Positions 1-64,000 of a stretch of 64,000 nucleotides of DNA are shown one piece after another. Origin of the DNA: Pseudomonas rhizophila (GTDB lineage: Bacteria; Pseudomonadota; Gammaproteobacteria; Pseudomonadales; Pseudomonadaceae). The stretch spans positions 5,515,178-5,579,177 of the forward strand of contig NZ_CP024081.1 of the NCBI RefSeq assembly GCF_003033885.1. The letters are read 5' to 3'. The notes below the pieces were generated by a model that was not told the origin of the DNA, made no database searches, and saw nothing but the letters and a program-made list of their open reading frames with translations. The position numbers and the translations under genes are program-made. Position 1 is the stretch's first letter. Each line of letters begins with the position of its first letter.

Positions 1-557
1 CTCCATTCGGGAGCAACATCAAATTTAAATAAATCGTTTCTATATGGCGTAGCAGTTATTATGACTTTATGGGCTCTAAATGACCGTGATATTTCACTCC
101 AGATTGGGGACGGCTCGGAATGTCCCTCATCCACAATTACCAGATCCACAGCCTCAACTAACGCACTTAAAGCCACCTCAGATAGCGACGACAACATCTG
201 AAAAGTAGTAACATTTATACTTTTATCTTCAGTAAGTGCCACACCATCAATTACTGTTTTCAATTCAATATCATATTCAGGCAGTCTATCAGTGAAAAAC
301 TCCCCTGAAAGCTGCTTAACCAGTTGCTCCCGTACCGCCGAACGATGGCAAATAACTAATATTTTCTGCTGTTGCCCAAAGTGGGCTAGAACAGAAATCA
401 CTCCTGTTTTACCACCCCCGGTGGGCATGCTTACCAAGCATGAATGGCGAATTTCTGGTTGGTTAAGGTAATCGAATGCCAGCTCAAGCGCATTTTTCTG
501 GCCTTTACGAAGGACATTCCAAAGGTCGTCGTTAACTTCTACAGCCCCGAACTCCAT
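1..557 (-). CDS. SF2 DEAD/DEAH-type helicase, N-terminal part (partial)
   Basis: The reading frame is open from an ATG at 557 to the left edge, so only about 185 N-terminal residues are seen. The start follows a GGAG ribosome site about 8 bases upstream. Visible motifs are a Walker A loop (MPTGGGKTG, about residues 40-48), a DEGH Walker B box and a TATPYR motif III, in the order expected for superfamily 2 helicases of the type III restriction (ResIII) kind. It would be an ATP-dependent nucleic-acid translocase; the C-terminal helicase lobe and any accessory domain lie outside the window. The DNA is clearly more AT-rich than the core genes, and a tRNA-end-like fragment lies about 280 bp upstream of its start, so it is probably island-borne. 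A defence role is plausible but not shown. Confidence 0.8.
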   Translation of the reverse strand, partial: MEFGAVEVNDDLWNVLRKGQKNALELAFDYLNQPEIRHSCLVSMPTGGGKTGVISVLAHFGQQQKILVICHRSAVREQLVKQLSGEFFTDRLPEYDIELKTVIDGVALTEDKSINVTTFQMLSSLSEVALSALVEAVDLVIVDEGHSEPSPIWSEISRSFRAHKVIITATPYRNDLFKFDVAPEW

Positions 558-833
558 TTCTGATCTCCATACCCTACGCTCAGCACCGGGATAGTTAGCT
601 GAGTCGGAAAGCATACCGGCACAAAGCTACTACACCCACATATTTTTGACTATTCACTACCAGCCCTCCCTTCAATGCAATTCGCTTCTGCAAATTAAAC
701 GAATATCGCTAATTTTCATCAGGAGGGCTCAAAAAGTCAGATGCGTGCGTCTTCACCTAGCTAGAGGTAGATTTAGGGGTATATCCAAGACTAGCCGCCT
801 ATAAAAAACTTTATTTACAGATAGTTAGGTATA

Positions 834-857
834 GGTTCGACTCCTGGTGCCGCACCA
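834..857 (+). other. tRNA 3'-end-like fragment (possible attachment-site remnant)
   Basis: This 24-base piece contains a T-loop-like TTCGACT followed by a stem-like stretch and a terminal CCA. The roughly 50 bases upstream do not fold as the rest of a tRNA, so it is a fragment. Such 3' ends are the usual crossover sites of tRNA-targeting integrases. Its last 18 bases recur at 2329-2347. I cannot name the parent tRNA, and the acceptor strand looks one base short, so the assignment is tentative. Confidence 0.5.
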
Positions 858-865
858 TACAAAAC

Positions 866-893
866 AAAGCCCTCGCAGAAATGCGAGGGCTTT
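866..893 (+). terminator. Rho-independent terminator hairpin (copy A)
   Basis: Arms AAAGCCCTCGCA and TGCGAGGGCTTT enclose a 4-base loop and are followed by a T-rich stretch. It lies 8 bases after the tRNA-like CCA, where a tRNA terminator would sit, and is repeated at 2357-2382. Confidence 0.75.
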
Positions 894-919
894 GTTGTTT
901 CTGCACGCCCACTTTTCTG

Positions 920-943
920 TGGGAGCGAGCCTGCTCGCGATGA
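920..943. repeat. REP element within repeat copy A
   Basis: GTGGGAGCGAGCCTGCTCGC core, the commonest REP palindrome in this window, with a degenerate inverted partner about 40 bases downstream (around 978-992). Confidence 0.7.
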
Positions 944-1090
944 GGCCATCACCGCCACCGACACTCTGCCATACAGACGCAAGCTCGCTCCGTCCGCCCC
1001 AGATGCGTTAATCCCGGACACACAATTTCTAACCCCGCCAGCATGGCGCCACGATTGTCCCCTATCCAATCGACCGCTACCTTCCAACTG

Positions 1091-1179
1091 TCGCTGCCAA
1101 TTCAGCGACCGGGCGTAAGAAACCCGAAGTACATCAAGGCGTATCAGCTGCGCCTCGCTTACTAATGCTGGCGTTTTTT
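1091..1179 (+). ncRNA. Candidate structured RNA, copy A (degenerate)
   Basis: The stretch has a perfect hairpin TCGCTG/CAGCGA (1091-1096 with 1103-1108), then CGGG/CCCG (1110-1113 with 1123-1126), then AGGCG/CGCCT (1137-1141 with 1151-1155), and ends in GGCG plus six T. The terminator stem is weaker than in copy B, and no gene follows, so this copy may be decaying. Transcription is not shown. Confidence 0.4.
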
Positions 1180-1291
1180 GTGTCTGCGATATGCGTTATG
1201 GCGGCTTTGCGCGGGACGCCTTCGAGTGTGCGGGAGCCTTGATTCCCGGTTTTCCTACCCGTGCATGGCCGCCACCCAATCCCGGACAAGT

Positions 1292-1361
1292 ACGGGGACA
1301 GGCCACGATTCCTAGCTGAAATGAATATGCAGACGCCAAATTAAGCGTGATCTGTCCCCGT
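1292..1361. mobile_element. ~70-bp inverted-repeat element (MITE/REP-like)
   Basis: The ends are ACGGGGACAGGCCACG and CGTGATCTGTCCCCGT, an imperfect inverted repeat with 14 of 16 positions matching. A related element of the same size lies at 3231-3299. GGGGACAG-type ends resemble those associated with REP-associated tyrosine transposases (RAYT). No transposase is present, so this would be a non-autonomous copy. Confidence 0.6.
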
Positions 1362-1478
1362 TTTACCTTCCTGGGGCACCTGCGCTGCCAATGCAGGGAT
1401 TGCGCAAGGCAGGCTGCGTGGGCAACCTAGAGGGTTGCGACGAGAGGACTGAGTGAACCTGCTTCCTACCTTGACGTT

Positions 1479-1495
1479 TTATCAACAGATGATAA
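1479..1495. promoter_or_regulatory. Palindromic operator upstream of the TumE-like gene
   Basis: A perfect inverted repeat TTATCA-ACAGA-TGATAA ends 10 bases before the toxin start codon. A TTGACG hexamer at 1471-1476 could be a -35 box. Autorepression by the DNA-binding antitoxin at such a site would be usual for toxin-antitoxin operons; that is inference. Confidence 0.5.
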
Positions 1496-1505
1496 GGTTT
1501 GTGAC

Positions 1506-1865
1506 ATGCAAAGGGACTATGGGCTCGACACATTACTGAGCCTGCACCAAGAAATTTTGGCTCAGGAGGGTGGCTACTGGGCCAAGATCGAGGCCTACCA
1601 GGTTGAGCCTTCTGAGCATATCCCGCATGGGATTAAATACTCGCTCACCCTGCATGATCGAGGTGGAACCAGGGTGCTTGGTTATGACAATGCCCACTTG
1701 GTGAAGCCCGCCAAGTTCAAATATGCGGGCCAGGTCCTACCCTACGACCATAAGCATCGGTCGAGCACGGATAAGGGCGTGCCCTATGAATTCAAAGACG
1801 CTCAGCAGTTGCTACGGGATTTTTTCGCAGACGTTGACCGTGTGTTGGAGCAGGTGAAGAAATGA
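1506..1865 (+). CDS. TumE-family toxin (DUF6516)
   Basis: A 119-residue protein matching the DUF6516/TumE family pattern: an N-terminal helix, then GYWAKIEAYQVEP, HGIKYSLTLHD, LGYDNAH, and a C-terminal YEFKDAQQLL...DFFADVDRVL segment. The family is annotated as the toxin partner of HVO_A0114-type DNA-binding antitoxins; the molecular target is not obvious from sequence. The start is ATG with AAGG about 8 bases upstream. It overlaps the next gene by 4 bases (ATGA), giving a toxin-first operon. The pair sits between two copies of a long direct repeat, which suggests recent acquisition. Confidence 0.8.
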   Translation: MQRDYGLDTLLSLHQEILAQEGGYWAKIEAYQVEPSEHIPHGIKYSLTLHDRGGTRVLGYDNAHLVKPAKFKYAGQVLPYDHKHRSSTDKGVPYEFKDAQQLLRDFFADVDRVLEQVKK

Positions 1866-2212
1866 AAACATTAAAGATTGGCATCATGTCGCAAGCGCAG
1901 ATGCGTGCCCGTGTATTGGCGATTGCCTGTGGCGAGTACAAGCCCAAGGCAACCGAGCCCAAAATTTGGTTCCCGTCCATGAAGTCGCTGGCCGAGGTGC
2001 TGAGTGACGAAAACCGGGCGCTGCTCAAGCTCATCAAAGAAACTCAGCCGGAATCTCTGACCTCGTTGGCCGAGGCTACTGGGCGAAAGGTAAGCAACCT
2101 GTCGCGGACGCTAAAAACCATGTCTGGTTACGGGCTTGTTGAAATGAAGCGCGAGAATAATCACGTCAGGCCGATTGCCAAGGCCACGGAATTTCATATC
2201 ATCGCGGCCTGA
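1862..2212 (+). CDS. HVO_A0114-family DNA-binding antitoxin (TumA-like)
   Basis: A 116-residue protein with a C-terminal winged helix-turn-helix: LTSLAEATGRKVSNLSRTLK reads as recognition helices and GYGLVEMKRENNHVRPIAKA as the wing. This architecture is that of HVO_A0114/MarR-like proteins annotated as TumA antitoxins. The N-terminal ~55 residues probably contact the toxin. It is translationally coupled to the toxin through a 4-base overlap and most likely represses the operon at the palindrome at 1479-1495. The role comes from the partner gene and fold pattern, not experiment. Confidence 0.75.
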   Translation: MKTLKIGIMSQAQMRARVLAIACGEYKPKATEPKIWFPSMKSLAEVLSDENRALLKLIKETQPESLTSLAEATGRKVSNLSRTLKTMSGYGLVEMKRENNHVRPIAKATEFHIIAA

Positions 2213-2356
2213 GTTTCCAGGCAGACGCCCCCCGCACGACGGAGGGACCCAGGACCTATTCGAGTACCTTCTTTTTATTCTGAACACGCTTGATCCTTTA
2301 TTTTAAAGGGTTCTGCGCATTGTGTTTTACTCCTGGTGCCGCACCATACAAAAACG

Positions 2357-2382
2357 AAGCCCTCGCAGAAATGCGAGGGCTT
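2357..2382 (+). terminator. Rho-independent terminator hairpin (copy B)
   Basis: Arms AAGCCCTCGCA and TGCGAGGGCTT with a 4-base loop, followed by a T-rich stretch; duplicate of 866-893. Confidence 0.7.
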
Positions 2383-2431
2383 TGTTGTTTCTGCACGTCC
2401 ACTTTCAATCCACACACTGAATACTGTGGGA

Positions 2432-2455
2432 GCGAGCCTGCTCGCGATGAGGCCA
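2432..2455. repeat. REP element within repeat copy B
   Basis: GTGGGAGCGAGCCTGCTCGC core, with a degenerate inverted REP half about 40 bases further on. Confidence 0.7.
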
Positions 2456-2594
2456 TCACCACCGACATTCTGCTATACAGACGCAAGCTCGCTCCGTCCG
2501 CCCCAGATGCGTTAATCCCAGACACATAATTTCTAGCCCCGCCAGCATGGCGCCACGATTGTCCCCTATCCAATCGACCGCTACCCTCCAACTA

Positions 2595-2685
2595 TCGCTG
2601 CCAATTCAGCGACCGGGCGTAGGAAACCCGAAGTAAATCAAGGCGTATCAGCTGCGCCTCGCTTACTATTGCAGGCGCTTTTTTT
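2595..2685 (+). ncRNA. Candidate structured leader or small RNA ahead of DUF6124
   Basis: Hairpins TCGCTG/CAGCGA (2595-2600 with 2607-2612) and CGGG/CCCG (2614-2617 with 2627-2630) precede two mutually exclusive stems. AGGCG at 2641-2645 can pair with CGCCT at 2655-2659. Alternatively, GCGCCT at 2654-2659 can pair with AGGCGC at 2673-2678, which runs straight into seven T (2679-2685) and so looks like an intrinsic terminator. A weak promoter, TTGTCC-17 bp-TACCCT, ends just upstream. This could be an attenuator for the gene at 2836 or a free small RNA; there is no proof of transcription. Confidence 0.5.
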
Positions 2686-2704
2686 GTGTCTGCGATATGC
2701 GTTA

Positions 2705-2782
2705 TGGCGGCTGTGCGCGGGACACCTTCGGGTGTGCCGGGTGCCTTGATTCCCGGTTTTCCTACCCCGTGCATGGCCGCCA
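2705..2782 (+). promoter_or_regulatory. Multibranched 5' leader structure upstream of DUF6124
   Basis: TGGCGGC (2705-2711) pairs perfectly with GCCGCCA (2776-2782), enclosing ACACC-TTCG-GGTGT (2722-2735) and CCGGG/CCCGG (2737-2741 with 2752-2756). The UUCG-type tetraloop and the closing stem suggest a folded mRNA leader. In copy A the outer stem is kept but the tetraloop stem is broken. Confidence 0.45.
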
Positions 2783-2835
2783 CCCAATCCCGTAGGAAAG
2801 GAAGGTTGCGGCTCTCACAGTCAAGGAGCCAGACA

Positions 2836-3114
2836 ATGCCAAACCCGCAAGACCTCAAAACCCCAGGCCTAACCCCCTTCTCCTACCACTCCGACCGTCC
2901 CCTCTTCCGCGTCAACAGCGGCATTCCCATCGGCGAAGCCTTATCCCACGCCTCCGACCTGCTCCACGTTGCCAAGCTCTTGGCCGAGGACGCGGCGATG
3001 ATTCGCAGCACGGATCGGTACGCCTGGGCGTCGTGTTATTTGCAGGATATGAGCAAAGCCGTCATCGATGACGTGGTGAAGGTGCTGGAGGCGCCGGGGA
3101 GTCATTCTGCTTAA
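2836..3114 (+). CDS. DUF6124 (DUF3077) family protein
   Basis: A 92-residue protein starting at an ATG with AAGGAG 8 bases upstream, which is why this start is preferred over longer upstream options. The sequence has the family pattern: a variable N-terminus, FRVNSGIPIGEALSHASDLLHVAKLLAEDAA, then WASCYLQDMSKAVIDDVVK. Members are small, mostly helical, and common in multiple copies in fluorescent pseudomonads; I know of no assigned function. It follows the structured leader at 2595-2782 and ends 14 bases before a terminator hairpin. Confidence 0.8.
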   Translation: MPNPQDLKTPGLTPFSYHSDRPLFRVNSGIPIGEALSHASDLLHVAKLLAEDAAMIRSTDRYAWASCYLQDMSKAVIDDVVKVLEAPGSHSA

Positions 3115-3127
3115 GAGCCGCGGGGGC

Positions 3128-3152
3128 AATGCTGCTCCAAGGGGGCAGCATT
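3128..3152 (+). terminator. Terminator hairpin after the DUF6124 gene
   Basis: Arms AATGCTGC and GCAGCATT, 14 bases after the stop codon. The T-run is weak. Confidence 0.5.
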
Positions 3153-3187
3153 GAATTGTATTTGCAGGAGCGGATTAAAGAAGGGCA

Positions 3188-3222
3188 GCTTCGCAGCCCA
3201 GCGGGAGCAAGCTCCCTCGCCA
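3188..3222. repeat. REP-like palindrome, GCGGGAGCAAGCTCCCTCGCC type
   Basis: Second REP variant of this genome, also present at 25139-25230. A single copy here, next to the inverted-repeat element at 3231. Confidence 0.6.
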
Positions 3223-3230
3223 CGGGGGCT

Positions 3231-3299
3231 ACGGACAGAGCACGATTACCGGCTGCAATGAGTAGGCGGACACTAAATCAACCATGGTCTGTCCCCCGT
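3231..3299. mobile_element. ~70-bp inverted-repeat element, second copy
   Basis: Ends ACGGACAGAGCACG and CATGGTCTGTCCCCCGT are a diverged version of the element at 1292-1361, with about the same length and a similar CACGATT internal motif next to the left end. Confidence 0.5.
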
Positions 3300-3350
3300 T
3301 TTCCTACGAGAACGCTCTGGCGCTGCGGGCCTAATACCCACGCAAGCGCA

Positions 3351-3887
3351 TCATGTCGCCAAGCGATAGGTAGACTGCACCAACCCCGAAGCAAACCAGC
3401 GGCTGGATACCAGTTTCAGATCTACGTCCTGCCCAAGAGCCCCGAACAATGGCCTTCCGGAGCCGATCAGCACAGGTACAGTGGTAATCACCATGTCGGT
3501 GATTAAACCATCGCGCAGGAATGACTGCACCACCTGTCCGCCATCGACATAGACCCGACGTACGCCTTGTCTCGTCAGTTCCTCCATCACGTCCTTGGGC
3601 GCGAGGCTAGAGAACCGGAGCTTGCCCTTCAGCGCTTCGGGCACTGGCGCATCCAACAGGCTTTCAGACAGCACCACCACGGGGCGCTCGTAGAACCAGG
3701 TGTCGAAGGTCCGGACCTTCTCATAGGTTCCGCGCCCCATCACGATCACGTCCTTGTCAGCGATGAAGTCTGAGTAGCCATGGTCCTCGGTTTGATCATC
3801 GCGCTGTAAAAGCCAGTCGATGTCACCGTCGGGCCTGGCGATGAAGCCATCCAGGCTGGTGGCGATGAAAACATGTGCAGTGGCCAT
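3351..3887 (-). CDS. Dihydrofolate reductase / RibD C-terminal family oxidoreductase
   Basis: A 178-residue protein starting MATAHVFIATSLDGFIAR. This start has AAGGAG 8 bases upstream; longer upstream starts lack one. Motifs typical of the RibD_C/DHFR fold are present: SLDGFIARPDGDIDWL near the N-terminus, IVMGRGTYE, FYERPVVVLS and VYVDGGQVVQSFLRDGLITDMVITTVPVLIGSGRPLF. It would reduce a substrate with NAD(P)H, but family members outside folate and riboflavin synthesis rarely have known substrates. It stands alone, convergent with the DUF6124 gene and divergent from the chemoreceptor. Confidence 0.8.
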   Translation of the reverse strand: MATAHVFIATSLDGFIARPDGDIDWLLQRDDQTEDHGYSDFIADKDVIVMGRGTYEKVRTFDTWFYERPVVVLSESLLDAPVPEALKGKLRFSSLAPKDVMEELTRQGVRRVYVDGGQVVQSFLRDGLITDMVITTVPVLIGSGRPLFGALGQDVDLKLVSSRWFASGLVQSTYRLAT

Positions 3888-4120
3888 CAGGATCTCCTTA
3901 TTCATACGGGGTATTTCGATGCCCGGCGTCGAGAAACACCTGCTGGCATTGATCATCCATTGTGCAATCGCTCCCATCGCTTGTCTTCGGGCCCGCAGGT
4001 CGTTGGCGTTATCGGCAAGCGGGCGTGAGCGCCCGAAGCAATCAAAGCGAACCTCCGAGCGCTCCGCCGGCCCTCAACTACACTTTCCCTGAAATCCCGC
4101 CCCCTCTGGAGTAGTAGGCG

Positions 4121-5728
4121 ATGAAGATCAGGACCAAGATCATAGGCTCGGGGTTGATCAGCCTTTTCTTTGCCCTCGTGCTCGGCGGTATCGGGTTGTG
4201 GGGCTATATCAGCATGACCAGCGCCCTGGCGCGTAGCGAGACCAGTATTTCGGCCATGCGCAAGCACATGGAGGCGGACATGATGCACGACGCCATTCGT
4301 GGCGATGTGTTGGCCGCTTTGCTGGTGGCGCCGGGGGATGCCGCGGGAGCCAAGGAGGTGAGAGAGGCGCTCGATGAGCATGCGCAACGGATGCGCAAAG
4401 TCATCGCCGAGAATGCCGAGGCCCAGTTGCCGCAAGCGATCGCTCAGGCTATTACCGAGCTGAAGCCGCAAGTGGAAACCTATATTGCATCGGCTCAGCA
4501 GGTGATCGCTAAGGCGTTGGAGGGTGCCCAGGATGGCCGGGCGCTGCGGACGGAGTTCGACGGGGCGTTTTCGGCGCTGGAGGAGCGTAACGAGGCGGTG
4601 AGTGAGTTGATCGAGAGCCAGGCCCATGCCACCCGCGAGCATCAGGACCACAGCATTCAAACGTCGGAGCGCTGGTTGGTTTTCACATTGCTGGCCACCT
4701 GTGTGGCGTTGGCGCTGTTGTCCTGGAGCCTGCTCAAGGCGGTGCTTACGCCGCTGAACAAGATCATCCTCAATACCCAGGCTATTTCCCAAGGGGATTT
4801 GCAGCGCTCGATGGGGGCTCAAAGCAAGGATGAGCTGGGTCAGTTGCAGGGTGTGATCGAGCAGATGCAGGTCAATCTGCGGCAAATGATCGCCACGATC
4901 CGCAGCCAGAGTGACGAGTTGCATGGCACGTCGCGCGTATTGGGCGATACGGCGCGGCAGATTGTGTCCAGCGCCGATCAGCAGGCTCAGAGCGCCACCA
5001 GCATGGCGGCGAGCATGGAGCAGATGATGGCGAACATCAGCCAGATCCATCAGCACGCCGACAGCGCCCGGACGATTTCAGCGCAGTCCGAACAACTGGC
5101 CAGCAGCGGCGGGCAAGTGATTCTTGGGGTGGTAGAGGGCATGAGCCGGATCGCCGAGGTGGTCAATCAGTCGTCCAGCAAGATCACGGCGCTGGATGCG
5201 TCGTCCGAAGACATTCATTCCATCATTCAGGTGATCAAGAGCATCGCCGAGCAAACCAACCTGCTGGCCCTCAACGCCGCCATCGAAGCCGCCCGCGCCG
5301 GTGAGGCGGGGCGGGGCTTTGCGGTGGTGGCCGATGAGGTGCGTAACCTGGCAGCGCGCACCACCCAGTCCACTCAGGAAATCACCGCAATGATCGAGCG
5401 CATTCAGACCAGCGCCCGGGATGCGGTGGCGAACATGCAGGCTTGCGTCAGCCGCGTGGACGAAGGCGTCTCACTGGCCCAGCAGGCCGGGGTGTCCATC
5501 AGCGAAATCCGCACCGGCGCCCGGCACGCGGCAGAAGTGGTGGAGGAAATTTCCCAGACCATTGCCGAACAATCGAAGGCCAGCGATGAAATGGCTCAGA
5601 GGGTGGAGTCGATTGCCGCGCAGTCCCGCGAGAACACCCGCTCGATTCACAACCTGACGCAAACAGCGGATCAATTGAACGATGCGGCGGGGTCGATGCA
5701 GTCTTCGGTGCAGCAGTTCAAGATTTGA
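4121..5728 (+). CDS. Methyl-accepting chemotaxis protein
   Basis: A 535-residue transmembrane chemoreceptor. TM1 lies at about 10-30. A helical periplasmic sensor of about 150 residues carries [19 protein letters not shown], the 4HB-type signature. TM2 is at about 185-205, followed by a HAMP domain and a long cytoplasmic signalling coiled coil. The conserved hairpin tip, [19 protein letters not shown] and then [15 protein letters not shown], spans about 375-410. It feeds the CheA/CheW complex at the cell pole. The ligand cannot be read from the sequence. The start has GGAGTAG just upstream. Monocistronic; ends at a bidirectional terminator shared with the RES toxin gene. Confidence 0.95.
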
Positions 5729-5825
5729 TCAATCGGCCGGACCCACTTTTGTGGCGAGGCCGCTTGCTCTCGCTCGGCTGTGTAGCAGCCTGTGCTTTCA
5801 ATACTCGCGAATTATTGAAAATTTT

Positions 5826-5851
5826 GGCTGGGCAATAATTATTGCCCAGCC
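5826..5851. terminator. Bidirectional terminator, perfect 26-bp palindrome
   Basis: Arms GGCTGGGCAATAA and TTATTGCCCAGCC lie between the convergent chemoreceptor and RES toxin genes, flanked by A/T-rich bases on both sides. A degenerate REP lies just upstream at about 5750-5790. Confidence 0.7.
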
Positions 5852-5874
5852 ATAAAACACCCTAAAAACCTGAC

Positions 5875-6555
5875 TCACACCTCGCTCACCTCAAACACAA
5901 ACGAAATCTCCCGCTTCTGGGCGCTCCAGACGTACCGGATATGCTTGCCCTGCACCGGAATCGAAACCGCCGGTGGGCGAAACGCCGCCACGCATTCGTG
6001 GCCGGGCAGGCGGACGCTGTTGTACAGCAAGCCCCAGGACAAGGTTTCGCGCAGTTGCCGGGCGAACACCTGGGACGGACCGTAGGCGGTGGGATCCGGG
6101 TCGTGCAGGTGCGGGTAATCTTGGCGGATGTCGTGCAGCGGCTTGATGACCTTGTTGACGTAAGTGCGCATGGTCAATTCCAGATCCGGCTCGTTGGTCG
6201 CTCCGAGGAATCGCGCCTGGTGGTAGCAGGTCTCGGCAATGGCGGCTTCCTGGCTGCTGGCGGCGTAGTAGACACCGAAGGTGCCGTCGCTGAAGCGGCT
6301 GCTTTTGCCGATATGAGTAAACGCGGCCATCACCGGCGAGGAGCCGGGCCCGGAAATGCGGTCCTCGGGGCGTACCCGGGACAGCACCCCGGCTTCTTCC
6401 ATGAGCCGATCGTTGGTCAGTGCTTCCAGGGCATACGCGGTGGGCAGGTCCTCGGGATCGAGCACGTCTTCGAACAGCGCAATCGGCGGGAAGCTGCTGT
6501 TGACGATCCGGTAGGCACGCTTCCATTGCGGGTCCGCCAGTGGTGGCGTCATCAA
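5875..6555 (-). CDS. RES-family NAD+-degrading toxin
   Basis: A 226-residue RES-domain protein. The family's arginine-glutamate-serine pattern can be followed: an early arginine in WKRAYRIV, GVYYAASSQEAAIAETCYH with the conserved Glu, and a later LLYNSVRLPG with the Ser. Characterised RES toxins (MbcT type) consume NAD+ and arrest growth. It is the downstream gene of an Xre antitoxin operon with a 4-base overlap (6552-6555), the normal antitoxin-toxin order for this class. All motifs look intact, so it is probably active. Confidence 0.9.
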   Translation of the reverse strand: MMTPPLADPQWKRAYRIVNSSFPPIALFEDVLDPEDLPTAYALEALTNDRLMEEAGVLSRVRPEDRISGPGSSPVMAAFTHIGKSSRFSDGTFGVYYAASSQEAAIAETCYHQARFLGATNEPDLELTMRTYVNKVIKPLHDIRQDYPHLHDPDPTAYGPSQVFARQLRETLSWGLLYNSVRLPGHECVAAFRPPAVSIPVQGKHIRYVWSAQKREISFVFEVSEV

Positions 6556-6962
6556 CCGCGCACTCCGTCGAGGTAACGCCGCACATCGGCAATGTCTACC
6601 ACCCGGCCGGCAAGCATGTAGGCCAGTGCCGACTGGCCGTTGAAGGGCGCAGCGGTATTAGGGCTGTTGACCCACTGGTAAGCGCGGTCCCGGCTGTTGC
6701 TGAAGATGATGCTCAGCGCCTTGTGAATACCCATGAGGTAGGAAATGCGCTCCAGTGTGTCGTGAGGCAGCCTGACGTTTTCCGGTAATTGCTTGTACTT
6801 ATAGAAAGTCGTGTTGCCTACCTTGCCCAGCAATGTGCGCTGCTGCTCGACACTGCAGCCCCACAACGCCATGAGATTGAAGAAAAACTTCAACGCGACC
6901 CGACCCGCGTCAGGGGAGTCCAATTGTTGCTGCGCGTTGAGGGTGATGGAGGAGGTTGCCAT
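6552..6962 (-). CDS. Xre/MbcA/ParS-family antitoxin of the RES toxin
   Basis: A 136-residue antitoxin. The N-terminal half (about 20-75) is an Xre-like helix-turn-helix region, and the C-terminal half carries the toxin-binding DUF2384 pattern: ERISYLMGIHKALSIIF, then RAYQWVNSPNTAAPFNGQSALAYML and a final IADVRRYLDGVRG. It neutralises the co-encoded RES protein and should autorepress; an imperfect palindrome at 6981-6998 is a good operator candidate. The start is followed closely by the family sequence with nothing missing. Confidence 0.9.
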   Translation of the reverse strand: MATSSITLNAQQQLDSPDAGRVALKFFFNLMALWGCSVEQQRTLLGKVGNTTFYKYKQLPENVRLPHDTLERISYLMGIHKALSIIFSNSRDRAYQWVNSPNTAAPFNGQSALAYMLAGRVVDIADVRRYLDGVRG

Positions 6963-6980
6963 AAAATTTGGGCTCCATTG

Positions 6981-6998
6981 CTAGGGGGTGACACCTAG
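6981..6998. promoter_or_regulatory. Imperfect palindrome upstream of the RES/Xre operon
   Basis: CTAGGGGGTGACACCTAG has five-base CTAGG/CCTAG arms and lies about 20 bases ahead of the antitoxin start. A probable autoregulatory operator, by position only. Confidence 0.45.
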
Positions 6999-7172
6999 AG
7001 AGTAGTACAAATACGGATAAATTATTATTTTTTATTCGCAAACGGATTTTTACCACCCTCTACCTGAACCATTCAGCAAGCTGTGTGCAGGAATTTTCTC
7101 TGCTCCAGCCACTTACGGACTCGCTGACCGCCCCGATTACCGTTGATCAGGCAAAAAACCCAAATCCCGCAT

Positions 7173-7203
7173 AAGCTCCAACCATCGTCTGCTGGAGCTT
7201 TTC
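7173..7203 (+). terminator. Orphan intrinsic terminator in a divergent intergenic region
   Basis: Arms AAGCTCCA and TGGAGCTT are followed by TT. It lies between two genes that point away from each other (6962 and 7317), so no annotated gene needs it. The rest of the 6963-7316 gap shows only the 6981 palindrome and AT-rich promoter-like DNA. Confidence 0.5.
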
Positions 7204-7316
7204 GCCACAAAACCGCGACAACCGTGGCAAGGTACATGATGATAGCCGGCATGCACTGCCTGACCGGGCCAGGTGCACAACAATAGCGAGCCCACTTAAG
7301 CAGAGGGCATTACCTC

Positions 7317-8243
7317 ATGGATAGCAGAACCTTACGCAACCTCATGCGCATCGTGCAGACCGGCTCCTTGTCGGCGGCGGCGGAACATTCGTGCCTCACG
7401 GTGCAGGCATTGGCGGCACAGTTGAACAAAGTTGAGGAGCAGTTCGGCTTCCGGTTGTTCCGGCGGTCGAACAAGGGCCTGACGTTGACGAGCCAAGGCT
7501 CGGAACTGACGCCGTTCATGGATCAGGTGCTGGTTGCCACGCGGCAGTTGGAAGAGAAGGTCGCGGCGCTGAAGACGCCTCGGCAGCGCACGCTGAGAGT
7601 GGCGCTCAATACCACGCTGCCGGCGGAGTTCAACCGGCGGATGATCGATCGGCTGATCGCCGTGTTTCCTCAGTATCAGTTGGAGTTCAGCTACGCCGAG
7701 TCGATGGAGAACCTGAGCAAGCTCAAGAACGAAGATTTTGACCTGGCGATCCTGATCGGTCCGCAGCAGAGCGGCTTTTCCAGCATCACAATGCCGGACG
7801 TCCAGGTGCAGGTGGTCGGCGCCCATTGCGGCGAAGAGGACGACTCCCTCGGTTTGCTCGGCGATAAGTTTCAGGTGCGTCCGGCCGAGGAATGTCCGTA
7901 TTCCCACAGTTTCCTTCGCTTCCTGGATGCCGGCCTGGGCGAGTACGGCTCGAGTCAGCGGATGGTGTATTCCTGCAGTGAAACGCTGACATTGTCGTTG
8001 ATTACCCAACTCGATGGCCTGGGGCTGGTGTCCCGGGAAGCGGCGCTGCGTAACGACTTGACGATTTTCCCGGACTTCGAGGATTTCCTCGAGGTCCGCC
8101 TGGCGGTGAATAATCCAGAGTTGTCCGGCCAGGCACTGCACGATGTTGTGGACCTGACGCTAAAGGAACGAACCGAGCGCGATGTACGCCGCCGTGCCCA
8201 CCGCCACACTGAGAAACAGGTTGCGGCTGAAATACGCACATAA
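7317..8243 (+). CDS. LysR-family transcriptional regulator
   Basis: A 308-residue protein with an N-terminal winged HTH (RTLRNLMRIVQTGSLSAAAEHSCLTVQALAAQLNKVEEQFGFRLF, residues 4-50) and a substrate-binding effector domain from about 95. The strong GAGG upstream supports this ATG. It faces the azlDC operon tail to tail. Its last ~27 codons (8160-8243) are antisense to azlD, and the C-terminus they encode is unusually arginine-rich (RDVRRRAHRH), as if a stop codon had been lost. It may regulate the neighbouring operon, possibly at the palindrome at 10443-10461; that is inference. Confidence 0.85.
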   Translation: MDSRTLRNLMRIVQTGSLSAAAEHSCLTVQALAAQLNKVEEQFGFRLFRRSNKGLTLTSQGSELTPFMDQVLVATRQLEEKVAALKTPRQRTLRVALNTTLPAEFNRRMIDRLIAVFPQYQLEFSYAESMENLSKLKNEDFDLAILIGPQQSGFSSITMPDVQVQVVGAHCGEEDDSLGLLGDKFQVRPAEECPYSHSFLRFLDAGLGEYGSSQRMVYSCSETLTLSLITQLDGLGLVSREAALRNDLTIFPDFEDFLEVRLAVNNPELSGQALHDVVDLTLKERTERDVRRRAHRHTEKQVAAEIRT

Positions 8244-8477
8244 CAGCGTCGGAATCGCGGCATAGAATTCCGGGCGGTCGAGTTGTATCTGCTGATCCTT
8301 GATCAACAACGGGGTGAGGCTGATGGCAGCGACGATCGCCACCGGCAGGTATTCCAGGGCGCGGGCGACGAACGGTGGCCAGTTTTCAGTATTGACCTGC
8401 AGCGGCAGGGCCCGTGGCAGAAAGGTCACCGCCATCATCAGGGCCACGACCAGGATCAGGAACGTTTGGTCAGGCAT
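8160..8477 (-). CDS. azlD: AzlD family membrane protein
   Basis: A 105-residue, very hydrophobic protein with three to four membrane helices (LILVVALMMAVTFLP, YLPVAIVAAISLTPLL, LFLSVAVGTAAYIALG), of the length typical of AzlD. With AzlC it forms the two-part branched-chain amino acid exporter described in Bacillus and Corynebacterium (BrnFE). Its start lies inside the end of azlC (22-base overlap), so the two are coupled. The 3' end overlaps a convergent LysR gene by 84 bases. Confidence 0.85.
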   Translation of the reverse strand: MPDQTFLILVVALMMAVTFLPRALPLQVNTENWPPFVARALEYLPVAIVAAISLTPLLIKDQQIQLDRPEFYAAIPTLLCAYFSRNLFLSVAVGTAAYIALGSFL

Positions 8478-9169
8478 ACGCCCACCCCGCAGCCAACGAA
8501 CGTGGCAATGAAGACATTGAACGGCGAGCTGCCCAGCAGGCTCAGCCCGCCCATGCAGACGACCGCCGCCAGGGCAGCGATCAGTTTGTTACGGGTATTG
8601 CACAGCGAAACCAGCACGTAGAGCATCATCGCGGTCAAGGCGTAGTCGAGCTGGTATTTGATCAGGTGCGCCGCGTATTGCGCACACACCGCTCCCAACA
8701 GGCCACCCAGCACCCAGGAGGTGTGGCAAAAGAGGTTGAAGCCGATCAGGTAACGCACGCTGACCGGCGCACCGGTGCCGAGCTTGACGCTGTGGAAAGC
8801 GAATGACTCGTCCGTGAGCCCCGCCGCGTAGCACCAGCGCTCGAAACGACTGAGCCCCAGCGCACGCAATGCCTTGGCCATGTAGACCGACATCAGCATG
8901 TGTCGCGCGTTGATCAGGAAGGTGGTGAGCACGATAGTGGTCAGCGATGCTCCACTGGAAATCAACGCCAGCGCCGCAAATTGCGAAGCGCCCGCGTAAA
9001 CGAACAGGCACATCGCCACCGGCAGCCACAAGGGCAACCCGGCGTTGACCGCCATCAGACCGAACACAAACGAAACCGTAAAATAACCCGCTACCACCGG
9101 ACTGGCTTCAGCAAAGGTACGCGAGGCTTGTGGTTCGACCACCAGCGGCTGGCTGGAAGTCTTGCTCAT
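8456..9169 (-). CDS. azlC: AzlC family branched-chain amino acid exporter, large subunit
   Basis: A 237-residue inner-membrane protein with several helices and the family segments SPVVAGYFTVSFVFGLMAVNAGL, ASQFAALALISSGAS and INARHMLMSVYMAKAL. AzlC/BrnF exports branched-chain and other hydrophobic amino acids with AzlD/BrnE. It overlaps the GNAT gene upstream by 4 bases and azlD downstream by 22, making it the third gene of a four-gene operon. The co-encoded dioxygenase and acetyltransferase suggest that the exported compound may be a modified amino acid. Confidence 0.88.
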   Translation of the reverse strand: MSKTSSQPLVVEPQASRTFAEASPVVAGYFTVSFVFGLMAVNAGLPLWLPVAMCLFVYAGASQFAALALISSGASLTTIVLTTFLINARHMLMSVYMAKALRALGLSRFERWCYAAGLTDESFAFHSVKLGTGAPVSVRYLIGFNLFCHTSWVLGGLLGAVCAQYAAHLIKYQLDYALTAMMLYVLVSLCNTRNKLIAALAAVVCMGGLSLLGSSPFNVFIATFVGCGVGVCLTKRS

Positions 9170-9603
9170 AGATCCCTCTCGAAAGTGATTTCACCCCGAG
9201 GCTCACAAAAGCCTTGGGCTGCCCAAAACCGCTTGCCGGCCAGATTAGCATCGTCGACGAACAGGAACATGCGCAGTACGCCGACCCGTTTCATGTCGGC
9301 CGATGCCGCCTCCACCAGACGCTGGCCCAAGCCTCGGGTTCGATGCCCCGGGCTGACGGCCAGGTGATTGATGGTGCCACGGGTGCCGAGCATGCCGCCA
9401 ATCACCGCCCCCACCACTTCACCGCTGACATCGACGGCCAGGTACGCGGTGGTGGTGTCCTGCAACAATACCCCGCGCAAGAATCGGGCATCCTGCCACT
9501 CGCAGAACGACACTTCGTCGAAACCGCGAAAAAACTGCTCCAGTCGTTCGGCGTCCCTGACCATTGCCCGGCGCAACAGAACCTGTTGCTCCAGATCGTC
9601 CAT
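9166..9603 (-). CDS. GNAT family N-acetyltransferase
   Basis: A 145-residue single-domain acetyltransferase. The acetyl-CoA loop is visible as INHLAVSPGHRTRGLGQRLVEAA, followed by a final MFLFVDDANLAGKRFWAAQGF typical of amino acid or small-amine GNATs. The ATG at 9603 gives the family length and falls 13 bases after the stop of the dioxygenase gene. It overlaps azlC by 4 bases. Position between a free-amino-acid dioxygenase and an amino acid exporter suggests it acetylates the hydroxylated product or its precursor; the substrate is not known. Confidence 0.85.
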   Translation of the reverse strand: MDDLEQQVLLRRAMVRDAERLEQFFRGFDEVSFCEWQDARFLRGVLLQDTTTAYLAVDVSGEVVGAVIGGMLGTRGTINHLAVSPGHRTRGLGQRLVEAASADMKRVGVLRMFLFVDDANLAGKRFWAAQGFCEPRGEITFERDL

Positions 9604-9616
9604 GGGTTCGAGCTGT

Positions 9617-10363
9617 TCAGCGAACAATGTCGAAAGCGGTCCCGGGCCGCGAGAAGGAAATCGCCAGGATCTGCCTGAAAGCCATTTCATGGCTGTGGAC
9701 GTTCCGGGCCGGGGTGACGTAATGGCGCATGTCGCGGTCGAGGAAGAAAGTGGTGTCGAGAATGTCCTCGTAGGTAATCGCTGCCAGTTGTTCTTCCTGG
9801 GCGGTGTACAGACGACTCTCTGCGCCGGCCACATTATGACGGCCCCAGAAGTGCACGCCGCTGAACGGATACCCATCGCAATGGATCCCTTCAGGGGTGA
9901 TTTCCAGTTGCTTGCCCGGCTTGATCTCGATACGGATCTGGTGGATCTGGCACTGCCAGGTTTCCTCGTGCAGCTCCTGAGGAAGGACGTTCTTGTACAC
10001 CTCAAAGTCCGTGTCGATCAGACTGCGCATCACCGGTGAGTTGATCACTTCGTTGGAAAAGTCCTGGAAGTGCCGCTCCAGTCCACCGACATAGCTGTTG
10101 TTGGCCTTGGACTGAATGTAGGCCCGATGCTCGAGCTGCGTAAGGTCGCGGGTCCTGGGGTTGTATTCGAAGTCGCTATAGCGGCGAAAACGCATGCCTG
10201 ACTCGGCCTGGCCGTAGTAGCTGTCGGGCTCCATGTTTTCCCAGCTCTTGGTCAGCCGGACAAAGTCGCCGAAATGACCGTAGAGATTGAAGTCTCCACC
10301 GCGGACGTTGACGTATTTGTCACGCCTCAGCGCTTCGCCTACTTCCCTGTTCAGAACGATCAT
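9617..10363 (-). CDS. 2-oxoglutarate/Fe(II) dioxygenase of the PF10014 family (amino acid hydroxylase type)
   Basis: A 248-residue enzyme with the iron-binding facial triad H161-x-D163 (EGIHCDGYPF) and H214 (DMRHYVTPA), plus R230, a likely 2-oxoglutarate ligand (RQILAISF). This pattern belongs to the PF10014 2OG-Fe_Oxy_2 family, whose studied members (Bacillus IDO; HilA/HilB of Pantoea) hydroxylate free hydrophobic L-amino acids such as isoleucine. It is the first gene of an operon with a GNAT enzyme and the AzlCD exporter. Substrate and position of hydroxylation are unknown. An inverted repeat at 10443-10461 lies in its promoter region. Confidence 0.88.
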   Translation of the reverse strand: MIVLNREVGEALRRDKYVNVRGGDFNLYGHFGDFVRLTKSWENMEPDSYYGQAESGMRFRRYSDFEYNPRTRDLTQLEHRAYIQSKANNSYVGGLERHFQDFSNEVINSPVMRSLIDTDFEVYKNVLPQELHEETWQCQIHQIRIEIKPGKQLEITPEGIHCDGYPFSGVHFWGRHNVAGAESRLYTAQEEQLAAITYEDILDTTFFLDRDMRHYVTPARNVHSHEMAFRQILAISFSRPGTAFDIVR

Positions 10364-10442
10364 TTTTCATAGGTCTCCACTGCATTGAGCAGCCTAATCT
10401 AGTAGGTACAGGATTTACGTCCATGAGAAAGTATTTGAGGCA

Positions 10443-10461
10443 TTTCAAGCCATGCTTGAAA
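10443..10461. promoter_or_regulatory. Perfect inverted repeat upstream of the dioxygenase operon
   Basis: TTTCAAGC-CAT-GCTTGAAA lies 80-98 bases ahead of the dioxygenase start. The dyad and distance suit a LysR-type or similar dimeric regulator. The region is otherwise AT-rich promoter DNA. Confidence 0.5.
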
Positions 10462-10536
10462 CGGTGGACAATGTTTCATTAGTACGACTTTTTCTCGGGA
10501 AAACAGACTGTTCCAACGTTTTTTTTGCCGTCCAAA

Positions 10537-10568
10537 GAAAAAACCCCGAGTTTGCGCTCGGGGTTTTT
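10537..10568 (-). terminator. Terminator of the oprD-family gene
   Basis: Stem CCCCGAG/CTCGGGG with T-runs on the minus strand, 29 bases after the porin stop codon. Confidence 0.8.
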
Positions 10569-10596
10569 CATCAGACGCTTGTAACGTGATCAGGCA

Positions 10597-11883
10597 TCAG
10601 AAGACGCTGATCGGATAATCCACGAACACCCGCAGCTCATTGCCGCTGACGTTGTACTCGCTGGATTTCTGCGAAACACGCAGGAAGGAACTGCGCAACC
10701 GCACGCTCAGGTCTTTGGCGGGACCGTTCTGGACCACGTACTTGAACTGGTTGAAGATCTCGCGCTCGGTGCCACCTTCGCTGGTGGAGGTGGTGATGTT
10801 ATCGCCACGCACATAAGCAACGTTATACGTCAGACCGGGAACCCCGAACGTGGTGAAATCCAGGCCATAACCCAGTTGCCAGCTGCGCTCGTCTTCAGCA
10901 TTGAAGTCGGACCAGTAGGAGTTGGCCAGGTAGATCGTATTGCCGCCGTCCCCTACACGATTCTGCCCGCGCTGATAACCGCCATAGGCGTAGCCCTGGT
11001 TGCTGTCACCAGTGCTGCGCTGGTGAGCGAGGGTGAAACTGTGCGGGCCGGTGGCGAAGGTGGCGGCCAGGCTCCAGATCTTGTTGTCGTCGCCGGTGAC
11101 GTTGTTTTCGCGAACATAGCTGTTGTCCAGCTTGGTGCGATAGCCGTTGAAGTCCAGGGTCAGGGATTGATCCTTGGCCAGCGGGAATACGTAGTTGGCG
11201 TTCACGTACTGCTTCTTCAACACGTCCTCGACATCCGAGGCGTAGAGCGAAGCCTTGAACTGCTCGGTGAACTGATAGCTGCCGCCCAATACGTTGATCG
11301 ACTTCAGGCCACCGCTGTCACGACCCTCGGCGCTTTTGCGCGATTCGGCGGTGAAACGTCCAGCGTTCAGCTCCAGGCCCTTGATCTCTTTGGAGGTGAT
11401 CAGCGTGCCGGTGTAGCTTTCCGGCAGCAGGCGCGAGTTGTCGTAGCTCAGCACCGGCAACGCCGGCATCTGGTCACCGTAGGCCAACACGGTATTGGAA
11501 ACACGGAATTTGACCGCCGCACCAAACTTGGACAGGTCATCGGCCGCGTTGCCGCTGTCGCCTTGCTTGAAGAAGTCGATGCCGCCCGCACCGCTGCGAC
11601 CTTTGCCGCCATCCAGACGCAGCGCGTACAGTCCGAAGGCGTCCACCCCTACACCGACAGTGCCTTGGGTAAAGCCGGACGAGAACGTTCCGATGGCGGC
11701 CTGCCCCCATTCGGCTTTGTCTTCATTACCGTTTTTGTAGTCGCGATTGATATAGGCGTTGCGTAACAGCACGTTCAGGCTGCTGTCCTCAACGAACCCC
11801 TTGGACTCAGCCTGGTCGCTGGCCATGGCATATGTCGTGTTTAAAATCCCCAGTGCGATCAGAGCAATGCGCTTGTTCAACAT
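10597..11883 (-). CDS. OprD-family outer-membrane porin
   Basis: A 428-residue porin: a signal peptide (about 1-21, ending near AMA), an N-terminal SSLNVLLRNAYINRDYKNG segment typical of OprD proteins, alternating beta strands, and the C-terminal aromatic residue (ISVF) that marks beta-barrel proteins for the BAM complex. OprD-family channels are substrate-specific for amino acids, peptides or carboxylates; this one cannot be assigned. The 5' leader contains a strong terminator-like hairpin (11978-12015) about 95 bases before the ATG. Confidence 0.93.
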   Translation of the reverse strand: MLNKRIALIALGILNTTYAMASDQAESKGFVEDSSLNVLLRNAYINRDYKNGNEDKAEWGQAAIGTFSSGFTQGTVGVGVDAFGLYALRLDGGKGRSGAGGIDFFKQGDSGNAADDLSKFGAAVKFRVSNTVLAYGDQMPALPVLSYDNSRLLPESYTGTLITSKEIKGLELNAGRFTAESRKSAEGRDSGGLKSINVLGGSYQFTEQFKASLYASDVEDVLKKQYVNANYVFPLAKDQSLTLDFNGYRTKLDNSYVRENNVTGDDNKIWSLAATFATGPHSFTLAHQRSTGDSNQGYAYGGYQRGQNRVGDGGNTIYLANSYWSDFNAEDERSWQLGYGLDFTTFGVPGLTYNVAYVRGDNITTSTSEGGTEREIFNQFKYVVQNGPAKDLSVRLRSSFLRVSQKSSEYNVSGNELRVFVDYPISVF

Positions 11884-11977
11884 GATTATTTTCCTTATAC
11901 GGGTTGATACGCACTGCGACGGCAGCCGAAACGGCGCTTTTGCGCTCTTTTTCGGACTCTTGCTCCTGAAAATAATG

Positions 11978-12015
11978 AAAAGGCCCGCCCACGAATGATC
12001 GTGGCGGGCCTTTTT
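11978..12015. terminator. Strong GC-rich terminator-like hairpin in the oprD leader
   Basis: Stem GGCCCGCC(C)ACGA / TCGTGGCGGGCC, with A-run before and T-run after, so it could terminate in both directions. The remaining bases of the 11884-12221 gap show nothing else I can support except the terminator at 12173. Confidence 0.65.
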
Positions 12016-12172
12016 ATTATTTAAGAGTCATGGCTGTTAGCCACAGGCGTGGACGAATCCTAGTCCCGCCTTCAATGATGTGTCAATTTCGTGAATCGTC
12101 TGTAATCAGGCGAAAAACTTCTAAAAACAACCTTCAAATGGGCTCAGTGTTCAACACAGAACCATCAGCCAC

Positions 12173-12204
12173 AAAAAAGCGCTGCCATCCTGGCCAGCGC
12201 CTTT
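12173..12204 (-). terminator. Terminator of the small gene at 12222
   Basis: GCGCTG/CAGCGC stem with six A on the plus strand, giving a U-run on the minus-strand transcript, about 20 bases after the stop codon. Confidence 0.65.
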
Positions 12205-12221
12205 TCTCAATCCGTCGAATT

Positions 12222-12425
12222 CTATCCTTGCATCACGTCCCACAGTGCTTCCAGCTCAGCCTCGCTGAACAGGCCATCCGGGTAGCGTTCCATGATCATC
12301 CGACGCGGATCGGGTTCTCTGGTCTGACGCGTTCCGTTGGACTTCAACCACTGTGCCAAAGCTTTAAGCGACTCACCATTGACAACGGCCAAGGGATGGT
12401 ATGTGCGCTCGCTTATCATATTCAT
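12222..12425 (-). CDS. Small conserved-looking hypothetical protein
   Basis: A 67-residue protein (MNMISERTYHPLAVVNG...ALWDVMQG) that I do not recognise. The ATG at 12425 is preferred because a GGAGAGG site lies upstream; a second in-frame ATG follows two codons on. It is charged, soluble and probably helical, with an acidic C-terminus (FSEAELEALWDVMQ). A good terminator follows it, which supports its being a real gene. No function can be offered. Confidence 0.55.
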   Translation of the reverse strand: MNMISERTYHPLAVVNGESLKALAQWLKSNGTRQTREPDPRRMIMERYPDGLFSEAELEALWDVMQG

Positions 12426-12564
12426 TCCAGCGCCCTCTCCTGGTTGATGAGCGGCCAATTTATCCAAGGTTTATGACAAAACAACTCAGCTCCGCTCCCC
12501 AGAACTGCCGGGATACAGATACAAGAGCTATGCCAATGTGCCTGCACTGCCGATCTGCAGACAT

Positions 12565-12597
12565 AAAAAAGCCCGCACCCCCAATCAGGCCGCGGGC
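12565..12597 (-). terminator. Terminator of the aguBA transcript
   Basis: GCCCGC/GCGGGC stem with six T on the minus strand, about 75 bases after the aguA stop. Confidence 0.7.
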
Positions 12598-12670
12598 CAA
12601 AGCAAAATGGATCCAAAAAGCCCGGCGCAGAGCTGCCGCCAGCGCTATTGCCTGGCTGTTACATCACCAC

Positions 12671-13777
12671 TCATTTTGTGCGCGGCGCAGGCTGTTGTTG
12701 GGTAAGGCAGTGGATGTTTCCGCCCCCCAGTAACAGTTCGCGCCCCGGCACCATGACCACTTCGTGCTCTGGAAAAAGCCCTTGCAGAAGCGCCTTCGCC
12801 GGGCCATCCAGTGGATCGTCGAAACTCGGTGCGATGATGCCGCCGTTGACGATCAGGAAATTCACGTAGGAACCGGCCAACCGCACGGTCGGATTGCGCT
12901 CCTGGGAACCCTGCACCGCGTCCACGCCGGCGCATTCCTCTTCAGTGGCATACAACGGCCCCGGAATTGGCATTTTGTGCACTGTGAACGGGCGTCCCTT
13001 GGCGTCAGTGCTGTTTTGCAGGACGTCCATCGCGGCGTGGCAGCGGGCGTAGTTCGGGTCCTGCGGGTCATCGGTCCAGGCCAGCAATACTTCGCCAGGG
13101 CGCACGTAGCAGCAGAAGTTATCCACATGCCCGTCGGTTTCGTCGTTGAACAGGCCGTCCGGCAGCCAGATGATCTTGTCCACCGCCAACTGCGCGCTGA
13201 GCACAGCCTCGATGTCTTCGCGGCTCAAGTGCGGGTTGCGATTGCGGTTGAGCAGGCATTCCTCGGTGGTGATCAGGGTGCCCTCGCCATCGACGTGGAT
13301 TGAGCCGCCCTCAAGCACGAAGCCTTCGGTGCGGTAACGCGGGCTGCGTTCAATCTCGAGAATCTTGCTGGCCACTTGCGAATCCCGGTTCCACGGCGCA
13401 TACAGGCCACCGTCAAACCCACCCCAGGCGTTGAAATCCCAGTCGACGCCGCGCACTTCGCCACTATCATTGATGACAAACGTCGGGCCGGTGTCCCGGA
13501 CCCAGGCATCGTCGCTGGACATTTCCACCACGCGGATATTCGGCACGTCGAGATGCGCCCGGGCATTTTCGTATTGGTTCGCGGACACCGCCACGGTTAC
13601 CGGTTCGAAGCGGGCGATGGCTTTGGCGACCGCCACATGAGCGGCCTGCGCGGGCTTGCCGCCCAGGCGCCAGTTGTCAGGGCGCTCGGGCCAGACCATC
13701 CAGACCTGGGTCTGGGGTGCCCACTCGGCAGGCATGTGGAAACCATCCGCGCGGGGAGTGCTGTTCAACGTTGTCAT
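12671..13777 (-). CDS. aguA: Agmatine deiminase
   Basis: A 368-residue enzyme of the peptidyl-arginine deiminase superfamily that converts agmatine to N-carbamoylputrescine and ammonia. The N-terminal [30 protein letters not shown], the [10 protein letters not shown] and [11 protein letters not shown] segments, and the C-terminal [14 protein letters not shown] with the nucleophilic Cys are all present, and the length is standard. It lies 3 bases downstream of aguB, so the two work as one unit giving putrescine. Confidence 0.96.
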
Positions 13778-13780
13778 AAA

Positions 13781-14659
<879 letters not shown>

Positions 14660-14686
14660 GAAGGGAGCTCCAGAGCATGTGTGGTG

Positions 14687-14717
14687 TCGACTTTATAACC
14701 GATAAAAATCGACTTTA
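14687..14717. promoter_or_regulatory. Direct repeats upstream of aguBA
   Basis: TCGACTTTA at 14687-14695 and again at 14709-14717, a spacing of two helical turns. A further related AAAAATCGA occurs near 14766. A likely regulator site by geometry; the protein is unknown. Confidence 0.4.
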
Positions 14718-14794
14718 GAAGCGATACATATTTAAAAACACACGCCAGTCGCAAAAAACACCGACAAAAATCGAACTATCGACCGCGCAAAACC

Positions 14795-14886
14795 TTGTGG
14801 GAGCGAGCCTGCTCGCAATGCGATCCCCATCTGACATCGCTGCAGACGGGTTCACCACTATCGCGAGCAAGCCCGCTCCCACAGGG
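14795..14886. repeat. BIME: two REP elements in inverted orientation
   Basis: GTGGGAGCGAGCCTGCTCGC and its inverted partner (CGCGAGCAAGCCCGCTCCCAC) flank a short spacer. It separates aguB from the fusion gene that ends at 14907. Confidence 0.8.
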
Positions 14887-14906
14887 AAAGCGTTTGCCTC
14901 AGTTAG

Positions 14907-17819
14907 TCAAAGCCCCTCGTCCAACACCTTCACCAACATATCGACAAAGAAATCCACGCTCTGGCGGGTGGTGACCATCGGCGGTTTGATCTTGAGGATG
15001 TTCAGGTAGTCGCCGGTCGGTTGCATGAAAATACCCAGCTCCCGCAGGCGATTGCACAGCGCCGTGGTTTCTTCGGTGGCCGGCTCGAGGGTGTCGCGGT
15101 TGCGGATCAGTTCCACGCCCAGGTAAAAACCGGAGCCATGCACCGCACCGACCAACGGATATCGGTCGATCAAAGCTTGCAGGCGGGCCTTGAAATGCCC
15201 ACCCACTGCCCGGGCGTTTTCCCACAGTTTTTCTTCTTCCATGACGTCCAGCACGGCCATGCCGATCTGGCAACTGACCGGGCTGCCGCCGGCTGACGAG
15301 AAAAAATACCCTTCTGCTTCCAGCGCCTCGGCGATTTCCCGGCGGGTGATGACCGCTCCCAGCGGCTGGCCGTTACCCATGCCCTTGGCCATGGTGATGA
15401 TGTCCGGTACTACATCCTGTTCTTCGAAGCCCCAAAAAAATTCTCCCATGCGCCCGTAGCCGACTTGCACTTCGTCAGCGATGCAGACGCCGCCGCGCTC
15501 GCGCACCAGCGCGTAGACCTGCTTCAGATACCCCGGCGGCAGTGCGATCCCGCCAGCATTGCCGTACACCGGTTCGCAGATGAAGCCGGCGAGCTGGCGC
15601 TTGTGTTCGGCGATTTTTGCCAGGTTGTGCTCGACGCTGCGCAGGTAGTCCGGCGCGCTGTTGGGGCCGCGGAATTCACCGCGATAAGTGTTTGGCGCGG
15701 TCACCGGATGCACCCAATCCGGGCGACTGCTCAGGGCCTGAGGGTTGTCGGCAATGGACGTCGAGACCGCATCGGCCGCTACCGACCAGCCGTGATAGGC
15801 CTCCAGCACACTGAGCATGTCCCGGCCGCCGCTGTAGGCCCAGGCCAGGCGGATCGCCAGGTCGTTGGCCTCGGTGCCACTGTTGACCAGAAATACCCGA
15901 TCCATGCCGGGCGGCGCCAGCGCCAGCAAGCGCTCGGAAAATTCGGCAATCGCGGCATAGTGAAAGCGGGAGTTGGTGTTGAGCAGCGACCACTGCCGGG
16001 CGGCCACCGCGGCCATGCGCGGATGCCCGTGCCCCAGTACCGCGACGTTGTTGAGCATGTCCAGGTAGGAGCGGCCCTGCATGTCGATCAGGTGATTGCG
16101 CCAGCCGCGCTCAATGCGCGGCGGATCAACGTAATAGTGCTTCTGCGAACGGGCAAAGCTCGCATCGCGACGGGCCAGCAACTGCTGGGGGTCGATCTCT
16201 GGCTCGGCATCACAGGCCAGTCCCAGCAGCACCGCTGGTGAGGGGCAGAGCGCCTGCCAGGCCGGCGCCCTGGATGGCGTGCAGAACAACGGCGGATTGA
16301 GCTGAGCGCCACGACACAACTGCACCCGCAACGGTCCATCGACTTCGCCCAAGACCTGGCCCTTGACCAGCGCAGCCCCGGAATGCAGCGGCGATGTCAC
16401 GCCCCACAGCCGAATGCTCAGTTGCACGCTGTCCAGTTGCAACATGCCGTCGGCAGCCTTGTGCACCACCCCGGCGAACGGCGATTCCAGCGGCGTGCCC
16501 CGCGGCACCTGCAATTCTACGTGTAATGGATAAGTATCCGGTTCAACGGCGCTGTCCGGCCGGGTCCGAGACAACCGGTACTGCCCGTAGCGGCTGGCGG
16601 CCAACCCATGGACCGCGGCGGCTTCACTCAGCAGACGCTGATCGATCCCCTCCTGCTCCCAGTTACCGGCTTCGAAATGCGGGCTCAGTACACCCAGGTC
16701 GATCAGGGCGAACTCGCGGCCCACCAAGGTCGGCAACAGCGGCACAAAGCCTTCACTGGCAACGGGTGGCAGATGGTGGCCCACGGACGTGAGGATCGCC
16801 GCTTCCATCAGTTCGAACGGGACCGACTGAGCAATCCGGAAAATCTCCCACTCATGGTCCAGGTTGTCGCGGCTGTATTGATTTTCCGGGTCAATGGATA
16901 CCTGCTGTTCACCGCTGAGCACCAGCACGGCAGCGCGGGCAACGATCAGCGGCCAAAGCGCCAGCAGCTCCTCATATTGCAGCGGGTTGAGCGCGTTGTA
17001 AGCCTTGATCGCCGGCAGGATGAAAAACGGATCGCCGTCGGCATGGTGCAACAAGGCTGCACAGGTCACCGACAGATCGGTAACGCGCCAGGTGCGGATC
17101 AGGTCGCCGAAGTCGATGACGCCCTGCAATTGCCATTGGCGCTGGGCATCGCGCTGCCAGACCACGTTGTCATCGGTGATGTCCATGTGGATCGCCTGCA
17201 CCGGCAGGCTGGCCTTGAGCGGCTGCAAGCGGCGTTCGGCCTGTTGCGCCGCCTCGGCGATCAGGTTGCGTTCTTGATCATCGTCGATGACGGGCAGCAG
17301 ATGGCCGACCAGTGCATTGGCGTGGCGGGCGTCCCATTGCAGGGTGCGCTCCAGGCCAGGGTGATCGAACGTGGCCAGCGCCAGGTCGATTTGTGCGCAC
17401 AAGCGCCCCAGCCCCGTGACCAGTTCAGGTCCCCAATGGTTAAGCTGGGTGAGCGACTGGCCGTCGATGTACTCCAGCAGTCGTACATGAACCGCTTGCC
17501 CTGCGAGCTCCAGGGTCAACAGATCCTGGCCATTATTGGCGGCGATCACCCGCGGCACTTTTACCGCGCCGTGCTCGGCCAGGTGCTTGAGGGCGGCATG
17601 CTGGGCCTGGAGTTCCTGGACGGCATAGTCACCATGGCAAATCTTCAGCACAAACCGTCCGCGCTCGCTGTCGACGCGATAGTTGAGGTCCTGCTGGCTG
17701 CCCAAGGGTCGCAGGTCACCGCTGAGTCCGTAATTCGAGCGCAGCAGCACCAGCGCCTGTTCGGCACTGATCTGTGGGCTTGGCAAACTGGCACGGTGAA
17801 CCAACGTAGCGAGTGGCAT
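14907..17819 (-). CDS. Fusion: APH-like kinase / M23-like domain / class III aminotransferase
   Basis: A 970-residue protein. Residues about 25-330 are an aminoglycoside-phosphotransferase-fold kinase with the catalytic HMDITDDNVVW and VIDFGD motifs. About 420-540 resembles an M23/LytM or lipoyl-like beta domain (SPFAGVVHKAADGML). About 560-970 is a PLP-dependent class III aminotransferase with SGTEANDLAIRLA, ADEVQVGYGR and the PLP lysine in TMAKGMGNGQP. The kinase resembles hydroxylysine kinase and the C-terminus resembles the phospho-lyases for phosphoethanolamine or phosphohydroxylysine, which suggests phosphorylation and then phosphate elimination of an amino alcohol in one polypeptide. 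Its position beside aguBA might instead mean a polyamine role. Confidence 0.88.
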   Translation of the reverse strand: MPLATLVHRASLPSPQISAEQALVLLRSNYGLSGDLRPLGSQQDLNYRVDSERGRFVLKICHGDYAVQELQAQHAALKHLAEHGAVKVPRVIAANNGQDLLTLELAGQAVHVRLLEYIDGQSLTQLNHWGPELVTGLGRLCAQIDLALATFDHPGLERTLQWDARHANALVGHLLPVIDDDQERNLIAEAAQQAERRLQPLKASLPVQAIHMDITDDNVVWQRDAQRQWQLQGVIDFGDLIRTWRVTDLSVTCAALLHHADGDPFFILPAIKAYNALNPLQYEELLALWPLIVARAAVLVLSGEQQVSIDPENQYSRDNLDHEWEIFRIAQSVPFELMEAAILTSVGHHLPPVASEGFVPLLPTLVGREFALIDLGVLSPHFEAGNWEQEGIDQRLLSEAAAVHGLAASRYGQYRLSRTRPDSAVEPDTYPLHVELQVPRGTPLESPFAGVVHKAADGMLQLDSVQLSIRLWGVTSPLHSGAALVKGQVLGEVDGPLRVQLCRGAQLNPPLFCTPSRAPAWQALCPSPAVLLGLACDAEPEIDPQQLLARRDASFARSQKHYYVDPPRIERGWRNHLIDMQGRSYLDMLNNVAVLGHGHPRMAAVAARQWSLLNTNSRFHYAAIAEFSERLLALAPPGMDRVFLVNSGTEANDLAIRLAWAYSGGRDMLSVLEAYHGWSVAADAVSTSIADNPQALSSRPDWVHPVTAPNTYRGEFRGPNSAPDYLRSVEHNLAKIAEHKRQLAGFICEPVYGNAGGIALPPGYLKQVYALVRERGGVCIADEVQVGYGRMGEFFWGFEEQDVVPDIITMAKGMGNGQPLGAVITRREIAEALEAEGYFFSSAGGSPVSCQIGMAVLDVMEEEKLWENARAVGGHFKARLQALIDRYPLVGAVHGSGFYLGVELIRNRDTLEPATEETTALCNRLRELGIFMQPTGDYLNILKIKPPMVTTRQSVDFFVDMLVKVLDEGL

Positions 17820-18010
17820 ACAACGACCCCTGAGGTGGTTTTATCGGATGTCTATCTCGCCATTGAGTCGGGGGATAAGCAACCCCTCACCACAGCTGAA
17901 TTTACAAGCGCGTGAGAGCCCCCCGAAATATCCCGCTTGCACCGCACTCGCCATGCCGACAAGCTATGCTCCAATCGCTTATGTTGTATTACGGAAGAAG
18001 GCTTATTCGG

Positions 18011-19093
18011 ATGCGCATTCTCATCACCGGCGGTGCCGGTTTTATCGGCTCGGCGCTTATACGGTACTTGATCCTTGATACCGGACATCAGGTCCTGAAC
18101 CTCGACAAGCTGACCTATGCCGGCAATCTCGAATCGCTGAGCAGCATCGATCACGACAGCCGCTACGAATTCGTCCAGGCCGATATCGTCGATCAACCGA
18201 CGGTCAGCGCGATACTGGCAAGGTTCAAGCCTGAGGCCATCATGCATCTGGCGGCCGAGTCCCACGTCGACCGCTCCATCGACGGCCCGGCGGACTTCAT
18301 CCAGACCAATATCGTGGGCACCTACAGCCTGCTGGAAGCCACCCGCGCCTATTGGCAGACCCTGGCCGAGCCGCAGAAGCGCGCGTTTCGCTTCCATCAC
18401 ATCTCCACCGACGAAGTGTATGGCGACCTGCACGGCGTGGATGATTTGTTCACCGAAACCACCGCCTACGCCCCCAGCTCGCCGTACTCGGCGAGCAAGG
18501 CGGCTTCCGACCATCTGGTACGCGCCTGGCAACGCACTTACGGCTTGCCCGTGCTGCTGACCAACTGCTCCAACAACTATGGGCCGTTTCACTTTCCCGA
18601 GAAGCTGATTCCGCTGGTGATCCTCAATGCCCTGGCCGGCAAGCCGTTGCCGGTATACGGCGACGGCCAACAAGTGCGCGACTGGCTGTACGTCGAAGAC
18701 CATGCCCGGGCGCTGCTCAAGGTCGTGACCGAAGGTGCCGTGGGCGAGACCTACAACATCGGCGGCCACAATGAACAGAAGAACATCGACGTGGTGCGCG
18801 GCATCTGCGCCCTGCTCGAAGAACTGGCGCCCCACAAGCCCGACGGCGTGGAGCACTATGCCGACCTGATCACCTTCGTCAAAGACCGCCCCGGCCACGA
18901 CCTGCGCTACGCCATCGATGCCGGCAAGATCGAGCGTGAACTGGGCTGGACGCCCCGGGAAACCTTCGAGACCGGCCTGCGTAAAACCGTGCAGTGGTAC
19001 CTCGAAAACCTGCTGTGGTGCCGGCGTGTCCAGGACGGTAGCTATCAGGGCGAGCGCCTGGGCTCGCTCGACAACAAGGAATCGATTGCATGA
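18011..19093 (+). CDS. rfbB: dTDP-glucose 4,6-dehydratase
   Basis: A 360-residue extended-SDR enzyme, second step of dTDP-L-rhamnose synthesis. The N-terminal Rossmann [31 protein letters not shown] and the catalytic [11 protein letters not shown] motif are intact. The ATG at 18011 begins the family sequence ([11 protein letters not shown]), and GAAGAAGG lies upstream. First gene of rfbBACD; it overlaps rfbA by 4 bases. The rhamnose made goes to lipopolysaccharide core or O-antigen, or to rhamnolipids. Confidence 0.97.
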
Positions 19094-19965
19094 CAAAAGG
19101 TATTGTTCTGGCTGGAGGATCAGGCACACGACTGCATCCCATTACCCTCGGCGTATCCAAGCAGCTACTGCCGATTTATGACAAACCTATGATCTATTAC
19201 CCGATTTCGGTATTGATGCTTGCCGGGATCAAGGAGATTCTGGTTATCTCCACCCCGCAGGATTTGCCGCAATACCGCAACCTGCTAGGCGATGGCAGTC
19301 AGTTCGGTGTGCAATTCAGCTACGCCGAACAACCCTCACCCGATGGCCTGGCTCAGGCCTTCCTGATTGGTGAGCAATTCATTGGCAACGACTCAGTCTG
19401 CCTGATTCTGGGCGACAATATTTTTCATGGATCGTATTTCAGGGATCGATTGCAGACCGCCGCCACCCGGCAGAGCGGTGCGACAGTGTTCGGTTACTGG
19501 GTAAAGGACCCGGAGCGTTTCGGCGTGATCGATTTCGACGCTGAAGATCGTGCCATTTCTATCGAAGAAAAACCCTCCTCCCCCAAGTCCAGCTATGCGG
19601 TAACCGGTCTGTATTTCTATGACAACGATGTCATCCAGATCGCCAAGGCGGTAAAGCCATCCAAACGCGGCGAACTGGAGATTACCGATGTCAACAATGC
19701 CTACCTGCAACGCGGCGACCTGCACGTCGAGCGCTTTGGTCGAGGCTTCGCCTGGCTGGACACCGGCACCCATGACAGTCTGCTAGATGCGTCGCAATAT
19801 GTGCAGACCATCGAGCATCGGCAAGGCCTGAAAGTGGCGTGTCTAGAGGAAATAGCTTATCAACAAGGTTGGGTCAGTCGCGAGCACCTCCTTGAGCGCG
19901 CCAAGTATTTTGGTAAAACCGGTTATGGCCAATACCTGTTCAAGATAGCCGGAGAGCCACAATGA
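19090..19965 (+). CDS. rfbA: Glucose-1-phosphate thymidylyltransferase
   Basis: A 291-residue nucleotidyltransferase that makes dTDP-glucose from dTTP and glucose 1-phosphate. The [13 protein letters not shown] loop, [15 protein letters not shown] and EEKPSSPKS motifs are all present. Coupled by 4-base overlaps to rfbB and rfbC. In this pathway RfbA is the step usually inhibited by dTDP-rhamnose. Confidence 0.97.
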
Positions 19966-20507
19966 AAGTCACTCCCACCCGATTGCCGGAAGTCCTGTTA
20001 ATAGAGCCAAAGATCTTCGGAGATGAACGTGGTTTTTTCTACGAAAGCTTCAATGCTCGTGCCTTTGCCGAGGCCACCGGGTTGACGCCTCAATTCGTGC
20101 AGGATAATCACTCCCGTTCAGCCAAGGGAGTTCTGCGTGGCCTGCACTATCAAATCGAACAGGCCCAAGGGAAGCTTGTAAGGGTCACTGATGGGGAAGT
20201 GCTGGATATCGCAGTAGATATCCGCCGCAGCTCTCCGAACTTCGGCCAATGGACCGCAGTTCGTCTTTCAGCAAAAACCGCACATCAATTATGGATTCCA
20301 CCAGGCTTCGCCCATGGCTTCGTCGTGCTCAGCGATTGCGCTGATTTCCTCTACAAGACCACTGACTACTACGCGCCCTCGGCCGAGCGCTGCATTCGCT
20401 GGGACGACCCGGACCTGGCCATCGACTGGGAACTGGAGAGTGCGCCGATCCTCTCACCCAAGGACCAGGCCGGCAAGGCTCTGCACGAGGCCGACCTGTT
20501 CCCATGA
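19962..20507 (+). CDS. rfbC: dTDP-4-dehydrorhamnose 3,5-epimerase
   Basis: A 181-residue cupin-fold epimerase, third step of dTDP-L-rhamnose synthesis. [17 protein letters not shown], the catalytic-His segment [10 protein letters not shown] and [13 protein letters not shown] are all in place. It overlaps both flanking rfb genes by 4 bases. Confidence 0.97.
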
Positions 20508-21385
20508 GTACCTCCTTGCGCATCCTGATCATCGGCCAGAACGGCCAGGTCTCCCGAGCACTTCAGTCGCGCCTGGCCGGCATGGCTGAGTTGATCGTGC
20601 GCGGCAGCGACCAACTCGACCTGGCGCGCCCCGATCACCTTCGTTCGCCCATCACTGCCCTGCGGCCTGACCTGATCATCAACGCCGCCGCCCACACCGC
20701 CGTCGACCAGGCCGAGAGCGAACCGGAACGGGCCTTCGCCATCAATGCCACGGCGCCGGGCGTCCTGGCTCAAGTGGCGGTCGAGTTGGGTGTCCCGCTG
20801 ATCCACTACTCCACCGATTACGTCTTCGATGGCCGCAAGCCTGAGCCCTACACCGAGACCGACTCGCCCAACCCGCTGAGTGTCTATGGGCGCAGCAAGC
20901 TGGCCGGCGAGGACGCCATTCGCCACATCGCCGGGCAGCACCTGATTTTGCGCACCAGTTGGGTGTACTCCAACGAAGGCCGCAACTTCCTATTGACCAT
21001 GCAACGCCTGCTGCAGGAAAAATCGCACCTGCGGGTGGTGGACGATCAGATCGGCGCACCGACCTGGGCCGGGACTATCGCCGACAGCACCGCCCACTTG
21101 ATTGAACGTTGGCAGGCCGGCCGGTGCGGCGCCTGGGGGACTTACCACCTGACGGCGCAGGGTGAAACGTCCTGGTTCGGCTTTGCCCAGGCCATCGGCG
21201 AGCACCTGATCGAGCAGCACAAACCCTGCGCGGTGCTTGAGCCCATCCCCTCCAGTGCTTACCCGACCCCGGCCCCACGCCCGCTGAACTCGCGTCTGGA
21301 TTGCACACGCCTGCTTCAGCAATGGGGTGTAAGTCAGCCAGACTGGCAAAGCGCGCTGCACCAGTGCCTTGCCGCCGGACACTAG
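20504..21385 (+). CDS. rfbD: dTDP-4-dehydrorhamnose reductase
   Basis: A 293-residue SDR enzyme, the NAD(P)H-dependent last step to dTDP-L-rhamnose. GQNGQV nucleotide loop, INAAAHTAVDQAE, STDYVFDG and YGRSKLAGE catalytic motifs are intact. Last gene of the coupled rfbBACD set. The order is B-A-C-D here, whereas I recall B-D-A-C in P. aeruginosa, so the operon has been internally reordered between species. Confidence 0.97.
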   Translation: MSTSLRILIIGQNGQVSRALQSRLAGMAELIVRGSDQLDLARPDHLRSPITALRPDLIINAAAHTAVDQAESEPERAFAINATAPGVLAQVAVELGVPLIHYSTDYVFDGRKPEPYTETDSPNPLSVYGRSKLAGEDAIRHIAGQHLILRTSWVYSNEGRNFLLTMQRLLQEKSHLRVVDDQIGAPTWAGTIADSTAHLIERWQAGRCGAWGTYHLTAQGETSWFGFAQAIGEHLIEQHKPCAVLEPIPSSAYPTPAPRPLNSRLDCTRLLQQWGVSQPDWQSALHQCLAAGH

Positions 21386-21415
21386 GCATAATGCGCCTGT
21401 CCCCACAGGCGCCTG

Positions 21416-23230
21416 ATGCTCATGAATTCCACTCTTCCCCGCAGACCCCGCTGGCGCAGCCTGGCCTTGCTTGCGCTGTGCCTGGCGCCGTTGCTGTGGC
21501 CGCTGGAACATCTGGCCGAGCGTTACTACCGCAGTGAACTGGCCGGGCAGAACCGCCAGACCCTCGATCTCTACGTCGCCAACCTGTTGGGCACCCTGCA
21601 TCGCTATGAAGTGCTGCCACAGATTCTCGGTGAGCTGCCGGCCCTGCGCGCCACTTTACTGGCACCGGACGACGGCATCATCCAAGGCAATGCCAATCGA
21701 CTGCTGAAAAACATCAGCGCCCAGACCGGCGCAGAAGTCATGTACCTGATGGACCCCACCGGCAAGACCCTCGCGGCATCGAACTGGGATAAACACGACA
21801 GTTTCGTCGGACGCAATTTTGCCTTCCGGCCGTACTACATCGAGGCGATGGCCGGGCGGCTGGGACGCTTCTTCGGCTTGGGCACCACCTCGGCCAAGCG
21901 CGGTTACTTCTTCGCCGCTGCCGTGCGCGACCGGGAAAAAGTGATCGGCGTACTGGTGGTCAAGGTGGATCTGGACCACACCGAAAGCCTCTGGGGCAAA
22001 ACCCCCGAACAACTGCTGGTGACCGACCACAACGGCGTGGTGATCCTCACTTCGCGACAAGAATGGCGATTTCGCGCGACCCGCCCCTTAAGTGACGAGG
22101 AGCGCCAGTCCATCAGCGCCGTACAGCCCTACCCGACCCGCGACCCCAAGCCGCTGAATCTGGATGCGAACGCCTGGCTGATCCAGACCCAGTCCATTGA
22201 GGAGACCCGCTGGAGCGTGAGCATTCTCGCCCCGCGTACCCTGATCGACCGTCCGGTGCGCACCGTGGTGGTCATCGGCGGTGCGGCCTTGCTGGTCCTG
22301 ATGCTGTTGCTCGGGTTGATGATGCAGCGCCGGCGGCATTACCTGGACCGCATCGCCTTCGAAGGCAAGGCCCGTCAGGAGCTGGAAGGCCGGGTAGCCG
22401 AGCGCACCAGTGACCTGGAAGGCCTGAACCGGCGACTCAAGCAAGAGGTGCTGGAACGCGAGCAGGCCCAGCAGGAACTGGTCCGCGCCCAGGATGACCT
22501 GGTGCAAGCCGGCAAGCTGTCAGCCCTGGGCACCATGTCGGCCAGCATCAGCCACGAACTCAACCAGCCGCTGGCGGCGATCCGCAGCTATGCCGAAAAC
22601 GCCGAAATATTGCTCGATCACCAGCGTACCGAGGACGCCCGAGGCAACCTCAAGCTGATCAGTGAGCTGACCGCTCGCATGGCCTCGATCATTGCCCACT
22701 TGCGCGCCTTCGCCCGCCGCGACCGTCACGCCCCGGAAAGTGTCGCCCTGCAACCGGCGCTGGACGATGCCCTGGCACTGCTCGCCAAGCGCCGGCGCAG
22801 CATGGAAGTGGAACTGATCCGCGACCTGCCGGCCGCCACTTTGTGGGTCGAGGCCGGGGAAACGCGCTTGCGCCAGGTGCTCGGCAACCTGCTGGCCAAC
22901 GCTCTCGACGCCCTGACTGAAAAAGGCCCGCCGCGCAAACTCTGGCTCAGTGCCGAAGCCACCGAAACCGGCGTCAACCTGTACATCCGCGATAACGGCC
23001 CGGGGTTTTGCATGGAAGCCCTTGGTCGCGCGGGCGAGCCCTTCTACACCACCAAGACCCGCACCCAGGGCCTTGGCCTGGGGCTGGCGATTTGCGACAC
23101 CCTGATGCGCGCCTTCGGCGGTGAACTGTCGTTCGCCAATCACAAGGAAGGCGGCGCCCTGATTACCCTGAAGTTGCGCGCTGGCGCGCCCGGTGTGAGC
23201 CTGCAACCGTCCGAGGACCGTAGTGTATGA
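21416..23230 (+). CDS. dctB: C4-dicarboxylate sensor histidine kinase
   Basis: A 604-residue inner-membrane kinase. TM1 is near 15-33, a periplasmic double-Cache sensor spans about 35-280, and TM2 (VVVIGGAALLVLMLLLGLMM) is near 282-302. A cytoplasmic coiled coil follows, then the H-box ASISHELNQPLAAIRSYAE and ATP-binding N, G1 and G2 boxes. It senses succinate, fumarate or malate and phosphorylates DctD. It overlaps dctD by 4 bases. The start could be the ATG at 21416 or 21422. The name rests on domain layout and on the rfb-dctBD adjacency, which I recall in P. aeruginosa. Confidence 0.88.
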   Translation: MLMNSTLPRRPRWRSLALLALCLAPLLWPLEHLAERYYRSELAGQNRQTLDLYVANLLGTLHRYEVLPQILGELPALRATLLAPDDGIIQGNANRLLKNISAQTGAEVMYLMDPTGKTLAASNWDKHDSFVGRNFAFRPYYIEAMAGRLGRFFGLGTTSAKRGYFFAAAVRDREKVIGVLVVKVDLDHTESLWGKTPEQLLVTDHNGVVILTSRQEWRFRATRPLSDEERQSISAVQPYPTRDPKPLNLDANAWLIQTQSIEETRWSVSILAPRTLIDRPVRTVVVIGGAALLVLMLLLGLMMQRRRHYLDRIAFEGKARQELEGRVAERTSDLEGLNRRLKQEVLEREQAQQELVRAQDDLVQAGKLSALGTMSASISHELNQPLAAIRSYAENAEILLDHQRTEDARGNLKLISELTARMASIIAHLRAFARRDRHAPESVALQPALDDALALLAKRRRSMEVELIRDLPAATLWVEAGETRLRQVLGNLLANALDALTEKGPPRKLWLSAEATETGVNLYIRDNGPGFCMEALGRAGEPFYTTKTRTQGLGLGLAICDTLMRAFGGELSFANHKEGGALITLKLRAGAPGVSLQPSEDRSV

Positions 23231-24615
23231 CCATCGATAACCGGATTGAGGTGGTGTTGATCGACGACGATCCCCACTTGCGTCAGGCCTTGAGCCAGAC
23301 CCTCGACCTGGCCGGCCTGAAGGTCCTGTCCCTGGCCGAGGCCAAAGGCGTGGCCGGGCAACTGTCTCGCGACTGGCCGGGTGTGGTGGTCAGTGACATT
23401 CGCATGCCGGGCATCGACGGCCTTGAGTTGCTGAGCGAACTCCATGCCCAGGACCCGGAGCTGCCGGTGTTGCTGATCACCGGCCATGGCGACGTGCCGC
23501 TGGCAGTCCAGGCCATGCGCGCCGGAGCCTATGACTTCCTTGAGAAACCTTTCCCCAGCGATCACCTGCTCGACAGCGTGCGCCGGGCCCTGGCCTTGCG
23601 GCGCCTGGTACTGGACAACCGCAGCCTGCGCCTGGCCCTGAGCGACCGCCATGAACTCAGCGCCCGGCTCGTCGGCCAATCGCCCTCGATACTGCGCCTG
23701 CGCGAGCAGATCGGTGCGTTAGCGGCGACCCGCGCCGATGTGCTGATCCTCGGAGAAACCGGGGCCGGCAAGGAGGTAGTCGCCCGAGCCCTGCACGATC
23801 TGTCGGGCCGGCGCAACGGCCCGTTCGTCGCGATCAACGCCGGAGCCCTGGCCGAGTCGGTGGTGGAGAGCGAGCTGTTCGGTCATGAGCCCGGCGCTTT
23901 CACCGGCGCGCAGAAGCGCCGCATCGGCAAGTTCGAGTTCGCCAACGGCGGTACGCTGTTTCTCGATGAAATCGAAAGCATGAGCCTGGACGTTCAGGTC
24001 AAACTGCTGCGGCTGCTGCAAGAGCGGGTAGTGGAACGACTGGGGGGCAATCAACAGATCCCGCTGGACATCCGCGTCATCGCCGCCACCAAGGAAGACC
24101 TGCGTCAGGCCGCTGATCAGGGTCGTTTTCGCGCCGACCTGTATTACCGCCTGAACGTCGCGCCGTTGCGTATCCCCCCGCTGCGTGAACGCGGTGAGGA
24201 TGCCCTGATGCTGTTCCAGCATTTCGCCGACGAAGCCAGCGCCCGTCACGGCCTGCCGCCCCACGAGTTGCAACCGGCCCAACGGGCATTGCTGCTGCGC
24301 CATAGCTGGCCGGGCAACGTGCGAGAATTGCAGAACGCCGCCGAGCGTTTTGCCCTGGGTCTGGAGCTGGCCCTGGACAACAGCGCGCCCGACGGTAGCC
24401 CCGGTGCCCCGGTCGAAGTGATCAGCGGCGGCTTGAGCGAGCAGGTGGAGAACTTCGAGAAAACCCTGATCGCCGCCGAACTGGCCCGCCCTCACAGCTC
24501 GGTGCGCAGCCTCGCCGAAGCCCTGGGCATTCCGCGCAAGACCTTGCACGACAAGTTACGCAAGCATGGGCTGAACTTCGGCGATAGCCAGGGCCATGCC
24601 GATGAGTCCGATTGA
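23227..24615 (+). CDS. dctD: Sigma-54-dependent response regulator of C4-dicarboxylate transport
   Basis: A 462-residue NtrC-type activator. The receiver domain (8-120) has DDD acidic residues and the phospho-acceptor Asp in VVSDIRMPG. The AAA+ domain has GETGAGKE, the sigma-54 contact GAFTGA and a RLNVAPLRIPPLRER segment. A C-terminal Fis-type HTH (VRSLAEALGIPRKTLHDKLRKHG) follows. It activates dicarboxylate transporter genes, but dctPQM are not adjacent in this window. Translationally coupled to dctB. Confidence 0.9.
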   Translation: MTIDNRIEVVLIDDDPHLRQALSQTLDLAGLKVLSLAEAKGVAGQLSRDWPGVVVSDIRMPGIDGLELLSELHAQDPELPVLLITGHGDVPLAVQAMRAGAYDFLEKPFPSDHLLDSVRRALALRRLVLDNRSLRLALSDRHELSARLVGQSPSILRLREQIGALAATRADVLILGETGAGKEVVARALHDLSGRRNGPFVAINAGALAESVVESELFGHEPGAFTGAQKRRIGKFEFANGGTLFLDEIESMSLDVQVKLLRLLQERVVERLGGNQQIPLDIRVIAATKEDLRQAADQGRFRADLYYRLNVAPLRIPPLRERGEDALMLFQHFADEASARHGLPPHELQPAQRALLLRHSWPGNVRELQNAAERFALGLELALDNSAPDGSPGAPVEVISGGLSEQVENFEKTLIAAELARPHSSVRSLAEALGIPRKTLHDKLRKHGLNFGDSQGHADESD

Positions 24616-24660
24616 GTCTGCTTGAGTGATTGCCATCTTCCCTTTCAAAAGAGGCCCTGC

Positions 24661-25116
24661 ATGAACCGCGACAGCCGCTACCTGGAATCGATCCTGCACC
24701 ACGACATCCCGTTGACGCGGGACATGGGCCTGAAGGTGCTCGACTGGCAGGCCCGGCAACTGCGCCTGTTTTTACCGCTGGAGGCCAACGTCAACCACAA
24801 GAGCACCATGTTCGGCGGCAGCCTGTACTGCGGCGCGGTGCTGGGTGGCTGGGGCTGGCTGCACCTGGCCCTGCGCGAAGAGGGCATTGAGGACGGGCAT
24901 ATCGTCATTCAGGAAGGGCAGATCAGCTATCCACTGCCAGTCACGAGGGACGCCACAGTCATTTGCCAGGCTCCCGAAGAAAAGGTCTGGAAACGCTTCC
25001 TGGCCACCTACCGGCGCTACGGACGCGCACGACTGACCTTGCAGACCCAGGTGATAAATGCCGGGAGCGAAGCTCCAGCGGTGCAATTTGTGGGGCAGTA
25101 CGTGTTGCACCGCTGA
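24661..25116 (+). CDS. YiiD C-terminal-type thioesterase
   Basis: A 151-residue hotdog-fold protein matching the YiiD_C thioesterase family: an N-terminal IPLTRDMGLKVLDW, NVNHKSTMFGGSLYCGAVLGGWGWLHLAL (the hotdog helix), and GQISYPLPVTRDATVICQAP. It should hydrolyse an acyl thioester in the cytoplasm; the substrate is unknown. It lies 45 bases after dctD and may share its transcript. No strong Shine-Dalgarno is seen. A BIME follows it. Confidence 0.8.
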   Translation: MNRDSRYLESILHHDIPLTRDMGLKVLDWQARQLRLFLPLEANVNHKSTMFGGSLYCGAVLGGWGWLHLALREEGIEDGHIVIQEGQISYPLPVTRDATVICQAPEEKVWKRFLATYRRYGRARLTLQTQVINAGSEAPAVQFVGQYVLHR

Positions 25117-25138
25117 CCCCCGAGCATCACAAAAAACC

Positions 25139-25230
25139 CTGTGGCGAGGGAGCTTGCTCCCGCTCGGCTGCGCAGCAGACGCATTGGGGCCGCTTCGCAG
25201 CCCAGCGGGAGCAAGCTCCCTCGCCACAAC
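25139..25230. repeat. BIME of the GTGGCGAGGGAGCTTGCTCCC type
   Basis: Two inverted copies of the second REP variant (GTGGCGAGGGAGCTTGCTCCC and GGGAGCAAGCTCCCTCGCCAC) around a short loop, between convergent genes. Confidence 0.8.
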
Positions 25231-25262
25231 AACTGTCCCAGGTCCAGCAAGGGGCAGTCGAT

Positions 25263-26090
25263 TCAGGAGCGGGCAAGTTCCAGCAGTTTCCCACGCCACG
25301 CCGCCTTTGCCGGCAACGCCAGGAAGGATTCATTCAACAGCGACTCCCGCGGCGGATAGCAGAACGGCTCGCCGCGTAGGTCCAGCACCTCGCCGCCCGC
25401 ACCCTCCAGCACGCCTTGGGCGGCGGCGGTGTCCCACTGGGACGTCGGCGCCAGTCGCGGATAGCAATCCGCCGCGCCCTCGGCCAGCAGGCAGAATTTC
25501 AACGAACTGCCGATGCTGGTCAGTTGCAACTCACCCAGGCTCTCGCTCAAGCCGCCCAAGAGACGCTCTTGCTCCGGGCTGGTATGGCGACGGCTGGCGA
25601 CCACCGTAAAAGCATCACCCGGCGCCGGCACGTTACGCACTTCGATCGGCAAAGGCTCGCCCCCCTTGTCGCCACGCCAGGCGCCGAACCCCGCGCCACC
25701 GACGTAAAAGCGACCATTGGTGGGCATCGACACTACGCCAAACACCACCCGCCCCTGCTCGACCAGTGCGATATTGACGGTGAACTCTTCGCTGCCGGAA
25801 ATGAACTCCTTGGTGCCGTCCAGCGGGTCCACCAGCCACCAGCGTTGCCAGCCGGCGCGCACGCTTTGCGCAATATTGGCGTCCTCTTCGGAGAGGATTG
25901 CAATATCCGGCGCCAACGCGGTCAGCCCGGCCACGATCACATCGTGAGCGGCCATGTCCGCGGCGGTCACCGGCGATGCGTCGGCCTTATGGTTGACCTG
26001 CACATTGGCTCGCCAGAACGGCAGGATCGCCTCACCGGCCTTGAGCGCCAGCTCGACCACAGGGGCCATTAGAGGGTGGGGGAAATTCAT
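25263..26090 (-). CDS. cysQ: 3'(2'),5'-bisphosphate nucleotidase
   Basis: A 275-residue inositol-monophosphatase-fold enzyme that removes the 3' phosphate of PAP/PAPS and so keeps sulfate assimilation running. Metal-binding motifs are visible: SPVTAADMAAHD, ILSEEDAN, and WLVDPLDGTKEF (D-P-x-D-G-T). Near the C-terminus, SQWDTAAAQGVLEGAGG completes the site. Overlaps nudE by 4 bases, as in other pseudomonads. Confidence 0.95.
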   Translation of the reverse strand: MNFPHPLMAPVVELALKAGEAILPFWRANVQVNHKADASPVTAADMAAHDVIVAGLTALAPDIAILSEEDANIAQSVRAGWQRWWLVDPLDGTKEFISGSEEFTVNIALVEQGRVVFGVVSMPTNGRFYVGGAGFGAWRGDKGGEPLPIEVRNVPAPGDAFTVVASRRHTSPEQERLLGGLSESLGELQLTSIGSSLKFCLLAEGAADCYPRLAPTSQWDTAAAQGVLEGAGGEVLDLRGEPFCYPPRESLLNESFLALPAKAAWRGKLLELARS

Positions 26091-26653
26091 GACAGGAACG
26101 CTCCGCGCTGGGTCAACAGGTCACGGGCCAGGTACAGCGCCGCCAAGGCACGGCCTTCCGTGAATTGAGGGTTTTGCGCCAAGGCCGACAACTCACGCAG
26201 GTTGACCTTGTCCACGCGCATCGGCTCAGGCTCGTCGCCTTCCAGCCGCTCTTCATAGAGATCGGTCGCCAGCACCACCTGGATCTTCTGGCTCATGTAG
26301 CCGGGGGACAGGGACAGTTCAGTCAGGTGTTCCAACTGACGTGCACCATAGCCGGCCTCTTCTTTAAGCTCCCGCTCAGCCGCCGCCAACACGTCTTCAC
26401 CCGGCTCAATCAAACCCTTGGGCAGGGACAATTCGTAGGCATCGGTGCCGCCGCAGTATTCTTCCACCAACACGGCGTGATCGGCGTCGAGCATCGCCAC
26501 GATCATTACCGCGCCGTAACCTGCGCCCTTGCCCGCCAAACGCTCATAGGTGCGCTCCACGCCGTTGGAAAACCGCAGTTTCAGTTCTTCCACGCAAAAC
26601 AGGCGGCTGGTGGCGACGATCCGTCGATCGAGTATGGTGGGTTTCTGGCGCAT
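26087..26653 (-). CDS. nudE: ADP-sugar / ADP-compound pyrophosphatase
   Basis: A 188-residue Nudix hydrolase with an intact Nudix box, GLIEPGEDVLAAAERELKEE, which supplies the metal-binding glutamates. It acts on Ap3A, ADP-ribose and NADH-like compounds. The start has GGGAG 8 bases upstream. First gene of the nudE-cysQ pair and divergent from the nucleotidase gene at 26742. Confidence 0.93.
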   Translation of the reverse strand: MRQKPTILDRRIVATSRLFCVEELKLRFSNGVERTYERLAGKGAGYGAVMIVAMLDADHAVLVEEYCGGTDAYELSLPKGLIEPGEDVLAAAERELKEEAGYGARQLEHLTELSLSPGYMSQKIQVVLATDLYEERLEGDEPEPMRVDKVNLRELSALAQNPQFTEGRALAALYLARDLLTQRGAFLS

Positions 26654-26741
26654 AAACGGCTCCCTGGGCGATAGCGGGCTACTATACCCGGCCTATTCTG
26701 ATTGTTTGTGTCGGATATCCGATTACCGCTGGAGAAGTTTT

Positions 26742-27404
26742 ATGGCCTTGCTGCCCTGGCACGAGATCGATACGGTGCTGCTGGACATGGACGGCACCCT
26801 GCTGGACCTGCATTACGACAACCATTTCTGGATGGAACACTTGCCCCAACGCTACGCCGAACTGCATGGCGTGAGCCGGGCCATGGCGGAGCTGGAGTTG
26901 CAGCCGCTGTTCGAGCGCAACGCCGGCCAATTGCAGTGGTATTGCCTGGACTTCTGGAGCACCGAGCTGAAACTGCCGGTGCGCGAACTGAAGCTGGAAA
27001 CCGCGCACCTGATTGCCCTGCGCCCGGACGCCGACACGTTCCTGGCGGCGATCCAGCGGGCGGGTAAACGGGTGGTAATGATCACCAACGCCCATCGCGA
27101 CTCATTGTCCCTGAAGCTGGAACGCATCGAACTGGCCCCTTACTTCGAACGTTTGATCAGCTCTCACGACTACGGTTTCCCCAAGGAAAGCCCGCAGTTC
27201 TGGGATGCCCTGCAAGCCGATCTGAACTTCGACCCGGCCCACAGCCTGTTTATCGACGACACCTTGCCAGTGCTGCGCAGCGCCCGGGAATTCGGCGTGG
27301 CACACCTGCTGGCGGTCAGCGTACCGGACAGCCGCAAAGGGCCAAAGGACACGGGGGAGTTCGAGGCGTTGGGGGATTATCGGGATTTGATTGCCGGGCT
27401 TTGA
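26742..27404 (+). CDS. yrfG: GMP/IMP 5'-nucleotidase, HAD family
   Basis: A 220-residue HAD phosphatase. Motif I is VLLDMDGTLLDLHYDNHFW, motif II is VVMITNAHRD, and the C-terminal motif IV is SLFIDDTLPVLRSAREFG. It dephosphorylates purine nucleotides, in line with its E. coli namesake. The ATG at 26742 has GGAGAAG upstream. Divergently transcribed from nudE. Confidence 0.93.
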   Translation: MALLPWHEIDTVLLDMDGTLLDLHYDNHFWMEHLPQRYAELHGVSRAMAELELQPLFERNAGQLQWYCLDFWSTELKLPVRELKLETAHLIALRPDADTFLAAIQRAGKRVVMITNAHRDSLSLKLERIELAPYFERLISSHDYGFPKESPQFWDALQADLNFDPAHSLFIDDTLPVLRSAREFGVAHLLAVSVPDSRKGPKDTGEFEALGDYRDLIAGL

Positions 27405-27418
27405 TAGCCGGCCGTTAG

Positions 27419-27496
27419 CATCGCGAGCAGGCTCGCTCTCACAAGGTTCCTTGTTCGCCACAGATCCAGTGTGGGAGCGAGCCTGCTCGCGATGAA
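27419..27496. repeat. BIME: two inverted REP elements
   Basis: CATCGCGAGCAGGCTCGCTCTCAC and GTGGGAGCGAGCCTGCTCGCGATG, between convergent genes. Confidence 0.8.
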
Positions 27497-27516
27497 GACA
27501 ATGCGGTCCTCAAGCT

Positions 27517-27957
27517 TTATTCGGGAATGCGCAGCACCTGCCCCGGATAGATCTTGTCCGGATGCGACAGCATCGGTTTGTTGGCTTCAAAAATCTTGTT
27601 GTACTTGTTCGCATCGCCATATTCGGCTTTGGAGATGGCGCTGAGTGTGTCGCCCTTTTTTACGGTAACAAAACGAGCGGCCTGGGCGACTGGCCCGGTT
27701 ACCGTGATCTGATCATCAACACTGCCCACACCTGCTATGTTGCCTACCGCCAGCAGGATTTTCTCCTTCTCCTCCTGACTACCCACCTCACCAATAACAG
27801 TAACTTTATCGCCCTCAATGGTCGCCTGAACATTCGGGTTACCAAGACCAACCTTGCTGATGTGTTCTTTCAGTTGCTCACTGGCGTTGGCATTACCGGG
27901 AGTCAGCAGATCGATCAGTTTTTCGCCGGCCTCCTTCACAAAACTAAAAATACTCAT
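27517..27957 (-). CDS. LysM and BON domain protein (potassium-binding Kbp/YgaU-like)
   Basis: A 146-residue cytoplasmic protein without a signal peptide. A BON domain (about 25-90, with [42 protein letters not shown]) precedes a C-terminal LysM domain (about 94-144, [35 protein letters not shown]). This is the architecture of E. coli Kbp (YgaU), a K+-binding protein. The Shine-Dalgarno AAGGAG is clear. Convergent with yrfG. Confidence 0.88.
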
Positions 27958-28093
27958 GGTGCACGCTCCTTGGGTTTAAGTGTCCAGACGCAAAAGCCTA
28001 GACCAAGCCAAACGAACCCGGTTCCCAGCCGACCAATGACCCTGCCGCGCACAAAGCGCTAGAATCCCAACCTTCCCGCGCCCTGGAACGAAG

Positions 28094-28981
28094 ATGGACA
28101 TCAAGCAGCTGAAATTTCTCATCGCGCTCGACGAAACCCGCCACTTCGGCCAGGCGGCCGCGCGCTGCCACATCACCCAACCGACCCTGTCAATGCGCCT
28201 GCGCAGCCTTGAAGAAGAGCTGGGTCTGCCGCTGGTCAATCGAGGCCAGCGCTTTGAAGGTTTCACCGCTCCGGGGGAGCGGGTGTTGGCCTGGGCACGC
28301 ACGGTCATGGCGGCCTATGACGGTCTACAGGCCGAAGCGGCGGCCTGCCGTGGCAACCTGGTGGGTACCCTGCGCCTGGGTGTGGTGCCATTGTCGGACT
28401 TCGATCCGTTGTCGATGATGCAGCGGCTGCACAGCGAGCACCCTAACCTGCATTTCGAATTGTCATCCTTAAGCTCCGAACGCATCCTCGAACAACTGGC
28501 GAACAACCGCATCGACCTGGGCATTTCCTATCTGGAGCGCCTGGACACCGAGCGCTTCGACGCCCTGCCCTTCAACCATACGCGCATGGGCTTGCTCTTT
28601 GACCAGAGATACTTCTATTTCGGCGAGCAGCCGCTGAGCTGGGAAGCGCTGATCGAGTTGCCCCTGGGCATGCTCACCAGCGGCATGCATTTTCGTCAGT
28701 CCATCGACCACAACTTCCACAGTCGGGGCCTCACACCCCGCCCTCTGCTGCAAACCGACGCGGTGCATCAATTGTTACAAGCCGTACACGGCGGACTGTG
28801 TTGCGCCGTGATGCCGCTGAACAGTGGCCTGGGTATGCTGACCCGAGACTTGCGCATCCAGCCCATCGAAGACGCGCAAACTCTGGTCCCGCTGGGTCTG
28901 ATCATGCGCCGCGGCGCTCCACGCTCGGCTTTGGCGGAAGCTTGTTTCGCCCTCTATCAGAAATCATCAACGACATCTTGA
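28094..28981 (+). CDS. LysR-family transcriptional regulator upstream of fdhD
   Basis: A 295-residue protein with an N-terminal HTH (LKFLIALDETRHFGQAAARCHITQPTLSMRLRSLEEELGLPL) and an effector domain resembling the CynR/OxyR-type group. It is transcribed in the same direction as fdhD, 87 bases upstream, and may control the fdhD-oxidoreductase pair. The effector is unknown. Confidence 0.88.
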   Translation: MDIKQLKFLIALDETRHFGQAAARCHITQPTLSMRLRSLEEELGLPLVNRGQRFEGFTAPGERVLAWARTVMAAYDGLQAEAAACRGNLVGTLRLGVVPLSDFDPLSMMQRLHSEHPNLHFELSSLSSERILEQLANNRIDLGISYLERLDTERFDALPFNHTRMGLLFDQRYFYFGEQPLSWEALIELPLGMLTSGMHFRQSIDHNFHSRGLTPRPLLQTDAVHQLLQAVHGGLCCAVMPLNSGLGMLTRDLRIQPIEDAQTLVPLGLIMRRGAPRSALAEACFALYQKSSTTS

Positions 28982-29068
28982 TCGACGTCATCTATTGATA
29001 GATCAGTAATAGCGATTAGACGTGGCAGATTGCCGCATTTAGTCTTATCACTATTCCCACTGTCAGTG

Positions 29069-29914
29069 ATGCCTATGAACGACAAGCCTCCGGTCTGTTC
29101 TGCGCCTGCGGAGAAAATACCCGCGCCAGCCGCCAGCCAGAGCTATCGCTACTGCAACCTGGACCATTCCCAATCGGACAGCACCGCGCTGGCCGAGGAA
29201 GTGGCGCTGGCGATCGCCTATAACGGCATCAGTCAGGCTGTCATGCTGGTCACGCCGTCTGACCTTGAAGACTTCATCGTCGGCTTCAGCCTAGGCAGCG
29301 GCATCATTGAACACCCTGCGGACATCTATGACGTGCAACTGAGCGGCGACGGTTCTGCGCAATACGCCCAGGTAACCATCGCCAACCGCGCCTTCTGGAA
29401 CCTCAAGCAACAACGCCGACAACTGGCCGGCACCAGCGGCTGCGGGCTTTGCGGGGTGGAAGCGGTGGAGCAGGCATTACCGAACCTCAAGGCACTGCCC
29501 GGCACGCCACTGCCACCGGCCCAGTGGCTCGAAGGCCTGCGTCAACGCATCGGCCAGTTCCAGCCCCTGGGCCAGCATTGCGGCGCGGTCCACGCGGCCC
29601 TGTTCATGAACGCCCAAGGCCAATTGCTGCTGGGACGCGAAGATATCGGCCGGCACAACGCGCTCGACAAACTGATCGGCGCGCTGATCCGGCAACAGAT
29701 CCCGGTGAACGGAGGCGTGGCGATCGTCACCAGTCGTTGCAGCCTCGAATTGATCCAGAAAGTGTTGCGCGCCGGCATTCAGACCCTGGTCAGCCTGTCG
29801 TCACCCACCGGCCTTGCCGTGCAGTGGGCCCGCCAGCACAACCTCAATCTCATCCACCTGCCGCAGAAAAGTGCGCCGCGGGTCTATAGCCCTGCGATGG
29901 AGAATCAAGCGTGA
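29069..29914 (+). CDS. fdhD: Formate dehydrogenase accessory sulfurtransferase
   Basis: A 281-residue FdhD protein that moves sulfur from IscS to the molybdenum cofactor of formate dehydrogenases. The functional cysteine pair is in TSGCGLCGVEAVEQ, and GREDIGRHNALDKLIG and VTSRCSLELIQKVLRAGI are standard family blocks. The ATG at 29069 or 29075 is likely; no strong Shine-Dalgarno decides. Overlaps the oxidoreductase gene by 4 bases (GTGA), which ties its role to that enzyme. Confidence 0.92.
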   Translation: MPMNDKPPVCSAPAEKIPAPAASQSYRYCNLDHSQSDSTALAEEVALAIAYNGISQAVMLVTPSDLEDFIVGFSLGSGIIEHPADIYDVQLSGDGSAQYAQVTIANRAFWNLKQQRRQLAGTSGCGLCGVEAVEQALPNLKALPGTPLPPAQWLEGLRQRIGQFQPLGQHCGAVHAALFMNAQGQLLLGREDIGRHNALDKLIGALIRQQIPVNGGVAIVTSRCSLELIQKVLRAGIQTLVSLSSPTGLAVQWARQHNLNLIHLPQKSAPRVYSPAMENQA

Positions 29915-32259
29915 GCAATCATCAACAAGCCGATCAGAAACCCGTACCGCGCTACAAGCCCTACAAGGGTCCGGCCGGTGGTTGGGGCGCGCTGATCAGC
30001 GTCGCCCAGGCCTGGCTGACCAGCGACAATGCGCTGAAGAACCTGCGCATGATGCTCAAGACCAACCAGAACGGCGGCTTTGACTGCCCAGGCTGTGCCT
30101 GGGGCGACTCGCCGGAAAGCGGCATGGTCAAGTTCTGCGAGAACGGCGCCAAAGCCGTGAACTGGGAAGCGACCAAGCGCCGTGTCGATGGCGCATTCTT
30201 CGCCAAACACAGTGTGACCTCGCTGCTGGAGCAGAGCGACTATTGGCTGGAATACCAGGGGCGCTTGACCGAGCCACTGAGCTACGACGCCGAAACCGAC
30301 CGCTACAAACCCATCAGTTGGGAAGCGGCATTTGCCCTGATCGGCAAACACTTGCAGGGGCTCTCCAGCCCGAACCAGGCTGAGTTCTATACCTCGGGCC
30401 GGGCCAGCAACGAAGCAGCCTACCTTTATCAGTTGTTCGTGCGCGCCTACGGCACCAACAACTTTCCCGACTGCTCGAACATGTGCCATGAAGCCAGTGG
30501 CGTGGCGCTGTCTCAGAGTGTCGGCGTAGGCAAAGGCACCGTGACTTTCGACGATTTCGAACACGCCGACGCGATTTTCGTCTGGGGCCAGAACCCGGGC
30601 ACCAACCATCCACGCATGCTCGAACCGCTGCGCGAAGCAGTGAAACGCGGCGCCCAGGTGGTGTGCATCAACCCGCTCAAGGAGCGTGGCCTGGAGCGTT
30701 TCCAGCACCCACAAAACCCGATCGAGATGCTTACCAACGGGGACAAACCGACCAACTCCGCCTATTTCCGTCCGGCCCTGGGTGGCGACATGGCCGTGCT
30801 GCGGGGCATGGCCAAGTTCCTGCTGCAATGGGAACGTGAGGCGCAAAACACCGGCGCTGCTGCAGTGTTCGACCACGCGTTCCTGAACGAACACAGCATC
30901 GACGTACTGGATTACCTGGCCGTGGTCGATGACACGCCATGGGAGCAGATCGTTGAGCAGTCGGGCTTGACTCTGGTCGAGATCGAACAAGCGGCGCGCA
31001 TGTACGCCATCAGCAAGAACGTGATCATGTGCTGGGCGATGGGCATCACCCAACACCGCCATTCGGTGGCGACCATCCAGGAAATCGCCAACCTGATGCT
31101 GCTGCGCGGCAACATCGGCCGGCCGGGCGCCGGTCTGTGCCCGGTTCGCGGCCACAGTAACGTGCAGGGCGACCGGACCATGGGCATCAACGAGCGTCCG
31201 CCGGCGGCGTTCCTTGACTCGCTGGAGCGTCGCTTCCAGTTCAAGGTGCCGCGCGAGAATGGCCACAACGTGGTCGAAGCGATCCACGCCATGGCTGACG
31301 GCCGGGCGAAGGTCTTCATCGCTCTGGGCGGCAACTTCGCCCAGGCCACCCCGGACAGTGATCGGACGTTCCAGGCCTTGGGCAACTGCGACCTGACTGT
31401 GCAGATCAGCACCAAGCTCAACCGCAGCCATCTGGCTCATGGAAAAGAGGCGCTGATCCTACCGTGCCTGGGCCGTACCGACATCGACCTGCAAGTCGAA
31501 GGCGCACAAGCGGTGACCGTGGAAGACTCCTTCAGCATGGTCCATGCATCCAATGGCCAATTGCAGCCGCTGTCGAACCAGATGCGTTCCGAGCCCTGGA
31601 TCATTGCCGGCATCGCCGCCGCCACACTGGGCCACCACCCGGTGGACTGGAACTGGCTGGTGGCGGACTACAACCGCATCCGCGACCTGATCGCCGATAC
31701 CATCCCGGGGTTCAAAGACTTCAACGAAAAGCTCCAGAACCCCGGCGGCTTCTATCTGGGCAACAGCGCCGGTGCACGTCGCTGGAACACCGCCTCAGGC
31801 CGCGCCAACTTCAAGCCCAACCGGCTGCCGACCGACCTGGTGCATGAACGCACCCGCGCCACCGGGCAGTTGCCTGACCTGATCATGCAGTCCATGCGCT
31901 CCCACGATCAGTACAACACCACCATCTATGGCCTCGATGACCGCTATCGCGGCGTGAAGGGCCAGCGTGACGTGTTGTTCGTCAACGAAGCGGACATCAT
32001 TCGACTGGGCTTCAAACCTGGGCAGAAGGCCGACATCGTCTCGCTCTGGGATGACGGCCGCGAGCGACGGGTCAAAGGCTTTACCCTGTTGGCATTTGAC
32101 ATTCCCGCCGGACAGGCCGCCGCCTATTACCCTGAAGTGAATCCGTTGGTGCCGTTGGAGAGCACCGGCGACGACAGCCATACCCCGACTTCGAAATTCG
32201 TGGCGATCCGTCTGGAAGCGGCGAGCGAGAATGGGCTGATTCTGGCCAAGTCGGCCTGA
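29911..32259 (+). CDS. FdhF/YdeP-family molybdopterin oxidoreductase
   Basis: A 782-residue protein with a GTG start overlapping the fdhD stop. An N-terminal GGFDCPGCAWGDSP segment and the MCHEASGVALSQSVGVGKG region, followed by WGQNPGTNHPRML, fit the FdhF/YdeP branch, which has Cys rather than selenocysteine and a reduced iron-sulfur region. The C-terminal molydop-binding domain has LPDLIMQSMRSHDQYNTT. No signal peptide, so it is cytoplasmic. The reaction is unproven, with formate oxidation or acid-resistance roles proposed for relatives. No electron-transfer subunit lies nearby. Confidence 0.88.
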   Translation: MSNHQQADQKPVPRYKPYKGPAGGWGALISVAQAWLTSDNALKNLRMMLKTNQNGGFDCPGCAWGDSPESGMVKFCENGAKAVNWEATKRRVDGAFFAKHSVTSLLEQSDYWLEYQGRLTEPLSYDAETDRYKPISWEAAFALIGKHLQGLSSPNQAEFYTSGRASNEAAYLYQLFVRAYGTNNFPDCSNMCHEASGVALSQSVGVGKGTVTFDDFEHADAIFVWGQNPGTNHPRMLEPLREAVKRGAQVVCINPLKERGLERFQHPQNPIEMLTNGDKPTNSAYFRPALGGDMAVLRGMAKFLLQWEREAQNTGAAAVFDHAFLNEHSIDVLDYLAVVDDTPWEQIVEQSGLTLVEIEQAARMYAISKNVIMCWAMGITQHRHSVATIQEIANLMLLRGNIGRPGAGLCPVRGHSNVQGDRTMGINERPPAAFLDSLERRFQFKVPRENGHNVVEAIHAMADGRAKVFIALGGNFAQATPDSDRTFQALGNCDLTVQISTKLNRSHLAHGKEALILPCLGRTDIDLQVEGAQAVTVEDSFSMVHASNGQLQPLSNQMRSEPWIIAGIAAATLGHHPVDWNWLVADYNRIRDLIADTIPGFKDFNEKLQNPGGFYLGNSAGARRWNTASGRANFKPNRLPTDLVHERTRATGQLPDLIMQSMRSHDQYNTTIYGLDDRYRGVKGQRDVLFVNEADIIRLGFKPGQKADIVSLWDDGRERRVKGFTLLAFDIPAGQAAAYYPEVNPLVPLESTGDDSHTPTSKFVAIRLEAASENGLILAKSA

Positions 32260-32283
32260 CACAACGTGCCAGGCGATTAGGTT

Positions 32284-32311
32284 GTGTGGGAGCAAGGCTT
32301 GGCTCCCCACA
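32284..32311. repeat. Degenerate REP palindrome
   Basis: GTGTGGGAGCAAGGCTTGGCTCCCCAC-type hairpin just after the oxidoreductase gene. Confidence 0.5.
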
Positions 32312-32339
32312 ATCCTGCTTTTCAATCGCCCACAAAAAA

Positions 32340-32363
32340 GGCCGTTTTCCATAGAAAACGGCC
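32340..32363. terminator. Terminator-like hairpin after the oxidoreductase gene
   Basis: Arms GGCCGTTTTC and GAAAACGGCC with a 4-base loop. The A-run is on the left side, so it would terminate leftward transcription better than rightward. Confidence 0.5.
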
Positions 32364-32521
32364 TGTCCGAAGTAGCTAAAGACCGGCGAAAATCTGTTAA
32401 GTTCCGCTCAAAAAACAATAACTTATCGAATTGTGCACAAGTCGTGTTACTCGTCGGATTTCGATTGTAACCAAGCGAAGCCAGCCTCAGGATCGCGCCG
32501 TCATCCCTTTGAGGCTCCTCT

Positions 32522-33007
32522 ATGAAGTTCTCCTCGATTCTCTTGTTGTCCCTTGGCCTGATCAGTGGCGCAGCCTCTGCCGGTGGCACCACCGAAGCAG
32601 GCGTGGGCGGCGCATTGGGCGGGGTTCTGGGTTCTGTGGTCGGCCAGTCCTTGGGCGGCAACACCGGGTCCACCATCGGCGCAGCCTTGGGTGGCGCGGG
32701 TGGCAGTGCGGTCGGTGCGGACAAACGCAGCCGCGGCGAAGCAGCGATTGGCGGTGCGCTGGGCGCAGCCGGCGGTAACGTGGTCGGCCGTAGCGTAGGC
32801 GGCACCACCGGCAGCCTGATCGGTGCAGCAGCAGGCGGCGGCGCTGGCGGTGCACTGGGCAACTATATGGGCAAGGACGATGACGACGATCGTCGTTATG
32901 ACGGTCGCCGTGGTGATCGCCGTTATTACCGTGACGGCCATCCAGGTCGTGGCCATGCCTATGGGCATCGCAAGCACAAGCACAAACATCGCTATCACGA
33001 CGATTGA
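32522..33007 (+). CDS. Exported glycine-zipper protein with His/Lys/Arg-rich tail
   Basis: A 161-residue protein: a signal peptide (1-20, cut near ASA), then about 90 residues of repeated GGALGG.LGS.VGQSLGG-type glycine zippers that should insert in or span a membrane, then a highly charged tail (KDDDDDRRYDGRRGDRRYY...) ending in clustered His and Lys (GHAYGHRKHKHKHRYHDD). Glycine-zipper proteins of this sort sit in the outer membrane or periplasm. The tail could bind metal; no role is known. Confidence 0.8.
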   Translation: MKFSSILLLSLGLISGAASAGGTTEAGVGGALGGVLGSVVGQSLGGNTGSTIGAALGGAGGSAVGADKRSRGEAAIGGALGAAGGNVVGRSVGGTTGSLIGAAAGGGAGGALGNYMGKDDDDDRRYDGRRGDRRYYRDGHPGRGHAYGHRKHKHKHRYHDD

Positions 33008-33034
33008 TCACTGGCTCTAACCAGTAGTCGATAG

Positions 33035-33090
33035 AAAATCGCAGTCTTCGTCAGCGCTTCTCAAGCGTCTGACAGGAGACTGCGATTTTT
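33035..33090. terminator. Bidirectional terminator with a long two-part stem
   Basis: AAAATCGCAGTCT pairs with AGACTGCGATTTT; an inner GTCAGCGCTT/AAGCGTCTGAC adds to the stem. It lies between the convergent glycine-zipper and thioesterase genes. Confidence 0.75.
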
Positions 33091-33093
33091 CGT

Positions 33094-33513
33094 TTAAATC
33101 ACCAACCGTTCCAATGCGGCGCGCAACCGATCCGGAATCGCCACTGGCCGATTCGAAGACCGCTCCACAAAAACATGCACAAAGCGCCCCGCCGCGCAGG
33201 CCTCCTCCTCCCCCGCCTTGAACACCGCCAGCTCATACTGCACTGAACTGCTGCCCAGCTTCCCCACCCGCAGACCGATTTCAATCTGGTCGGGAAAGGC
33301 GATCGAGGCAAAGTAGTCGCAAGCCGAACTCACCACGAACCCCACCACCTCCCCATCGTGGATATCGAGGCCGCCGACCTCGATCAGATAAGTGTTCACC
33401 GCCGTGTCGAAAAAACTGTAATAAGTCACGTTGTTGACGTGACCGTACACGTCGTTGTCGTGCCAGCGTGTGGTGATCGGTTGCAGGTGCGGGTATTCGC
33501 TACGTTGGGGCAT
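33094..33513 (-). CDS. 4HBT acyl-CoA thioesterase (YbgC-like)
   Basis: About 139 residues from the ATG at 33513 ([28 protein letters not shown]); a start eight codons further up (33537) is also possible. The catalytic Asp is in [23 protein letters not shown], the standard 4-hydroxybenzoyl-CoA-thioesterase motif. It hydrolyses short acyl-CoA thioesters. It lies just downstream of a 3-hydroxyacyl-CoA dehydrogenase on the same strand, so both probably act in one acyl-CoA pathway. Confidence 0.88.
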
Positions 33514-33552
33514 CAGGTGTCCTTTACGATTGCTCAATGGTTCATGCGTTGT

Positions 33553-34794
33553 TCAGGATTTTGAGGCCTGGTGTTGTGCGAATCCCTTGCCCTGGGCCGC
33601 CAGCTCCCCGATCAGACGCGCGGGCTTCCAGTGGTCCCCCTGCTTCGTTTCGAGTTCCAGCAGCCGTGCATGGATGTCTTCAAGTCCCTGATGGTCGGCC
33701 CAGGCCATCGGGCCGCCCTTGTCCGCGGGGAAGCCGTAGCCGTTGAGATACACCAGGTCGATGTCGTGAGCCGACTCGGCAATACCTTCCTGCAGGATTT
33801 TCGCGCCCTCATTGACCAGCGCCAGCAAGCAACGCTCGAGGACTTCCTCGGGGCAGATCTCGCGACGCTGAAAACCCAACGTTTCACTGACTCGCTGCAC
33901 CAGCGCATCGACCTCTACATCATGCTCGGCCTGGCGACTGCCGGCTTCGTAGTGATAGTACCCGTTGCCGCTTTTCTGGCCGAACCGACCCAGTTCGCAC
34001 AAACGGTTGTCCACTTGCACCTCGGGTGCATCCTGACCTTTGCCCGCCAGTTCCCGAGCGCGCCACTCCAGGTCGATGCCGACGACGTCGTACATGCGAA
34101 ACGGCCCCATGGCGAAGCCGAAACCCTGCAATGCCGCGTCAACCTGATGGGGAAACGCCCCTTCCAGCAGCATCTTGCGCGCCTCCAGCACATAGGGGTG
34201 AAGCATCCGATTGCCGATGAACCCGTGGCAATTGCCCGACACCACGCTGACCTTGCCCATGCGCTTGCCCAATACCAGGGCTGCGTCCAGCACCGCTTTG
34301 GAGGTTTGCGCACCACGAACGATTTCCAGCAACTTCATGATGTGCGCCGGGCTGAAGAAGTGCAGACCCAACACCTGGGTGGGGCGGCGGGTGACGGCGG
34401 CAATCGCATCGATGTCCAGCGCCGAGGTGTTGCTCGCCAGAATGGCCTCGGGCTTGAGCAAGCCGTCCAGCTCGCGGAAGATCTTCTGCTTGAGCTCAAG
34501 GTTCTCGTAAACCGCCTCGATGACCAGATCCACATTGCGGATCGCCGCGTAATCATCTGCCCGCGTCACCCTGGCGATTCGCGCATCGGCTTCACCCTGG
34601 TCGATACGGCCCTGGCGCACGTTGTGGGCATAAGTATCGGCCACGGCAGCCAACGCCTGTTCCAGCATCTGCGGATTGTTGTCGACCCATTGCACCGTCA
34701 CGCCGGCGTTGGCCAGGCACATCACGATGCCCCGCCCCATAGTGCCTGCACCGACTACGGCAGCGCGCTGAATATCGAAGGGTGTCTGGCTCAT
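33553..34794 (-). CDS. 3-hydroxyacyl-CoA dehydrogenase
   Basis: A 413-residue NAD+-dependent dehydrogenase. The N-terminal Rossmann fold starts VVGAGTMGRGIVMCLANAG. The catalytic-His region is ASNTSALDIDAIA...GLHFFSPAHIMKLLEIV, and NCHGFIGNRMLHPYVLEA leads into two tandem C-terminal helical HAD domains, the second with GYGFPADKGGPMAWAD. It is like the C-terminal half of FadB without the hydratase. The substrate chain is unknown. Confidence 0.92.
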   Translation of the reverse strand: MSQTPFDIQRAAVVGAGTMGRGIVMCLANAGVTVQWVDNNPQMLEQALAAVADTYAHNVRQGRIDQGEADARIARVTRADDYAAIRNVDLVIEAVYENLELKQKIFRELDGLLKPEAILASNTSALDIDAIAAVTRRPTQVLGLHFFSPAHIMKLLEIVRGAQTSKAVLDAALVLGKRMGKVSVVSGNCHGFIGNRMLHPYVLEARKMLLEGAFPHQVDAALQGFGFAMGPFRMYDVVGIDLEWRARELAGKGQDAPEVQVDNRLCELGRFGQKSGNGYYHYEAGSRQAEHDVEVDALVQRVSETLGFQRREICPEEVLERCLLALVNEGAKILQEGIAESAHDIDLVYLNGYGFPADKGGPMAWADHQGLEDIHARLLELETKQGDHWKPARLIGELAAQGKGFAQHQASKS

Positions 34795-34901
34795 GTTTGC
34801 TCTCTTGTTGGTGATCCAAAGACAGCCCTCACCTTAGTCAGCCGCAGAATATTTTTGAAATTTATTCGTGTGATGGCGGGCATTCATCGGATGGATGCGG
34901 A

Positions 34902-36830
34902 TTACAAAGCCGCTTGAACCCAGTGGCGAACTTCGGCGTACGGGTAATCCTCCAGCTGCGCATATCCTGGAATCGTCCGTGCCTTCAGTTTGGTGAACAA
35001 CGGCACGCTGATGCCGCAGAGGAACCGGGTCACCCGCTCCGCAGAGGGTGCACTGCCGGTATGCTGCTCGTGCCTGTTGATAAAGTCGCCACACAGTGCG
35101 TTGAAGTCTCTGTCCACCAGTACTGGTAATGGTGGTGGCTCCGGCAGACGGGCAACGTGTCCATGGCACACCGAACAATGACCACAGCGCTGCGGTGCAC
35201 TTTCATCGCCGAAATACTGGGCCAACCGATAACCGAGGCAATGATCGGTGGCGAACAGTTCGAGCATCGCGTGGATCCGCGCGATCTCCCCACGCTCGTG
35301 CCGGGTGAAATAGTCGTGCAACTCGGCGCTCAGCGCCTGAACGTCGAACCCTGCTTCAAGCACGTTATACACCTCGGTCATCTGTTTGCTTTCCAGCTCG
35401 ACCCAGCCCTTTTCCTGAAAGTAATCCAGCGCCTTGACCACGCGGTTACGCTCGGCGTGATACAGCTGGTACATCCCGTCGAAATCCACCGTGGCCCAGG
35501 TACGGGCACGGCTGGAGGTCTGGATGATGGCCGAGACAAACGCCTGACGCTCCCCTTCGAAGTGCTCGAGCAATGCCTGCGGCTCGATCAGAAACTTGAA
35601 GCGATACTCCGCGAAATAGGCATAACGCGGCGCGATCAGCCGGCGCAGTTCCAATTGCACCAGCAGCGTCTTGAGCGGCAGTTGCCGGATGTTGCTCTTG
35701 TCCGCCAGCGGCCCCAGCAAAAACTCCCATTGGCCATCGGCAGCTGCGGCCTTCAACTCATCAAGCACGCACCGAATACCCGCCAGCTCCGGCGTATCAC
35801 CATAAATAAAGTTTTCCAGCACGTTGAGGCTGTCACGGTTGGCCAGGACCAGACAATCGGACGGCAACCCGTCACGCCCCGCCCGGCCGATCTCCTGGCT
35901 GTAGTTCTCGATGGATTTAGGCAGGTCGAAATGCGCCACGTTGCGGATATCACTCTTGTCGATACCCATGCCGAAGGCGATGGTCGCAACGATGCAATTG
36001 CACTGCCCGCCCATGAACCGTCGCTGAATGGCTTCGCGTTGTTCATGAGGTAAGCCGGCGTGATAAGCCTGGGCCTCAATCCCATGCTGGCTCAAGTGCT
36101 CGGCAATCTGCTCGGCGGTTCGCTGCAAGGTGACATAGACGATGCTCGGCTGCCCGGCTCGCTCGCCCAGCCATTGCACCAGTCGCCGCCGCTTATCCGC
36201 GCCGCGTACCGGTTCCACTAGCAGGTTGAGGTTAGGTCGATAGAAGCCGGTGGTGACCACATCGTCGGGGGCGATGGCGAACTTCGCCTGCATGTCCGCG
36301 ATGACTTTGGGCGTTGCGGTGGCCGTCAACAGCAACACCTGGGGAATGTCGAACTGACGCTGGTAGTCGGGGAGCTTGAGGTAGTCGGGACGAAAGTTAT
36401 GCCCCCATTCGGAGATGCAGTGGGCCTCATCTACCACCAGCAACGAGATCGGTACCTGCTGCAGGAAATTGCGAAAGCGCTCGTTCTTCAGCCGCTCCAC
36501 CGAAATCATCAGAATCTTCAACTCGCCCGAACGGGCCCGTGCCATGACCTCGCTGGCTTCGTCACGACGCTGGACTGAATCGATACTCGCCGCCGCAATG
36601 CCATGGCGATGCAGGAACGCCAGTTGGTCCTGCATCAGTGCCAGCAGCGGCGAGACCACCAGGGTCAGATGCGGTAATAGCAGGGCCGGCAATTGATAGC
36701 ACAGGGACTTGCCCGAGCCGGTAGGAAAAATGGCCGCTGCCGACCGACCGGCAAGTACTGCGCTGACGGCAGCTTCCTGACCGGGGCGAAACTGCGGATA
36801 ACCGAAAACCTGTTCCAGGGTGCTGTGCAT
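34902..36830 (-). CDS. recQ: RecQ-family ATP-dependent DNA helicase
   Basis: A 642-residue 3'-5' DNA helicase. Motifs in order: FRPGQEAAV, Walker A FPTGSGKSLCYQLPALL, Walker B VDEAHCISEWGHNFRPDY, TATATPKV, AFGMGIDKSDIRNVAHFD and QEIGRAGRDGLPSDC. The zinc cluster CLGYRLAQYFGDESAPQRCGHCSVC follows. After it, an approximately 85-residue C-terminal segment (ending YPYAEVRHWVQAAL) does not look like an HRDC domain. Role: replication-fork and recombination repair. Whether this is the only RecQ of the genome cannot be judged here. Confidence 0.93.
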   Translation of the reverse strand: MHSTLEQVFGYPQFRPGQEAAVSAVLAGRSAAAIFPTGSGKSLCYQLPALLLPHLTLVVSPLLALMQDQLAFLHRHGIAAASIDSVQRRDEASEVMARARSGELKILMISVERLKNERFRNFLQQVPISLLVVDEAHCISEWGHNFRPDYLKLPDYQRQFDIPQVLLLTATATPKVIADMQAKFAIAPDDVVTTGFYRPNLNLLVEPVRGADKRRRLVQWLGERAGQPSIVYVTLQRTAEQIAEHLSQHGIEAQAYHAGLPHEQREAIQRRFMGGQCNCIVATIAFGMGIDKSDIRNVAHFDLPKSIENYSQEIGRAGRDGLPSDCLVLANRDSLNVLENFIYGDTPELAGIRCVLDELKAAAADGQWEFLLGPLADKSNIRQLPLKTLLVQLELRRLIAPRYAYFAEYRFKFLIEPQALLEHFEGERQAFVSAIIQTSSRARTWATVDFDGMYQLYHAERNRVVKALDYFQEKGWVELESKQMTEVYNVLEAGFDVQALSAELHDYFTRHERGEIARIHAMLELFATDHCLGYRLAQYFGDESAPQRCGHCSVCHGHVARLPEPPPLPVLVDRDFNALCGDFINRHEQHTGSAPSAERVTRFLCGISVPLFTKLKARTIPGYAQLEDYPYAEVRHWVQAAL

Positions 36831-37081
36831 AGGCGGTCACTCCTTGACTGCTGCGATGCCAAAAGCCTAGCCGGACGGCGCAGGGAGTCGAGAAAAGGTT
36901 TGGGGGGAAAACGATACCGGATGATACAGCCTCAGCGCCTTTGTGCTTTGCCATGAGGCGATACAAATCCAGGCACTTTGATGCCTCGTTCCCGTTTCGC
37001 TTGCAAGGTAAGGTGCGCCATCCACTCATGCGTTACAGGCCTGGAAGCCTGGCGCTCAAGACTCCGTTCAAGGACTGAACC

Positions 37082-38146
37082 ATGTCACATCCACTTTCCG
37101 CGCTACGCACCCTGGCGCTAACGTCGGCCTCACTCCTGGCCGGTTGCTTGACCATCCCAGCACAGCCCGACATGCGAACCACCGTGTTCGAAACACCGGA
37201 ATACCGCGCCCAGCAAGGTCTGGCCATCGTCAAAGCCTCAGCTCTGTATGCCCGGGGTGGCACCGGCCGGAACGTGACCGTGGCGCTGATCGACTCTGGA
37301 CTGAACAGCAGGCTGACGGAGTTCGAGGGCAGGCTGGGTGACCCCGGATTCGACCATGTCGAAAACCGTCCCGGTACCCTTGACCGGGTCGGGCACGGCA
37401 CGCAAATGGCCGGTATCCTCGCCGCCAACAAGGACGACCAGGGCATGCATGGCATCGCGTTTGAGGCCAGGTTGATCCCCTTCCGTTTCGGCGACGACAA
37501 CGAACCGTTTTTTTTCGACAGCGAAATCGCACAGTCCTGGCAAGGCGGTTTCGACAAGGGCGCGCGCCTGTTCAATAACTCGTGGGCCAACGCCATCCCC
37601 GCCACCGAAATCACTGAAGCACGTTACAACCAGGTGATGCCCGACTCCCTGGCCGCTGCCCGAAAACTGGTGAAAGACGGCGCCGTATTTGTCTTCCCGA
37701 CCGGCAATGAGCTCAAGCGCGAGCCCTTGGCCGAACCTGGGTTACCAGCAGCATTGCCGGAACTGGAGAAAGGCTGGATCGCGGTCGTGGCGTTGAAAAA
37801 CGATGGCAGCACCATCAATGGAAAATCCAACTATTGCGGCGTCGCAGCCGCCTGGTGCATCGCCGTACCCGGCGGCGACGCAGGTCCACAGGCAGGCCTG
37901 CTTACCGTGGGCAAGGATGGCCGTTACGTGCAAACCGCCGGCACATCCCCGGCCGCCGCGTTGGTCAGTGGCGCACTGGCCGCACTGCAAAGCCTCTACC
38001 CGCAGCTCAACGCCCAGCAAGTGCGCGAACATCTGCTGGCGACAGCCAACCGCACTGGCATCTACGCCAACAGCGAAGCCTACGGCAGAGGGTTGATGGA
38101 CCTTGAGGCGGCCTCACGACGCGCCCCAGGACCGCTGGCTGACTGA
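37082..38146 (+). CDS. S8 family serine protease, predicted lipoprotein
   Basis: A 354-residue subtilisin-like protein. The catalytic triad is complete: D71 (VALIDSG), H105 (GHGTQMAG) and S289 (AGTSPAAALVSGAL). The N-terminus ends in the lipobox LLAGC with Cys22, so it should be lipid-anchored. It lacks the C-terminal autotransporter barrel found in many Pseudomonas S8 proteins and has no obvious long prodomain (only ~30 residues between Cys22 and the catalytic domain). No partner genes. The target is unknown. Confidence 0.88.
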   Translation: MSHPLSALRTLALTSASLLAGCLTIPAQPDMRTTVFETPEYRAQQGLAIVKASALYARGGTGRNVTVALIDSGLNSRLTEFEGRLGDPGFDHVENRPGTLDRVGHGTQMAGILAANKDDQGMHGIAFEARLIPFRFGDDNEPFFFDSEIAQSWQGGFDKGARLFNNSWANAIPATEITEARYNQVMPDSLAAARKLVKDGAVFVFPTGNELKREPLAEPGLPAALPELEKGWIAVVALKNDGSTINGKSNYCGVAAAWCIAVPGGDAGPQAGLLTVGKDGRYVQTAGTSPAAALVSGALAALQSLYPQLNAQQVREHLLATANRTGIYANSEAYGRGLMDLEAASRRAPGPLAD

Positions 38147-38294
38147 ACCAAGAGCCGCTACCGCTCGCGGCTGTCGAAGCCTCCCGGACAGTTCCGAGAC
38201 GGTCGCGGGATATTTCTTCTTTTTCCAACGGGCAAAGATTTCGCCCTAAACTTTCCACCTATACAGACGCCACCCTCAGCCCGGACATTTTTTC

Positions 38295-38648
38295 ATGTAC
38301 CTCGCCCCAGATTTTCCTGACGACCACGCCATGCGCCAGCTCATGGAACTGCTCCATGAAGAAATCGGCCTGCCGGAGCGCAAGACAATCCGTCTGGACA
38401 CCGCCATCAATCTCGACTTGGGCTGTGACGGCGCGGACGCTCGGCATCTGATGGAAGCATTGGAGGAGCGGTTCGCCCTCGACCTCATTGACTACGACGC
38501 GTACCGCTACTTTCAGCCGGAAGGATTTGATGTGTTTCAAAAGCGCAGGGCCAAGGGCCGTGGCAGCAAGGTGCCACTGACCATTGGGATGCTCTACAAG
38601 GCAATCAAGGCTCAGCGCTGGGAGACGCAGGAAGTGGAAGGGGTGTAG
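38295..38648 (+). CDS. DUF1493 family protein
   Basis: A 117-residue acidic protein matching DUF1493: ETAINLDLG-type motif (DTAINLDLGCDGADARHLMEALEERFALDL) and a C-terminal PLTIGMLYKAIKAQRW. The motif strongly resembles the acyl-carrier-protein helix II sequence (DLG-DSLD-VELVMALEEEF) but with Gly in place of the phosphopantetheine Ser, so it may be an ACP-like fold without the prosthetic group. No function is known and no lipid gene is adjacent. Confidence 0.75.
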   Translation: MYLAPDFPDDHAMRQLMELLHEEIGLPERKTIRLDTAINLDLGCDGADARHLMEALEERFALDLIDYDAYRYFQPEGFDVFQKRRAKGRGSKVPLTIGMLYKAIKAQRWETQEVEGV

Positions 38649-38769
38649 CCGAACGGCACGCATTAAGTGGCATTATTCTGGCTGTTTACCGTGATTCCAG
38701 GTGGAATAATGGCTGCTTTCGAGCCGGGAGCAGCACAGCATTGCATCCGCCCCCTCAAAAGCCGTCCAT

Positions 38770-38801
38770 AAAAAAACCGCCCTGAAAAGGGCGGTTTTTT
38801 T
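38770..38801 (-). terminator. Terminator of pckA
   Basis: AACCGCCCT/AGGGCGGTT stem with long A and T runs, 18 bases after the pckA stop; it can also stop rightward transcription. Confidence 0.85.
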
Positions 38802-38818
38802 CATTCGCGAACCAAGCC

Positions 38819-40423
<1,605 letters not shown>

Positions 40424-40541
40424 CTACTACCCGAAAAAAGTGGGCCGGATTATGCCAGAAAAGCCCAAAAAAAGTAGGGCCCTCCCGTCAGTACGGCGTA
40501 AATCCGGCGTTTGCCAGGAGATTTACCTGCGCTGAACCGTT

Positions 40542-41444
40542 TTAGTGACGAGTATCTGACGGTGTGTCGACACCCGCACCGGCGAACAATTGGGCGATGT
40601 CCGCAGCGTCGAACAGGTAGCGCTCGTTGCAAAACTGGCAATCGATCTCGATGGCGCCACCATGCTCGATCACCAATTGCTGCGCATCTTCCAGACCCAG
40701 ACTGACCAGCGCATTGCCGGAACGTTCACGAGAGCAGCTGCATTGGAAGCGCAACGGCTGAACGTCGAACAGGCGGACCTGCTCTTGATGGTAGAGACGA
40801 TGCAACACGGTTTCGTTGTCCAGGCTCAGTAGCTCATCGGCGCTCAGGGTGCTGGCCAGAGCGGTGATGTGCTGCCAGCTGGCGTCACGTTCTTGCGGGT
40901 CGCGAAGGCGATCGGCGGGCAACTGCTGCAGCAGCAAACCACGGGCACGCCGCCCGTCGGCATAGAGCCAGAAGCGAGTGTTGGTCTGTTGCGACATGAC
41001 GAAGTAGTTGGTGAAGCATTCAGCCAGAGACGTGCCATCGAGATCGACAATACCCTGGTAGCGCTTGCCGTGGGTTGGATCGACCGTCAGCGCCAGCACG
41101 CCATCGGGCATCATGTCGGCCAGGGTCGCGTCGGGGGCGATCTGCTCGGCGTGATAACGGGCCAGGCCACGGATCTCGCGTTCGCTGGAGCATTCGATCA
41201 TCAACAATGGCACCGGGCCTTCGGAACGGGCCTGGAGAATCAGCAAGCCATCGAATTTCAAGGTGCCGACCAGCAGCGCCGCAGCCGCCATCAGTTCACC
41301 GAGCAGTTGGGCGACCGGTTCCGGATAGGGATGCTTGGCAAGAACTTCGGCGTAGCTACGCTCCAACGCCACCAGTTCGCCACGAGTGTCGCTGTCATCG
41401 AAGATGAAGCGTTGGGTGTAGTCGGTATCCGGCAAATCAGTCAT
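40542..41444 (-). CDS. hslO: Redox-regulated chaperone Hsp33
   Basis: A 300-residue protein from the ATG at 41444 ([15 protein letters not shown]). The C-terminal zinc/redox switch has C-x-C (FQCSCSRER) and C-x-x-C ([10 protein letters not shown]). Under oxidative stress these four cysteines release zinc and form disulfides, turning on holdase activity. Neighbour of hslR, as in many gammaproteobacteria. Confidence 0.95.
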
Positions 41445-41593
41445 AGGGTCTGGTATCTGAGGTGATGACAAAGGATGACGGGCATTTTATGGACATTCCG
41501 GGTGGGTTCCAAGCAAGGCCAGGATTTGTCGGACGGGATGGGGCTGACTGCGCATCCGAGCCAAAGGCACTGCGGCCTCAAATTGCCGATCTT

Positions 41594-41998
41594 TTATTCG
41601 CTATTGCTGCCATGAAACTTGAACAGATCCCGACGCTGCTTCTTGCTGGGCTTGCCATCGGTGCTGACCCCCAAGGCGCCGGCCTTGCGCTGGGCGGCTG
41701 CGGTTTCGCGCCGGGCGATACTGGCTTCGGTCTCGCGATACAGCGCCTGCGCTTCTGGCGCGCTGCGGCGCACGATCGACAGGGCCTGGACAACCACGGT
41801 TTTTTCGTCGAACCCGGCGCGAATGACATATTCGTCGCCGATGCGAGGCTCCTTGCCCGGCTTGCAACGTTCGCCCCGGTGATGGACCTTGCCGCTTTCG
41901 ATGGCGGTCTTGGCCAGGGCGCGGGTTTTATAGAATCGCGCTGCCCACAACCATTTATCGAGACGGACCTTGTCGTCTTCTTCCTTTTTTTGTGCCAC
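41594..41998 (-). CDS. hslR: Heat-shock protein 15, S4-domain RNA-binding
   Basis: About 134 residues from a GTG at 41998, chosen because AGAGGAA lies 6 bases upstream; a TTG seven codons earlier lacks such a site. The S4 domain is VRLDKWLWAARFYKTRALAKTAIESGKVHHRGERCKPG. Hsp15 binds stalled 50S subunits carrying peptidyl-tRNA. The basic C-terminus (KPSKKQRRDLFKFHG) is typical. Confidence 0.92.
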   Translation of the reverse strand: MAQKKEEDDKVRLDKWLWAARFYKTRALAKTAIESGKVHHRGERCKPGKEPRIGDEYVIRAGFDEKTVVVQALSIVRRSAPEAQALYRETEASIARRETAAAQRKAGALGVSTDGKPSKKQRRDLFKFHGSNSE

Positions 41999-42231
41999 TG
42001 CAATTCCTCTTTCAGCCAATAGTCAGAACTGTACTACCGTTTTTGTCGAGCGCACGAATTCGGTCCGACAGATAGAATGTCGGCCGAACTGACTTGCGGC
42101 ACGATGCGGGCCGGTATCGGTTACGAGCGGAAACAGGTGTGTAGATAACTGTCGCCATTTTGTGATTATTCTGCGTGAATACCGCGATTCGCGGGCTCCA
42201 CGATCCGATGTACTGATCGCAGGTTTTTTTA

Positions 42232-42714
42232 TTGAAGACTTTTGACCATCTGACCGTTGTCGGTCTACGCGAGTGGGTGGCGCTCCCGGATCTGGGTGTC
42301 GCGGGCCTGCGGGCAAAAATCGACACCGGCGCCAGCACCTCCAGCCTGCACGCCACCGACATCGAGCCGTTCGAGCGCGACGGTGAAAAATGGGTGCGCT
42401 TCACCGCGCATCTGGGAACGGTGGTGCAGTTGCGCCATCGTCGCTGCGAAGCCCCATTGGTGGCGCGCAAAACGATAAAAAGCTCCAACGGCCACGCTCA
42501 GGTTCGCTACGTGATCAGCACGACGCTGGCACTGGGGGATCGGATCTGGCGAGTCGAGTTCACGCTTGCCTGCCGCAAGTCCATGCGATATCGCCTGTTA
42601 TTGGGTTCCAAAGCCTTGATCGACGGCCAGTTGGTGGTCAATCCGGGCATCAAATACGTTCAAGACAAGCCGGTGTTCCCGGTGTCCACTACCTCTGCCA
42701 CAGGTGTTGCATGA
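42232..42714 (+). CDS. rimB: Retropepsin-like protease-fold protein paired with RimK
   Basis: A 160-residue protein with a TTG start and only a weak GCAGG upstream. The retropepsin-like active-site motif is [16 protein letters not shown], and the family is annotated as ATP-dependent zinc protease. It overlaps rimK by 4 bases. In P. fluorescens SBW25, RimB is reported to act with RimA and RimK in controlling ribosomal protein S6 glutamylation; I use the symbol on that basis with moderate confidence. I do not see a convincing rimA between hslR and this gene. Confidence 0.8.
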
Positions 42715-43616
42715 AGATCGCTGTGCTGTCGCGTAATCCGCGTCTGTATTCCACTCGTCGCCTGGTTGAAGCCGGGACCGAACGTGGCCATGAAATGGTG
42801 GTGATCGATACCCTGCGCGCCTACATGAACATTGCCAGCCACAAGCCGCAGATCCACTACCGTGGCAAGCCGCTGGAAGGGTTCGATGCGGTGATCCCGC
42901 GCATCGGTGCGTCGGTAACGTTCTATGGTTGCGCCGTGTTGCGCCAGTTCGAAATGATGGGAGTATTTCCCCTCAACGAGTCCGTGGCCATCGCCCGCTC
43001 CCGGGACAAGTTGCGCTCGCTGCAATTGTTGTCGCGCCGTGGGATCGGCTTGCCGGTGACCGGTTTTGCCCACTCTCCCGACGACATTCCCGACCTGATT
43101 GCCATGGTCAACGGCGCGCCACTGGTCATCAAGGTGCTGGAAGGCACCCAGGGTATCGGCGTAGTGCTGTGTGAAACCGCGACGGCCGCCGAGTCGGTGA
43201 TCGAAGCGTTCATGGGCCTGAAGCAGAACATCATGGTCCAGGAATACATCAAGGAAGCCGGCGGCGCGGACATTCGCTGCTTCGTGGTCGGCGACAAGGT
43301 GATCGCTTCGATGAAGCGCCAGGCCAAACCCGGGGAATTTCGCTCCAACCTGCATCGCGGCGGTAGCGCGAGCCTGATCAAGATCACGCCGCAAGAGCGC
43401 ATGACTGCCCTGCGCGCCGCTAAAGTCATGGGCCTGGCCGTGGCGGGTGTAGACATCCTGCGTTCCAATCACGGGCCGCTGGTGATGGAGGTCAACTCCT
43501 CGCCGGGCCTGGAAGGGATCGAAACCACCACGAGCAAGAACGTGGCGGGGATCATCATCGAGCATCTGGAAAAGAATGGCGGGCCGAACATGACCCGGAC
43601 CAAGGGTAAGGGTTAA
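42711..43616 (+). CDS. rimK: Ribosomal protein S6--L-glutamate ligase
   Basis: A 301-residue ATP-grasp ligase that adds glutamates to the C-terminus of ribosomal protein S6 (RpsF). The ATP-grasp features are [34 protein letters not shown], and the metal-binding [20 protein letters not shown]. Linked in P. fluorescens to global translation control and c-di-GMP. Coupled to rimB by 4 bases. Confidence 0.95.
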
Positions 43617-43622
43617 CTCATA

Positions 43623-43713
43623 GGTGGGAGCGAGCCTGCTCGCGATGGCGGCGTGTCAGTCAACATCAATGCTGCTGATCCACTGCTATCGCGAGCAGGC
43701 TCGCTCCCACATC
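43623..43713. repeat. BIME: two inverted REP elements
   Basis: GTGGGAGCGAGCCTGCTCGCGATGG and CTATCGCGAGCAGGCTCGCTCCCAC, between convergent rimK and the kinase gene. Confidence 0.85.
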
Positions 43714-43738
43714 AGTTCTTGAGCAAACGGGTGTATCC

Positions 43739-45052
43739 CTATACCGCATCCCTAGGCAACAACAGCCCCAACGGCAACCTCACCCGCGCTTCCAGACCAC
43801 CACCGGCGCGGTTGCGCAATTCGACATTGCCGCCGTGCATCGAAGCGATGCGCTTGACAATGGCCAGGCCCAATCCCGTGCCTTTTCCGCCCCGGGCACG
43901 GTCGCCCCGGGTGAAGGGGTTGAAAATGGCTTCCAGTTCCGACGGATCGATCCCGGCACCACGGTCCATGACGCTGAGCACCACATAAGGTGCGCTGGTA
44001 TCACCGGAAACATAAGCCGCCACTTCGACGCCCGTGCCGGCGTGATTCAAGGCATTGCCGATCAGGTTGTTCAGCAATCGCTTCATCGACACCCGGCGCA
44101 GCGGGAACGGCTGGATCGGCTCCAGGCGCAGGTGCACTTTTTCGCAGTTCTGGTTATAGGGCGCGGCCACTTCCCGTACCAGCTCGCTGAGATCGACTTC
44201 TTCCACGGACTCGTCCCGACCGTCGCGAATGAACGCCAGGAACTGATCGAGAATCGCGTCCATGTCTTCGATATCGCGGACCATTTCATCGGTCAGGTCG
44301 GTGTGCTCGCCCATCAACTCCAGCGACAGCCGTAAACGGGTCAACGGTGTGCGCAGGTCGTGGGAGACGCCCGCAAGCATCAGTTCACGCTCGCGTCCGG
44401 CCTGCTCGACGTCCTCGGCCATCTGGTTGAAAGCGCGGTACACCTCGGTCATTTCACTGGGAGTGTCGCTGATGGGCAATCGCACGCTACGGCCCTGGCC
44501 CAATTGTCGGGCCGCGTAGACCAGACGCTTGAGCGGCTGATTGAGCTGGCTGACGAAGATCCACGCCGAAGCGGTCGACAACAGGCCGATGGCCAGGAAC
44601 CAGCCAAGCACGTTCCAGATTTTCTGGCCGCGCAACGGGTGGGGGTACAACGGTACCTTCAACCAGCCATCCCCCAGGCTCGGCGCACGGACCCACAGCG
44701 CCGGAGGCGAGTGCATACGCAAGCGCACTTCGGTATCGGCGCCGAGTTCGTCCTGCATCTGCCGTTGATAGATCTCGCTGTAAGGCCAGTGTTGTTCGCC
44801 TTCCGGCACGCCAGCGCCAACCACCCGGATCAGGGTCGCCGCTTCGGCGATCTTCTCCCGGTTGGCTTCGTCGGCGGCCCAATAGGCTCGAAGGGTCAAG
44901 GCAACGCCGTGGCTGTACTGCCGGTCCACCAGCACATCTTCGTTCATCAGCAAGTAGACGAGCGTCAGTGCCTTGGAAAAGAGCACGACAATCAGCACCA
45001 GCCAGAGGGTGCGGGAGAAGAAGCTCTGGGGGAACCAAACGGGGGTTTTCAT
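43739..45052 (-). CDS. amgS: EnvZ/AmgS-like sensor histidine kinase
   Basis: A 437-residue inner-membrane kinase. TM1 is near 15-35, with a periplasmic loop of about 110 residues. TM2 (VLGWFLAIGLLSTASAWIFV) is near 145-165, followed by HAMP. The H-box is AGVSHDLRTPLTRLRLSLEL, and the N (NNLIGNALNHA), G1 (DRGAGIDP) and G2 (GTGLGLAIVKR) boxes are intact. The P. aeruginosa orthologue AmgS responds to envelope stress such as aminoglycosides. It is second to its regulator, 113 bases apart. Confidence 0.88.
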   Translation of the reverse strand: MKTPVWFPQSFFSRTLWLVLIVVLFSKALTLVYLLMNEDVLVDRQYSHGVALTLRAYWAADEANREKIAEAATLIRVVGAGVPEGEQHWPYSEIYQRQMQDELGADTEVRLRMHSPPALWVRAPSLGDGWLKVPLYPHPLRGQKIWNVLGWFLAIGLLSTASAWIFVSQLNQPLKRLVYAARQLGQGRSVRLPISDTPSEMTEVYRAFNQMAEDVEQAGRERELMLAGVSHDLRTPLTRLRLSLELMGEHTDLTDEMVRDIEDMDAILDQFLAFIRDGRDESVEEVDLSELVREVAAPYNQNCEKVHLRLEPIQPFPLRRVSMKRLLNNLIGNALNHAGTGVEVAAYVSGDTSAPYVVLSVMDRGAGIDPSELEAIFNPFTRGDRARGGKGTGLGLAIVKRIASMHGGNVELRNRAGGGLEARVRLPLGLLLPRDAV

Positions 45053-45165
45053 GAATAGCCGCTACACACTTGCAGGAGCGAGCGATGCTCGCACAATAAC
45101 GGACCGCGAGTCGCCTGCAGGAAGAAATTCAACCCGCCAGGCCACCCGCTCCTACAAATCACCGA

Positions 45166-45906
45166 TCACTTGCTGGCGGCGCCATCCGGCACGAATACAT
45201 AACCCACGCCCCAGACAGTCTGGATATATCGCGGCTTGGAAGGATCAGGCTCGATCATCCGGCGCAGACGGGAAATCTGCACGTCGATGGATCGCTCCAG
45301 CGCATCCCATTCACGGCCACGGGCCAGGTTCATCAGCTTGTCGCGGGTCAGCGGCTGACGGGCGTTCATCACCAGGGCCTTGAGCACGGCGAACTCACCG
45401 GTGGTGAGCATGTGTATTTCATCGCCGCGCTTGAGCTCGCGAGTGGCCAGGGACAGTTCATAGTCGCCGAAGGTCACGCTTTCATCTTCGCTGCCCGGGG
45501 CGCCAGGCACCGGGGCCGACTGACGACGCAACACCGCCTTGACCCGGGCCATCAGCTCGTCCGGGTTGAACGGCTTGGCCAGGTAATCGTCAGCGCCCAG
45601 TTCCAGACCCTTGATACGGCTCAGCTCATCGCCCTTGGCCGTGAGCATGATGATCGGGATCTGGTTGTTCGCGCCACGCAGGCGACGGCAGGCTGTCAAA
45701 CCGTCTTCACCTGGCAGCATCAGGTCGAGGACCACCAGGTTGAAGACCTCACGGGCCAGCAGCCGATCCATTTGCTCGGTGTTCGGTACGGTGCGGGCAC
45801 GGTAGCCCTTGCTGACGAAAAAGCGCTCCAGCAGGCTGCTCAGCCCCGGATCGTCGTCAACAATAAGAATTTTTTCGCCTTCAGCAGTTTGTGCAGTGCT
45901 GCTCAT
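45166..45906 (-). CDS. amgR: OmpR/AmgR-like response regulator
   Basis: A 246-residue OmpR-family regulator. The receiver has DDDPGLSSLLERFF and the phospho-acceptor Asp in VVLDLMLPGEDG; the C-terminal winged helix has LTTGEFAVLKALVMNARQPLTRDKLM and a final RYIQTVWGVGYVFVPDG. AAGGAG precedes the start. It works with the adjacent kinase in envelope stress control, and neighbours tex, a thioesterase and gshA are in the order I recall for PA5200-PA5203. Confidence 0.92.
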   Translation of the reverse strand: MSSTAQTAEGEKILIVDDDPGLSSLLERFFVSKGYRARTVPNTEQMDRLLAREVFNLVVLDLMLPGEDGLTACRRLRGANNQIPIIMLTAKGDELSRIKGLELGADDYLAKPFNPDELMARVKAVLRRQSAPVPGAPGSEDESVTFGDYELSLATRELKRGDEIHMLTTGEFAVLKALVMNARQPLTRDKLMNLARGREWDALERSIDVQISRLRRMIEPDPSKPRYIQTVWGVGYVFVPDGAASK

Positions 45907-46261
45907 AGGAAGCTCCTTTGATCTCGGCGCGCATTATGGCCTAGCTGCCGTTATACGCACCGTGTGCATTGTTAGCAGATTTTTCCTCTATCTCCAGTCA
46001 TCCGGGTATCGAGCCTACAGACCACGACGCCCCCTAAGAACGCAACGCTGGTTATAATGCGCGGCCTTTTGTGCCAGGGAATGTCGGATCGTGATCCCGA
46101 CCCATCGTTTTTTCCCTTGCCAGGCAGCACTTTCTGAATTTCGCGGGTCAACAGGCAGCCTTTTGACCCAGGCAGCGGCGCACGCCAGGCCGCTCAACCA
46201 GTCTCGCCGAGCCCGGTTTCTGCGGTGACGAGTCTGATTTCACAATTTTTCAGGTGGTTTT
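45907..46261. other. Divergent intergenic region between amgR and tex
   Basis: 355 bases without a gene. A TATAAT hexamer at 46053-46058 could be a -10 box for tex, leaving a leader of about 200 bases, but no good -35 is paired with it. Nothing else stands out. Confidence 0.35.
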
Positions 46262-48586
46262 ATGGACAGCATCAACAGCCGCATCGCCGAGGAACTCGGC
46301 GTACGCCCACAACAGGTCGAAGCGGCCGTCGCGCTACTGGATGAGGGCTCCACGGTGCCCTTTATCGCCCGTTACCGCAAAGAAGTGACCGGCAGCCTCG
46401 ATGACACTCAATTGCGTCATCTGGAAGAGCGCCTGCGCTACTTGCGAGAACTCGACGAGCGGCGCGTCAGCATCCTGGCCAGCATTCAGGAACAGGGCAA
46501 GCTGACCCCGCAACTTGAGCGTGACATCAAGCTGGCCGACACCAAGACCCGTCTCGAAGACCTGTACCTGCCCTACAAGCAAAAACGCCGCACCAAGGGC
46601 CAGATCGCCCTGGAGGCCGGCCTCGGCGAGCTGGCCGACGGCCTGTTCAACGACCCGACCCTGTCCCCGGAAACCGAAGCCGCGCGTTTCGTCGATGCCG
46701 AAAAAGGTGTGGCGGACGTGAAAGCCGCGCTGGAAGGTGCCAAGTACATCCTTATGGAACGCTTCGCCGAAGACGCCAACCTGCTGGAAAAACTGCGCAA
46801 TTACCTCAAGCAGGAGGCTACCCTCAGCGCCCGCGTGATCGCCGGCAAGGAAGAGGAAGGCGCCAAGTTCCGCGACTACTTCGAGCACGACGAACCGCTC
46901 AAGAGCATGCCGTCCCACCGCGCCCTGGCAATTTTCCGCGGCCGCAACGAAGGCATTCTCAGCTCCGCGCTGAAGGTGGGCGATGAGTTGCCCGGCACCA
47001 TGCACCCGTGCGAAGGCATGATCGGCCAGCAGTTCGGCATCCAGAACCAGAACCGCGCCGCCGACAAATGGCTGGCCGAAGTGGTGCGCTGGACCTGGAA
47101 GGTCAAGCTCTACACCCACCTGGAAACCGATCTGCTGGGCGAGCTGCGCGACAACGCTGAGACAGAAGCGATCAACGTCTTCGCTCACAACCTGCACGAC
47201 CTGCTGCTGGCCGCACCGGCCGGGCCGCGCGCCACCCTGGGCCTGGACCCGGGCCTGCGTACCGGTTGCAAAGTGGCCGTGGTGGACTCCACCGGCAAGC
47301 TGCTGGACCATGCCACGGTCTACCCCCATGTGCCGCATAACAAGTGGGACCAGACCCTCGCCGTGCTCGCCGCGCTATGCGCCAAGCATTCGGTGGACCT
47401 GATCGCCATCGGCAACGGCACCGCCAGCCGGGAGACCGACAAACTGGCCGCCGAACTGATCAAGAAATACCCGACCATGAAGATGACCAAGGTCATGGTT
47501 TCCGAGGCCGGCGCTTCGGTTTATTCGGCGTCGGAACTGGCCTCCAAGGAGTTCCCGGACCTGGACGTGTCGATTCGCGGGGCGGTGTCCATCGCCCGTC
47601 GCCTGCAGGACCCGCTGGCGGAACTGGTGAAGATCGATCCGAAATCCATCGGTGTCGGCCAGTACCAGCACGACGTTTCCCAGTTGAAACTGGCCCGGGG
47701 CCTGGACGCCGTCGTGGAGGATTGCGTGAACGCCGTGGGCGTGGATGTGAACACCGCTTCGGTAGCGCTGCTGGCGCGCATCTCGGGCCTCAACGCCACG
47801 CTGGCGCAGAACATCGTCACCCACCGCGACGAACACGGTGCGTTCAAGACCCGCGCCGCATTGAAGAAAGTCCCGCGCCTGGGTGAAAAAACCTTCGAAC
47901 AGGCCGCCGGCTTCCTGCGGGTCATGAACGGCGACAACCCGCTGGATTCGTCGGCTGTCCACCCTGAGGCCTATCCGCTGGTGCAACGCATCGCCGCCCA
48001 GACCGACCGCGACATCCGTTCGCTGATCGGTGACGCCGCGTTTCTCAAGCGCCTGGACCCGAAAAAATTCACCGACGAAACCTTCGGCCTGCCCACCGTG
48101 ACCGACATTCTTCAGGAACTGGAGAAACCCGGCCGCGACCCACGCCCCGAGTTCAAGACCGCCGAGTTCCAGGACGGCGTCGAAGACCTCAAGGACCTGC
48201 AGCCGGGCATGATCCTCGAAGGCGTCGTGACCAACGTCACCAATTTCGGGGCCTTCGTCGACATCGGCGTGCATCAGGATGGTCTGGTGCACATCTCCGC
48301 CTTGTCGGAGAAGTTCATCAAGGACCCGCGCGAAGCGGTAAAGGCCGGTGATGTGGTGAAAGTGAAGGTCATGGAAGTCGACATCCCGCGCAAACGCGTC
48401 GGTCTGTCGATGCGCATGAGTGACACACCGGGCGAGAAGGTCGACGGTGCCCGCGGCGCTCGTCCGGGCTCGACACCGCGCCAGTCGCAGAACACCGCGC
48501 CGCGCAAGGAAACCGCCACTGCGGCCCCGGCGAACAACGCCATGGCCTCGCTGTTCGCCAACGCCAAGCAGTTGAAGAAACGCTGA
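46262..48586 (+). CDS. tex: Transcription accessory protein Tex
   Basis: A 774-residue nucleic-acid-binding protein. Order: N-terminal helical domain, YqgF-like domain ([33 protein letters not shown], about 322), tandem HhH ([27 protein letters not shown]), and a C-terminal S1 domain ([34 protein letters not shown], about 650-720), ending in a low-complexity tail. It acts in RNA binding, transcription and surface recycling. It overlaps the thioesterase by one base (TGATG). Confidence 0.96.
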
Positions 48587-48969
48587 TGGACGCGCCAGCC
48601 GGGTTGGTGGAAAGCGCGTTTTTCAAGCTGCTCGGCTGCCGTCTGCACAGCCTGGGGGACGGGGTGGCGCAAGTCGCCCTGAGCCTTGAGCCACCGCTAC
48701 GCAACCGTGGCGGCAAGCTGCACGGCGGCGCGCTGTTCAGCCTGGTGGACATCGCCATGGGCCTGGCTTGTTCCAGTGTCCACGGTTTTGACCAGCAGAG
48801 TGCGACCATCGAATGCAAGATCAACTACATCCGCGCCGTCTCCGACGGTGAGGTGCTCTGCACGGCCCGGGTCATCCACCCGGGTCGGCGCACGCTGGTG
48901 GTTGAGGCCGAGGTGATGCAAGGCGACAAACTGGTCGCAAAAGCACAAGGCACGTTCGCAGTCCTATAG
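48586..48969 (+). CDS. PaaI-family thioesterase
   Basis: A 127-residue hotdog thioesterase with the family motif NRGGKLHGGALFSLVDIAMGLA and SATIECKINYIRAV. It hydrolyses acyl- or aryl-CoA esters; the substrate is not known. Coupled to tex by a one-base overlap. Confidence 0.9.
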   Translation: MDAPAGLVESAFFKLLGCRLHSLGDGVAQVALSLEPPLRNRGGKLHGGALFSLVDIAMGLACSSVHGFDQQSATIECKINYIRAVSDGEVLCTARVIHPGRRTLVVEAEVMQGDKLVAKAQGTFAVL

Positions 48970-49025
48970 CTCCCTGTCATCGATTTGGGTTAATTTCGGC
49001 GCTGCGAATGCGGCATCGATATCCC

Positions 49026-49118
49026 CTGTGGGAGCGAGCCTGCTCGCGATAGCGGTGGACCAGTCAATGTAAAGTTGACCGACATACCGCTATCGCGAGC
49101 AGGCTCGCTCCCACAGAG
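49026..49118. repeat. BIME: two inverted REP elements
   Basis: GTGGGAGCGAGCCTGCTCGCGATAG and its inverted partner between the thioesterase gene and gshA. Confidence 0.85.
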
Positions 49119-49241
49119 GGGCCGCGACGAATTGTCTTTGGCCACACAAAAACCAGGCGAAAACGCCAGTTTTAACTTCACCCTTGTAGACCGTCGTGAC
49201 CACCCCCATATTGGGGCGACTGACGCGTGAAGGAATTCAAC

Positions 49242-50825
49242 TTGAGCGACCTTTTAAACCGCCGCCTGGCTCTGCTCGGCGAGCGCGCCAACCTCTCCCT
49301 GCTCGAGCAGTGCCTGCACGGCATCGAACGTGAATGCCTGCGCGTCACGGACACAGGGCATCTGGCGCAGACCCCGCACCCCGAGGCCCTAGGCTCGGCG
49401 CTGACCAACGAGCAGATCACCACCGACTATTCCGAGTCGCTGCTGGAGTTCATCACCCCGGCCCAGGCTGACGTGGCCGATACCTTGCACAGCCTCGACA
49501 AGATCCACCGGTTTGCCTACAGCAAGCTCGGCAACGAGTACCTGTGGAGCCCTTCGATGCCGTGCCCGCTGCCAGCGGAGGAAGACATCCCGATCGCGTA
49601 TTACGGCACCTCGAACATTGGTCGGCTCAAGTATGTCTACCGCCAGGGTCTGGCCCTGCGCTATGGCAAGACCATGCAATGCATCGCCGGGATCCACTAC
49701 AACTTTTCCCTGCCGGAAAAACTCTGGCCGCTGCTGCGTCAGGCCGAAGCCGTTGAAGCGAGCGATCGTGATTTCCAGTCATCGGCCTACATCGCGCTGA
49801 TCCGTAATTTCCGTCGCTACAGCTGGTTGCTGATGTACCTGTTCGGTGCCTCGCCGGCTCTGGATGCCGGCTTTCTGCGCGGCCGTCCGCACCAGTTGGA
49901 ACAATTGGATCCGGACACCTTGTACCTGCCGTACGCCACCAGCCTGCGCATGAGCGACCTGGGTTACCAAAGCAACGCCCAGGCCGGCCTGACCCCCTGC
50001 TACAACGACCTGGCAAGCTATACCGACAGCCTGCGCAAGGCGGTGGCGACACCGTACGCGCCCTACGTCGAAGTCGGCACGCATAAGAATGGTGAGTGGG
50101 TGCAGCTCAACACCAATATTTTGCAGATCGAAAACGAGTACTACTCCAACATCCGCCCAAAACGCGTGACCTATACCGGCGAGCGCCCGATCCAGGCGTT
50201 GATGGCTCGAGGCATCCAGTACGTCGAAGTCCGTTGCCTGGACATCAACCCCTTCCTGCCGATGGGCATCGACCTCACCGAATCGCGCTTCCTCGATGCG
50301 TTCCTGCTGTATTGCGGTCTGAACGACAGTCCGCTCCTGGAAAACAACGAATGCAGCAATGCGACGAACAACTTCCTGACAGTGGTCAAGGAAGGCCGTC
50401 GGCCAGGTTTGCAATTGCAACGCCAAGGGCAATCGGTGGACATGCAAGCCTGGGCTATCGAGCTTCTGGAGAAGATCGCGCCATTGGCCTCGCTGCTCGA
50501 CGAGAGCCAGGGGGGCGACGACCACCGCCAGGCATTGGACGCGCAATTGGCGAAGGTGCGGGACCCGTCACTGACCCCCTCCGCCCAAGTGCTGGCGGCC
50601 ATGGCAGAACACCAGGAAAGTTTCGCCCAGTTCTCCCTGCGCCAGAGCAAGGCCCACGCCGAATTCTTCCGCGCCGAGCCGTTGCCTGCCCAGGAGCAGA
50701 GCGCATTCGAAGAAAACGCTCGTCAATCCCTGGCTCAGCAAGCCGAGCTTGAGCAGAACGAAGTGGGGGATTTCGATGTGTTTGTAGGGGCGTACCAGGC
50801 GAGCATCCTGGCGATCAGTAACTAG
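49242..50825 (+). CDS. gshA: Glutamate--cysteine ligase
   Basis: A 527-residue enzyme, first step of glutathione synthesis. I choose the TTG at 49242 ([31 protein letters not shown]) because AAGGA lies 7 bases upstream; a GTG at 49227 is the alternative. [27 protein letters not shown] and GIHYNFSLP are typical of the proteobacterial GshA family. Monocistronic; followed by a perfect REP-type palindrome. Confidence 0.96.
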
Positions 50826-50850
50826 GCACACCTCGCCGACGAGCGAACAC

Positions 50851-50880
50851 CTGTGGGAGGGAGCAAGCTCCCTCCCACAG
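50851..50880. repeat. Perfect REP-type palindrome after gshA
   Basis: Arms CTGTGGGAGGGAGC and GCTCCCTCCCACAG around AA, followed by GGTTTT. It could also stop transcription between convergent gshA and the aldo-keto reductase gene. Confidence 0.7.
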
Positions 50881-50933
50881 GGTTTTGTGTACAGCCGGCC
50901 ATTTCTGGCGGATCGGCTGATTGGCTCAAGTCA

Positions 50934-51971
50934 CTACTCCGCCGACGAAGGCTTCTCCCACAGATTGATCCCGCCCTCCTGGGCAAACCGGTCGATCTGC
51001 GCCAGTTCTTCAGCGCTAAAACTCAGGTTCTTCAACGCCCCGACGTTCTCGATAATCTGCTCCGGCCGACTGGCGCCGATCAGCGCAGAGGTTACCCGTG
51101 CGTCGCGCAGGGTCCAGGCCAGGGCCATTTGCGCCAGGCTTTGCCCGCGACGCTGGGCAATTTCATTGAGGGCGCGTACATGGGCGATGTTCTCCTGCGA
51201 CAGGTGCGAAGCCTGCAACGAACCACCACCCGGGCGATTGACCCGCGCATCGGCCGGAATGCCTTTGAGGTACTTGTCGGTCAGCAGGCCCTGGGCCAAC
51301 GGCGTAAAGGCAATCACACCCGTGCCCAGTTCATCGGTGGCGTCCAGCAGGTCCTTTTCCACCCAGCGATTAAGCAGGTTGTAGGCCGGTTGATGGATCA
51401 GCAGTGGGACCTTCCACTCTTTGAGTAGCGCAGCCATTTCCCGAGTCTTCACCCCGGAATACGAAGAGATGCCAATGTACAACGCCTTGCCCTGCTGCAC
51501 AGCCGTGGCCAGCGCGCTAGCGGTTTCTTCCAGCGGGGTGTCGGGGTCGAAGCGGTGGGAATAGAAGATATCCACATAGTCCAGGCCCAGGCGTTGCAGG
51601 CTCTGGTCCAGACTGGCCAACACGTACTTGCGCGAACCACCACCCTGGCCGTAAGGACCCGGCCACATGTCCCAACCGGCCTTGCTGGAGATGATCAACT
51701 CATCGCGATACTGCTTGAAGTCTTCGCGCAGCAACCGACCAAAATTGATCTCGGCGCTGCCGTAGGGCGGGCCGTAGTTGTTGGCCAGGTCGAAGTGATT
51801 GATACCCAGATCAAACGCCGTACGCAGCAGCGAACGCTGCGTGTCGATCGGCGTGCTGTCGCCGAAGTTGTGCCACAACCCCAACGACAGCGCCGGCAGC
51901 ACCAGCCCGCTGCGACCGACACGGCGGTAAGGAATGGACTCGTAGCGGTTTTCGGCAGCGGTGTAGGTCAT
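50934..51971 (-). CDS. Aldo-keto reductase, L-glyceraldehyde-3-phosphate reductase type
   Basis: A 345-residue AKR of the YghZ/Gpr group. The start at 51971 gives MTYTAAENRYESIPYRRVGRSGLVLPALSLG. The catalytic Asp and Tyr are in HFDLANNYGPPYGSAE, the Lys is in ELIISSKAGWDMWPGPYG, and the NADPH-binding end is TSALIGASRPEQIIENV. It reduces small aldehydes such as methylglyoxal or L-glyceraldehyde 3-phosphate. Confidence 0.92.
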   Translation of the reverse strand: MTYTAAENRYESIPYRRVGRSGLVLPALSLGLWHNFGDSTPIDTQRSLLRTAFDLGINHFDLANNYGPPYGSAEINFGRLLREDFKQYRDELIISSKAGWDMWPGPYGQGGGSRKYVLASLDQSLQRLGLDYVDIFYSHRFDPDTPLEETASALATAVQQGKALYIGISSYSGVKTREMAALLKEWKVPLLIHQPAYNLLNRWVEKDLLDATDELGTGVIAFTPLAQGLLTDKYLKGIPADARVNRPGGGSLQASHLSQENIAHVRALNEIAQRRGQSLAQMALAWTLRDARVTSALIGASRPEQIIENVGALKNLSFSAEELAQIDRFAQEGGINLWEKPSSAE

Positions 51972-52242
51972 CGAAAGGCTCTCTGTTCGGGTGGCTGGTA
52001 CAAGGGGCAAGCTAACACCTCACAGACGCATTCGTCAGGCCGAAAGTTCGCATATCAGGTGTGGGGGCTGGATGCCGGCGCAGGTGATCTGCCGCAGATT
52101 GGCCACGCATCGGCCAATCAACGAGGCGTCATGCAGCGCGCTTATTGTTTGTAATTACTGAACAGTCAAGGCAGCCGTCGGGCATTTATCGCTGAGGGTA
52201 AACATGTGAATCTGGCGTCATCCACTTCAAAAGGAGCCTCTT

Positions 52243-52983
52243 ATGCCCTCTCCAACCGCCAAAGTTGCCATCGTAACCGGCGCCTCCCGCGGCATCGGTG
52301 CCGAAATCGCCAAGCAATTGGCTCTCGATGGCTATGCCGTCGCCATTAACTACGCCAACAGCGCCGCCGAAGCCTCGAAGCTGGTGGTGCAATTGCGCCA
52401 GGCCGGTCACCAAGCCATAGCGATCAAGGCAGATGTGTCCTCTGCCGTCGACGTCCGCCGGATGTTCGATGAAACCGAAGCGCAACTGGGCAAGGTGGAT
52501 GTGCTGATCAATAACGCGGGTACCCTGCAAGTGATGCCCTTGGCCCAGCACAGTGACGAGTTGTTCGACCAGACGTTCGCCATCAACACCCGCGGCACCT
52601 TCAACACCCTGCGCGAAGCCGCAACCCGTTTGAACGACGGTGGCCGGATCGTGAATTTTTCCAGCAGCACCGTTGGCCTGAACCTGCCCGGTTATTCGGT
52701 GTACATCGCCAGCAAGGCCGCCGTCGAGTCACTGACACAGGTGTTTGCCAAGGAACTGCGCGGCCGCCAGATCACGGTCAACGCCGTGGCGCCCGGCCCG
52801 GTTGCTACCGAACTGTTCCTGCATGGCAAGAGCGAAGAACAGATCCAGAACTTCGCCAAAATGCCGCCCCTGGAACGCCTCGGCCAGCCGGAGGACATCG
52901 CCAGCATCATATCCTTCCTGGTCAGCCCGGCCGCCGGCTGGGTGAACGGGCAAATTCTGCGAGCCAACGGCGGCCTGGTCTGA
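52243..52983 (+). CDS. SDR family oxidoreductase
   Basis: A 246-residue classical short-chain dehydrogenase. The cofactor loop is VTGASRGIGAEIA, followed by NNAG; the catalytic Ser-Tyr-Lys is in NFSSSTVGLNLPGYSVYIASKAAVE. It is of the FabG-like general type; the substrate is unknown. AAAGGAG precedes the start. Divergent from the aldo-keto reductase and convergent with betT, whose stop is 12 bases away. Confidence 0.93.
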   Translation: MPSPTAKVAIVTGASRGIGAEIAKQLALDGYAVAINYANSAAEASKLVVQLRQAGHQAIAIKADVSSAVDVRRMFDETEAQLGKVDVLINNAGTLQVMPLAQHSDELFDQTFAINTRGTFNTLREAATRLNDGGRIVNFSSSTVGLNLPGYSVYIASKAAVESLTQVFAKELRGRQITVNAVAPGPVATELFLHGKSEEQIQNFAKMPPLERLGQPEDIASIISFLVSPAAGWVNGQILRANGGLV

Positions 52984-52995
52984 GGTTTCGCCCGA

Positions 52996-54996
52996 TCAGC
53001 GCACCAGATGCAGGAACTGCATGTGCCGCTCGTATTGGTCGAGGATGTCGTTGATGACCTGCTCCTTGGTATAACCCACCAGATCGTAGTCCTGACTGCC
53101 TTCGCTCAGGTGCACTTCGGCGCGGTAGTAACGGCGGTTGTTGAGTTCCTTGGAGCCCATGCCGCCGCGGGCGAAGGACGGCGTGAAGTAGCCGCGCATC
53201 TGCACCTGGTAGATGAACGGATGCTGCTCGCCGTGGCCGATCTCCAGGCTGACGCTGTCGTTGGCCGGGTCTGGCTGGGTCACCACTGTCAGACCTTTCT
53301 CGGCGAACACCGCCTTCACCTCTTCGATGGCCGGGCGCACCGTGGTGTCGAGAAAACGGTACACCTCATCGCGGGACGGGAAATGCACCGCCTGACTCAA
53401 GCGCTGTCGCCAGCCGCCCGTACCCCGTCGAGAAGCCGACACCGGCGCCAGCGAATGCAACTGCGCAATCTGCTTCTGGGACTCGAGGTAAAACGCCTTG
53501 TGCAGGCCCCACATCATCAGCAGCAGAATCAGCGAGAACGGCAAGGACGTCAGCACCACTGCCGACTTCAAGGCATCGATACTGCCGGAGAACAGCAATG
53601 CGCTGGTCACCAGGGCAGTCATCGCTCCCCAGAACACCCGCAGCCATTTGGGCCCGTCTTCATCGGGGTTGCCGCCCTTGGCCGACAACGTGGAAAGCAC
53701 CACGGTGCCGGAGTCGGCTGACGTGACGAAGAACACAAAACTGATAAACACGGTGACCGCGATGACGGTCTTGCTCCATGGATAGGTTTCCAGCAGCAAA
53801 TAAAGGCTCATCGACGGGTTTTCCAGGGCGGACATACCCAGGGCACTCATGCCGTGGTTCAGCACTTGGTCAATGGCGCTGTTACCGAAGATCGACATCC
53901 ACGCCAGGGTGAAGCCAAGGGGAATCAGCAGCACGCCAAACACGAACTCACGGATGGTGCGCCCACGGGAAATGCGCGCAATGAACAACCCCACGAACGG
54001 CGACCACGCAATCCACCAGGCCCAGTAGAACACCGTCCAGCCGCCCAGCCAGTCGCTGGGCTCGTCGTAGGCATACACGTCAAAACTCTTCATCGGCAGG
54101 GCGCCGAGATAATCGCCGATGTTCTGGATCAACGTGTTGAGCAAATGCTGGGTAGGTCCGGCAAACAGCACGAACAGCAGCAATGCGCAGGCCAGCAGCA
54201 TGTTGATGTCGGACATGACCCGCACGCCTTTATCGACACCGGCCACCGCCACAATGATTGCCGCGCCCATCATCAGCACGATCAGGCCGACCTGAATCCA
54301 CTGGGTATGGGCGATGCCGAACAGGTAATCGAGCCCGGAATTGAGATGCAGCACCCCAAACCCCATGTCCGCGCCGAGGCCGAACACGGTCGCGATGATG
54401 CCGAAGCCGTCCACCGCGTAGCCGATGGGACCGTTAATACGTTTACCGATCAGCGGGTACAGCGCTGAACGCAGGGCCAGCGGCAAATTGTGCCGGTAGG
54501 CAAAGTACGCCAGGGCCATGCCGACGAAAGCAAACACGCCCCAGCCGTGCAGGCCCCAGTGCAGAAACAGGATCTGCATGGCCTGGCGCGCGGCATCTGC
54601 GGTACCGGCCTCGCCTTGCGGTGGCTGAACCAGATGGGTCAGCGGTTCGGAGACACAGAAAAAAAACAGCGTGATGCTGATACCGGCAGCGAACAGCATG
54701 CCAGCCCAGGACAGGTAACTGAATTCGGGCTCGTCGTGGTCGGCACCGAGCTTGATCTTGCCGTAGCCGGACAAGGCGGTGACCACCACGAAGACCAGAT
54801 ACAGGGTCATCGCCAACATGTAATACCAGCCGACCGTATTGGCCGCCCAGTTCTGCGCCGCCAGCAGCCAGGCACCCGCCTGCTCCGGCACGGCGATGAC
54901 CACCAGGCCGAACAGCAGAATGAAGGTCGCGGCAAAGTAAAAAACCGGCGGATTCATGCGGACCAGGCCGCTGGGTGGAAGGGACGAGGCACTCAT
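52996..54996 (-). CDS. betT: BCCT-family choline transporter BetT
   Basis: A 666-residue inner-membrane carrier from the ATG at 54996; the frame also allows a longer start at 55080. Twelve helices are predicted, with the BCCT aromatic signature WTVFYWAWWIAWSPFVGLFIARIS in TM8 and SADSGT later. A cytoplasmic extension of about 155 residues follows, as in BetT proteins that sense osmolality through the C-terminus. It would import choline using the proton or sodium gradient. A perfect palindrome upstream (55089-55116) resembles BetI operators. Catabolic bet genes are not in the window. Confidence 0.93.
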   Translation of the reverse strand: MSASSLPPSGLVRMNPPVFYFAATFILLFGLVVIAVPEQAGAWLLAAQNWAANTVGWYYMLAMTLYLVFVVVTALSGYGKIKLGADHDEPEFSYLSWAGMLFAAGISITLFFFCVSEPLTHLVQPPQGEAGTADAARQAMQILFLHWGLHGWGVFAFVGMALAYFAYRHNLPLALRSALYPLIGKRINGPIGYAVDGFGIIATVFGLGADMGFGVLHLNSGLDYLFGIAHTQWIQVGLIVLMMGAAIIVAVAGVDKGVRVMSDINMLLACALLLFVLFAGPTQHLLNTLIQNIGDYLGALPMKSFDVYAYDEPSDWLGGWTVFYWAWWIAWSPFVGLFIARISRGRTIREFVFGVLLIPLGFTLAWMSIFGNSAIDQVLNHGMSALGMSALENPSMSLYLLLETYPWSKTVIAVTVFISFVFFVTSADSGTVVLSTLSAKGGNPDEDGPKWLRVFWGAMTALVTSALLFSGSIDALKSAVVLTSLPFSLILLLMMWGLHKAFYLESQKQIAQLHSLAPVSASRRGTGGWRQRLSQAVHFPSRDEVYRFLDTTVRPAIEEVKAVFAEKGLTVVTQPDPANDSVSLEIGHGEQHPFIYQVQMRGYFTPSFARGGMGSKELNNRRYYRAEVHLSEGSQDYDLVGYTKEQVINDILDQYERHMQFLHLVR

Positions 54997-55088
54997 GAGC
55001 GATGTACCCCGGAAAGCGGAATCGTGAAAATCGAAAACGGACTCGGCAAAGGCAAGCCTCCTGTTGTGAGCGGGCAGCAAACCGACGG

Positions 55089-55116
55089 TTTAACTTGAAT
55101 GAACGTTCAAGTTAAA
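55089..55116. promoter_or_regulatory. Perfect palindrome, BetI-like operator of betT
   Basis: TTTAACTTGAA and TTCAAGTTAAA flank TGAACG, an 11-bp perfect dyad about 95 bases before betT. The core TTGAATGAACGTTCAA fits the kind of site bound by the TetR-family regulator BetI. The rest of the 54997-55447 gap holds a BIME and nothing else I can name. Confidence 0.65.
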
Positions 55117-55238
55117 CATGAATAGGTAGCTAAGGACTAATCGCACGGCTGGATGGCATGTTTCCTACGCTAGCCTACGGGAGGGTATGACGTTGCCTGG
55201 AGAGCATTCGTTCAGTGTTCAACAGACATAACACAGCC

Positions 55239-55332
55239 CCTGTGGGAGCGAGCCTGCTCGCGATCGCGGTGGTTCAGTGGGTACATCCATTCGCTGACAC
55301 ACCGCGATCGCGAGCAGGCTCGCTCCCACAGG
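55239..55332. repeat. BIME: two inverted REP elements
   Basis: GTGGGAGCGAGCCTGCTCGCGATCG and its inverted partner, between the divergent betT and dcyD genes. Confidence 0.85.
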
Positions 55333-55447
55333 TTTTCGCTGCTCATCTCTCATGCGTCCCCATTTACGCCCCGGCAAACGATTGGCGGTTGCCCATCAAT
55401 ATCGGCGTGCCTATAGTCCATGGATTTCCTGCAACCAGTACGACCCC

Positions 55448-56446
55448 ATGATCAAACAACAGCTGGCGCGCTTTAACCGTCTCGACCTGCTCGGTCATCC
55501 AACTCCCCTGGAAAAACTCGACCGTCTTTCCTCCTGGCTCGGTCGCGATATCTATATCAAGCGCGATGACCTGACGCCTCTGGCGCTGGGCGGCAACAAG
55601 CTGCGCAAGCTCGAATACCTGGCCGCCGACGCCCTGGCTCAAGGTGCCGACACCCTCATCACCGCCGGGGCGATCCAGTCCAATCATGTGCGCCAGACTG
55701 CCGCGCTGGCGGCAAAGCTGGGCCTGGGCTGTGTGGCCCTGCTGGAAAACCCCATCGGCACCGAAGACAGCAACTACCTGAGCAACGGCAACCGGCTGCT
55801 GCTGGAGCTGTTCGACGCCAAGGTCGAATTGGTAGAAAACCTGGATAACGCCGACGAGCAGTTGCAAGCCCTCGCCGCACGCCTGCGCAGCAACGGGAAG
55901 AAGCCCTATCTGGTACCGATTGGCGGTTCGAACGCTCTGGGTGCGCTGGGGTATGTACGCGCCGGGCTTGAGCTGGCCGAGCAAATCAAGGACACCGGCC
56001 TGAATTTCGCTGCCGTGGTGCTGGCTTCGGGCAGCGCCGGGACGCACAGCGGCCTGACGCTGGCGCTCAGTGAAACGCTGGGGCAACTTCCCGTGATTGG
56101 CATAACTGTGTCTCGCAGCGAAGAAGACCAGCGCCCCAAGGTCCAGGGCTTGGCCGAACGCACCGCCCAGTTGCTCGATGTATCGCTTCCAGAGGCCTTC
56201 AAGGTGAACCTGTGGGACGAATACTTCGGCCCCCGCTACGGCGAACCCAATGCCGGTACGTTGGCGGCAGTCAAATTGCTGGCTGGCCTGGAGGGCCTGT
56301 TGCTGGACCCGGTCTACACCGGCAAGGCGATGGCCGGCCTGCTCGATGGGGTGGGTCGCGACCGCTTCGACGAGGGCCCGATCATCTTCCTGCATACCGG
56401 CGGCGCACCGGCGTTGTTTGCGTATAACGCGGCGTTCCAGGCGTAG
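55448..56446 (+). CDS. dcyD: D-cysteine desulfhydrase
   Basis: A 332-residue PLP enzyme of the ACC-deaminase/DcyD family. The PLP lysine is in [14 protein letters not shown], with [19 protein letters not shown] and [13 protein letters not shown] as family blocks. It breaks D-cysteine into pyruvate, H2S and ammonia. It precedes a cystine ABC importer, the same gene set as E. coli dcyD-yecSC, so it likely uses imported D-cystine as sulfur source or detoxifies it. A BIME separates the two. Confidence 0.9.
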
Positions 56447-56458
56447 TGAAGTTCTCGA

Positions 56459-56541
56459 TGTGGGAGCGAGCCTGCTCGCGATAGCGCCGTGTCAGCCAAA
56501 ACAATATTGACTGGTTATCGCGAGCAGGCTCGCTCCCACAG
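56459..56541. repeat. BIME: two inverted REP elements
   Basis: GTGGGAGCGAGCCTGCTCGCGATAG and inverted partner. The rest of the 56447-56748 gap is AT-rich and has a TATAGT hexamer near 56613 that could be a -10 box for tcyJ. Confidence 0.8.
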
Positions 56542-56748
56542 GGGACTTTTTTCATTCCATACTCGAATATTTGAATGATTTAATATTATTTTCCAATCTA
56601 TAAACACCACCCTATAGTCTCGCCACAGGCGCATTTGCCGCGAGACGCCCAGGCTGCTTTAAGGCAGGATGTGGCAATCTTTTCGGATCGCGGCTACGCC
56701 TTATCTCAGCCAAAATAACCTCTTCATAAGAAAACACAGGGGCTTGTC

Positions 56749-57543
56749 ATGAATTTTTCCGCATTACGTCGCAACCTGTTGGTGGGTTCGCTGGGCCTGG
56801 CATTGAGCGCCGGCCTGCTGGGCCAGGCCGTTGCCGGTGAGCAGCTGCAAAAGATCAAGGACGCGGGCGTGATCAACGTCGGCCTGGAAGGCACTTACCC
56901 ACCGTTCAGTTTCGTGGACGCCGACGGCAAGCTGGCCGGTTTCGAAGTGGAGTTTTCCGAAGCACTGGCCAAGGAGCTGGGCGTGAAGGTCAAACTGCAA
57001 CCGACCAAATGGGACGGCATTCTCGCAGCGCTGGAATCCAAGCGCCTGGACGCGGTGATCAACCAGGTCACCATCTCCGAGGAGCGCAAGAAGAAGTATG
57101 ACTTCTCCCAGCCCTACACCGTTTCCGGCATCCAGGCGCTGGTTCTGACCAAGAACAAAGACGCCATCAAGACCGCCGATGATCTGGCCGGCAAAAAAGT
57201 CGGTGTTGGCCTGGGCACCAACTATGAGCAATGGCTCAAGGAAAACCAGCCAAAGGCTATTATCCGCACCTACGACGATGACCCAACCAAATACCAGGAC
57301 CTGCGTGTAGGCCGCATCGACGCCATTCTGGTAGACCGGCTGGCTGCTCTGGAGCTGACCGCCAAGGCCAAGGACACCGCTGTAGCCGGCGAGCCGTTCT
57401 CCCGCCAGGAAGCCGGTATCGCCCTGCGCAAAGGCGAGCCTGAGCTGCTGGATGCAATCAACAAGGCCATCGACAAACTGCGGGCCGACGGCACCCTGGC
57501 GAAAATCTCGCAGAAGTACTTCAACGCTGACGTCACCCAATAA
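56749..57543 (+). CDS. tcyJ: Cystine-binding periplasmic protein
   Basis: A 264-residue SBP_bac_3 protein with a signal peptide (1-29, ending AVAG). GVINVGLEGTYPPFSFVDADGKLAGFEVEFSEALA and the later DQVTISEERKKKYDFSQPYTVSGIQALV-type segments fit the FliY/TcyJ cystine binder. It delivers cystine to TcyL-TcyN. It overlaps the permease gene by one base. Confidence 0.93.
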   Translation: MNFSALRRNLLVGSLGLALSAGLLGQAVAGEQLQKIKDAGVINVGLEGTYPPFSFVDADGKLAGFEVEFSEALAKELGVKVKLQPTKWDGILAALESKRLDAVINQVTISEERKKKYDFSQPYTVSGIQALVLTKNKDAIKTADDLAGKKVGVGLGTNYEQWLKENQPKAIIRTYDDDPTKYQDLRVGRIDAILVDRLAALELTAKAKDTAVAGEPFSRQEAGIALRKGEPELLDAINKAIDKLRADGTLAKISQKYFNADVTQ

Positions 57544-58208
57544 TGGAAGAGGCTTTTCAACTCGCGCTGGACTCCGCGCCCTTCTTGCTCAAGGGCGCGT
57601 ATTACACGGTCATCCTCAGTTTGGGCGGCATGTTCTTCGGCTTGCTGCTGGGCTTCGGCCTGGCGTTGATGCGCCTGTCGCGCTTCAAACTGGTGAGCTG
57701 GATCGCCCGCATCTACGTGTCGTTTTTTCGCGGGACGCCGCTGCTGGTGCAGTTGTTCGTGATCTATTACGGGCTGCCCCAACTGGGCATCGAGCTGGAT
57801 CCATTGCCGGCGGCGCTGATCGGCTTCTCGCTGAACATGGCGGCCTATGCGTGTGAAATCCTGCGGGCCGCCATCAGCTCCATCGAGCGCGGCCAATGGG
57901 AAGCCGCGGCCAGTATCGGCATGACCCGCGCCCAGACCCTGCGCCGGGCCATCCTGCCGCAAGCGGCGCGAACGGCCTTGCCTCCTCTGGGCAACAGCTT
58001 CATTTCCCTGGTCAAGGACACCGCACTGGCGGCGACCATCCAGGTGCCGGAGCTGTTCCGTCAGGCGCAGTTGATCACTGCCCGCACTTTCGAAATCTTC
58101 ACCATGTACCTTGCCGCCGCGCTGATCTACTGGATTCTGGCCAGCGTGCTGGCGCACCTGCAGAACGTCCTGGAAGCCCGGGTCAATCGGCATGACCAGG
58201 AGTCCTGA
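57543..58208 (+). CDS. tcyL: Cystine ABC transporter permease
   Basis: A 221-residue HisMQ-type inner-membrane permease with about five helices and the EAA loop (EAAASIGMTRAQTLRRAILPQAARTALPPLGN). YecS/TcyL by neighbours. One-base overlap with tcyJ and three bases before tcyN. Confidence 0.93.
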   Translation: MEEAFQLALDSAPFLLKGAYYTVILSLGGMFFGLLLGFGLALMRLSRFKLVSWIARIYVSFFRGTPLLVQLFVIYYGLPQLGIELDPLPAALIGFSLNMAAYACEILRAAISSIERGQWEAAASIGMTRAQTLRRAILPQAARTALPPLGNSFISLVKDTALAATIQVPELFRQAQLITARTFEIFTMYLAAALIYWILASVLAHLQNVLEARVNRHDQES

Positions 58209-58211
58209 CCC

Positions 58212-58973
58212 ATGATTGTCGTGGAAAAACTGACAAAGCAGTTCAAGGGTCAAGTGGTGCTCAATGGCATCGACCTGAAGATCGAAGAAGGCGAAGTGGT
58301 GGCGATCATCGGCCCCAGCGGTTCGGGCAAGACCACCTTCCTGCGCTGCCTGAACTTCCTCGAAGAACCCAGCAGTGGCCGGATCAAGGTCGGCGACATC
58401 GAAATCGATGGCAGTCGCCCGCTGAACCAGCAACAGAACCTGGTGCGTCGTTTGCGCCAGCAAGTGGGTTTTGTGTTCCAGAACTTCAATCTGTTCCCCC
58501 ATCGCACCGCGCTGGAGAACGTCATCGAAGGCCCACTGGTGGTGAAGAAGATCCCCCGTGCCGACGCTGAGGTTTTAGGCCGTAAACTGCTGGCCAAGGT
58601 CGGGCTGGCGGGCAAGGAGGACGCCTACCCGCGGCGTCTTTCCGGTGGCCAGCAACAGCGCGTGGCGATTGCCAGGGCGCTGGCGATGGAGCCCGAGGTG
58701 ATTCTGTTCGACGAGCCAACGTCGGCCCTGGACCCGGAGCTGGTGGGCGAGGTGCTGGCGACGATTCGTGGCCTGGCCGAAGAAAAGCGCACCATGGTCA
58801 TTGTGACTCACGAAATGGGCTTCGCCCGGGACGTAGCGAACCGCGTGGTGTTTTTCGACAAAGGTGTGATCGTCGAGCAAGGCGAAGCCAAGGCCTTGTT
58901 TGCAGCCCCCCGGGAGGAACGCACTCGACAGTTCCTCAGCAAGTTCCTCTCGGCTGGACACGGCGACCAGTAA
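58212..58973 (+). CDS. tcyN: Cystine ABC transporter ATP-binding protein
   Basis: A 253-residue ABC ATPase. Walker A GPSGSGKTT, Q-loop VFQNFNLFPH, signature LSGGQQQRVAIARAL, Walker B VILFDEPTSAL and H-loop VTHEMGFA are complete. Powers cystine uptake with TcyJ and TcyL (YecC type). Confidence 0.94.
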   Translation: MIVVEKLTKQFKGQVVLNGIDLKIEEGEVVAIIGPSGSGKTTFLRCLNFLEEPSSGRIKVGDIEIDGSRPLNQQQNLVRRLRQQVGFVFQNFNLFPHRTALENVIEGPLVVKKIPRADAEVLGRKLLAKVGLAGKEDAYPRRLSGGQQQRVAIARALAMEPEVILFDEPTSALDPELVGEVLATIRGLAEEKRTMVIVTHEMGFARDVANRVVFFDKGVIVEQGEAKALFAAPREERTRQFLSKFLSAGHGDQ

Positions 58974-59441
58974 ATTATTGATATTGTCCCCACTTCCAAG
59001 GATGGAAGTGGAACAACTAACAGCCCAGCGTAACAAACTGAAACTTCCAGTTGACTTAACACAGCCACCCCGTTGACGTGCGGTATATACATATCTCCGG
59101 CAACACTTCTCTTTGGGCTACGCTATTTATCCGACTTCCTGCCGCACCTCCCTTCCAAACCAATGAACCCGAGGAAAATGGCGCACAACGCAACGTATTC
59201 TTAACTTCAATGCGTAGGACATTTCTGAAGCCTTATACAATTAATTATTAAGCAAGTCCCTCTATTGACACTGAAACTGCTGAACCCTTATCTAGTGACC
59301 CACAGGCGATGCGAACTATTTTAGTTCTGCGCGATGAACCGCAGACAGGGTCCATGCTGCGCAATAAAAATATATCGCGATGATTAAGCGCTTTTGATCT
59401 TCCCGAAACGGACTTCGTTTTAAAGCATCAAGGAGAACACC
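58974..59441. other. AT-rich intergenic region between tcyN and an unknown gene
   Basis: 468 bases without a gene. A hairpin CCACTTCC/GGAAGTGG at about 58991-59012 could end the tcy transcript, though it lacks a T-run. The rest is low-GC DNA unlike the flanking genes, with no clear promoter. Confidence 0.4.
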
Positions 59442-60209
59442 ATGACATGTACGTCGAATATTCCTGAACTGGCTGCGCCTACCCTGGTCAACGCTCTGCG
59501 TACCCGCATCAACATCACCAGCGCTGCGCACCTGCAAGTGGCAATTGCCCCTTACCCCGGCATGGACGCGGGCGATCTGATCGAGCTGTTCTGGGACAAC
59601 TGCTACGTCGGCTCCCGCCTGTTGTCCCAGGCCGACGTGCAAACTAGCGTTACGTTGCGGGTACCCGAGAGCTTCATCGTCAATGGGACTTCGCGCATCC
59701 ATTACCGCGTGATGCAAGTGGGGCGCGGCCCGGCGCTGTCAGCAACGCAACGGGTGCAGGTCAAGCTGGACTGTCCCGGTGGCCAACCGTCGGCCCTGAG
59801 CGGTGATGAAAACCAGGGCCTGGCGCCAGTGCGGATTCCTGATGCGATTCGCCGCAACGGCGTGAACCCGAGTCAGGTCAAACGCGGTGTACCACTGACC
59901 ATAGAGCCCTATCTGAACATGGCTGCTGACGATGCGATTACCTTGCGCTGGGGCGACGTGCGCATGGACCTGCCCCGCATCAAGCCCTGCGAGGTTGGCC
60001 TGCCGATCAACATCTGGGTACCGCCGCAGATCATTCTGGAGGCGGGAGAAGACCTGCGCCTGGAAGTGACCTACTGCATCCTCGACCGCGTGGGCAACAA
60101 CTCCCACTGGGCGCCGCCGCGAACGTTGAAGATCGGTTGCGCCAACCCCTACCTGAGCACTTCTCCGAAAGAGGCGCTCATGGCCGCCGAAACGCGCCGC
60201 CGAACATGA
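59442..60209 (+). CDS. Hypothetical protein with two Ig-like beta-rich repeats
   Basis: A 255-residue protein that I do not recognise by name. It seems to have two related halves of about 110 residues: MDAGDLIELFWDNCYVGSRLL...YRVMQVGRGPALSATQRVQVKLDC, and later MAADDAITLRWGDVRMDLPRI...TYCILDRVGNNSHWAPPRTLKIGC. Each half has a D-x-I-x-L-x-W strand and ends in Cys. This repeat type occurs in large Ig-like proteins of fluorescent pseudomonads. No signal peptide is seen. AAGGAGA precedes the ATG. Flanked by AT-rich DNA and a BIME, so it may be a transferred singleton. Confidence 0.7.
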   Translation: MTCTSNIPELAAPTLVNALRTRINITSAAHLQVAIAPYPGMDAGDLIELFWDNCYVGSRLLSQADVQTSVTLRVPESFIVNGTSRIHYRVMQVGRGPALSATQRVQVKLDCPGGQPSALSGDENQGLAPVRIPDAIRRNGVNPSQVKRGVPLTIEPYLNMAADDAITLRWGDVRMDLPRIKPCEVGLPINIWVPPQIILEAGEDLRLEVTYCILDRVGNNSHWAPPRTLKIGCANPYLSTSPKEALMAAETRRRT

Positions 60210-60223
60210 ATACTCTGAGCAAG

Positions 60224-60361
60224 CTGTTGTGGCGAGGGGATTTATCTCCGCTGGGCTGCGAAGCAGCCCCCACTATGCAATCGCGGTGCAGCAGGTTGCT
60301 GTGTTGACTGCTTTGGGGCTGCTGCGCAGCCCAACGGGGATAAATCCCCTCGCCACAACAT
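60224..60361. repeat. Long BIME of the TTGTGGCGAGGGGATTTATC type
   Basis: Two inverted copies of a third REP variant (GTGGCGAGGGGATTTATC and GATAAATCCCCTCGCCAC), with GCTGCGAAGCAGC-like inner hairpins. The rest of the 60210-60577 gap is AT-rich promoter DNA with no recognisable sigma-54 site. Confidence 0.8.
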
Positions 60362-60577
60362 CGCTCGGCACAAAGCCCTCTATTGATATTCCTAAAAGTT
60401 AGTTCAAAAATAAATTACACACGTTTAGGGTATATAAACCGGACCACCGGACATTCTTGATTTTCGCTCGCCGCATTCATCGCGGCGTTTCTTGAGATGT
60501 GAGGTGGGTATGGAACGGAACACAATCACCCCAGCGCAGTATGCCAGGGCACTGCCTGCAGCCACGGAGTGGCTGTA

Positions 60578-61819
60578 ATGTCGGATTTGGCGCAAGCAAA
60601 GATCCAGAGCGACCTGGACATCGCACCGCAGCTGTTGCCCGCACAGGTGTTGCGCAACGATGCCGAGGCCATCCAAGCCGCCCATGAACTGGCGCAGGTC
60701 GCCCGTCAGCAGGCCGCGCGTCGTGACCAGCAACGCAAGCTACCCTGGGCAGAAATCGAGCAATTCACCCGTAGCGGACTGGGCAGCATCGCCATTCCCC
60801 GGGCATACGGCGGCCCGCAGGTTTCTTTCGTCACGCTGGCCGAGGTGTTCGCGATCATTTCCGCCGCTGACCCGGCCCTCGGGCAGATCCCGCAAAACCA
60901 ATTCGGCGTACTCCAACTGATTCTCGGCACCGGCACCGAACGGCAGAAAAAAATCCTGCTGCAGAGCGTCCTCGAAGGCTGGCGCATCGGCAACGCAGGG
61001 CCGGAACGTGGCACTCGCAATACCCTTGAACTCAAGGCCCGGATCACCGCTGACGGTGACGGGTTTGTCATCAATGGTCAGAAGTTCTATTCCACCGGCG
61101 CGCTGTTTGCCCACTGGGTCGCGGTCAAGGCGCTGAATGACGAGGGTCGGCAGGTGCTGGCGTTCGTGCGGCGCGGCACCCCGGGCCTGGGGATCGTCGA
61201 CGACTGGTCAGGGTTCGGCCAGCGCACCACGGCCAGCGGCACCGTGTTGCTGAACAATGTGCAAGTGGATGCCGACTTGGTGCTGGAGAACTGGCGCATC
61301 AACGAAACGCCCGGCGTGCAAGGCGCGATTTCCCAACTGATCCAGGCCGCCATCGATGCAGGCATCGCCCGTGGCGCCATCGACGATGCCATCGCCTTCG
61401 TCCGAGAACGAGCCCGGCCCTGGATCGATGCCAAGGTCGACCGGGCCAGTGACGACCTCTATGTGATCGCCGACATCGGCAAGCTGAAAATCGAACTGCA
61501 CGCCGCCGAAGCGTTGTTGCGCAAGGCCGGACAAGTGCTGGACCAGGTCAGCGCCGCGCCCATCACCGCGCAATCGGCTGCCCGCGCCTCGATTGCCGTG
61601 GCCGAGGCCAAGGTGCTCACCACCGAGATCGCCCTGCAAGCCAGCGAAAAACTGTTCGAACTGGCCGGCAGCCGCGCCACCCTCGCCGAATTCAATCTCG
61701 ACCGCCACTGGCGCAACGCACGGGTCCATACCCTGCACGACCCGGTGCGCTGGAAGTATCACGCGGTAGGCGCCTACCACCTGAACGGCACCTTGCCGGC
61801 CCGGCATTCCTGGATCTGA
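60578..61819 (+). CDS. SfnB-like flavin-dependent sulfur-acquisition oxidoreductase (first copy)
   Basis: A 413-residue acyl-CoA-dehydrogenase-fold flavoprotein. Start at 60578, with GGAG 8 bases upstream. Family blocks: LGSIAIPRAYGGPQVSFVTLAEVFAIISAADPALGQIPQNQFG, FYSTGALFAHWVAVKA, VDDWSGFGQRTTASGTV and the C-terminal DRHWRNARVHTLHDPVRWKYHAVG. SfnB-type proteins are induced in sulfur starvation and are needed for growth on sulfones. It is followed by a paralogue 23 bases on. Confidence 0.9.
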   Translation: MSDLAQAKIQSDLDIAPQLLPAQVLRNDAEAIQAAHELAQVARQQAARRDQQRKLPWAEIEQFTRSGLGSIAIPRAYGGPQVSFVTLAEVFAIISAADPALGQIPQNQFGVLQLILGTGTERQKKILLQSVLEGWRIGNAGPERGTRNTLELKARITADGDGFVINGQKFYSTGALFAHWVAVKALNDEGRQVLAFVRRGTPGLGIVDDWSGFGQRTTASGTVLLNNVQVDADLVLENWRINETPGVQGAISQLIQAAIDAGIARGAIDDAIAFVRERARPWIDAKVDRASDDLYVIADIGKLKIELHAAEALLRKAGQVLDQVSAAPITAQSAARASIAVAEAKVLTTEIALQASEKLFELAGSRATLAEFNLDRHWRNARVHTLHDPVRWKYHAVGAYHLNGTLPARHSWI

Positions 61820-61842
61820 CGACCCGACCTCTGGAGCAGTAC

Positions 61843-63036
61843 ATGACGTTTTCTCAACACGTCGCGGTGATCACCAGCGATGAACAAGCCCTGATCGTGG
61901 CCAGCGACCTGGCCGATGACTTCAAGCGCGACAGCGCCCTGCGCGACCGTGAGCGCCGCTTGCCGTACCCGGAACTGGAGGCCTTCTCCCGCTCTGGCCT
62001 GTGGGGCATCAGCGTGCCCAAGGCCTATGGCGGCGCCGGTGTGTCCAACGTCACCCTGGCCAAAGTCATCGCGCTGATTGCTCAGGCCGACGGCTCGCTG
62101 GGGCAGATTCCGCAAAATCATTTCTACGCCCTGGAAGTGCTACGGGTAAACGGCAGCCAAGCGCAAAAACAACGCCTGTATGCCGAAGTCCTGGCCGGCC
62201 AACGTTTTGGCAATGCATTGGCGGAGCTCGGCACCAAGACCGCCCACGACCGCATCACGCAACTGCGCCGCGACGGTGAGGGCTACCGCATCAGCGGTCG
62301 CAAGTTCTACGCCACGGGGGCGATCTACGCCCAGCGCATCCCCACGTCGGTGGTGGATGAAAACGGCGTGCAACAACTGGCATTCGTCCCGCGCAACAGC
62401 CGAGGCCTGACGGTGATCGACGACTGGAGCGGTTTCGGCCAGCGCACCACCGGCAGTGGATCGGTGGTGTTCGAGGACGTTTATGTCACCGCCGAAGACG
62501 TCGTGCCCTTCCATAGCGCCTTCGAACGCCCGACGCCGGTGGGGCCACTGGCGCAGATTCTTCACGCCGCCATCGACACCGGCATCGCTCGCGCCGCCTA
62601 TGAGGACGCCCTGCATTTTGTCCGCAGCAAAACCCGGCCCTGGATCGACGCCACCAGCGACGTCGCCACCGAAGACCCGCACACCCTCAAGAGTTTCGGC
62701 CAACTGAGCATCCGCCTGCACGCCGCCGAAGCCCTGCTGGAACGTGCCGGTGAGTTTCTCGACCGGGCCCAGGCCGACACCCAGGCCGACACGGTCGCCG
62801 CCGCCTCGATTGCCGTAGCCGAAGCCCGCGCCATCAGCACCGAGATTTCCCTGGCCGCCGGCAGCACCCTGTTCGAATTGGCCGGCAGCCAGGCGACCCT
62901 GGCCGAACATGGCCTCGACCGCCACTGGCGCAACGCCCGGGTGCACACCCTGCATGACCCGGTGCGCTGGAAATACCACGCGGTGGGCAACTTCTACCTC
63001 AACGATGAAAAACCGCCGCTGCGGGGGACTATCTGA
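61843..63036 (+). CDS. SfnB-like flavin-dependent sulfur-acquisition oxidoreductase (second copy)
   Basis: A 397-residue paralogue of the previous gene, sharing the SVPKAYGGAGVSNVTLAKVIALIAQADGSLGQIPQNHF, FYATGAIYAQRIP, DDWSGFGQRTTGSGSV and DRHWRNARVHTLHDPVRWKYHAVG blocks. It overlaps the downstream monooxygenase by one base. Tandem SfnB copies with an LLM flavin monooxygenase suggest desulfurisation of organosulfur compounds such as sulfones or sulfonates. Confidence 0.9.
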   Translation: MTFSQHVAVITSDEQALIVASDLADDFKRDSALRDRERRLPYPELEAFSRSGLWGISVPKAYGGAGVSNVTLAKVIALIAQADGSLGQIPQNHFYALEVLRVNGSQAQKQRLYAEVLAGQRFGNALAELGTKTAHDRITQLRRDGEGYRISGRKFYATGAIYAQRIPTSVVDENGVQQLAFVPRNSRGLTVIDDWSGFGQRTTGSGSVVFEDVYVTAEDVVPFHSAFERPTPVGPLAQILHAAIDTGIARAAYEDALHFVRSKTRPWIDATSDVATEDPHTLKSFGQLSIRLHAAEALLERAGEFLDRAQADTQADTVAAASIAVAEARAISTEISLAAGSTLFELAGSQATLAEHGLDRHWRNARVHTLHDPVRWKYHAVGNFYLNDEKPPLRGTI

Positions 63037-64000
63037 TGGCGGCCGACAGGAAAAAGATCCTGCTCAACGCGTTCAACATGAACTGCATCGGGCACATCAA
63101 CCATGGTTTGTGGGCTCATCCCCAGGACACCTCGACCCAGTACAACACGATTGAATACTGGACCGCCCTGGCGCAGTTGCTCGAGCGTGGATTGTTCGAC
63201 GGGCTGTTCATCGCCGACATCGTCGGGGTCTACGACGTGTACCAACAGTCGGTGGACGTCACGCTCAAGGAGTCGATCCAACTGCCGGTCAACGACCCGT
63301 TGCTGCTGATCTCGGCGATGGCCGCCGTGACGAAAAACCTCGGCTTCGGGCTCACCGCCAACCTGACCTACGAACCACCCTACCTGTTTGCCCGACGCAT
63401 GAGCACCCTCGACCATCTGAGTCGCGGCCGGGTCGGCTGGAACATCGTCACCGGCTATCTGGACAGCGCCGCCAAAGCCATGGGGCTTACTGCGCAGGTC
63501 GAGCATGACCGCCGCTACGACCAGGCCGATGAATACCTGCAAGTGCTCTACAAATTGTGGGAAGGCAGTTGGGAAAACGACGCGGTGCTCAACGACCGCG
63601 AGCAGCGGATCTATGCCCGGCCGGAGAAAGTGCACAAGGTTCGGCACCAGGGCGAGTTCTACCAGGTCGAGGGCTATCACCTCTGCGAACCCTCGCCCCA
63701 GCGCACGCCGGTGCTGTTCCAGGCCGGTAGTTCCGAGCGCGGCCTGCTGTTTGCCGGGCGGCATGCCGAGTGCGTGTTCATCAGCGGCCAGAACAAACCC
63801 GCGACCAAGGCCCAGGTGGACAAGGTTCGCGCCAGCGCCGCCCGGGCCGGACGAAACCCCGGGGACATCAAAGTGTTCATGGGCCTTAACGTGATCGTCG
63901 GCGAGACCGAAGCGGCCGCCTGGGCCAAGCATGCCGAGTACCTGAGCTACGCCAGCGCCGAAGCCGGGGTGGCGCATTTTTCCGCCTCGACAGGAATCGA
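63036..64000 (+). CDS. NtaA/SnaA/DszA-family FMN-dependent monooxygenase (partial)
   Basis: The frame is open to the right edge; about 321 N-terminal residues are seen of a family usually near 450. The start overlaps the sfnB-like stop by one base. LLM-fold features: LNAFNMNCIGHINHGLWAHP, YWTALAQLLERGLFDGLFIADIVGVYDVY, and GLTANLTYEPPYLFARRMSTLDHLSRGRVGWNIVTGY (the FMN-phosphate loop). DszA-type enzymes use FMNH2 to cleave C-S or C-N bonds. Given SfnB neighbours, a sulfone or sulfonate substrate is likely but not proven. Confidence 0.88.
   Translation, partial: MAADRKKILLNAFNMNCIGHINHGLWAHPQDTSTQYNTIEYWTALAQLLERGLFDGLFIADIVGVYDVYQQSVDVTLKESIQLPVNDPLLLISAMAAVTKNLGFGLTANLTYEPPYLFARRMSTLDHLSRGRVGWNIVTGYLDSAAKAMGLTAQVEHDRRYDQADEYLQVLYKLWEGSWENDAVLNDREQRIYARPEKVHKVRHQGEFYQVEGYHLCEPSPQRTPVLFQAGSSERGLLFAGRHAECVFISGQNKPATKAQVDKVRASAARAGRNPGDIKVFMGLNVIVGETEAAAWAKHAEYLSYASAEAGVAHFSASTGI

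Follow-up and report, generated by a model that had tools for sequence, protein, structure and literature searches.

Organization of the locus

Within the window, a 64,000-nt stretch of Pseudomonas rhizophila contig NZ_CP024081.1, four packed minus-strand genes encode a PF10014 dioxygenase, a GNAT-family acyltransferase and both subunits of an AzlC/AzlD exporter, and are accompanied by a convergent gene for a LysR-type regulator and by the following upstream features:

7317..8243, plus strand: LysR-type regulator (PF00126/PF03466), convergent
8160..8477, minus strand: AzlD, exporter small subunit, 105 aa (PF05437, 75.2 bits, above the curated cut-off)
8456..9169, minus strand: AzlC, exporter large subunit, 237 aa (PF03591, 131 bits, above the curated cut-off)
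9166..9603, minus strand: GNAT-family acyltransferase, 145 aa (PF00583, 54.9 bits, above the curated cut-off)
9617..10363, minus strand: PF10014 2-oxoglutarate/Fe(II) dioxygenase, 248 aa (PF10014, the 2OG-Fe_Oxy_2 or BsmA/IDO family, 171 bits versus a cut-off of 23.1)
10396..10401, minus strand: candidate -10 box TAGATT, 33 nt past the operator-like site
10435..10448, minus strand: putative LysR-type operator TTGAAATGCCTCAA, a conserved motif upstream of the dioxygenase gene
10538..10569, minus strand: terminator-like hairpin past the OprD gene (13-bp stem, -19.6 kcal/mol, z -4.4)

The spacing of the four genes is exactly that given in a preliminary description of this DNA, with a 13-nt gap between the dioxygenase and GNAT genes, a 4-nt overlap between GNAT and AzlC and a 22-nt overlap between AzlC and AzlD. 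Their treatment there as a single unit is borne out by gene order and co-occurrence (see below), but that account lacked the LysR gene, a fifth member that overlaps the 3' end of the AzlD gene by 84 nt (8160-8243). Gene calls and a Pfam profile scan revealed no precursor gene in the cassette.

The hairpin at 10538..10569, which a simple terminator scan did not flag, likely marks the upstream boundary of the cassette. Of the 80 named loci, 70 carry the OprD gene that lies beyond it; the gene was undetected in eight of nine further loci, these eight including all seven loci of a divergent clade. OprD was considered as a cassette member and found unlikely to be one, given the intervening hairpin and its lack of detection in those eight loci; it probably lies outside the cassette.

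Conservation of the cassette

A survey of 298 Pseudomonas genomes, with GNAT matches counted at E<=1e-15, returned the identical set of 68 genomes for the cassette-type dioxygenase, the GNAT and AzlC, and in these 68 genomes the dioxygenase and AzlC matches lie on one contig, 450-498 nt apart. The order dioxygenase-GNAT-AzlC-AzlD is strictly maintained on one strand in all 89 loci read, which, together with the sharing of the same 68 genomes by three of the genes, excludes a chance grouping. Furthermore, all five genes yield dN/dS values of 0.03-0.24 when the window is compared with six other loci. The four-gene operon and the LysR gene are a conserved set that keeps together. The proposed association of the dioxygenase with AzlCD, against which rare co-occurrence would have counted, holds for this subfamily; of 35 more distant PF10014 genes, most have no AzlC gene close by (6 do). 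A second PF10014 and AzlCD cluster, with an unrelated AzlC, maintains the pairing in 5/5 Pseudomonas loci read.

Beyond the genus, surveys of the class (369 genomes) and the order (390 genomes; limit 1e-35) returned only lower-scoring dioxygenases, with at most 178 bits versus 440 for the window's own. Judging indirectly from contigs of equal length, dioxygenase and GNAT may share contigs in five non-Pseudomonas pairs, drawn from a comparison of a subset of matches (24 dioxygenase with 10 GNAT); Candidatus Pantoea multigeneris is the name on one of the five. Protein searches found the GNAT in Cronobacter, and no dioxygenase of that name is among the dioxygenase matches listed. For the dioxygenases named Entomobacter, Photobacterium and Acinetobacter, no GNAT match bore the same name, in a search that reaches shared-word relatives only and in which many matches are nameless. 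A scan of viral contigs detected no relative, and a plasmid search returned 41 records, each below 60% identity. Among the open-licence PMC papers that the searches listed, no title or abstract opening reports a PF10014 protein with a GNAT and AzlCD.

The two enzymes and the exporter

The window dioxygenase carries the intact iron triad H161/D163/H214 noted in the preliminary description, and an alignment with 27 homologues (n=28) shows H161 and H214 in every sequence and at least 90% conservation of D163. The protein has the fold of solved PF10014 members, and its best sequence match among PDB structures is a protein named HrmJ. In the structural comparison, HrmJ, 8w8h, 3pl0 and IDO fall within about 2.3 Z units of each other, so that the structural match picks no chemistry. 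The HilB model (NF042428) scores 26 bits against an equivalog cut-off of 350, leaving an isoleucine (Hil-type) assignment unsupported. PF10014 relatives act on free amino acids in the portions of published descriptions consulted, and the same kind of source assigns nitrocyclopropane products to the HrmJ family and aziridines to the related TqaL. The window dioxygenase probably oxidises an amino acid. Two narrower proposals went further than this: a hydroxylated product is not established, as the solved relatives include such ring-forming enzymes, and neither is a branched-chain or hydrophobic substrate, given the HilB score and the promiscuity of AzlCD, which in B. subtilis extends to histidine and asparagine.

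The acyltransferase was assigned to the GNAT family by both profile and fold. The acetyl-CoA motif of GNATs is (Q/R)xxGx(G/A), which is matched by RTRGLG at residues 88-93; R88 and G93 are invariant in 17 aligned rows, and the middle G is lost from the three divergent-clade rows. The subfamily is further marked by the stretches FxEVxFCxWQ, G(T/S)RGTINHLAVS and GExTxExDL. Matches to this GNAT include a putative phosphinothricin N-acetyltransferase, weakly by profile (E 4.9e-4), and a tabtoxin resistance protein in row 50 of the structural matches.

AzlC and AzlD form an adjacent PF03591 and PF05437 pair, as their profile scores and 22-nt overlap indicate. The azlC equivalog for the B. subtilis-type azaleucine exporter (TIGR00346) gives 84.3 bits versus a cut-off of 332. 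Cassette AzlC proteins are 55-59% identical between the two cassette clades and at most 32% identical to ten other AzlC proteins of the genus, and in a tree of 17 cassette and 10 other sequences they form one group (support 98/97). In B. subtilis, AzlCD exports 4-azaleucine, histidine and asparagine.

The LysR regulator and its putative operator

The LysR gene is present in 80/80 named loci. It lies past AzlD and convergent in the window, and upstream of the operon and divergent in the divergent clade. With 76-136 candidates scored per genome, the cassette LysR was the only match to the window LysR at E<=1e-25 in all eight other genomes searched, divergent clade included, and we infer that it is the cognate regulator of the cassette.

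A TT[GT]A-N6-T[CG]AA motif occurs 70-130 nt upstream of the dioxygenase gene in 80 of the 89 loci, against a shuffle frequency of 0.7%, and the remaining nine carry a form that, judged by eye, has one mismatch. The position of this TTGA-N6-TCAA-like site before the dioxygenase gene is kept in both LysR arrangements, and 79 of the 80 motif-bearing loci have it 33 or 34 nt from the -10 box; the candidate box TAGATT itself was not flagged by a simple promoter scan. These patterns suggest that the LysR protein binds the putative operator at 10435-10448.

Comparison with known systems

According to the parts of PMC3684760 consulted, the Hil operon of Pantoea and Pseudomonas comprises hilR, hilP, hilA, hilB and hilC, with rhtA and others in some cases, and the IDO operon of Bacillus thuringiensis comprises isoleucine dioxygenase, AMKP reductase and the RhtA exporter. 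On that account, the window cassette resembles the Hil operon in its LysR regulator, PF10014 dioxygenase and amino-acid exporter (the last in some Hil operons), and the IDO operon in joining a PF10014 enzyme to an amino-acid exporter. It differs from the Hil operon in using AzlCD as exporter, in having a GNAT and in lacking the PF13640 partner dioxygenase, PF00106 short-chain dehydrogenase and PF00497 solute-binding protein, none of which was detected in eight proteins scanned in and beside the cassette. Compared with the IDO operon, it has a GNAT in place of the dehydrogenase and AzlCD in place of RhtA, and its dioxygenase is 20% identical to IDO in the structural alignment. The window cassette is a new form of the known dioxygenase-plus-exporter operon.

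With AzlBCD of Bacillus subtilis the cassette shares a two-part AzlC and AzlD exporter and a dedicated transcription factor, but its regulator is of the LysR type, two enzymes are attached and the azlC score is 84 of 332 bits. HrmJ and BelL, nitrocyclopropane-forming PF10014 enzymes of Streptomyces that cyclise 6-nitronorleucine, have the same fold, HrmJ being the best match among solved structures; as far as the sources seen in part describe them, they belong to peptide natural-product clusters with an N-oxygenase, whereas none is linked to the window cassette. The diiron N-oxygenases that supply HrmJ with its substrate are presumably of the PF14518 type, and the four PF14518 matches in the genome all lie roughly 800 kb or more from the window.

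Proposed function

Calculation establishes which genes make up the set and that they are inherited together, that the dioxygenase has an intact triad and fold, and that a LysR gene is linked and an upstream site conserved. For substrate, reaction type, step order, acetylation target and export direction, we infer the following course. The LysR regulator would sense an amino-acid-like ligand and drive the four-gene operon from a promoter no more than about 90 nt ahead of the dioxygenase gene. Using Fe(II), O2 and 2-oxoglutarate, the dioxygenase would oxidise a free amino acid at its side chain; the GNAT would next acetylate the amine to give a masked, less toxic form, and AzlCD would pump the product out. 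We give even chances to this LysR-controlled amino-acid oxidation, acylation and efflux. It draws on the identical genome sets, the invariant gene order, the AzlC grouping, the LysR linkage with its conserved site and the dN/dS values, as well as on the action of PF10014 relatives on free amino acids, amino-acid export by B. subtilis AzlCD, the pairing of IDO and Hil enzymes with exporters and the second PF10014 and AzlCD cluster.

The same genes could instead serve detoxification, a tentative but substantial possibility. The LysR protein would then respond to a toxic analogue of an amino acid coming from outside the cell, for example from a plant or competitor, which the two enzymes would inactivate and AzlCD would export. 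Inactivation of such analogues is common among GNATs, and the phosphinothricin and tabtoxin proteins among the GNAT matches, the 4-azaleucine, histidine and asparagine exported by B. subtilis AzlCD, the cassette's lack of a precursor gene and its patchy distribution in the genus are all in keeping with such a role. Detoxification accounts for the data nearly as well as oxidation, acylation and efflux do. An exporter and one inactivating enzyme would, however, suffice for it, so that retention of both enzymes in 68/68 genomes suggests a two-step pathway, and published accounts, in the portions consulted, interpret known PF10014 operons as producing rather than destroying a compound.

It is improbable that the steps run in reverse, with the GNAT acting first and the dioxygenase then oxidising an N-acylated amino acid, as SadA does with N-succinyl-leucine. 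To our knowledge SadA is not a PF10014 protein, and PF10014 enzymes act on free amino acids in the descriptions consulted in part. Consistent with a reversed order are the constant company of dioxygenase and GNAT in the genus survey and the hydroxylation of N-substituted amino acids by SadA (PMC3665795, in the part consulted). We consider very improbable a ring-forming dioxygenase that, like HrmJ, BelL and TqaL, yields an amino acid with a cyclopropane or aziridine ring, its reactive product being handled by the GNAT and exporter; HrmJ is the closest solved sequence, but no PF14518 gene lies within the roughly 800 kb around the window and the Z scores favour no chemistry.

Overall, the cassette looks like an unstudied pathway that makes or disarms an unusual amino acid. 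In a more specific form, which we think unlikely, it would make and secrete a new amino acid, oxidised and N-acetylated, that acts as a diffusible signal or as a masked antimetabolite and is sensed by the linked LysR protein; if true, this would be a minimal five-gene small-molecule system present in many Pseudomonas fluorescens group species and some of their relatives. PF10014 chemistry on amino acids is unusual, comprising hydroxylation, cyclopropanation and aziridination, and substrates are established for few members. Since this dioxygenase subfamily brings its own acetyltransferase, exporter, regulator and candidate operator across many species, its product could be searched for directly. 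Whether the outcome is a new secreted amino acid or a new route of resistance to amino-acid analogues, an operon conserved in environmental Pseudomonas would be given a function.

Gene content and conservation of the cassette

Gene calls in the window coincided with the positions given in the preliminary description for four tightly packed genes, each scoring above its curated Pfam cut-off, and placed a fifth gene convergent with the last of them.

Genes of the cassette (window coordinates)
9617-10363, minus strand, PF10014 dioxygenase
9166-9603, minus strand, GNAT acetyltransferase
8456-9169, minus strand, AzlC
8160-8477, minus strand, AzlD
7317-8243, plus strand, LysR regulator

Along the operon, the spacing described earlier was recovered (a 13-nt gap, then overlaps of 4 and 22 nt), as was the proposed iron triad: when the window dioxygenase is aligned with 27 homologues (41-90% identity), H161 and H214 never vary, and conservation of D163 is 90% or higher. 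The coding 3' ends of the LysR gene and azlD overlap by 84 nt (8160-8243), so that their transcripts would be mutually antisense. The host genome is a single 5.95-Mb contig, and the closest named dioxygenase locus among the matches listed, which may omit records very near this genome, is that of P. tehranensis (99% identity).

To establish the distribution of the cassette, we surveyed 298 Pseudomonas genomes for the dioxygenase, GNAT and AzlC. A dioxygenase match (E<=1e-3) was obtained in 89 genomes, 68 of which encode a protein 63-100% identical to that of the window; the remaining matches listed reach at most 32% each, and this jump in identity makes the cut defining the 68 genomes a natural one. 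GNAT (E<=1e-15, weakest 2e-36) and AzlC (E<=1e-30, weakest 2e-78) were likewise each found in 68 genomes, and the three genome sets coincide fully, with AzlC always on the contig of the dioxygenase and 450-498 nt away. A single genome, G290, carries a stop inside its cassette azlC (G290:C1:440666-441295; residues 1-210 matched).

AzlD was checked in 89 loci, comprising 80 named ones (the best 80 of 112) and nine fetched from the genus survey; the named loci partly overlap the survey genomes, so the two counts must not be summed. The co-occurrence search suggested in the preliminary description found the four families together in all 89, on one strand and in the strict order dioxygenase-GNAT-AzlC-AzlD. 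Linkage of the cassette genes is well supported by calculation.

Between the two main cassette clades AzlC is 55-59% identical, and ten other AzlC proteins from genomes of the genus are at most 32% identical to that of the window. A tree of selected AzlC sequences (17 cassette and 10 other) recovers the cassette proteins as one group (support 98/97); we weight identity above this tree because long branches meet at that grouping. Furthermore, dN/dS values of 0.03-0.24 for all five genes (window versus six other loci) indicate purifying selection. On these comparisons, the cassette appears to be inherited as one unit, without repeated recruitment.

LysR regulator and upstream site

The convergent LysR gene was found in all 80 named loci. 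In seven genomes forming a divergent clade (dioxygenase 63-65% identical to that of the window), it lies on the other side of the cassette, adjoining the dioxygenase gene in divergent orientation. In these seven genomes and in survey genome G018, the window LysR yields a single match at E<=1e-25, though 76-136 candidates were scored per genome. This match is always the LysR of the cassette, at 34-35% identity in the divergent clade and 60% in G018. Assignment of the cassette regulator is well supported by calculation.

A TT[GT]A-N6-T[CG]AA motif occurs 70-130 nt before the dioxygenase start in 80 of the 89 loci, followed after 33 or 34 nt by a TAGATT-like box in 79 of these 80; the other nine loci hold the motif with one mismatch, as judged by eye.

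Upstream sites (window coordinates)
10435-10448, operator-like site, motif match
10396-10401, TAGATT-like box, candidate -10 element 33 nt after the operator-like site

Composition shuffles yield the motif in 0.7% per locus, a figure to be read with the relatedness of the loci. The motif is also not rare by itself, its stricter form having seven matches across both strands of the 64-kb window. A simple promoter scan of the window returned nothing at the box or the operator-like site. The site holds its position under both LysR arrangements, which is a stronger point than the shuffle frequency, and LysR is predicted to bind at this putative operator. A second inverted repeat, TTTCAAGC-ATG-GCTTGAAA (10443-10461), overlaps the operator-like site; by eye, it is preserved in some related loci and decayed in others.

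Boundaries of the cassette

An OprD gene lies upstream in 70 of the 80 named loci. It was left out of the cassette on account of the strong hairpin and T residues that follow it (unflagged by a simple terminator scan) and of its absence from detection in eight of the nine further loci. Upstream of OprD, two genes (12671-14659) resemble those for an agmatine deiminase and an N-carbamoylputrescine amidase, the former recurring in 74/80 named loci. Beyond the LysR gene, a pair of the Xre/RES toxin-antitoxin type (5875-6962) accompanies 58/80.

PF10014 genes outside the cassette subfamily

We also looked for AzlC in the neighbourhood of more distant PF10014 places (35, in 34 genomes), namely 17 of the 27 distant ones from the genus survey, those of 14 of the 20 other class-survey genomes and all three from outside the genus in the order survey. 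The pairing of PF10014 with AzlC anticipated in the preliminary description holds in the cassette subfamily (89/89 loci read) and does not extend to these distant genes as a whole, with AzlC within about 6 kb in 6 of 35 places, contig ends possibly hiding further neighbours.

Five of the six, all Pseudomonas, form a second cluster built around a different PF10014 dioxygenase (L157:6865-13244; also loci L158, L159, L172 and L173). The order, with family names taken from L157, is the same in 5/5 loci: PF10014, serine hydroxymethyltransferase-like protein, double ATP-grasp ligase, TIM-barrel protein, remote AzlC and AzlD-like protein (sub-threshold in L157, 21.9 of 23.7 bits). Its AzlC has no match to the window AzlC at E<=1e-3, and the whole resembles a small natural-product cluster for a peptide or an amino acid. 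In the sixth genome, G569, the AzlC/AzlD-like pair has its own regulator-like gene, and unrelated genes on both strands lie between this pair and the PF10014 gene; its proximity is therefore probably incidental. Since none of 11 distant PF10014 loci yielded a cassette-type GNAT, AzlC or AzlD, the complete cassette characterises a single PF10014 subfamily.

Outside Pseudomonas, dioxygenase relatives of 55-65% identity carry the names Entomobacter, Candidatus Pantoea, Photobacterium and Acinetobacter. Pantoea multigeneris has a GNAT on a contig equal in length to that of its dioxygenase, making linkage putative; among the matches listed, no GNAT bears the other three names. Cronobacter species encode GNATs of the cassette subfamily (protein hits P0124-P0136, 41-43% identity), no Cronobacter-named dioxygenase appears among the dioxygenase matches listed, and the Cronobacter GNAT may have a different partner.

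Proposed function

PF10014 and AzlCD were apparently brought together at least twice, which supports a role in export. The preliminary description had proposed a hydroxylated amino acid, branched-chain or otherwise hydrophobic, as cargo; B. subtilis AzlCD exports not only the analogue 4-azaleucine but also histidine and asparagine (PMC10882977), and branched-chain specificity therefore cannot be assumed here. The cassette GNAT constitutes a distinct subfamily with a generic GNAT fold; judged by sequence, it may act on the dioxygenase product, on the dioxygenase substrate or on another compound. Two close rivals could account for the purpose of the cassette: it may make and export a masked oxidised amino acid, or it may disarm an external amino-acid analogue.

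The proposed action, oxidising an amino acid and then exporting it, resembles that of the IDO operon of Bacillus thuringiensis and the Hil operon of Pantoea and Pseudomonas. The cassette is, however, not a Hil operon, and it differs from both in adding a GNAT and using another exporter.
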